A model generated the notes under the pieces. The model was not told where the DNA came from and did not search any database. It worked only from the letters and a program-made list of their open reading frames with translations. Below, one piece after another: positions 1 to 35,819 of a DNA stretch of 35,819 nt. Location: positions 1-35,819 of the forward strand of contig CAIQLG010000047.1 in assembly GCA_903872565.1 (NCBI GenBank). Reading direction: 5' to 3'. This stretch comes from an uncultured Lentisphaerota bacterium. GTDB taxonomy: Bacteria > Verrucomicrobiota > Lentisphaeria > Victivallales > GWF2-50-93. Both the position numbers and the translations under genes were made by a program. The stretch's first letter is position 1. Every line of letters starts with the position of its first letter.

Positions 1-250
1 CGAGCAATTCGATCAAGGTGAACTTGATCGAATGTGCTCTCGTCTTCGTTTGAATCGCAATGCGATTCAGAACTACGCCGGGCGCAGCCACCAGCAATCC
101 TATTAAAGTAAAGCCTTTACGCCGCGACAAGTTGCGTCTTCTAGGCTTTACCTCATAGACCGAGCTGGACGTACGGATTTCCCATATCCGGTTTTCCAGA
201 TGAATTTCGTCTTTCGTCATTCGCAACGGCTCAGATAAGTGCTGGCACAT
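1..250 (-). CDS. Partial prepilin-type N-terminal cleavage/methylation domain protein, runs off the left edge
   Basis: Manual minus-strand translation from ATG at 250: MCQHLSEPLRMTKDEIHLENRIWEIRTSSSVYEVKPRRRNLSRRKGFTLIGLLVAAPGVVLNRIAIQTKTRAHSIKFTLIELL, open to base 2. GFTLIGLLV and KFTLIELL match type IV pilin/pseudopilin signals. Purine-rich AGGGGG lies upstream of the ATG. An alternative start is ATG at 220. Confidence 0.7.
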   Translation of the reverse strand, partial: MCQHLSEPLRMTKDEIHLENRIWEIRTSSSVYEVKPRRRNLSRRKGFTLIGLLVAAPGVVLNRIAIQTKTRAHSIKFTLIELL

Positions 251-526
251 ATAACAACCCCCTGTCGTAAAAGGATTTATTACTCAATCTCACATTTCCA
301 ACATTCTTGTCTTGTGACATTTTATCCACCTTGCTTCCTCCTTACGTATTATATTGCAATTTATACATTAAACAATATCCTATGTTATTAAACTATTAGC
401 CGATATCACTATTTCTCAAACAAGAGTGGATTGACGGATGCATCTCAATTTCAGTTTTAGAAAATCAAATGTGAGGATCGACAGCAGCAGTATTCTCATC
501 AACCCCTTTCTTCTTTTCCTGTCCGC

Positions 527-1450
527 TTATTGAGCTGCAGTCGAGGCGATCCGGAAGCCGCGGTTGTCGTACGCGCGCAAGGGGGTACCGTAGCGCCGGT
601 AGGCCGAACGGCAGCCTGCGGTGGAGTAGTACCAGCCGCCGCCGCGCACAACGCGACCCGAGCCTGTCGCCACACCAATCGGATCAGTCGCTTCATCCAC
701 AGGATAATTTCCATACCAGTCAGAGCACCACTCCCATACGTTCCCGCTCATATCGTATATTCCAAGCTCGTTCGCCTTCTTTTTTCCTACCTCGTGCGTC
801 TTTTTTCCGGTGTTTGAAGCATACCATCCCACTTCGTCAAGATTGTTGCTTCCGCTGTAGATGAATCCCTTGCTTCTGTTTCCGCCGCGAGCCGCATATT
901 CCCATTCGGCTTCCGTTGGCAACCTGAAACCGGCTCCGAGTTTCTTGCAGAACGACATGCAGTTCTCCCAGGAAACTTTTTCTACTGGAAGATTGACACC
1001 CTTGAAACTGCTCGGATTGTGCCCCATCGCCTTTTCCCATTGCCCTTGAGTAACCTCGTATTTGCCGATGTAAAAAGCCTTGGTCAGCTTGACCTTGTGC
1101 AGGATCTCTCTCTCAACCCTGCCTTTTTCCGACGGAGGCGAGCCCATCATAAAATCGCCAGGCGCGACATATACCATCTCGATCCCGGTGTCCTTGTGCC
1201 GGATCTCGGAAGCCCAGCCGTTTGTTTCTTCGGCAGAACCCTTCACAATCTCGAACCCGGGAGGGATCTTAATTACTGGTTTATTCTCGGGGGTACCCTT
1301 ATTTTCAGTGGTATCCTTGTTCTGACTTGTGTCTTTATTTTCGGCGGGCGCCTTATTTTCGGCGATGTCCCCACATTCTGCTGGGACGGCGAAAACTGCC
1401 AGGAATATTATGGCAATGAACCACCGGACTGTGGTTGATGAAAATCTCAT
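527..1450 (-). CDS. SUMF1/formylglycine-generating-enzyme-superfamily domain protein, secreted; probably not a catalytic FGE
   Basis: N-terminal hydrophobic signal, then MVYVAPGDFMMGSPPSEKGR, PVEKVSWENCMSFCKKLG, FRLPTEAEWEYAARGG, YDMSGNVWEWCSDWYG and VVRGGGWYYSTAGCRSAYRR..GFRIA. These are the classic SUMF1-domain motifs. Confidence 0.9.
   Translation of the reverse strand: MRFSSTTVRWFIAIIFLAVFAVPAECGDIAENKAPAENKDTSQNKDTTENKGTPENKPVIKIPPGFEIVKGSAEETNGWASEIRHKDTGIEMVYVAPGDFMMGSPPSEKGRVEREILHKVKLTKAFYIGKYEVTQGQWEKAMGHNPSSFKGVNLPVEKVSWENCMSFCKKLGAGFRLPTEAEWEYAARGGNRSKGFIYSGSNNLDEVGWYASNTGKKTHEVGKKKANELGIYDMSGNVWEWCSDWYGNYPVDEATDPIGVATGSGRVVRGGGWYYSTAGCRSAYRRYGTPLRAYDNRGFRIASTAAQ
1280..1360 (-). 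repeat. Hexapeptide-encoding (18 bp period) tandem repeat: ENKAPA/ENKDTS/QNKDTT/ENKGTP/ENK
   Basis: Direct reading of the 527..1450 protein, between signal peptide and SUMF1 domain. Confidence 0.85.
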
Positions 1451-1524
1451 AACATTTCAACTTCATTATAAATTTTACTTCATATGCTCCAAACGTAATC
1501 CGAGTATCGGGAAAAATCAAGAGC

Positions 1525-1589
1525 TATAGTTTTTCATGGAGAATAAATTCACAATGTGAAATGTGAATTTATTTAAATGAAAAACTATA
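1525..1589. repeat. Long interrupted palindrome between the AraC stop and the SUMF1 gene
   Basis: TATAGTTTTTCAT-ggaga-ATAAATTCAC ... GTGAATTTAT-ttaa-ATGAAAAACTATA. Both arm segments are perfect reverse complements (13 and 10 bp). Confidence 0.85.
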
Positions 1590-1591
1590 AT

Positions 1592-2542
1592 TCATCGAAA
1601 ATTAATTTGTCTGCGAAATTCGTGTGGAGACATGCCGACAATTTTCGTGAATTGGCGGGAGAGATAATTGCCGTCGCAGAATCCCACCCGTTCAGCTATT
1701 TCCGAAAGCGACATGTCCGTGTGCCGGATCAGATGGCGGGACTTTGAAATTCTCAGCCGGATGATATGCTCGATGGGAGATCTGCCCATCAGCTGCTTAA
1801 AAGTCCTCATGAGCGATGTCTGGGACATATGTGCGACACGGGTTAAATCCTTTATGCAGAGTGGGGTGGCATAATTCTTTTCGATATATCCGAGCAATTT
1901 GCTGAAATGCTGCAGAGGACGGCTTTCCGGGAGTTCCAGCTCCGAATAGCAGCGCGACAGAAAACCTATCAGCCGCATCAGATTGGCGATTGCAAAAAAA
2001 TAGCCCCCCTGCTTGTCAGACTGCAGTTCCTCTTCAAGTTCTGCCACAAGTCGCAGAGCTTCTGTCAACTGGCTGACCGAAAGCCGCAACCGGTTCTGGA
2101 ATTTCCGCTGGCGACGGATTTTCGGTTCAAGCTCGAACAGCGCATGATAACCGGGAAGAGTGCCGATGTCTGCGAGTGGGAAATTAATCTGCCGCATGTC
2201 ATAAAGTACGTTAATTAGGGAAAGATTGCTCGCCTCAAGATAACTGTGCCTCATATTATTGAGGATCAGGAATACATCGCCTGTTTCGATCCGGTATTTC
2301 TCATCTTCGATCCAGTGTGTCCCAGCACCGCCGACTATTATCACAAGTTCCTGAAATTCGTGTCTGTGCTGAATGGGCTCGGATCCATGCATAGGCATAC
2401 GCATCACCTTGATTGGATACGTTGTAAAAAAATCAGTGTACCTGAGTAATCTGTTTTTTTTCACTATTGCCCCATGAATGACTCTTTTGGTAAAATTATG
2501 CTTGTTTATGGAAAGATTGTCAAGGTGTTTTTTAAAATACAT
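1592..2542 (-). CDS. AraC family transcriptional regulator (cupin-like N-terminus plus AraC HTH)
   Basis: C-terminal IEKNYATPLCIKDLTRVAHMSQTSLMRTFKQLMGRSPIEHIIRLRISKSRHLIRHTDMSLSEIAERVGFCDGNYLSRQFTKIVGMSPHEFRR. The start MYFKK at 2542 is preferred because the longer ORF overlaps the divergent gene start. Confidence 0.92.
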   Translation of the reverse strand: MYFKKHLDNLSINKHNFTKRVIHGAIVKKNRLLRYTDFFTTYPIKVMRMPMHGSEPIQHRHEFQELVIIVGGAGTHWIEDEKYRIETGDVFLILNNMRHSYLEASNLSLINVLYDMRQINFPLADIGTLPGYHALFELEPKIRRQRKFQNRLRLSVSQLTEALRLVAELEEELQSDKQGGYFFAIANLMRLIGFLSRCYSELELPESRPLQHFSKLLGYIEKNYATPLCIKDLTRVAHMSQTSLMRTFKQLMGRSPIEHIIRLRISKSRHLIRHTDMSLSEIAERVGFCDGNYLSRQFTKIVGMSPHEFRRQINFR

Positions 2543-2585
2543 GATAGAATAATGACACTTGAAAATCATTAAGGAGAAAAATAAC

Positions 2586-3713
2586 ATGGCTTTGAAAGTT
2601 GGAGTTGTGGGAGTAAACGGCATTGGGAAAACGCATTCCGGATGCTATGCGAGCGATCCGCTCGCGAAACTTGTCGCAGTATGCGATGTTGTGAAACAGA
2701 GGGCTGACGAGACGGCTGAAAAGCACAAGGTCAAGGCCTATTACAGGCTCAAGGACATGCTCGACGCCCATCCGGATCTGGACATTGTGGATGTGTCAAC
2801 CGGAGGCAATGAGAACGGGGGCTGGCATTTCGAGCCTGCTATGGAGGCGCTGAATGCTGGTAAGCATGTGCTTGTGGAGAAACCTATTTCGAACGACATC
2901 AATGAGGCGCGCCAGATGACGGCATTAGCCGATGCGAAAGATCTTTATCTTGGCTGCAATCTCAACCACTATTTCACGGAAGTCGCAACAAAGGCCAAGG
3001 CATTGATGAATGATGGCCGGATTGGCGAACAAATCTTCTGTCTCCACCGGATGGGATTCGTGGGTGGCGAGTTCACATACGGAGGAGCCGACACAGGCCC
3101 CAATGTCGCTGGATTCCCGTACTTCCACGTGAAGGCGTTTCTTGCGCATCCTTTCAGCATCATGAGATACTTCTGCGGCGACATAACCCATGTCCAGGCC
3201 TTCATGAGCCGTCCCAGCTTCCGCAAGAAGGCGGGCGACGTGATGGTGTCGATCAACAGCATCCATGTCCGTTTCGCGAACGGTTCGATCGGTTATCTTT
3301 TCAGCCAGCGCGGCGATGCCACAATGGGGCTTGGTGGCTGGTGGAGCATCGAAGTGGGCGGAACAAAAGGCACATTCTGCATAGAGAACTGCGTCGAGAA
3401 GCTGACATTCACATCGGCACCGGGTGCGCCGGGTGCGGCGGATCCCTCGAAACTTATACTTGGCAAATCCAACGAGCCGGAAATAACCAACACGGGGCTC
3501 ACAGATTTCGGGCTCACATTCCCGACCCGTATCCATGCATTCCTGGAAGATGTCACAAACAACGTTCCGAGACACAAATTGAGGGCGTCGGGGCGTGACG
3601 CACTGGCCACTCTCGAATACACGTTTGCGGCGATAGAATCCTTCGAGCAGGACGGGATAATTGTGAGGCCGCATCCTCTGCCCCAGCTAAAACGCAATCC
3701 TAAGACGACATAA
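2586..3713 (+). CDS. Gfo/Idh/MocA family oxidoreductase
   Basis: N-terminal VGVVGVNGIGKTH Rossmann-like start, GKHVLVEKPISND (EKP motif). AAGGAGA RBS ahead of ATG 2586. Confidence 0.93.
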   Translation: MALKVGVVGVNGIGKTHSGCYASDPLAKLVAVCDVVKQRADETAEKHKVKAYYRLKDMLDAHPDLDIVDVSTGGNENGGWHFEPAMEALNAGKHVLVEKPISNDINEARQMTALADAKDLYLGCNLNHYFTEVATKAKALMNDGRIGEQIFCLHRMGFVGGEFTYGGADTGPNVAGFPYFHVKAFLAHPFSIMRYFCGDITHVQAFMSRPSFRKKAGDVMVSINSIHVRFANGSIGYLFSQRGDATMGLGGWWSIEVGGTKGTFCIENCVEKLTFTSAPGAPGAADPSKLILGKSNEPEITNTGLTDFGLTFPTRIHAFLEDVTNNVPRHKLRASGRDALATLEYTFAAIESFEQDGIIVRPHPLPQLKRNPKTT

Positions 3714-3726
3714 GGAGGAAACACAT

Positions 3727-4524
3727 ATGAAGATTGGTGTAAATTCTGTACTGTTCGGTGGTTATGACATGGAAACCGCGTTCAAATATGTGAAGATGGC
3801 AGGCTATGACGGCATAGAAATTTCCGCCATTGGAGGCATGAGCGAGCATCTTGTGATTGAGCGCTGGAAGGAATGTGCGCCAGTGATCAAGTCCCTCTCG
3901 AAAAAGTATGAGCTGGAACTGCTTGCGATGGAACAGCCAAGCCAGGATACTCAGATCATGGAGAAGGCGATGCAGGCGGCCGTTGAGATAGGAATCCCCA
4001 TCATCAACTGTGGTCCCGGCGGAAAAAGCAACGACAAGGCCTCCCTGCAGGAAAGCATAGATTCGCTTGGAAAACTTTCGCTGCGCGCGGAACATTATGG
4101 TGTCACCCTGTGCGTCAAGGCACATGTGGGTGCGTCCATATACAATACTGAAACGACGCTCTGCGCCCTGGAGGCGGTAAAATCACCAGCTTTCGGACTG
4201 GACATGGACCCCAGCCACATACACCGCGCCGGCGAGAATCCTGTGGATGCGCTGTCCAAGGTCGTCTCGCATATCCGCCACGTCCACATCCGCGACTGCA
4301 AGGGGCGCCAGCAAAATCCCGGCAAACCCGAGGCTCAGGCAAATGGAAGAGGCGATATTGACCTTCTCGGCTATATCCGGATTTTGCACAATGGAGGTTA
4401 TTCCGGGCCAGTGGATCTTGAAGTGATCGGAGCCAAGGAGTACAGTCTTGAACAGTGCTGCATCATTGCGGCGGAGTCGCGCGGACATATGCAGGCCTGC
4501 CTGCAGGCCTGCGGCGCCAGATAA
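3727..4524 (+). CDS. Sugar phosphate isomerase/epimerase (xylose isomerase-like TIM barrel)
   Basis: KIGVNSVLFGGYDMETAFKYVKMAGYDGIEIS, FGLDMDPSHIHRAGENPVDAL, HIRHVHIRDCKG, GDIDLLGYIRILHNGGYSGPVDLEV. AAGGAGG RBS. Confidence 0.9.
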   Translation: MKIGVNSVLFGGYDMETAFKYVKMAGYDGIEISAIGGMSEHLVIERWKECAPVIKSLSKKYELELLAMEQPSQDTQIMEKAMQAAVEIGIPIINCGPGGKSNDKASLQESIDSLGKLSLRAEHYGVTLCVKAHVGASIYNTETTLCALEAVKSPAFGLDMDPSHIHRAGENPVDALSKVVSHIRHVHIRDCKGRQQNPGKPEAQANGRGDIDLLGYIRILHNGGYSGPVDLEVIGAKEYSLEQCCIIAAESRGHMQACLQACGAR

Positions 4525-4576
4525 ATCACTGAACCAATATTAATATAACAAAATTTTCAAAATAGGAGAATTACGT

Positions 4577-5980
<1,404 letters not shown>

Positions 5981-6012
5981 GTGATGCGGTAGTATTTATT
6001 GGAAATATTTTC

Positions 6013-6094
6013 TGTAGCCGCCCCCGTGTCGGGGGCGAACACGGCCGACACCCAGCTACGCCAAGGCTTCGCAGGGCAAGTGCCCGTGGCTACA
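6013..6094. repeat. GTAGCC-bordered palindromic intergenic element
   Basis: TGTAGCC...GGCTACA outer arms, with inner CGCCCCC-gtgtc-GGGGGCG hairpin. Confidence 0.6.
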
Positions 6095-6161
6095 ACAAAT
6101 GCAACAACAACATTTGATGCATTACGAAAATAACGTTGATAAATATCCCGAAGGAAGCATA

Positions 6162-7160
6162 ATGAAAAAGCAACGAGTTGGAGTGATAGGGCTTGGCCCT
6201 ATAGGGAACAAGCACGCCGACATATATAGTGAGATACAGGATGCAGAACTTGTCGCAGTCTGCGACATTGACCGCACCCGTGCGGATGCATCTGCAAAAC
6301 GTCTTGGCGTGCGGAAATTCTATTCTGTCGGAGAAATGATCGCAAATGCGAAGCTTGACATGGTAAGTGTCGCCACAGGCGGCCAGGAATATGGCTCCGA
6401 CCACTTCGAGCCGACAATGGAGGCGCTGGAGGCGGGGCTTCATGTACTCGGTGAAAAACCGATATCCAACGATATCGTGCAGGCCGAAAAAATGGTTGTC
6501 AAAGCCCGTGAAAAAGGTTTGTGTTACGGCATCAACCTGAACCACAGGTTCACACCTGCGGCGCGTCTGGCTAAAAGATGGATTGACGAGGGACGCATAG
6601 GGCATCAGCTTTTCATCAACGTCTCAATGTGGATCATGAATCCCCGTGAGAGTTCTCCGTGGTTCCAGATCAAGGCGTTGCATCCGCACACCGTTGACAT
6701 GATGAGATATTTTGCGGGGGATGTCGAGGCGGTGCAATGTTTTGCGGCCAAGGCGCCCGGACGGAAAATTTGGTCAACAGCCCAGTTCAACATGCGATTC
6801 AGAAGTGGCGTGATTGGCCACCTGTGCGGAAGTTATGACATTGAGAGAGGTCATCCGATGGAACGCGTTGAACTTGCCGGGGTGAAAGGCAGGTTCGTCA
6901 TTGAAGACATCTTCAGGGAAGTGACCCTCTATCCAGCCGGTAATCTTGAAAAAACAGTATATACAAATCCTCTCTTCGGCGGTATGCGTGATTTCGATGA
7001 CACATTCCGGAATCGTCTTGGATGCTTTGTCGAAGAATTGAACAATGGCACCGCTCCGGACAAAATAGACGGTTCGGGTGCCGATGGTCTTGCGGCACAG
7101 AAAGTGCTGGCGGCGGCCATCCGTTCAATCGAGACGGAAGCGATTGTGAAAGTTGAGTAA
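6162..7160 (+). CDS. Gfo/Idh/MocA family oxidoreductase (paralogue of 2586..3713)
   Basis: MKKQRVGVIGLGPIGNKHADIY, ATGGQEYGSDHFEPTMEALEAGLHVLGEKPISNDI, LNHRFTPAARLAK. GAAGGAAG RBS ahead of ATG 6162. Confidence 0.93.
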   Translation: MKKQRVGVIGLGPIGNKHADIYSEIQDAELVAVCDIDRTRADASAKRLGVRKFYSVGEMIANAKLDMVSVATGGQEYGSDHFEPTMEALEAGLHVLGEKPISNDIVQAEKMVVKAREKGLCYGINLNHRFTPAARLAKRWIDEGRIGHQLFINVSMWIMNPRESSPWFQIKALHPHTVDMMRYFAGDVEAVQCFAAKAPGRKIWSTAQFNMRFRSGVIGHLCGSYDIERGHPMERVELAGVKGRFVIEDIFREVTLYPAGNLEKTVYTNPLFGGMRDFDDTFRNRLGCFVEELNNGTAPDKIDGSGADGLAAQKVLAAAIRSIETEAIVKVE

Positions 7161-7245
7161 GACCTGAAAAAGTGATTGTGGTATAACTAATAACGATAAA
7201 AATATGTTTTTTTGTCCGTGAAATCCGTAATTAAGGAGAAGTTGG

Positions 7246-9234
7246 ATGAAACATGGAATGGCAATGTGTGTGGTCGGAACTGTACTGCTCATGGTGGTCA
7301 GCGGATGCACGATGCTGCAGGAAGATGCAAAGAAGAATGACTCCGAGGTTCAGGCGGCTCCGCTGGTACTCGTGGAGAAAGGGGCGAGCCTGGCGCCGAT
7401 CATCGTATTCAAGGATGCTCCGCCAATGACCCGGAAGGCGGCGGATGAGTTGGCCGCCTATATCGAGAAGGTCGGTGGCGTGAAGCCGCAGGTCATCGAA
7501 GGCCTGCCCGTGCCCGTGCCGGAGCATGCGATCTGGGTCGGGTTCCAGCCAAAGCTCAAGGAACTCTTCCCGAAAACAGATTTCGATTTCAAGTATCCGG
7601 AAGAGATCCTCATCGCCGCCAACGACAAGAACCTGGTGATTCTCGGGCGCGACCGCTGGGATCCCCAACACTTGGTGCTGAAAGACAGATCTAAGAATCC
7701 AACCGAACTTTGGCAGCAGGAATACGGCACAGTCAATGCGGTGTACACGTTTCTACAGGATTATCTGGACGTGCGCTGGCTCTGGCCGGGCGAGATTGGC
7801 GAGGACATTATCAGGAAGGAAAAGATCGCCTTTGGGCCCTTCGAATATCGCTATCATCCCCAGATCCGTTTGCGCAGCGGGATTCTCTACATGTCCGCTC
7901 CAGGCGATGGCCGGGGTATTTCACATGACTGGGCGCGTTTGCAACGCATGCAGCTTGACTCCGCCAACATTGCGTACAGGCTTAACGCGGCGGTCGGCGG
8001 TCACGGTTTCGGCAACTGGTGGGAGCGGTTTCACGTGTCGCATCCGGAGTATTTTGCCCTCCAGCCCGACGGCACCCGCAGCGGTTTTCCTGGACCGGGC
8101 ACCGAGAAGGTCTGTCAGTCGAATCCGGCGGTCTGGGACCAGTGGCTGGACGATGTGGCGAAGCAACTGGAAGAGGATCCGACCCGTACCCAGTTCAACG
8201 CATCGTTCAATGACTCCAACACCTCTGGACATTGCACCTGCGAAAAATGCAGTGCATGGGACGCGCCTGAGGCGAAAAAGCGGAGCCTGAGTTGGAGCGG
8301 TTTTTCCCAGGACTACGTTGCCCTGAGCGACCGGGACGTGAGGTTTGCCAACATTCTGGCGCGCAAGCTGCGGCAACGCTACCCGCACAAGGACTATTAC
8401 GTCAGTATTTTAGGCTACGGCCCGACCCGGCCGGCGCCGCTCAAAAACAAGCCGGACGACAACGTGATCATGGTGCATTGCTCAAATTGGTTCGCGGGTC
8501 TGGAAGATAACGATCGCGGGAGTTACGATGGCGAGAAAACCTCGCAACAATTTGCCGACTGGGCGGCGACCGGCGTAAAAATGTTCTACCGGCCCAATCT
8601 GCCCGGTCAAGGCGGCTTGTACCAGATGCTGCCCGACGTGCCCTTCGGGCGGGCCATGGAGACGATTCGTTTCGTGGCCGAACACAACTGCGCCGGCATT
8701 TATTTCGATACCATCAACGAGTGCTGGCCGACGCAGGGGCCGCTTTACTACCTTCTGGCGCATCTGGCCTGGAATCCCTATCAGGACGGGTATGCGGTCA
8801 TGGACGATTATTACCGGCGCGGGTTCGGGCCGGCCTCGGGGCAGTTGAAGGCCTACTGGACCTTGCTGGAGGAGACACGCAACCGGATAGTTGATGGCAA
8901 GGTAACTTTTCCGCAGGCCTATGATTCCGCGTTTTATAAGCGGGCCGCAGGCCTGCTGGACGAGGCGGATGCCGTAGTGGCGAAGGCTCCGGAGATCTAC
9001 CGGCGGCGGATAGCGCATGTGCGCGCCGGACTGGAGTTCACGCGGAAGACGAACGAGGTGCGGGAGCTGATGGATCGGTATAAAAAGAGCAAGGGGCAGG
9101 ACAAGGAGGCGGCCGACCGGGTGCGCGCTCTCTGGAAGGAGATCGATCCGATAACCAAGGAAAAGGAGAATTATTTTTATCTTAATGAGGTCATGAACAT
9201 AAGAAATAGCCTCCACCCGGATACACAGAAGTGA
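7246..9234 (+). CDS. DUF4838-like lipoprotein, putative glycoside-hydrolase-like carbohydrate-active protein
   Basis: Lipobox-like signal (MKHGMAMCVVGTVLLMVVSGC), AADELAAYIEKVGGVKPQVIEG, YTFLQDYLDVRWLWPGEIGEDI, FNDSNTSGHCTCEKCSAWD, CAGIYFDTINECWPTQGPLYYLLAHLAWNP. AAGGAGA RBS. Confidence 0.8.
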   Translation: MKHGMAMCVVGTVLLMVVSGCTMLQEDAKKNDSEVQAAPLVLVEKGASLAPIIVFKDAPPMTRKAADELAAYIEKVGGVKPQVIEGLPVPVPEHAIWVGFQPKLKELFPKTDFDFKYPEEILIAANDKNLVILGRDRWDPQHLVLKDRSKNPTELWQQEYGTVNAVYTFLQDYLDVRWLWPGEIGEDIIRKEKIAFGPFEYRYHPQIRLRSGILYMSAPGDGRGISHDWARLQRMQLDSANIAYRLNAAVGGHGFGNWWERFHVSHPEYFALQPDGTRSGFPGPGTEKVCQSNPAVWDQWLDDVAKQLEEDPTRTQFNASFNDSNTSGHCTCEKCSAWDAPEAKKRSLSWSGFSQDYVALSDRDVRFANILARKLRQRYPHKDYYVSILGYGPTRPAPLKNKPDDNVIMVHCSNWFAGLEDNDRGSYDGEKTSQQFADWAATGVKMFYRPNLPGQGGLYQMLPDVPFGRAMETIRFVAEHNCAGIYFDTINECWPTQGPLYYLLAHLAWNPYQDGYAVMDDYYRRGFGPASGQLKAYWTLLEETRNRIVDGKVTFPQAYDSAFYKRAAGLLDEADAVVAKAPEIYRRRIAHVRAGLEFTRKTNEVRELMDRYKKSKGQDKEAADRVRALWKEIDPITKEKENYFYLNEVMNIRNSLHPDTQK

Positions 9235-9393
9235 TTTACGATCAGATTTGGCGAATCCGGCGTAGCGTCCACAGCCTGGTGCTGGAATGTTTCGCTGTCA
9301 GAGATCCTTAAATTAACAATGTTTCAAGGAAGCACTTGAGTATGGAAGTCAGAAGCTAAACGTGATGAAGATACCCAATTGAAAGGAAATGAA

Positions 9394-10611
9394 ATGAGCA
9401 GACTGAAATTAAAAGTAGGTATTGTTGGCGCGGGGGGCAGAGGAATACTGTCCTTCGGCAAAGAGATTGTAACACGCAATGACGCCCAAGTTGTGGCGCT
9501 TTGCGATCCCAACCCTGGCAGGATGGAATTGGCCGCCAAGGAACTGGGCTTCAAGCCCAAGTTCCATACTTCCGTAAAAGACATGACTGCCGCAGAAAAA
9601 CTCGATGCGGTAGTCATTACCAGTCCTGACTTTTGCCATGAGTCCAATGCAGTAGATGCATTGGACAGCGGAGCCAATGTCCTTATTGACAAGCCGCTGT
9701 CTACGACAGTAAAGGGGTGCCAGAACATCATAGGTGCCGCAGAACGAGCGGGCAAGGTGATAATGATGGGCTTCAATCTGCGCCATCATGCGGTATTGAA
9801 AAAGCTGAAAAAACTGGTTTCCGAAGGCGTGCTGGGACGCATTTTCCTGATTGAAAACCGAGAATTTTACTCTGGGGGGCGCACCTATATGTCCCGCTGG
9901 AACCGCCTTTACGCTAAGAGCGGAGGTCTCTGGGTTCATAAAGGAAGTCACGATTTTGACATTTTCAATTGGCTCCTGGATTTTCCAAAACCTGTCAAGG
10001 TCAGCGCTTTTGCAGGAGTTGACGTGCTAAATCCGCAGCACATTCCGTTCGAGGTGAAACCCGATGTGCCAGTAGGGCCGACATGCCATCAATGCCGTTA
10101 CGGGGAGATTTGCCCGGACATTTTCAGGGACGAAGATGTACGGAAGAGCCTATGGGGCGACCGCGCAGCTGGAGTCGACGGTTATTCAAGAGATCTCTGC
10201 ATGTACACTTCCGACAAAGATACCCACGACAACGGCATTGCGATTGTCGAATATGAAAACGGGGTCAAGGCCAGCCATCTCGAATGCTTTGTCACCCCGA
10301 TCAGCGACAGGCTCTATACGTTGGTTGGAGATCTGGGCCAGGCCGAAGTCAGCCTGGAAAAGCGGATTATAACTGTCCATTCGCGCTGGGGCCAGGAAGT
10401 GACAACGCACTATATTCCTGAAGCCAAGGGCGGTCACGGCGGTGCCGATCCCATGCTGATAGACAGCTTTTTCAGAGTACTCAAAGGTGAAGAGAAAAAC
10501 ACATCGACTATCGAGCACGGCCTGTGGTCGACAGCAATCGGGCAGGCTGCGGAAATTTCCCGTCGCGAAGAACGCACTGTGAAAATAGCCGAACTGTTCC
10601 AACTACCTTAA
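9394..10611 (+). CDS. Gfo/Idh/MocA family oxidoreductase with internal Cys-rich insert
   Basis: KVGIVGAGGRGILSFGKEIV, GANVLIDKPLSTTVKG, then GPTCHQCRYGEICPDIFRDEDVRKSLWG...DLCMYTSDKD. GAAAGGAAATGAAATG start. Confidence 0.92.
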   Translation: MSRLKLKVGIVGAGGRGILSFGKEIVTRNDAQVVALCDPNPGRMELAAKELGFKPKFHTSVKDMTAAEKLDAVVITSPDFCHESNAVDALDSGANVLIDKPLSTTVKGCQNIIGAAERAGKVIMMGFNLRHHAVLKKLKKLVSEGVLGRIFLIENREFYSGGRTYMSRWNRLYAKSGGLWVHKGSHDFDIFNWLLDFPKPVKVSAFAGVDVLNPQHIPFEVKPDVPVGPTCHQCRYGEICPDIFRDEDVRKSLWGDRAAGVDGYSRDLCMYTSDKDTHDNGIAIVEYENGVKASHLECFVTPISDRLYTLVGDLGQAEVSLEKRIITVHSRWGQEVTTHYIPEAKGGHGGADPMLIDSFFRVLKGEEKNTSTIEHGLWSTAIGQAAEISRREERTVKIAELFQLP

Positions 10612-10879
10612 GTAATGGAAAGTGACAAAGCCGACTGTGCCGAAGGCTGCATCACTTGGAAGAATTTTCAACGGGAATGCATAATCCCATCGTCGTGCAA
10701 CAGTAGTTTGCATTGAGAATTCAGGCAAATGTCTTACATTTAACATTTTCGTAGGATGGATACGGGAATATGTCTTTATATAGTGATACTGGTCCTCTCA
10801 CTGCAAATTCCGGTGAGAGCGCACGCTTCGCACATTCCATTTGCGAGGTGCTGGATGAAAAAGAAAGTCTTCATGGGAG

Positions 10880-11650
10880 ATGGAGTTGAAGGCGGATACC
10901 ACTCAAAGCAATTCCGATGCAAATGGCAGCCGGGATGGAGACGAAGGTTCTGACGGTGATTTCCAGCATCTCATCGAAAAGCCTGTGGCAAGCTCTATGC
11001 TTGGAATAAGAAAAGACCTAATATTTCTACTGGGATTTGTCATTCTAATATTCATCGCATCCAGTTCCCCCTTGAAGCAATATAGCGACAAGGTTCCGCA
11101 GATCTGCGATAGGATAAAGCAGGCAGGGATACTTGCCCCGGTGATATTCACGGTTGGAGTGTGCGTTCTTGTCTGTGCCGGAGTGCCCCGTCTGCTTTTA
11201 TGGCCGGTCGGCGGCATGGCCTTTGGATTTGTTTTCGGACTGACATACTGCGTGCTCGGATCGCTTATGGCAGATTACATCGTCTTCTTGTTTTTGAGAT
11301 GGGGCGGGCGGGATTTCATCCTGAAGCACAGCCATAGATTGAACAAATTGCCCAAAATGCTTGAGCATGGCGGGATTCCGGCGGTTATACTTGCACGGCA
11401 GATGCCCATGCATGGAATGGTGATAAACCTTATACTTGGGCTGTCGCCGATAAGGCACAGGGATTTCCTGATCGGAACACTGATAGGACTTTTCCCTGAG
11501 GCAATTCCGTTCACGCTCCTCGGCACGGGAGCGAAGCAGGGGTCGCCATGGCAGAGCATGATTTACATCATGCTGGCACTTCTGGCGCTAGTGGTGGTAT
11601 GGCTTCTCGTCAAACTCTATTTACAGAGGAGAAAAAACATTACTGATTGA
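10880..11650 (+). CDS. TVP38/TMEM64 (DedA/SNARE-associated-like) family membrane protein
   Basis: Multiple TM segments; VPRLLLWPVGGMAFGFVFGLTYCVLGSLMADYIVFLFLRWGGRDF, ILARQMPMHGMVINLILGLSPIRHRDFLIGTLIGLFPEAIPFTLLGTG. Confidence 0.82.
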   Translation: MELKADTTQSNSDANGSRDGDEGSDGDFQHLIEKPVASSMLGIRKDLIFLLGFVILIFIASSSPLKQYSDKVPQICDRIKQAGILAPVIFTVGVCVLVCAGVPRLLLWPVGGMAFGFVFGLTYCVLGSLMADYIVFLFLRWGGRDFILKHSHRLNKLPKMLEHGGIPAVILARQMPMHGMVINLILGLSPIRHRDFLIGTLIGLFPEAIPFTLLGTGAKQGSPWQSMIYIMLALLALVVVWLLVKLYLQRRKNITD

Positions 11651-11740
11651 AAGATGCGATTAGGCATGTATTTTCCTTCAACAGTGTATAAGAAAATAAA
11701 TATAAGGGCAATCTCTCGAAATTTACTTTTCAGGGATTGA

Positions 11741-13216
11741 TTGTTTAAAATGAATTTGCCTCTACAAAGTCTCCAAAAGACTTATGGCCCGTGGATTGCC
11801 GCTCAAAATAAATATGTGGTGGATTTGGTTTGTTTGGCGGCGCTCGCAATATTGGTAATATTCCCTGGCCTGGGGCAGCTCCGCTTCTGTACCAGCCACG
11901 AAGTCTTGCATGCAGAAACCATTCGCGAAATGGCGGAAAGCGGCGATTATGTGGAGACAAAGATCCTTGGTGAGCGTATCCCTGACAAGCCACCCGTGAT
12001 GCATGCGCAGGCGGCGCTGCTGACGCATTGGTTTGGACAGCCAAGCATGTTTCTCGCCCGTTTTCCTTCCGCACTGGTAGCTTTATTGGGAGTCCTAGCC
12101 ACATACGGGATTGGGCGGGTGATGCTGAACCGGCAGGCGGCTCTGTTCGGTGCGATGGCACTGCTGGGCATCCCAGGCTACAGTTTACTCGCCCGCCAGG
12201 TTCTGCCTGACATGACCCTGTGCGCGTGGATCCTTTTTTCCTGCCTGGGTCTTGTGCTTGGCATGCGCTCGGTTAAGACTTCCTCCCGAGTCCTCTACCT
12301 AGCGGCGGCTGGTTTTGCTGCAGGCATCGCTGTCCTTACCAAGGGGCCGCTGGGACTGCTCTTCCCTGTTTTTTTTGTAGTGCTGGCTCCCATTGGGCGT
12401 CCGGAATTCAAGCGGCCGCGCTTTAGCTGGCTTGTGTTTGGTGCCAGTTTTATTGTGGCCGCAGGGATCTGGGCCATTCCAGCCTACCTTCGCGACCAGG
12501 GGGTTTATTTGAACCAGGTGCTTTTCCAGCCCGATCTCAATCTTGCGACAATAGTAAAGGATAAGCCATTCTATAAACTAATAGGCGTTGCCCTTCTTCA
12601 CTCGCTTCCATTTTCTATTTTTCTGCCGTTGGCTATTTGGGACTGGCGGCGATATGCCTACTCGCCACTGCTCGCAGTGGCGGCAGCAATACTTCTGACC
12701 TTCGTCTGCGTTCCTAAGAAACGCGATCACTATTTGCTGCCCATGTATCCTTTCCTGATGCTGGGAGTTGCAGCCTCCATCGTTAGACATGGCGAGAAAA
12801 ACCGTTTTGTCCGACGGACAGCCATGACACTTGTGCCGCTTTCTCTCGTGTCATACCCGCTTTTCTTCACAGTAATACAACCTCTTGCTCTCCCAGATGG
12901 TGATCCGGAGATTCGCTTTGCCAGGGAAGCACTTCCCATCATCGGGCCAAGCAGCCGCGTCTATTGCATAGATGTGCATGACGAAGTCATAGCTTGGGTT
13001 GGCAAACGTTACGAAGGAATTGTTCAGCTCAGACTGCATTTGCCTGCCGATGTAGACCAGCTGCGGCAGGCCCCGAATGGATCGTTCCTTTTTACTGACC
13101 GCGATAGAGTAGAAGGGATACTTGAAGCCGCGGGGCCGTTGCCGCTGAAAGAAGTGCTGAGTCGTCCCGTGAGAAAGAAGACCTGGGTCCTTTTCCGTTT
13201 AGGGGATGGATCCTAA
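11741..13216 (+). CDS. GT39/ArnT-like GT-C glycosyltransferase, multi-pass membrane protein
   Basis: Polytopic protein; GLGQLRFCTSHEVLHAETIREMAESGDYVETKILGERIPDKPPVMHAQAALLTHWFG, ALLGIPGYSLLARQVLPDMTL, LTKGPLGLLFPVFFVVLAP, PKKRDHYLLPMYPF. Start is TTG at 11741 or ATG at 11750. Confidence 0.87.
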   Translation: MFKMNLPLQSLQKTYGPWIAAQNKYVVDLVCLAALAILVIFPGLGQLRFCTSHEVLHAETIREMAESGDYVETKILGERIPDKPPVMHAQAALLTHWFGQPSMFLARFPSALVALLGVLATYGIGRVMLNRQAALFGAMALLGIPGYSLLARQVLPDMTLCAWILFSCLGLVLGMRSVKTSSRVLYLAAAGFAAGIAVLTKGPLGLLFPVFFVVLAPIGRPEFKRPRFSWLVFGASFIVAAGIWAIPAYLRDQGVYLNQVLFQPDLNLATIVKDKPFYKLIGVALLHSLPFSIFLPLAIWDWRRYAYSPLLAVAAAILLTFVCVPKKRDHYLLPMYPFLMLGVAASIVRHGEKNRFVRRTAMTLVPLSLVSYPLFFTVIQPLALPDGDPEIRFAREALPIIGPSSRVYCIDVHDEVIAWVGKRYEGIVQLRLHLPADVDQLRQAPNGSFLFTDRDRVEGILEAAGPLPLKEVLSRPVRKKTWVLFRLGDGS

Positions 13217-13315
13217 AAACCCATTGGGACTCTGCCCCGCGATCGGTTCAGGTGAGTGAATGACATTGACCCGGCTCTAGGGCGAGAGGCTCAATGCAAA
13301 TGGAGATCGCTTAAA

Positions 13316-15187
13316 ATGTGTGGAATTTGTGGGATCGTTTTATTGGATGGGACGACTGTTTCCGAGGCGGCCTACGAGCGGGTGAAGCACATGGTGCTGG
13401 CACTCGAGCACCGAGGACCTGACGATTCCGGCGCGGCCTGCTACGGTTCAGCGGTGCTGGGGGCCACCCGGCTGGCGATCCGTGGCGTACACGACGGCAG
13501 ACAGCCTATGAGCGACACTGAGACAGGCGTCACCGTTGTCTGCAATGGCGAGATTGACAACCATCAGGAGCTGCGTGCCTGGCTTGCCGGGCGCGGACGC
13601 ATTGTTAAACAAGCTGTTGATATTGCCGTCATTCCCGACCTGTACCTCGAACTTGGTGAAGCGTTTGTCGAACGTCTGGTGGGCGTCTTTGCCATCGCGG
13701 TATGGGATCCGCGCCACTCGCGACTATTGCTGGCGCGGGACCGAGCTGGCGAGCGATCTCTTTTTTTTGCTGTTGAGAACAAAACGGCCACCTTTGCCAC
13801 CGAGATATCCTCTCTGGTATCCGAGGGAGCTTTCCGCCCTACACTTTGCCCCTCGGCGTTGTGTGAATACCTTCAAACCGGAGTCTTCCTTGCGCCCCGG
13901 TCCCCCTTCACGGAAGTGCATAAGGTACTGCCCGCGGAATTGGTGACGATTGACTCCGGAGGAGTCCGTCGGCAACGATATTGGAGATGGAATATCTGTG
14001 GAACGCAAAAACGAGAACCGGCACTTGACGAGTTCGATAAAATTTTCCGCGAGGCGGTCCGTCGTCAAAGCGACATCGATGTGAACTTCGGGGTTTTCCT
14101 GAGCGGCGGACTGGATTCTTCGCTGGTTGCGGCCGTAACGCGCAGCGTGCGGCCGGAACATTGCTTGAAAGCCTATACGATACGCTTCCGTGAGGAATCG
14201 TTTGACGAAGGCAGTTTTGCGGAAACTGTCGCCAACCTTCTCGGAATCGAGATGACGACAGTCGAAGTCCGGCCCGAGGTGTTCCCCGGCGAGATCGCGC
14301 GCATAGTGCGGCTGGTGGGCGAACCCCTTGCCGATCAGTCCTGGATTCCGACCGTTCTCCTGGCCCGGCATGCCGCGCAGGAGGCCAAGCTCGCTCTTGT
14401 GGGCGAAGGAGCCGATGAACTTTTCGGAGGTTATCCCACCTATCTTGGAGCAAAACCCGCCCTGTATTACTCCCGGCTGCCGGTGTGGATTCGTGCCGGA
14501 CTCACCCGCCTGGTGAACGCCCTTCCGGTAAGCGACAAGAAGGTTACTATTTCTTTCCTCCTGAAACGGTTTGTACAGGGCTCGGAACTGGATGGTGTCT
14601 CGCGTCACCAGTTGTGGACTTCCGTCATTCCACCTGCGCTATTGCAGCGACTCGGTGTCAAACAGGCTGCGTCGCCTGTCCAGAGCCGCCCTGATTGCGC
14701 GCTGTTGGATGCCGTGCAGGAAATGGATCTGGAGACGCTGCTGGCGGAAGGACTTCTGACCGAAAAGGACCGAGGCAGCATGAGCAGTGCGCTGGAACTG
14801 CGTTCGCCTTTCCTTGACAAGGACGTAATGGAGTTTGCAGCTACACTGCCTGTGAAAGAACGCGTTTGCCGCCTGACCACTAAAGTTTTTCTGAAACGAT
14901 ACGCGTTGCGCTACCTTCCGGAATCCATTGTGAATCGTAAGAAACGGGGATTGTCGGTACCGCTGGCGGCCTGGCTTCGCGGACCACTTTACGAATACGC
15001 CCTGACGCGTCTGCGGTCGCCTTTGTTCACCGAAGTCGGCATAAGACCGGATGCGGCGCTGGAATTGCTCGAAGAACATCGGCGGCGGGTCGCCGATCAT
15101 GCCCGTTCGCTCTGGACCCTGATTGTCCTCAGCGAATGGCTGGATTGGGCGGAGGAAACACAGCGAAGGGCGGGCCAGGAACCATAG
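13316..15187 (+). CDS. asnB: Asparagine synthase (glutamine-hydrolysing)
   Basis: MCGICGIVLLDG (Cys2 nucleophile directly after Met), HRGPDDSG, CNGEIDNHQELR, FLSGGLDSSLVAAVTR (PP-loop), EGADELFGGYPTY, ELRSPFLDKDVMEFAA. The ORF-track start at 13256 is too long, because Cys must follow the initiator Met. Confidence 0.93.
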   Translation: MCGICGIVLLDGTTVSEAAYERVKHMVLALEHRGPDDSGAACYGSAVLGATRLAIRGVHDGRQPMSDTETGVTVVCNGEIDNHQELRAWLAGRGRIVKQAVDIAVIPDLYLELGEAFVERLVGVFAIAVWDPRHSRLLLARDRAGERSLFFAVENKTATFATEISSLVSEGAFRPTLCPSALCEYLQTGVFLAPRSPFTEVHKVLPAELVTIDSGGVRRQRYWRWNICGTQKREPALDEFDKIFREAVRRQSDIDVNFGVFLSGGLDSSLVAAVTRSVRPEHCLKAYTIRFREESFDEGSFAETVANLLGIEMTTVEVRPEVFPGEIARIVRLVGEPLADQSWIPTVLLARHAAQEAKLALVGEGADELFGGYPTYLGAKPALYYSRLPVWIRAGLTRLVNALPVSDKKVTISFLLKRFVQGSELDGVSRHQLWTSVIPPALLQRLGVKQAASPVQSRPDCALLDAVQEMDLETLLAEGLLTEKDRGSMSSALELRSPFLDKDVMEFAATLPVKERVCRLTTKVFLKRYALRYLPESIVNRKKRGLSVPLAAWLRGPLYEYALTRLRSPLFTEVGIRPDAALELLEEHRRRVADHARSLWTLIVLSEWLDWAEETQRRAGQEP

Positions 15188-15358
15188 CCGAAAATCTGTG
15201 CCGAAAAGTCGAGGGCAGGAGCCCAGAAGCCGTAGGCAATATAGGCGTTCCGAAAAAGCTCCGGCGCAGCCGGTTAAATTTATCCCGAATATGGAATCCT
15301 ACTATACCGGCCAGACATCGTTGGCATTCACCATGAAAACAATTCCTACGGATCTTGG

Positions 15359-16387
15359 TCATTGGATCTCTATGTCTTTTTCTTTCTTGGGACGTCCTTT
15401 TGTCCGTCCGTATACCTTGTCGTAGAAACGTTCCGATGCCAGTTCCGCATAATATGGATATTTTTTTATTAGATCTTCGCCCGCTTCTCTGGGGATATGC
15501 TGGAATCGCTTGTAGAACCAAAGATACTGCTCCGGATTTTTGCGGACGATATCTTCGACAATTCTCATCAAATCCTGAGTCATCTCCAGATCGTCGGCAT
15601 AATCTCCTGGCTCGCACGGCAGTTTTTCGAAATAGCTTTTGTAGCGGTGCCCGTTCCTCATGCACCCGCATACAACTACGGACGCATTCATCTTGCGTCC
15701 GAAAAGCGCGGGTGCGCGGCTGACCGGCACCGGCAGCCCAAGGAAGTCAACAAATATGCCGCCGTCCCTGACTCGGGTATTCTGGTCAACAAGCGTTGCC
15801 ATCGCGTAACCGTCTTTCAATGCCTTAATCATTTCCTTGACGGCTCCTCTCGCAGGAATGACCATGTTGCCACCGGTGCAGCGGCTCTCATTTATAAGCG
15901 TGTCAATCCTGGGATTCCTGACCTCTCGGGCGATGACCGCAAACTTGCCGCCAATGAAAGTTCTTATCATCAGGCCTGCGAGCTCCCAGTTGCCGAAGTG
16001 CATGCACACGTAGATCAGGCCTCGGCCATCTTTCACGCAGGATTCCCATTCCCTGGATATTGCAGGATCAAAGTCAAGGTATTGCCTGATCTTCCCGGGT
16101 CTGCCGCTGAACCAGAACAATTCCATGACAGTAAGCACAATGTTGGACACGCTCTGTCGTGCAATTGAGGAAATTTCACACTCTTTTTTTTCTGGAAGGA
16201 AGATTTTCAGATTGGCTTTTGCAATACGACGCACCGAGGGCAGCATATATAGAAAGAATCCGAAAAATGCAGAAATCTTGAAAAGCAGTTCGTGCGGGAG
16301 CCGTCTTATGATGGAATATGCGAAAAACACCAGCAGATATTCGCCTGTGTGCCTGATTGCCTTGAATGGATTCTTGTTTTTTTTCAA
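15359..16387 (-). CDS. LpxL/HtrB-like lysophospholipid (lipid A) acyltransferase
   Basis: GRGLIYVCMHFGNWELAGLMIR, YAMATLVDQNTRVRDGGIFVDFLGLPVPVSRAPALFGRK, NPEQYLWFYKRFQ. Confidence 0.88.
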   Translation of the reverse strand: MKKNKNPFKAIRHTGEYLLVFFAYSIIRRLPHELLFKISAFFGFFLYMLPSVRRIAKANLKIFLPEKKECEISSIARQSVSNIVLTVMELFWFSGRPGKIRQYLDFDPAISREWESCVKDGRGLIYVCMHFGNWELAGLMIRTFIGGKFAVIAREVRNPRIDTLINESRCTGGNMVIPARGAVKEMIKALKDGYAMATLVDQNTRVRDGGIFVDFLGLPVPVSRAPALFGRKMNASVVVCGCMRNGHRYKSYFEKLPCEPGDYADDLEMTQDLMRIVEDIVRKNPEQYLWFYKRFQHIPREAGEDLIKKYPYYAELASERFYDKVYGRTKGRPKKEKDIEIQ

Positions 16388-16614
16388 ATTGAAAATTTAT
16401 GCCCCATTGTCAAGCCTAGAATCAAATGAAATAACTTTAGAGACATTTATACATCTTGTTTTTCTGATAGAATTTTTATTTTTTGTCTGTTGCAAAGGTA
16501 GCAGTTGAGAGGCATAGATCAAGTGGCCCAGCAGCAAAAACATAGGTTTCCCAGGAGTTATGCTTTCGACACTGAAACTTTCTATCCACTATTTCGGATA
16601 TTTCAAGGAGGGCA

Positions 16615-17433
16615 TCATTGCGAGTTCAGTCCCCATTTCCTGCGGGTTCTCAGGAGAAGCGGATTGAAAATCAGCCTGTCCACTGCGGTGCCGATAAGCA
16701 TTATCACGAACATTACCGCGATCACGAGAGCTGTGTCATTGAGATCCCTTCCAGTCTGGAGAAGATTTCCGAGGCTGAGAGAATAGAACAGCAGTTCTCC
16801 GGCCATCAGGGATCTCCATGCGAAGGACCAGCCCTGTTTCAATCCGGCCAGGATCGAAGGCATTGCGGCCGGCAGGACGACTCTCCAATATAGGTTAAAT
16901 CCTTTAGCTCCAAGGGTTTTAGCCGCCCTTATGAATTGCGGAGGGGTGTTTCTGACACCAGTTTCCACACCTATGGTTATTGAGAAGAGAGCCCCCATGA
17001 TTACGACGAAAATTATGGCACGGTCGTTCAGGCCGAACCATATCAGGGCAAGTGGCAGCCAGCATATGCTTGGCAATGCCTGTATTCCGAGGACAAGTGA
17101 GCCGATGGTCTCGTCAACAAGCCTGATCCTGCCCATCAGAAGTCCGAGAATCACGCCAAATACGAGTGAAATGGAATATCCGATTGCAATTTTCTTCATG
17201 CTTGATTCTATGGCTTTCATGAGGACTTTGTCCATGAAACTATCCTTCAGGGAATTAAATACCTGCAATGGGCCCGGGAAAATATATTCCGGCCATATTT
17301 TCAACAGAAAAATAATGTGCCATCCGGCCAGTATTAAAAAATAGAACAGGACTTTTCTCAGAATGACGGCATGGATTGCCCTGGAATGCAGAAAGTAGCT
17401 GACAGGTGTTTTAAACTTTTCCAGGAGAGTCAT
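16615..17433 (-). CDS. ABC transporter permease, nitrate/sulfonate/taurine (SsuC/TauC) type
   Basis: Multi-TM; WLPLALIWFGLNDRAIIFVVIMGALFSITIGVETGVRNTPPQFIRAAKTLGAKGFNLYWRVVLPAAMPSILAGLKQGWSFAWRSLMAGELL. Confidence 0.92.
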   Translation of the reverse strand: MTLLEKFKTPVSYFLHSRAIHAVILRKVLFYFLILAGWHIIFLLKIWPEYIFPGPLQVFNSLKDSFMDKVLMKAIESSMKKIAIGYSISLVFGVILGLLMGRIRLVDETIGSLVLGIQALPSICWLPLALIWFGLNDRAIIFVVIMGALFSITIGVETGVRNTPPQFIRAAKTLGAKGFNLYWRVVLPAAMPSILAGLKQGWSFAWRSLMAGELLFYSLSLGNLLQTGRDLNDTALVIAVMFVIMLIGTAVDRLIFNPLLLRTRRKWGLNSQ

Positions 17434-18212
17434 ATTTCAGCACTCCCCGGATTTGCCTGTGTTGCGCCTCTGAGTTTTTTCATTATTTCGGCGGTATATG
17501 TCGTGACTGCGGGGTTCTCCAGCGATCTGGGTCTCGGAAGATCTATCTTGAATTCTCCTGCAATGCTTCCCGGGCGCGGGGTGAAGACGACGACTCTGTC
17601 GCCAAGAGCGACTGACTCTCTCACGTTGTGCGTGACGAACACAATCGTCTTGCGAGTTTCGCTCCAGATCTTCTCAAGTTCCTGATGAAGCATATCCCTG
17701 GTCATCGCGTCAACTGCGCAGAACGGTTCATCCATGAGCATGATTTCCGGATCTATGGCCAGTGCTCTTGCGATAGCGGCTCTCTGGCGCATCCCGCCCG
17801 ATAGCTGATGGACAAAAGATTTTTCAAATCCTTTCAAGTGTACGCGTTCTATCCAGTCCATCGCAATCTCGCGGCGTTTCTTGGGTGGAATATCTTTTGC
17901 TTTCAGTCCGAACTCGACATTGCCGATGATATTGAGCCATGGAAACAATGTTGCATCCTGAAAAAGAAGCACCCTGTCCGTCCCGGGACCTGTTATTTTT
18001 TTGCCCTTTGCGTAGACTTTTCCGGAATCAGGAAATTCAAAACCTGCGATAATTCCGAGGAGGGTTGATTTGCCGCAGCCGCTCGAACCGAGAAGGCATA
18101 CGAACTCGCCCTTCGCGACATCCAGCGAGAAGTTCTCGAGCGCCTTGACTGGTGTACCTGTCTCGCTGGCGAAACTTTTTGAGACGTTGGTTATTTCAAG
18201 TATTTTCTCCAT
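17430..18212 (-). CDS. ABC transporter ATP-binding protein, nitrate/sulfonate/taurine (SsuB/TauB) type
   Basis: LLGSSGCGKSTLLGIIAGFE (Walker A), HQLSGGMRQRAAIARALAIDPEIMLMDEPFCAVDAMTR, FVTHNVRESVALGDRV. ATGA overlap with the permease. Confidence 0.95.
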   Translation of the reverse strand: MEKILEITNVSKSFASETGTPVKALENFSLDVAKGEFVCLLGSSGCGKSTLLGIIAGFEFPDSGKVYAKGKKITGPGTDRVLLFQDATLFPWLNIIGNVEFGLKAKDIPPKKRREIAMDWIERVHLKGFEKSFVHQLSGGMRQRAAIARALAIDPEIMLMDEPFCAVDAMTRDMLHQELEKIWSETRKTIVFVTHNVRESVALGDRVVVFTPRPGSIAGEFKIDLPRPRSLENPAVTTYTAEIMKKLRGATQANPGSAEI

Positions 18213-19298
18213 CTATTTTACTATTTCCGGGAGTCCTTTTTCTTTAAGAAGTGAGTTCAGAATTGTAAGGTCATATATCCCGGAAAGATCAGGTTTTATT
18301 TTTCCGAGATACCCAAGCTTGAAAGCGTCATCCGCGGATTTAACGAGTGACTTGCATATGGGATCGTAGGTGATGTCAATATTCTTCATCGATTTCTCGA
18401 GTATGTCCTCAGGAATGGGTTTCGTCGTTATCCGTTTAATCTCATTGTTTATTATGACGCGCGCCTTCTCCGGATTCTTCGCAATGAAATCTATCGCCGC
18501 AAGATGCCCTGCGAGAAACCTCTTCACGAGTCCAGGTCTTTTCGCAAGAAATTCCGTGCTCACTATCACATGTGCGGTCACAAATTTGCCGTCAGGCCAC
18601 AGGGATCTCTCATCAAGGAAGATCTTGCCGTTGGCTTCCTGGACAAGCCTTGTCCCCCAGGGTTCAGGAACCCAGGCGCCGTCAACCCGTTTTTGCAGGA
18701 AGAGAGTCAGTATGTTCGGATTCTGAGTGGGAAGCACCTGCACTTTTCCGCCTTTTTCGACAGTGTTGAATCCGGCTTTTTCAATATAGGCTCTAAGCGC
18801 GACATCCTGTGTGTTGCCCATCTGGGGCGATGCGAATCTTTTGCCTTGAAGATCATTGTCCTTGTTTATCTCGTCATCATTCAGGGGGGCTGCCAATTTT
18901 TTACCCTGAAGATCCTTGGAGTCGTTTATTCCGGCATCATTTCTCACGATGAAAAGTGCGCCTCCGCTGGAAGAGCCGGCGATAATTTTTAATGCCTTTC
19001 CTCCGCTTTTGACATAACCGTTTATCGCGGGATTAGGTCCGATATATCCTATGTCTATTTCACCTGCAAACAGTGCCTCTATAAGTGATGGCCCTGCGTT
19101 GAAGGTCTTCAGATCAATCTTCACATTGTCTCCAAGCGCCTTCTGGAAGAAGCCCTCCGAAGTTCCCACAAGGGCAGGTGCATGCGTGAGGTTAGGGAAA
19201 TATCCGAGCCTGAGTGTTTCTTTCTTCTCTTCAGCCGAAAGTATGAACTGCCACGAGAGCAGCAATACTGAGATCGCAGCGATTGCGAACCTTTTCAT
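18213..19298 (-). CDS. ABC transporter substrate-binding protein, SsuA/TauA-like
   Basis: Signal peptide from MKRFAIAA (AAAGGAGA RBS upstream), LRLGYFPNLTHAPALVGTSEGFFQKALG, GEIDIGYIGPNPAINGYVKSGGKALKIIAGSSSGGALFIVRNDAGI, MGNTQDVALRAYIEKAGF. Confidence 0.92.
   Translation of the reverse strand: MKRFAIAAISVLLLSWQFILSAEEKKETLRLGYFPNLTHAPALVGTSEGFFQKALGDNVKIDLKTFNAGPSLIEALFAGEIDIGYIGPNPAINGYVKSGGKALKIIAGSSSGGALFIVRNDAGINDSKDLQGKKLAAPLNDDEINKDNDLQGKRFASPQMGNTQDVALRAYIEKAGFNTVEKGGKVQVLPTQNPNILTLFLQKRVDGAWVPEPWGTRLVQEANGKIFLDERSLWPDGKFVTAHVIVSTEFLAKRPGLVKRFLAGHLAAIDFIAKNPEKARVIINNEIKRITTKPIPEDILEKSMKNIDITYDPICKSLVKSADDAFKLGYLGKIKPDLSGIYDLTILNSLLKEKGLPEIVK
18822..18941 (-). repeat. 60 bp in-frame tandem duplication in the binding-protein gene (two 20-codon units)
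   Basis: 18882-18941 encodes NDAGINDSKDLQGKKLAAPL and 18822-18881 encodes NDDEINKDNDLQGKRFASPQ. Offset is exactly 60 bp. Confidence 0.85.
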
Positions 19299-19553
19299 TC
19301 CAAATTCTCCTTTTATGTTGATTTTCAAGAAAAGCCGGACAGTTATAATATCTATAATTTATATAGGCAATATGTCAAACAGCGCTTGAAATAAATCTGA
19401 ATTTATTTAAATGAAAAACGATAACTCCTCTAAATGGAAACTTGAGGTGTTGGATTTACAGTATGGGGAATTATATTCTTAACAGGATACCAGGGAAGAC
19501 TGTGTTTAAAGGTGACATGTAAATGTCGGAACAAGATCAAATGGAGGTTTGAT

Positions 19554-20369
19554 ATGGCATCGGCGACTAGGAAATATATGGTGGAGCCCGGCGGAAAAAT
19601 AAATCTTTCCAAGATGAATCCCGCAGAAACAGCCCTTTTTGAGGACGGCAAGAAAGTGGCGCTGGAAAAAAACGAAAAGATGCGCTCCAAGATTGATTCC
19701 ATGCAAGAGATGCTCTATGCCCAGAAGAAACATCGTATCCTGATTGTGCTGCAGGGCATAGACACTGCCGGCAAGGATGGTACGATCCGCCACGTCTTCG
19801 AGGGTGTCAATCCGCAGGGAGTGAAGGTCGCATCATTCAAGAAACCGACGGAGCCCGAGTCGGATCACGACTTCCTGTGGCGTGTTCACCCGCATGTTCC
19901 AGGCAAAGGCGAGATTGTGATATTCAACAGGAGCCATTATGAGGATGTCCTGGTGGTTCGAGTGCATGATCTCGTCCCGGAAAAAATATGGAAGAAACGC
20001 TATGATCACATAAACAATTTCGAGAAGATGCTTTCTGACGAGGGCGTCACAATATTGAAATTTTTCCTTTATATAGACAGGGACGAACAGAAAAAGAGGC
20101 TTCTTTCGAGGCAGTCCGACGAGACCAAGCAGTGGAAGCTCAGCGAAAGCGATGTTCCGGAACGAAAACTGTGGGACAAATATATAAAGGCCTACGAGGA
20201 GGCGATATCCAGGACAAGCACCAAGGATGCGCCCTGGTATGTCATTCCCTCTAACCACAAATGGTACAGGAACTATCTGATAAGCAGGATAATATCAGAG
20301 ACTATGGAAGACCTCAAACTTAAAATCCCGAAGCCGTCATTCGATGTGTCCAAGCTTGTGATTGAGTGA
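19554..20369 (+). CDS. Polyphosphate kinase 2 family protein (polyphosphate:nucleotide phosphotransferase)
   Basis: ILIVLQGIDTAGKDGTIRHVFEGVNPQGVKVASFKKPTEPESDHDFLWRVHPHVPGKGEIVIFNRSHYEDVLVVRVH, KWKLSESDVPERKLWDKYIKAYEEAI, APWYVIPSNHKWYRN. These are diagnostic PPK2 motifs. Confidence 0.96.
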   Translation: MASATRKYMVEPGGKINLSKMNPAETALFEDGKKVALEKNEKMRSKIDSMQEMLYAQKKHRILIVLQGIDTAGKDGTIRHVFEGVNPQGVKVASFKKPTEPESDHDFLWRVHPHVPGKGEIVIFNRSHYEDVLVVRVHDLVPEKIWKKRYDHINNFEKMLSDEGVTILKFFLYIDRDEQKKRLLSRQSDETKQWKLSESDVPERKLWDKYIKAYEEAISRTSTKDAPWYVIPSNHKWYRNYLISRIISETMEDLKLKIPKPSFDVSKLVIE

Positions 20370-20495
20370 GAATTAAAATACCGATTCAAGGGGCAGACAC
20401 TTTCCAATGGCATTGCCGAGACGGTTTTGAAATTTGGATTTCGCGGAAAAGCTGTTATAATAACTGTATATAAAATAAGAGGGAAATTCTTATGA
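20370..20495 (+). pseudogene. Putative remnant of a DUF4258-like toxin C-terminus upstream of the YgiT-type protein
   Basis: Open frame ELKYRFKGQTLSNGIAETVLKFGFRGKAVIITVYKIRGKFL* without ATG. Its TGA overlaps the YgiT start (ATGA at 20492). The AVIITVY string resembles DUF4258 C-termini. Confidence 0.4.
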
Positions 20496-20719
20496 TTTGC
20501 GACAATTGCGGAAAAAATAGAGCTTTCGAAAGAAAAATTACACATACCTATGGAAAAGGCAAGAGCCTTATACTGATTGAAAACATTCCTGTCATTGATT
20601 GTCCAGACTGTGGAGAGCAGGTACTTACTGCGGAAACAATCAAGGAAATTGAGAAGATTAAAAAAGGCAGGACTGCACATCTCAAACAGCGTTCTGTCCC
20701 AGTAGCCCAATTCGCATAA
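20492..20719 (+). CDS. YgiT-type (MqsA N-terminal-like) zinc finger protein
   Basis: CDNCG...CPDCGEQVLTAETIKEIEKIKKG: paired CxxC knuckles and C-terminal tail typical of this family. Confidence 0.82.
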   Translation: MICDNCGKNRAFERKITHTYGKGKSLILIENIPVIDCPDCGEQVLTAETIKEIEKIKKGRTAHLKQRSVPVAQFA

Positions 20720-21096
20720 TTATATTTGCCATAAAAAAGTTCCTGCCTTAATCAGATTTAAGGCGGGGAATATGATTCGTAAAAAAAGGAGATAAAAAAC
20801 AACTAAATTGTGCTTCGTGATCACCTCCCGATCAAATATCGGAAGAGATCCCGGGGCTAGAAAAAATCAATACGTAATTTTCGACAGACGTTTCTATCTG
20901 AAAACTGGTAATTTTCTCGTGTAAGGAACGATGTTGAAGGTTGCGCCCTCCTTTGGGCGCCTCCTTTGCATCCTTACACAGGCATACCAGTGCCTCAGAT
21001 AGAGTGCAGATGTGAGTGCGCCCTCTTTTTTTGGTAGCATTTCCATCCACACCACGCTTGCCGAGAATCGCCGCAATAAATAAAAAGGGGAATGTG

Positions 21097-22185
21097 ATGA
21101 AAAAAATATCTGCAGTTTTATTGTTCATGATGGCAACATTTAATGTCTTTCCAGAAAGTAATTCCGGAGACCCAAAGGAACTAGTTCAGGCGAGGGAAGA
21201 ATATGCACGACAGGCGAAACGTGCTTGTGAACCGATAAAGAAGAAATATCTTCAATACCTCGAAGATCTAAAAAAACGACTCGGCGCAAAAGGCGACATC
21301 GAAGGTGCCATGGCAGTCCAGAATGAAATCAAGGATATTTCTTCGAAATCATTGAATGAAATTATTTCTTTGCCTGAATCCAAAGAAACCGCTCAATCTG
21401 CTAAAGAAAAAGAAGATGGAGACAACCCCGATTCAGATCAAGGTGATCCATTCAAGGAAAAACTCTGGCTCAAATCCATGAGGATCAAATCCGGAGAATA
21501 TACCGTCGGAACTGAACTAATAACAATAAAGAATGAAAAGGATAAACCAGCTCCTCTGATATCTGTTGAAAAAGGTGCTTTATGCAAAGATGGGAATATC
21601 TTTATTTCCCAAGGAAGCATTATAGCCAAAAAAGCGAAATTTGCAAATGTCGGCATCTCTGTTGAACTCGGGGGGTATTTTGAGGCTACTGATTGCATCT
21701 TTGAAAAATGCTCATTCGCCAAAGGCGGTGGTTGGTTTGTCGCTTTGTGGAGTTCAAGATGGAAATTCAAGAACTGTGTATTCACTGAAAAGTTTTTCAC
21801 AGGTTGGGACTCCGTGAACGTCGGTGTAATCATCGAGAATTGTACTTTTTATGGCATCACCTTCCCAACATTCAATTACAGAGACGATGCCGGAAAGGAA
21901 TGCCAGGATGAACAAAGGACAATAAAAGATTGCAGGTTTGTTGACTGTGCTATTCCCGAAAGCGTTTTAGCTGCGACAAAGAGTTGTCAATTTCAGAACT
22001 GCGAATTCCTGCCCGACAAGGAATATAACTACAAGACTTCTGTTAATGTCAATATCTATGTGAATAACACAAAGGGCGATATGCCAAAAGGGAATGATAA
22101 TCTTAAGTTCAATGTCGTGAAATCCACAAATGACGACAAGTCTATGCGAGGATCAAATATCAAGTACAATTATAAGAAGCCGTAG
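21097..22185 (+). CDS. Secreted modular protein: coiled N-terminal module plus beta-helix-like C-terminal region
   Basis: Signal peptide MKKISAVLLFMMATFNVFPES; REEYARQAKRACEPIKKKYLQYLEDLKKRLGAKGDIEGAMAVQNEIK; C-terminal repeats of the type FEATDCIFEKCSF..WKFKNCVF..VIIENCTFYG..TIKDCRFVDC..SCQFQNCEF. Confidence 0.75.
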   Translation: MKKISAVLLFMMATFNVFPESNSGDPKELVQAREEYARQAKRACEPIKKKYLQYLEDLKKRLGAKGDIEGAMAVQNEIKDISSKSLNEIISLPESKETAQSAKEKEDGDNPDSDQGDPFKEKLWLKSMRIKSGEYTVGTELITIKNEKDKPAPLISVEKGALCKDGNIFISQGSIIAKKAKFANVGISVELGGYFEATDCIFEKCSFAKGGGWFVALWSSRWKFKNCVFTEKFFTGWDSVNVGVIIENCTFYGITFPTFNYRDDAGKECQDEQRTIKDCRFVDCAIPESVLAATKSCQFQNCEFLPDKEYNYKTSVNVNIYVNNTKGDMPKGNDNLKFNVVKSTNDDKSMRGSNIKYNYKKP

Positions 22186-22223
22186 AGAATACAATTAACA
22201 TGGGAAAGAAAGGAATCAATAAA

Positions 22224-23255
22224 ATGAAATCATGCTACTCCACACAATTTCTGATATGGGCGGCTTTATTATTTTTCAATTTTTCTGTGTTAGGCTTGGC
22301 TGAAGAAAAGAAAGATGATTCGCCGGAACTTTCCCAGGCAAGAAGCGATTTTCAGAAACAAGTCAAGACGATGCTAGATCCGATTACAAAAAAATATATA
22401 CAAAGGCTTGAAGACTTGAAGAAAAAGCTGGGTGCTAAAGGCGATATTGACGGTGCCAAGGCTGTCCAGGATGAAATAACAAGGTTAAAATCAATAGCTC
22501 CAGATTCTTTGGAAAATGAACCGAATTCAAAAGATGCTACAACAGAGAAGGTTTTGCTCGGAAAATGGTCCTTTGAAAAGAAAGATAGGTCTTATTCGGC
22601 AATCTGGACATTCCAAAAAGATGGAATCGTCTTGTCAAATAACGGGACACCTCGCGGCAATTGGGAAATAAGAAAAGATGTAGTGTATATCAATTGGGGG
22701 GGCAGTGCTTGGGAGGAATTTGTTCTTCCATTAAATCCAAATTCGACTGAGTGTAATTCTCACGTTGGTGGCTCAAAATGTGGTGTGGCAAAAAAAAAGA
22801 CATCAACTGAAAATTGTTTAGTAATCTGGAATCAACATAATGCTCACCATGATGACAGAGGAACAAAAAAGGTAAATATTATATTTTATGATAATAATCA
22901 GGAGATTAATAAAATAGAAAATCAGGAATTAAAATGGGAAAAAGGGAAAGACTGTAAAAATACATTCTCGCTGCCTGATAAAGAATTTGACAAGGTTAGG
23001 GTTGAGATTATCGAACATATCGGTTTATCTGGAGGACTATCCGAAATAGAAATTTGGAAAGATGGTGAAAATATTGCATTAAAATCAAAAGTCTCTGTAT
23101 CTGGTGTTTTTTCAAACAATAATGATTATTCAGGAGACCGGCTAATAGATGGAATAACTTCGTCTTCAGCTGAAGGTGTTGGATTTTGGCTATTGCACGA
23201 TAAAGCCACAGGTTGGTGTGAACTTAGTGATTTTAATAAGACTGTCAAAAAATAA
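22224..23255 (+). CDS. Secreted modular protein: same N-terminal module as 21097..22185, C-terminus resembling the start of an F5/8-type (discoidin) domain
   Basis: RSDFQKQVKTMLDPITKKYIQRLEDLKKKLGAKGDIDGAKAVQDEIT; SEIEIWKDGENIALKSKVSVSGVFSNNNDYSGDRLIDGITSSSAEGVGFWLLHDKATGWCEL. Confidence 0.72.
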   Translation: MKSCYSTQFLIWAALLFFNFSVLGLAEEKKDDSPELSQARSDFQKQVKTMLDPITKKYIQRLEDLKKKLGAKGDIDGAKAVQDEITRLKSIAPDSLENEPNSKDATTEKVLLGKWSFEKKDRSYSAIWTFQKDGIVLSNNGTPRGNWEIRKDVVYINWGGSAWEEFVLPLNPNSTECNSHVGGSKCGVAKKKTSTENCLVIWNQHNAHHDDRGTKKVNIIFYDNNQEINKIENQELKWEKGKDCKNTFSLPDKEFDKVRVEIIEHIGLSGGLSEIEIWKDGENIALKSKVSVSGVFSNNNDYSGDRLIDGITSSSAEGVGFWLLHDKATGWCELSDFNKTVKK

Positions 23256-23285
23256 TAAACGTCAACCAATAATAATGGAGGAAAA

Positions 23286-23480
23286 ATGAACAGAAACTGT
23301 AGAGAAATTGAAAAGTTTGAGGATTTAAACTTCAAGCAACAGGCCAGCAGGATCAACGCACATGTGTCAACTTTGGGGAAAGCGATAAAAGCCCACCTGA
23401 AAAAGTCAAATAAACCAGAAGAAACTTTGCGCAAATGCACCAGTCAAATAGCAAGAATGACGGTGCGATTATTGAAATAA
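23286..23480 (+). CDS. Small helical hypothetical protein (64 aa)
   Basis: ATG preceded by a strong TGGAGGAAAA RBS and co-directional with the preceding gene. Highly charged, helix-compatible sequence. Confidence 0.5.
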   Translation: MNRNCREIEKFEDLNFKQQASRINAHVSTLGKAIKAHLKKSNKPEETLRKCTSQIARMTVRLLK

Positions 23481-23562
23481 ACCACTATCCTTGGAAACTT
23501 TGTTCAAGGCTTTGTCTTTTTCTGGTAATTCCAATTCCATGTCAAATTGATTTTATAAAATA

Positions 23563-23616
23563 GGTAGGGACGCCTCGCCGAGGCGTCCGCGGCGGTCTCG
23601 GCGAGACCGCCCTACC
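23563..23616. repeat. GGTAGGG...CCCTACC-bordered double hairpin
   Basis: GGTAGGGACGCCTCGCCGAGGCGTCCGCGGCGGTCTCGGCGAGACCGCCCTACC: 7 bp terminal inverted repeat enclosing GACGCCTCG/CGAGGCGTC and GGCGGTCTCG/CGAGACCGCC. Confidence 0.85.
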
Positions 23617-23820
23617 AAAGCCCCTGCGAAGCCGATTAAAATTATGCCATTTGGATATAACATTTAAAATATCAATTTGACTTTTATTTAGAATAAGTAC
23701 AAGAAAAAAACAGACAAAGCCACTGGTCAACTCAAATACCATAATATTTTAGGGAAATTTGGGAATTGATTTCTTTCTATAAGTCATGACTCAGAGCAGA
23801 TTCCGCTGTATGTGAAAAAA

Positions 23821-23872
23821 GTAGGTCTGGTTTCGATGAACCCAGACATGCCAAGTCTCATCGAGACTTGGC
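23821..23872 (+). repeat. Two-hairpin palindromic repeat, copy A (compact)
   Basis: GTAGGTCTGGTTTCGATGAACCCAGACATGCCAAGTCTCATCGAGACTTGGC. Homologous to the reverse complement of 31807..31895. Confidence 0.85.
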
Positions 23873-23925
23873 GAACGTTTATTACAAGGTTAAGTTTTTG
23901 CTGCGCAAAAACTTAATGGTGAAGT

Positions 23926-25236
23926 CTATTTTATCAGGCTTCTGTCACCGATGTCCGGAGTGGCATACAGTGGAAGGAATCGGATTTTTTGTTCAGGAAG
24001 TTCCTTGTAGGGAGCGCTGTAGAGGACTATACCCTTTGGGCAGTTTGGGTAGTTCTCCAACATTAAGTGAAGACTGCGCAGCTTGCCTGACGGCCCGGAC
24101 TTTACTTCCACCGGGTAGATCTCTCCTTTTTTCACCGCGAGGAAATCCACTTCTGCGTTACTGTTCCTTGCGTCACGCGCCCAGTAGTAAAGATCGTTGC
24201 CGTGCCAGGCAATCAATTCCTGGGCTACAAACTGTTCCGCAAGCTTGCCACGATAGATTGCCAGGAGATCGTCATGCGCGATTTCGATGTCCGCCGGAAC
24301 TTGGCAAAGCCTCTGCATAAGGCCGATATCCAAGATGCAGGCTTTGAATTTGCCGGAAGCCGCCGTGGCTCCAAGAGGCAGACCAGACGGATTACAGGAT
24401 GGAATCTTATGCAGGAGTTTCGCTTTTACCAGCAGATCAAAAGCCTTGTGCGCAGTTTGATATGAGAAGTTCGAGCTGAGGCGGGTGTACTTCAATTGTT
24501 CTCCGACCGATTTGGCGACATTGAGAAATACTTCGTCCATACATTCGATGTCAACCCGCGGTTTATATTTTGAGAAATCATCGCGAAATGATTCAATTAT
24601 TTCCGACTGAACAGAGAATGCCTCTATCATCGAGCCAGTATCGCGGTAAGCCTTTACCGCTTCCGGCATACCACCGACAAAAAAATAGTTTTTCAGCTCC
24701 GAGAGGATGGCCTGTTGCAGGGATTCACTAAGCTCCGCCTGAAATGTAAGCACTTTTTCAGCCATAGGGACTTTCCCCAAGGCCAGCAAATATTCATAAA
24801 ATGTCATGGGGTGAACGTGCAGATACTGAATTCGTCCTACGGGAACAGATATCTCGCCGAAGGCAAACTCCAGCAGGGATCCCGCTGCAACAACATGAAG
24901 CTCCGGCATTTTTTCATAAAAATAACGCAGTGACATTATTGCCCGGGGACAAGCTTGTACTTCGTCAAGAAAGAGAAGTGTCTTTCCGGGCAGAATCCTG
25001 CCTGCTGCAAACTCCAGACCCTTGAGAATCTCGCGAGGATCAAGACTGCCTTCAAAATATCTGTGCAAATTCCGTTGAGCCTCCAAGTCAACAGTGACAA
25101 CATGTTTAAACTCTTTTGCGAGCACATTTTCGACCAACCAAGTTTTACCCACCTGTCGCGCTCCGCGGATTATCAAAGGCTTCCGTCTTGCTGAATCTTT
25201 CCAGTCAAGAATTTTTTGTTCAGCTAATCGTTTCAT
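23926..25236 (-). CDS. AAA ATPase with DUF4143 C-terminal domain
   Basis: RKPLIIRGARQVGKTWLVENVLAKEF (Walker A), KTLLFLDEVQACPRAIMSLRYFYEKMPELHVVAAGSLLEF (Walker B/sensor), NAEVDFLAVKKGEIYPVEVKSGPSGKLRSL. Confidence 0.93.
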   Translation of the reverse strand: MKRLAEQKILDWKDSARRKPLIIRGARQVGKTWLVENVLAKEFKHVVTVDLEAQRNLHRYFEGSLDPREILKGLEFAAGRILPGKTLLFLDEVQACPRAIMSLRYFYEKMPELHVVAAGSLLEFAFGEISVPVGRIQYLHVHPMTFYEYLLALGKVPMAEKVLTFQAELSESLQQAILSELKNYFFVGGMPEAVKAYRDTGSMIEAFSVQSEIIESFRDDFSKYKPRVDIECMDEVFLNVAKSVGEQLKYTRLSSNFSYQTAHKAFDLLVKAKLLHKIPSCNPSGLPLGATAASGKFKACILDIGLMQRLCQVPADIEIAHDDLLAIYRGKLAEQFVAQELIAWHGNDLYYWARDARNSNAEVDFLAVKKGEIYPVEVKSGPSGKLRSLHLMLENYPNCPKGIVLYSAPYKELPEQKIRFLPLYATPDIGDRSLIK

Positions 25237-25420
25237 GGCGTTGCTCCCTTAGGTTACTATTATTCAGCTAAGTTCTATTAAACAATAGTAATATAATGCA
25301 TATGCCTCTAAAATCCAGTAATGATTTAGAAAATATTGAAGATTCTTTATTGAAACTCAGGAAACCCCGTCCTCCGGGCGAAGCCAGGTGTTTCGCGGGA
25401 AATATCCTGATTCTTCCACT

Positions 25421-26005
25421 TCATAATTTTCCCCAAGCTGAGTGCTGGACTATGCGCCCCTCTCTCTTCCAGTTTTTCTCAAAGTCGGTTTCGATTTCCG
25501 CAATGTCTTCGATGAGGCTGTTGTCCTTGTGGAAAAGTCCAGACTTCTCCATTTCGCCGCAGACTGAATTGAAATACCGGGAGTCGTCTGTGGAGAAATG
25601 GAAAGTTCCCCCGGTTTTTAGTATTCTTGACAATGAGCCTATGAATTCGGAGCAGATCAGTCTTTTCGACTCGTGCTTGTCTTTAGGCCAGGGATCTGGG
25701 CAGAGAATATGAATCCTGTCAATCGAGGAGTCCGGGAGCAGTATTCCGGCGAGGAATCTTGACTCGGATCTCAGGATTGCGAGATTCGCGAGATTTTCTC
25801 TTTCGGCCTTTTTTTTAAGCTTGCGGAGCCTTCCGATCATGACATCGGACGCCATTATTAGGCGGTCGGGGTGGAGCCTGGCGAGCGCACATGAGAATGT
25901 CCCTTTTCCGCATCCGAGGTCGAGTTCGGTCTTTCCCGACGTGGGGACGGATTCGGCGGAATAAGCCTGAGTGAGAATTATAATATCAATGTTTTTTCTG
26001 TTCAT
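25421..26005 (-). CDS. trmB: tRNA (guanine-N7-)-methyltransferase
   Basis: ELDLGCGKGTFSCALARLHPD, IDRIHILCPDPWPKDKHESKRLICSEFIGSLSRILKTGGTFHFSTDD. Start at MNRKN avoids the long 5' extension. Confidence 0.88.
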   Translation of the reverse strand: MNRKNIDIIILTQAYSAESVPTSGKTELDLGCGKGTFSCALARLHPDRLIMASDVMIGRLRKLKKKAERENLANLAILRSESRFLAGILLPDSSIDRIHILCPDPWPKDKHESKRLICSEFIGSLSRILKTGGTFHFSTDDSRYFNSVCGEMEKSGLFHKDNSLIEDIAEIETDFEKNWKREGRIVQHSAWGKL

Positions 26006-26074
26006 GGCTGGAATAATATACGGATAATAATTATCTTTCAAGAGGGAATAAAACAAAAAGAACAAGAGAGACAG

Positions 26075-28375
26075 ATGCAGAACCGGGTACTCAAGATAAT
26101 ACGGAACATATCCAAGGTCATTTCAGAGAGCATTGACAGGCAGGTTGTGCTTGATGAAATCGCGAAGATACTGGCTCTCAGGCTAGACTGCCAAGTCTGT
26201 TCGATATATATCCACGACGAGTCCACCAATGAGCTTGTCCTCAAGTCCACTTTCGGCCTTAATCCTGATTCTGCCGACAAGATTAGGCTTAAGCCGGGAG
26301 CCGGAATAACGGGAACGAGTTTTGTTCAGAACGAGATAATCAATGTGGCCTCCCCGGACAAGCATCCGCAATATGTGTTTTTCGCCGATTCCGGCGAGGA
26401 GAAATACAAGTCTTTCCTCTCGATCCCGCTGACCGCCAGTGGCCACTGTGTCGGAGTCCTGAACCTCCAGAGATTGGCGGAAAAGCGATTTTCACCTTCG
26501 GTTGTTGACACGGTGAAGTCTGTCTGCACGCAGGTTGCCAACCTGATTCTGGCATCGCGGATGCTGGAGGTGCTTGCCGTAGATAAGAAGAAGGTTGTGG
26601 TGGAGGCACGGCATCCGTCCAGGGGACAGAAAGTCATAAAGGCCGTGTCTTCCGGGGCGGGTGTGTCCATTGGAAGAGCCACAATTTTCGAGCGCTACGA
26701 CTATTTCTCGGAGATAATGCCTGAAATGCTTGAATCATCTTCAAAGGAACTCCTGTTATTAGAATATGCCATAAAAATGGCGAAGAAGGAGACTGCGGAG
26801 CTTGAGGCGCACGCCATGAAGATGATTTCAGAAGCCGACGCCTCCATTTTCAATGTGCATATCCTTTTCCTGGAGGACAAGGCTTTTCTCGACTCCATAC
26901 GTGACAAAATATCAGGGCAGAATTTTTCCATAGAGTACAGCATCAAGATTGTCAATGATGAATATCAGGCGAAATTCAGTCAGCTGAAGGATCCTGTCCT
27001 CAGGGAGAAATCTTCGGATCTCAAGGATGTCCTTCTCAGGCTTCTCGCAATTGTCAAGTCGTTGAGAGGCAGAGAAAAAGGTGTCGAGAAATATGTCAGA
27101 CATGAAAATCAGATCATAGTCACGACTGAGCTTCTGCCTTCCGACATAATAAAGCTTCCGATCGAGAACATCTCGGGGATTATCTGCGAGAGGGGAGGGA
27201 CGACAGCCCACATTGCCATTCTTGCGAAAGCACTCAACATTCCTCTCATGTTGGGTGTCAGGGATCTGCTGAAGGAACTGTCTGAAGACGATGAAATCAT
27301 AATGGACTGCCATTCTGGGAATCTCTACATAAGGCCCACCGCCAAGATAAGAGAGCAGTTCGAGGATATCATAAAGACGGGAAAGACTTCAAAGAAGCTT
27401 TGCGATCACGCTCCGGCGTTTACCACCGACGGGGAGAGGATCATTGTTCGGGCGAACCTGTCACTTGTCAGCGAATGCCCCATGCTTTCAACGTTCGGAG
27501 CCGAAGGCATAGGGCTTTACAGGACGGAGTTTCTCTTCATGATAAGGGATCACGTGCCTTCCGAGGACGATCAGGCCGGCGTCTATTCTAAAATTGTCGC
27601 GGCGGCCGGTGAAAATTCTGTGACCATGAGGATTCTTGACATAGGGTCTGACAAGCCTCTTCCATATTTCAATCTGCCCTCGGAAATGAATCCCGCCCTG
27701 GGGTGGAGGGGGATAAGGGTGATGCTCGAAAAGCGGGATATGCTCAAGACCCAGCTGAAGGCGATACTCAAGGTGTCCTCCGGCGCCAAACTGAAGATCC
27801 TTTTCCCCATGGTTTCCGTCACTTCCGAAGTCATTGAGATAAAACAAGTATTGTCCGAAGTCGAATACGAACTGCATTCCAGAAATATTCCGCATAATGA
27901 GAATTACCAGACGGGGATAATGCTCGAGGTGCCTTCTGCGGTGATAGCGCTGGATGAGATTCTCCCTTACGTTGACTTCATGAGCATAGGTTCCAACGAT
28001 TTGCTGATGTACACCTTTGCCGCGGACAGGACCAACGAGTATGTAGCGTCAAAAGTGAAAGCATTGCACCCGACCTTCCTTAAACTGCTTGCCCTGATAG
28101 GCCGTAAATTCCGCAAGCACCCTGACAAGGGACTTGCGATATGCGGAGAGATGGCATCGCATCCTTATGCCGCGCCGTTTCTCATTGGTGCCGGAATCAG
28201 GGAGTTCAGCATGTCAATGCCTCAGATCCATTCCGTCAAGAAGGCGATAAGGGCGTTTTCCTCGACTGAATGCGAGTCCATTTTGGAAGAGGCCATGGCC
28301 TTCGACAACATGGAGTCGGTACTCTTCCTTGTGAAACAGGCGTTTATGGACAAAGGACTTGAAAATGTCGACTGA
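26075..28375 (+). CDS. ptsP: GAF-domain PEP:protein phosphotransferase (PTS enzyme I / EI-Ntr type)
   Basis: N-terminal GAF (ALRLDCQVCSIYIHDESTNELVLKSTFGLNP...), GGTTAHIAILAKALNIPLMLG (phospho-His region), EGIGLYRTEFLFMIRD, IMLEVPSAVIALDEILPYVDFMSIGSNDLLMYTFAADR, ICGEMASHPYAAPFLIGAGIREFSMS. Confidence 0.93.
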   Translation: MQNRVLKIIRNISKVISESIDRQVVLDEIAKILALRLDCQVCSIYIHDESTNELVLKSTFGLNPDSADKIRLKPGAGITGTSFVQNEIINVASPDKHPQYVFFADSGEEKYKSFLSIPLTASGHCVGVLNLQRLAEKRFSPSVVDTVKSVCTQVANLILASRMLEVLAVDKKKVVVEARHPSRGQKVIKAVSSGAGVSIGRATIFERYDYFSEIMPEMLESSSKELLLLEYAIKMAKKETAELEAHAMKMISEADASIFNVHILFLEDKAFLDSIRDKISGQNFSIEYSIKIVNDEYQAKFSQLKDPVLREKSSDLKDVLLRLLAIVKSLRGREKGVEKYVRHENQIIVTTELLPSDIIKLPIENISGIICERGGTTAHIAILAKALNIPLMLGVRDLLKELSEDDEIIMDCHSGNLYIRPTAKIREQFEDIIKTGKTSKKLCDHAPAFTTDGERIIVRANLSLVSECPMLSTFGAEGIGLYRTEFLFMIRDHVPSEDDQAGVYSKIVAAAGENSVTMRILDIGSDKPLPYFNLPSEMNPALGWRGIRVMLEKRDMLKTQLKAILKVSSGAKLKILFPMVSVTSEVIEIKQVLSEVEYELHSRNIPHNENYQTGIMLEVPSAVIALDEILPYVDFMSIGSNDLLMYTFAADRTNEYVASKVKALHPTFLKLLALIGRKFRKHPDKGLAICGEMASHPYAAPFLIGAGIREFSMSMPQIHSVKKAIRAFSSTECESILEEAMAFDNMESVLFLVKQAFMDKGLENVD

Positions 28376-28406
28376 ATATTTTCTATTAAAAAGATGAGAG
28401 GTTATA

Positions 28407-29729
28407 ATGCTTTTTCAAAAGGCTGCGGCAACTGTAATTGTTATCTTAATTTTAATTACCGCATATCTCCTGGTCGAACTTTCAAACACCAAGATGGCAC
28501 TTGAGAGATCAAGAAGAAGTTTATTGCCTGGAGAAGAGATCGGGGAAGTTAAGTCTGTAAAAAACAATAAAAACAAGGCTGAAGCCGAAATCCAAAGGCT
28601 CAGGGAAGAAATCGAACTTTTGAAAAAGAAGGCGAGGGCTGCGAAGTCCACCAGCACAAGCAATACTTCAGAGAATGCATTACTCTCTTCGGTCTCAGGC
28701 AAGGAGCAACTTCTAGATCTGCTATATACTAGCGATCCCGCCAGCAGGTTGAAGGTGCTTGAGAGCCTGGGGCTGGCTCCGTCAACAGAAGATTATGCCA
28801 GGATGATGGATGCCATGGTAAAGTCGAAGAACTTGAGCTGGAACGCCATGAATCCCATTCTGAGCGAATGGTTCAAGCTTGATCCTGATTCGCTGATAGA
28901 CTGGGTGATCGCACTTGATTCCTCGAATAAGAATGGAGACCAGACATTGCAGGGCATGAGCATGAGCATTCTTAGTATGGTGGGAAACCTGTTTCCCAAT
29001 AATACGCTTGAAAAAGCGGCGGACTTCATCTCCAAGCTTCAGGACGGCAACTCAAAAGAACAGATAATAAGTAGCCTGATCTTCAAGTACGCTGCGAGCA
29101 ATCCTGAAGTTGCCAGAGAATGGTTCGACACTATGAAAAATGAAAACTTCAAGGTCAACGCGGTTATGGCTCTTGCGCGCGGGCTTGCTCAGAAAAATAC
29201 GCAGGAAGCCATTACGTGGCTTGAGTCTCTGCCAGACGGCATCCTCAAGAACAATGCCTATGTGAGCTTTATCACAGAATATTCGCAGAAAGATCCAGAA
29301 GATGCCATCAGGATGGCCGAAAGCATAAAAGACGAAAACTCCTATATCTATGCTGTCTCCAATGCCATCGCGCAGATCACATCTAAAGATCCTGGTAAGG
29401 CTGGCGAAATACTCAAGAAGTATCCGGCGGGAACCTTGAAGGACCGCTGCTGCCAGAACTATATATACAATATCGCCAGGGATTTCCCCGAGACTGCGGC
29501 GCTGTGGGTTGACGAGATTTCAGACAATGCACAGAAACAGAATATGCTGGTATATGTTGCCAATACATGGATGTGCAGGGCCGACAAGAGGGATTCATTC
29601 GAGGAATGGTTCAGAAAAGTGGAACTGCCTTCAAATATACGCGATCAGATACAGAAACAGTATAATACCATTAAGAATGTGCCACAGTCTGGCGATCAGC
29701 CCGTTTTTGGCAATCGACCGGGGAAGTAA
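28407..29729 (+). CDS. Membrane-anchored helical-repeat hypothetical protein
   Basis: N-terminal TM (VIVILILITAYLLVEL), coiled coil, then repeats of the form NPEVAREWFDTMK, NTQEAITWLESLPDGILKNNAYVSFITEYSQKDPEDAIRMAES, DPGKAGEILKKYPAGTLKDRCC, FPETAALWVDEI. Confidence 0.75.
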   Translation: MLFQKAAATVIVILILITAYLLVELSNTKMALERSRRSLLPGEEIGEVKSVKNNKNKAEAEIQRLREEIELLKKKARAAKSTSTSNTSENALLSSVSGKEQLLDLLYTSDPASRLKVLESLGLAPSTEDYARMMDAMVKSKNLSWNAMNPILSEWFKLDPDSLIDWVIALDSSNKNGDQTLQGMSMSILSMVGNLFPNNTLEKAADFISKLQDGNSKEQIISSLIFKYAASNPEVAREWFDTMKNENFKVNAVMALARGLAQKNTQEAITWLESLPDGILKNNAYVSFITEYSQKDPEDAIRMAESIKDENSYIYAVSNAIAQITSKDPGKAGEILKKYPAGTLKDRCCQNYIYNIARDFPETAALWVDEISDNAQKQNMLVYVANTWMCRADKRDSFEEWFRKVELPSNIRDQIQKQYNTIKNVPQSGDQPVFGNRPGK

Positions 29730-29809
29730 AGGAACCCATTATTGTTCCATTGGAAGTCACATCTCAAAATTTCCATTTTCCTTAATTTTACTCCCACCAT
29801 TGCAACACG

Positions 29810-31729
29810 TCAGTCTTTATTCCTTTTTGCTGTCGTTGAAGGGGCGGGTGAATATTCGCATTCGAAGATAGCATAACCCGAATCATCCCAGATTGGTTTG
29901 ATTTTTCCTTGTTCCGCAAGTCTGCCAATTGCTGCGGAAAAGCCGACCGATCTTTTCAGGTATTCTTTCATCCTGTCCGGATCCCTGAGCGACAGTCCGA
30001 TAAGGATGTGTGTAATCTTATTGTTACCAAGGACTTCCAATATTGTATCCTCGTTCTCAAATTTCTCGGGCGGGGTGAAGTATTTCTCCTGGAAAAACGG
30101 AGTTCCTATTTCGTATTTTCTAGGCATATAGAGCCCTCTGTTTTCAAAGAGAAGGAGGAATTTAGCGTTTTGCGGGGTTTTCATCCTGATCATGTCCATT
30201 GCCTGAAGGAAGCCTTCCCCTGTGCCGGAATAGACGAAGTCTGCAGGTCTCATCTGGCCAGACAGGCATTTCCAGGAACTTGCGAAATACTCAACTAGGA
30301 TACTGGGAAAGCTCCATAGCATGAGGATAAATGAGGCGCAGACAATTATTTTCAGATATGTTTTTCTCCCCGTTAGGGATGTTTTGATGGCAATGTAGAA
30401 CATCAGTGCGGCGAGGACGAAGAATCTGGCCTGTTGTGCTGTGAAGAACCAGAAGACATAGAAAATTGCAAGGAAAAAGAAAACCGGTAAAAACTTCTTC
30501 CAGTCCCTCTTCCGGAGCGCATGTAAGAGGGAAAATGCCGCGAGGAGGATTGCCACTATGAACTGAAGTCCCATGTTCCCGTCATAAGTGTTTATCGGAA
30601 GGCTGATCAGTATTGGTGCCGCGAAGAAGCCTGAAATCCCTTGAATCCCGTACTTCACGCTTCCTGCAAGATGGTGATAGACGCTTGTCTCGATCGCGGC
30701 TGGCGAGCTGGTGAAATATCTTGCGCAGTACGGATAGAACGGATTTCCAGTTTCAAGCCAGGGTCTCGAATAAAACATCACCAAGACAAGGACGAATATT
30801 GCGTAATAGGCGGCAAGAGGTTTAAATGTTATTCTCCTTGTCATCAATGCCATTCCAATAAAGTATATGGAAAAGGATAATCCCACAATTAGCCCGGTCA
30901 GCTTCACGGAGGATGCGATTCCACAGATTATCCCAAGAGCGTAGGCGTCTTTGCCGGAGGGCGCATTGTTCGAGTTTTTAAGAATGGCGAACGCGCAAAT
31001 GAAATGTATCAGGATTATGATCTCGACATATGCGGAAGAGCCACACATGAGCATTATGCAGGAAAGTCCGAAGGAAAAAGTCATGGCACTGGCATTGAAT
31101 GCGGAATTTCCCTGTTTCAAGATATGATATAGGCTTATCAGGGAAAGCATCCACAGCGCCCACAGGAAGAGGCGTGCCGCCAGAATTCCCCCAAGATACA
31201 TGTTCAACATGAAAATAAAATTACCAGCTCCGGGAAAGGCGGAATATGGATTGTCCGGATAGAAACAGATCCCACCCTCGATCAGCCATCTGCAAGGAAC
31301 CGCGAGCTGGTAGCAGAGCTCGTCCCAGCATATCGGAAGACAGAGCGAGTTCCCGAATGTGAATATTGCGGTTGCAGCAAAAAGTAGCAGAAAAACGTAG
31401 TTCCTGCGCATGTATTTTCCGGCAGAGGCGCGTATGGCCCCCAAGGAGCGGGCGATGTCAGCGAGCGATATCGCCGAGATTGCGAACATCGCATATTTTA
31501 TCATAGGAGATGAAAAAAGCCCGCAAAGCCCGGCAAAGAAGGTGAGCCCAATCAGTATGTCCATTCCTATTATGAGCGACACGACGGTGGAAAGCACAGG
31601 ATGCCTTATCTTGAGTCCTGTGGCTTTTACGAAAATTGCACCTAGAAGACGGGCATCCAGAAACACTGCTGCAACTGCGATAATCGCAGCAATATGTCCT
31701 CCGCCTGTCGCAATCAGCCATTCGTTCAT
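29810..31729 (-). CDS. GT-C-like polytopic membrane protein, putative glycosyltransferase
   Basis: About 10+ hydrophobic segments; CWDELCYQLAVPCRWLIEGGICFYPDNPYSAFPGAGNFIF resembles the acidic first-loop motif of GT-C enzymes. Confidence 0.7.
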   Translation of the reverse strand: MNEWLIATGGGHIAAIIAVAAVFLDARLLGAIFVKATGLKIRHPVLSTVVSLIIGMDILIGLTFFAGLCGLFSSPMIKYAMFAISAISLADIARSLGAIRASAGKYMRRNYVFLLLFAATAIFTFGNSLCLPICWDELCYQLAVPCRWLIEGGICFYPDNPYSAFPGAGNFIFMLNMYLGGILAARLFLWALWMLSLISLYHILKQGNSAFNASAMTFSFGLSCIMLMCGSSAYVEIIILIHFICAFAILKNSNNAPSGKDAYALGIICGIASSVKLTGLIVGLSFSIYFIGMALMTRRITFKPLAAYYAIFVLVLVMFYSRPWLETGNPFYPYCARYFTSSPAAIETSVYHHLAGSVKYGIQGISGFFAAPILISLPINTYDGNMGLQFIVAILLAAFSLLHALRKRDWKKFLPVFFFLAIFYVFWFFTAQQARFFVLAALMFYIAIKTSLTGRKTYLKIIVCASFILMLWSFPSILVEYFASSWKCLSGQMRPADFVYSGTGEGFLQAMDMIRMKTPQNAKFLLLFENRGLYMPRKYEIGTPFFQEKYFTPPEKFENEDTILEVLGNNKITHILIGLSLRDPDRMKEYLKRSVGFSAAIGRLAEQGKIKPIWDDSGYAIFECEYSPAPSTTAKRNKD

Positions 31730-31806
31730 TTATACAGCCATATAGATTTTGTCACCAGTTGTACGATAGTTCCTTACGGCGGATCATGACAAATATTTTT
31801 GTCCAG

Positions 31807-31895
31807 GTAGGCCAAGCCTCGATGAGGCTTGGCATGTCTGGTTTCATCCTACTTCGTTCTGCAAACTACGAAGGACAGGTCGAAACCAGACCTAC
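31807..31895 (-). repeat. Two-hairpin palindromic repeat, copy B (expanded with an internal hairpin)
   Basis: Reverse complement GTAGGTCTGGTTTCGACCTGTCCTTCGTAGTTTGCAGAACGAAGTAGGATGAAACCAGACATGCCAAGCCTCATCGAGGCTTGGCCTAC aligns to 23821..23872 apart from an internal insertion. Confidence 0.85.
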
Positions 31896-32164
31896 TTCCC
31901 AGTATCGAGCTAGACAGGTCAACACCAAATCCTACTTGCGCCGTAAGGCTTTTTCCCCTTTAATCCGAATCTTATCTTGCTTAACTCATTATTAAACCAC
32001 TTTTTATAAGAAAGACAATAGCTGTAGGCAAAGATATGCAGACTGAGTTGCGCTGTGATCTCAGGAAGAGTCAGGAGGGAAGATTAAAAATGTTTGAAAA
32101 ATATATTTCTTTGTCTTGCAAAATATTGCAAAATGATGCATATTGTTTCAAAAATAGGAATAAA

Positions 32165-32944
32165 ATGGACAAGGAAAAGGAAAGAAGACTGCTTTCGCCC
32201 GAAAGGGAGCAGGCGATACTGGACGAACTTGAAAAGGGGCCGCATCCCATAGGCGACCTCTCGGTCCTTCTCCGGGTCTCCGAGGCCACAGTGAGAAGAG
32301 ACCTGCTGTCACTTGAGAAAAAAGGACGCATCCGCAGGGTGCATGGCGGCGCAGTAAGGGTGGCTCCTCCACCAGATGAACCTGTCTTTGAGGAAAAGGA
32401 GTCAATAAGAAGTTCCGAAAAGGAGAAAATCGCACGTCGAGCCCTGTCAGAAATAGAGGATGGCGACACGGTCTTTCTCGACGGCGGAAGCACGGCTCTC
32501 TCCCTTGCTAGACTTCTTCCGGCCAGAAAGAACCTGACTGTCGTCACAAATTCCCTCATGGCCGCTTCCGAACTTTCATCCGGGCATAACAGCCTTATCG
32601 TTGTAGGAGGCAGATTCAGGCCTCTCAGCAGGACTCTTGTCGGCGCACTCACCGCAAAGACATTGGAGTGCCTGCATTTCGACAAGGCGTTCGTCGGAAC
32701 CATGGGATTCACCGCCGATGCCGGCATTTCCACCACGGATCCCGACGAGGCGTTCACCAAGGAGCTTGTAATAAGACGGTCGGAAAAGGTCTTTCTTATT
32801 GCCGACAGCTCGAAGCTTGGTGTGGCATCGTTTTCCGCGAGCGGTAACATCTCGGACATTGATTTCATCATAACTGATCCGGCTGTCTCGGGGAATTTTG
32901 TGAAACAGCTCAGGAAGAAAGGCGTGAAAGTGATAAAGGCATAG
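32165..32944 (+). CDS. DeoR/GlpR family transcriptional regulator
   Basis: PEREQAILDELEKGPHPIGDLSVLLRVSEATVRRDLLSLEKKGRIRRVHGGAVRV, EDGDTVFLDGGSTALSLARLL, LTVVTNSL, VFLIADSSKLG. Confidence 0.94.
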   Translation: MDKEKERRLLSPEREQAILDELEKGPHPIGDLSVLLRVSEATVRRDLLSLEKKGRIRRVHGGAVRVAPPPDEPVFEEKESIRSSEKEKIARRALSEIEDGDTVFLDGGSTALSLARLLPARKNLTVVTNSLMAASELSSGHNSLIVVGGRFRPLSRTLVGALTAKTLECLHFDKAFVGTMGFTADAGISTTDPDEAFTKELVIRRSEKVFLIADSSKLGVASFSASGNISDIDFIITDPAVSGNFVKQLRKKGVKVIKA

Positions 32945-32958
32945 CAGTATAATCATTA

Positions 32959-32988
32959 TTAACCACAAAGACACAGAGACACAAAAGG
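32959..32988 (+). repeat. Left inverted repeat flanking the GxxExxY gene
   Basis: TTAACCACAAAGACACAGAGACACAAAAGG; near-perfect reverse complement of 33263..33291. Confidence 0.92.
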
Positions 32989-32997
32989 ATTTTAATT

Positions 32998-33225
32998 ATG
33001 CAAAATGGATACGCACCAATACCTGATGAAATAAATGTAATGTCAAAAGTTATTATCGATGGGGCATTTAAGGTCCATAAAGCATTAGGGCCTGCCCTTC
33101 TCGAATCGGTATATGAAATATGTCTGTGTCATGAATTGCAAAAATCAGGATTAAAAGTAAGACGACAGGTTAATGTCCCTGTCATTTATGACAATATGAG
33201 ATTTGATGCCGGATTCCGTTATTAA
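32998..33225 (+). pseudogene. GxxExxY family protein, internally deleted/truncated
   Basis: INVMSKVIIDGAFKVHKALGPALLESVYEICLCHELQKSGLKVRRQVNVPVIYDNMRFDAGFRY*, then a GxxExxY-like C-terminal tail (V)IKKGIKRLVL* in another frame to 33252. Confidence 0.82.
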
Positions 33226-33262
33226 AAAGGGTATTAAAAGATTAGTATTATAAATTTTAGTA

Positions 33263-33291
33263 CCTCTGTGTCTTTGTGTCTTTGTGGTTAA
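33263..33291 (-). repeat. Right inverted repeat flanking the GxxExxY gene
   Basis: CCTCTGTGTCTTTGTGTCTTTGTGGTTAA; reverse complement TTAACCACAAAGACACAAAGACACAGAGG. Confidence 0.92.
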
Positions 33292-33322
33292 TTTAAAACA
33301 TATATTGAAAGGAAGAATCAAA

Positions 33323-35626
33323 ATGGGAAACTATTACAGCGATCTGAGCCCCGATTTCAGGAAAAAGACAATCAATCTGTTGCCAATCGAATGCTACTCC
33401 TTCGAGAAGATGATTAAAGAGGAGGTTGCCGACGGATCGGTTGACAAGAAGGAGCTTCTCGAAATTTACGAGTGCATGCTGATGATCCGGGAATTCGAGG
33501 AGATGATACTCAAGCTCAGAACTGGCGCATACGAATCCGTCAAAAATTACGAGTACAGGGGGCCGACGCATCTTTCGATCGGTCAGGAGGCCACATCCGC
33601 TGGCGCCTGTGCCATCCTTAAAATGACCGACTATATCACATCCACCCACCGAGGACATGGGGACTCGATAGCCAAAGGGTATTTTGCAATAAGGGAGATG
33701 GACGACAAGCGCCTCAGAGATCGCTGCCCGGAATCTGCGAGTCTCGCAGGGGACGAACTTCTCGAATCTGTCATGGAAGATCACGTGTTCAGGACGATAG
33801 CGGAACTTTTCGGCAAGGAGAGCGGCTATGGAAAGGGCAGGGGGGGCGGGATGCACATCTTCGACTTCCGTGTAGGCCATCTCGGCGCGAACGCAATCGT
33901 CGGCGGCGGTGTCCCGATCGCCACTGGCGCCGCGATGACATGCAGGATTGACATCAACCCCGCGAACAAGGGCAGGCTCGTCTGCTGTTTCGCCGGAGAC
34001 GGCGCCTACGCCAACGGAGTCGTCCTGGAATCGCTCAACTGGGCCGCACAGGATCAGTTCACAAACAAGAAGCTCACAAGCATAAACTACGGTCTGCCAA
34101 TAATTTACTGCATCGTCAACAACCATTTCGGAATGACAGGAAGAGCCGAGGGCGAGGTCACCGGCGTGGACTCGCTCGCCAGAAGAGCCGCAGGTTTTGA
34201 CAACGAGAACATGCATTGCGAGGTCGTCAACGGAATGGATGCCATCGCCGTCAGAGACGCAGTCCTGAGAGCAAAAAAAATCATACTCGAAGGCAAAGGC
34301 CCTGTCCTGCTCGAACTCAACACTTACCGCTATTACGGACATTCGCTCTCCGACCCGAGAAACGAATACAGGACCAAGGAAGAGGAGGAAAGGTGGAAGG
34401 ATGTTGACCCCGTCTTCACATTCAGGAAAAGGCTTGTTGACCAGAAGATCTTCAATCCTGAAATCCTCGACGCTCTCGAGAAAAAAGTCTCGGACAGAAA
34501 TGCAAGGGCAGCCGTCCGCGCGGTCGCCTCTCCTGACCCCGTTCCAGAGGATGTTATAAGGTATATGTACACAGACAGCTCCTGCACGGAGATCCCGAAA
34601 CCATACACTAAGATAGATGTCAAGGGAGAGAAGCCATCCATCAAGAGAGACTCCGAGGGAAGGCTCAACTACCGCGACGCCATAAAGGAGGGGCTCTTCG
34701 AGGAGATGGTCAGGGATGCCAGAGTCGTTGTATATGGCGAGGATGTCGCTGATTATGGAGGTGCCTTCAAACTCACAAAGGGAATGCTGGAATATTTCGG
34801 CAGGGGGCGCGTGTTCAACACCCCCATATCCGAAGCCTGCATCTGTGGAACAGGTGTAGGAATGGCGATGACCGGCTACCGTCCGGTCGTCGAACTCATG
34901 TATATGGATTTCGCCCTGATGGCTTCGGATCAGATTTCGAACCAGGCCGCGAAATGGCATTATATGACAGGTGGAAACGTCAAGGTTCCGCTTGTCGTAA
35001 GATGCAGTGTCGGCGGCGGAAAAGGCTACGGAGGACAGCACTCGCAGTCACTCGAGTCAATGTTCTGCCACATTCCTGGAACATATGTTGCATATCCTTC
35101 AAATCCTTATGATGCCAAAGGACTTATAAAAACAGCGATAAGGGATGATAACCCGGTTATATTTGTCGAAGGACAGCTCCTCTACAATGTCAAGGGACAT
35201 GTTCCTGAGGGAGAATATCTCATTCCATTCGGCCAGGCTAATGTGATCAGAGAAGGAAAGGACATCACATTTGTGGTCTGGGGGCCCGCAGTTCCGGATG
35301 CCCTGAAGGCTGCCGACTTGCTCGCCAAAGAGGGCATTGAGGTTGAAGTCATAGACCCGAGGACTCTCGTCCCGTTCGACTGGGAGACAGTCTTCGAGTC
35401 TGTCAGGAGGACTGGTCGATGCGTGGTCATAAGCCAGTGTGTGGACATCGGAAGTTACACTGGCGAAATAGTCTCTCAGATTGTCTCGAACTGTTTCGAC
35501 TATCTTGACGCGCCAGTTCTCAAGGTGGGAGCGAAAAATGGTGTCGCCCCGCAGGCTTACTCTCTAGAGAAGGCGTTTCTGCCGACACCCGAGGACATGG
35601 TCGCCGCAGCGAGGCGCTTGATATAA
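33323..35626 (+). CDS. Fused alpha-beta E1 component of a thiamine-dependent 2-oxoacid (pyruvate/branched-chain/acetoin-type) dehydrogenase
   Basis: Alpha part: STHRGHGDSIAKG, GYGKGRGGGMHIFD, GDGAYANGVVLESLNWAA...IYCIVNNHFGMTGR. Beta part: YRDAIKEGLFEEMVRDARVVVYGEDVADYGG, FNTPISEACICGTGVGMAMTGYRPVVELMYMDFALMASDQISNQAAK, EVIDPRTLVPFDWETV. GAAAGGAAG RBS ahead of ATG 33323. Confidence 0.93.
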   Translation: MGNYYSDLSPDFRKKTINLLPIECYSFEKMIKEEVADGSVDKKELLEIYECMLMIREFEEMILKLRTGAYESVKNYEYRGPTHLSIGQEATSAGACAILKMTDYITSTHRGHGDSIAKGYFAIREMDDKRLRDRCPESASLAGDELLESVMEDHVFRTIAELFGKESGYGKGRGGGMHIFDFRVGHLGANAIVGGGVPIATGAAMTCRIDINPANKGRLVCCFAGDGAYANGVVLESLNWAAQDQFTNKKLTSINYGLPIIYCIVNNHFGMTGRAEGEVTGVDSLARRAAGFDNENMHCEVVNGMDAIAVRDAVLRAKKIILEGKGPVLLELNTYRYYGHSLSDPRNEYRTKEEEERWKDVDPVFTFRKRLVDQKIFNPEILDALEKKVSDRNARAAVRAVASPDPVPEDVIRYMYTDSSCTEIPKPYTKIDVKGEKPSIKRDSEGRLNYRDAIKEGLFEEMVRDARVVVYGEDVADYGGAFKLTKGMLEYFGRGRVFNTPISEACICGTGVGMAMTGYRPVVELMYMDFALMASDQISNQAAKWHYMTGGNVKVPLVVRCSVGGGKGYGGQHSQSLESMFCHIPGTYVAYPSNPYDAKGLIKTAIRDDNPVIFVEGQLLYNVKGHVPEGEYLIPFGQANVIREGKDITFVVWGPAVPDALKAADLLAKEGIEVEVIDPRTLVPFDWETVFESVRRTGRCVVISQCVDIGSYTGEIVSQIVSNCFDYLDAPVLKVGAKNGVAPQAYSLEKAFLPTPEDMVAAARRLI

Positions 35627-35630
35627 GCTC

Positions 35631-35656
35631 GAAACTCGAATTTCGAAATTCGAAAC
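35631..35656. repeat. TTCGAA-rich palindromic sequence just after the E1 stop codon
   Basis: GAAACTCGAATTTCGAAATTCGAAAC. Core CGAATTTCGAAATTCG (35637-35652) is a perfect 16 bp palindrome. Confidence 0.75.
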
Positions 35657-35819
35657 AAGCACGAATTATGAATAAATAGACTGGGGTATCTCCTTGACTA
35701 AAGTACCCCCTACGGCTTGTGTTTTTCATGCTTGTTACGCAGGCCTTTTGAGATGGAACGGTACGTTGCCGGTGGGGTTCGCACAGAGTTCTCGATAAGA
35801 CGCTGGAACAAGAGTCCCC

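What the first reader, a model, noticed from the sequence alone, without database searches (positions are those of the whole stretch)
32959..33291. GxxExxY gene enclosed by ~29 bp inverted repeats: candidate minimal mobile unit
Seen directly: TTAACCACAAAGACACAGAGACACAAAAGG at 32959 and its near-exact reverse complement at 33263-33291 bracket a single small ORF of the GxxExxY family. No transposase is present. The unit sits between a DeoR regulator and the E1 dehydrogenase gene, and its right arm ends only ~30 bp before the E1 start, so it lies in that gene's 5' region. GxxExxY proteins are widely and patchily distributed with no settled function. The repeat-gene-repeat layout suggests mobilisation as a cassette, or a transcript whose ends pair into a long stem.
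Basis: partly seen in the sequence, partly recalled or inferred. Interest (0 to 1): 0.78.

Follow-up and report, generated by a model that had tools for sequence, protein, structure and literature searches.

The report
Dead copy of hairpin-armed nuclease element
A small nuclease gene of unknown function sits here as a broken copy between mirror-image repeats; across many phyla this gene family is enclosed by such repeats and travels with them, and the repeats also spread alone as gene-less hairpins, so the family looks like the enzyme of an undescribed kind of tiny mobile element.

Summary
The inverted repeat is real (arms 32958-32997 / 33253-33292, best in the window, score 26 vs at most 18 in shuffles). 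The enclosed ORF is a GxxExxY (TIGR04256/PF13366) gene, but an internally deleted one: 75 aa, with the D, ExK and QxxxY motifs missing and the family's C-terminus surviving out of frame. Relatives keep DeoR-E1 adjacent without it, so the unit is inserted. The association is general: 82% of 78 further GxxExxY genes have matching arms within 250 bp (control ORFs 10%). Arms are about three iterations of CRCNNAN, 8-12 bp apart, locus-specific but alike left and right, and they follow protein lineage. Homology between units at unrelated loci stops at the arm ends. Arms also occur as gene-less hairpins, more numerous than genes. One orthologous Flavobacterium intergenic site is empty, or holds a gene-less hairpin (several arm types), or holds the whole gene unit, depending on species. 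No target-site duplication was found. The protein folds as a RecB/Cas4-type PD-(D/E)XK nuclease. Best reading: a REPtron-like miniature element with a PD-(D/E)XK nuclease in place of the HUH transposase; this copy is dead. That the unit moves is well supported; that the nuclease moves it is inference. I found no published description.

The parts
32958..32997 (+). left arm; iterons CACAAAG-A-CACAGAG-A-CACAAAA preceded by TTAAC, inside arm pair I1
32964..32986 (+). iteron core of left arm (three 7-mers, 8 bp apart)
   Evidence: the 23-mer 32963-32985 has two further exact copies (C204, C341) and six more with 1-2 mismatches elsewhere in the genome, one of them the right arm
32998..33225 (+). 75-aa N-terminal remnant of a GxxExxY (TIGR04256 / PF13366) gene
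33218..33253 (+). out-of-frame C-terminal remnant (VIKKGIKRLVL*) of the same gene; about 140 nt deleted between
   Evidence: sequence
33253..33292 (-). right arm, inverted; iteron core 33264-33286
32958..33292 (.). whole inserted unit (335 nt) between DeoR (stop 32942-32944) and E1 (start 33323); DeoR-E1 gap without it would be 43 nt, as in relatives

Best explanation
The segment is a decayed, non-autonomous copy of a minimal mobile unit made of two inverted iteron arms and one GxxExxY gene. The intact gene encodes a RecB/Cas4-type PD-(D/E)XK nuclease. I infer that the nuclease recognises its own arms (three or four CRCNNAN units about one per helical turn, or the hairpin they form in single strands), cuts at or near the arm ends, and that the released or copied hairpin is joined elsewhere by host repair, without a target-site duplication. 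The arms then spread both with the gene and as gene-less hairpins served in trans, much as REPINs are thought to be served by RAYTs. Shown: arm-gene-arm as a discrete inserted unit, gene-less hairpins with the same arms, arm-lineage correlation, nuclease fold (predicted). Inferred: recognition and cutting of the arms by this protein, and the joining step. The window copy has lost the catalytic half and could only move in trans; the genome holds nine further copies that cover essentially the whole profile.
For: IR around 47 GxxExxY genes of this genome and relatives, median score near 22, cross-pair control median 13; 78 further loci, 82% at score 18 or more vs 10% of 259 control ORFs of the same loci. 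The window unit is absent from the conserved DeoR-E1 pair in relatives. Homology between units at unrelated loci ends at the arm tips. Gene-less hairpins with the arms of the resident gene are dispersed; 52 of 55 facing arm pairs are gene-less; 162 arms vs 7 in reversed control. The Flavobacterium orthologous site: gene unit, gene-less hairpins of different arm types, or empty (57-67 nt). Arm similarity follows protein identity at non-syntenic loci, Spearman 0.41, 0 of 500 permutations. Motif density is higher in genomes with the gene. AF2 model pLDDT 96; best PDB matches SSO0001 (Cas4-like) and lambda-type exonucleases; E, D, ExK, QxxxY nearly invariant.
Against: No excision or movement was observed. 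PD-(D/E)XK enzymes hydrolyse DNA but are not known to join strands (own knowledge). No target-site duplication. Some genomes carry modest arm counts without a GxxExxY gene (G040, G044). The unrelated 23S_rRNA_IVP (four-helix-bundle) genes also have inverted iteron arms, of another grammar, so arms need not need a nuclease. In an archaeon, hairpins ride inside MITEs with their own TIRs and TSDs. At the Flavobacterium locus the gene is inherited over many species, so it is not highly active.
Confidence: 0.58

Rival explanations
1. The arms are ends recognised by an unlinked transposase or by host repair; the GxxExxY gene is a passenger (a MITE-like cassette).
For: Gene-less hairpins predominate; some genomes have arms without the gene; IVP genes have arms of their own kind; in the archaeon G083 hairpins are carried by MITEs with 8-bp TSDs.
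Against: No TSD at the units; arms are iterons unlike ordinary TIRs; arm grammar is tied to the cargo family (81 of 100 GxxExxY arms vs 1 of 21 IVP arms with CRCnnR units) and arm sequence to the GxxExxY lineage.
Confidence: 0.25
2. The arms act in RNA: the transcript ends pair into a long stem that protects, processes or terminates it, as in 23S rRNA intervening sequences.
For: Arms lie just outside start and stop codons and could pair; the IVS of Coxiella has a 28-bp stem from terminal inverted repeats and an S23/IVP ORF (PMC4990558); units sit in short intergenic gaps.
Against: Gene-less hairpins without any ORF, homology ending at arm tips and presence/absence between species are not explained by RNA function alone; no Rfam family reaches its cut-off at the window unit.
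Confidence: 0.12
3. Coincidental or merely ancestral inverted repeats (for example bidirectional terminators) beside an ordinary, vertically inherited gene.
For: The Flavobacterium copy is vertically inherited over several species.
Against: Control ORFs and shuffles, absence at the window locus in relatives and hairpins of different type at one site.
Confidence: 0.05

Closest known systems
REPIN/RAYT system (REPtron, TIRtron; TnpA-REP)
   Same: Small nuclease/transposase gene flanked by inverted palindromic repeats; gene-less doublets of the same repeats form hairpins dispersed in intergenic space; repeat types follow protein type (PMC3116915, PMC8266576, PMC3733652).
   Different: Enzyme is PD-(D/E)XK, not HUH with a catalytic tyrosine; arms are CRCNNAN iterons, not GTAG plus palindrome; several copies per genome are common (up to 17).
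23S rRNA intervening sequence (IVS) with S23/IVP ORF
   Same: Single small ORF between complementary ends, called a selfish element (PMC4990558); PF05635 genes here also carry inverted iteron arms.
   Different: Not inside an rRNA gene at the loci read here; different protein family; different arm grammar.
MITEs and insertion sequences with DDE transposases
   Same: Inverted ends, gene-less derivatives, internally deleted copies like the window's.
   Different: No DDE transposase in the unit and no target-site duplication.
RecB/Cas4-type PD-(D/E)XK nucleases (SSO0001, lambda exonuclease)
   Same: Fold and motif set E, D, ExK, QxxxY.
   Different: Single 125-aa domain; linked to inverted iteron arms.

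Membership tests
GxxExxY protein (TIGR04256 / PF13366) | profile match above curated cut-off | tested here: met
   61.1 bits vs 35; 62.3 vs 22; first half of the profile only
GxxExxY protein (TIGR04256 / PF13366) | complete PD-(D/E)XK motif set (D, ExK, QxxxY) in the window copy | tested here: not met
   deleted; full-length homologues have it
REPIN/RAYT | HUH tyrosine transposase | tested here: not met
   protein is PD-(D/E)XK
REPIN/RAYT | GTAG tetranucleotide before a palindrome | tested here: not met
   arms begin (TTAA)CCRC and are iterons
REPIN/RAYT | dispersed gene-less inverted doublets related to the gene's flanks | tested here: met
MITE / DDE insertion sequence | target-site duplication | tested here: not met
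   non-palindromic 4-mers 8 observed vs 8.6 expected; only palindromic 4-mers, mainly TTAA, enriched, which an inverted repeat gives by itself; short or eroded TSDs cannot be ruled out
23S rRNA IVS | location in a 23S rRNA gene with an S23/IVP ORF | tested here: not met
   between DeoR and E1; GxxExxY ORF
Autonomous mobile element | movement catalysed by the encoded protein | not testable with these tools
   needs biochemistry or evolution experiments

The most novel reading that the evidence does not exclude
GxxExxY proteins are the mobilising enzymes of an undescribed class of miniature elements found in many phyla of bacteria and in an archaeon: a RecB/Cas4-type PD-(D/E)XK nuclease that recognises inverted iteron arms and spreads them, with or without its gene, without target-site duplication. 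IVP (S23) genes with their own iteron arms may be a parallel class.
Probability: 0.45. Interest if true: 0.92.

Novelty: new variant of a known kind. Interest (0 to 1): 0.8.

Why it matters
GxxExxY is a widespread family with no known function; full-text search of 5.39 million open papers found the word in two, of which the one I read mentions it in passing. A consistent link to inverted iteron arms, to gene-less hairpins and to insertion polymorphism gives it a testable role and names the likely substrate. If the nuclease moves the hairpins, bacteria have a mobile element run by neither a DDE nor an HUH nor a serine/tyrosine recombinase. It also explains a class of intergenic repeats (CCACAGAG..., CCGCAAAG..., CCACGAAA...) that scatters through genomes and can be mistaken for coding sequence.

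Tried and rejected
Phage or plasmid carriage: none in 50,697 phage records, 8 of 72,556 plasmids (one query protein each), 5 loci in 2.9 million viral contigs. Known RNA: one sub-threshold match only. TSD: none beyond the palindromic TTAA. A 17-sequence alignment was too diverse for the genome scan; a 5-sequence one was used. Hairpin copies of the archaeon G083 looked at first like self-spreading hairpins, but lie in MITE families with their own TIRs and TSDs, so they are not used as evidence of hairpin mobility. The G005/G006/G007 comparison shows gain and loss of hairpins at orthologous gaps, but at 77-85% identity exact joints cannot be read. The E1-site relatives are too diverged to show the empty joint base by base. 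The protein tree resolves few forks; phyla are mixed, which is compatible with transfer but no proof. In wider flanks the best IR is sometimes coding or low-complexity (for example L102, L116, L119, L131); these count in the 82% but do not have iteron arms.

Full report
OBSERVATION. The inverted repeat is present as described: arms 32958-32997 and 33253-33292, 40 nt, 83% complementary. No other pair at that range in the window comes near it (score 26, next 18; shuffles at most 18). Each arm is three near-identical 7-mers 8 bp apart (CACAAAG, CACAGAG, CACAAAA on the left). A detector for such triple CRCnnA units finds just these two arms in the 35.8-kb window and none in the reversed sequence.

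THE GENE IS BROKEN. The 75-aa ORF matches the first half of TIGR04256 and PF13366 well above cut-off. Right after its stop, in another frame, stands VIKKGIKRLVL*, the family's C-terminus. Full-length homologues have about 46 further residues between, with the nearly invariant D67, E77, K79, Q91 and Y95. About 140 nt are therefore deleted, and this copy cannot be an active nuclease. The unit is 335 nt; adding the deletion gives about 475 nt.

IT IS AN INSERTION. DeoR and E1 are neighbours in relatives. From the end of the DeoR match to the E1 start is 381 nt here, but roughly 19-121 nt in most relatives that keep the pair, with nothing between; G006 has 224 nt of unrelated sequence, G004 about 470 nt of other repeats, and G007 a 23S_rRNA_IVP gene there. 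G003, G005 and G007 carry a different GxxExxY unit, with ACAGGAT arms, just downstream of E1.

THE ASSOCIATION IS GENERAL. This genome has ten GxxExxY copies. In 47 copies from it and its relatives, almost all have locus-specific inverted arms within 350 bp. In 78 further loci, mostly Bacteroidota but also Acidobacteriota, Chloroflexota, Planctomycetota, Verrucomicrobiota, a cyanobacterium and an archaeon, 82% reach score 18 or more, against 10% of 259 other ORFs in the same loci. A few of these scores come from coding or low-complexity matches. Arms differ between loci (CACGAAA, CACAGACT, CGCGAAT, CACTAAT, ACAGGAT and others) but agree left and right. Arm similarity follows protein identity among loci with no shared flanks (Spearman 0.41; 0 of 500 label permutations). 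This shows co-inheritance and is compatible with recognition, which it does not prove.

THE ARM-GENE-ARM SEGMENT IS THE UNIT. For similar proteins at unrelated loci, nucleotide homology stops at arm tips (L026/L044 left edge, L034/L056 right edge, L058/L061 both edges).

GENE-LESS HAIRPINS. The arms also occur without the gene. In this genome the window's arm type forms a 100-bp hairpin on C341 and others on C323 and C455. In G003, G005, G006 and G007, hairpins of about 140 nt with the arms of the L058/L061 gene are scattered, with roughly 8-28 matches per genome. In 1.25 Mb from six genomes (partly chosen for hairpins) there are 162 triple-unit arms against 7 in the reversed control, and 52 of 55 facing pairs are gene-less. 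A two-unit motif is denser in relatives that have the gene (4.0 vs 0.64 per Mb on average, p 0.014; reversed control no difference).

ONE SITE, SEVERAL STATES. In Flavobacterium one intergenic site between two conserved genes was followed over 121 genomes. At least seven species hold the GxxExxY unit with CGCAAGG arms. Eight close species (83-90% identical flanks) hold a short gene-less hairpin with CACGAAGG/CACAAAGG arms, and one (G195) a third type. More distant species hold further gene-less hairpins, and G106, G206 and G159 hold nothing (57-67 nt between anchors). The unit and the hairpins are thus alternative fillings of one gap. The gene is also inherited at this site over several species, which recalls the stable, housekeeping-like behaviour reported for RAYTs (PMC8266576).

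NO TARGET-SITE DUPLICATION. Direct repeats outside the arms are at chance; only palindromic 4-mers, mainly TTAA, are in excess, and these belong to the inverted repeat itself.

THE PROTEIN. The AF2 model (pLDDT 96) is closest to Cas4-like SSO0001 and to lambda-type exonucleases. Motifs E, D, ExK, QxxxY mark a RecB/Cas4-type PD-(D/E)XK nuclease.

A PARALLEL. The unrelated 23S_rRNA_IVP genes (TIGR02436), common in the same genomes, also have inverted iteron arms (75% of 28 at score 18 or more), with a 7-8 bp period and without CRC units (1 of 21 vs 81 of 100 for GxxExxY). Arm grammar therefore goes with the cargo. This supports arm-protein specificity, but also shows that arms exist around a protein that is not a nuclease.

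MECHANISM AND CONFIDENCE. That arm-gene-arm is a discrete unit that inserts: about 0.85. That the encoded nuclease acts on the arms and drives spread: about 0.5, by analogy with REPtrons and by the correlations above; the joining step is unknown. The window copy is a dead derivative that could move only in trans.

KNOWN OR NEW. The word GxxExxY occurs in two open papers; the one I read mentions it in passing. Six arm strings are in no paper of the library. Subscription papers and preprints were not searched, so an earlier description cannot be excluded.

Noticed in passing
window 35627-35680, after the E1 stop: CTCGAAACTCGAATTTCGAAATTCGAAACAAGCACGAATTATGAAT resembles the arm in front of the IVP-type gene at the same place in G006 (L160); probably a leftover arm of an IVP unit.
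   Followed up: partly
L340-L367: 23S_rRNA_IVP (TIGR02436) genes, up to 14 matches per genome, are flanked by inverted iterons of 7-8 bp period, outside rRNA genes at the loci read.
   Followed up: partly
L206-L220 (archaeal genome G083): Three gene-less MITE families (about 150-240 bp) with their own TIRs and TSDs (8, 8 and about 17 bp) each carry a GxxExxY-type hairpin in the middle.
   Followed up: partly
L009 (G000:C450 about 11085): Arms of the window type seem to enclose remnants of a different small gene, with no GxxExxY ORF apparent.
   Followed up: no
L152, L153, L155 (viral contigs): The few GxxExxY relatives on viral contigs have inverted repeats of another kind (AAAATTT-rich, scores 19-60).
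   Followed up: no
window 23512-23710: Compact palindrome GGTAGGGACGCCTCGCCGAGGCGTCCG... inside a longer inverted repeat; looks like another intergenic repeat family.
   Followed up: no
L018 (G000:C581), L016 (G000:C341): Some GxxExxY genes lie between two complete hairpins that are long direct repeats of each other (scores 235 and 98).
   Followed up: partly
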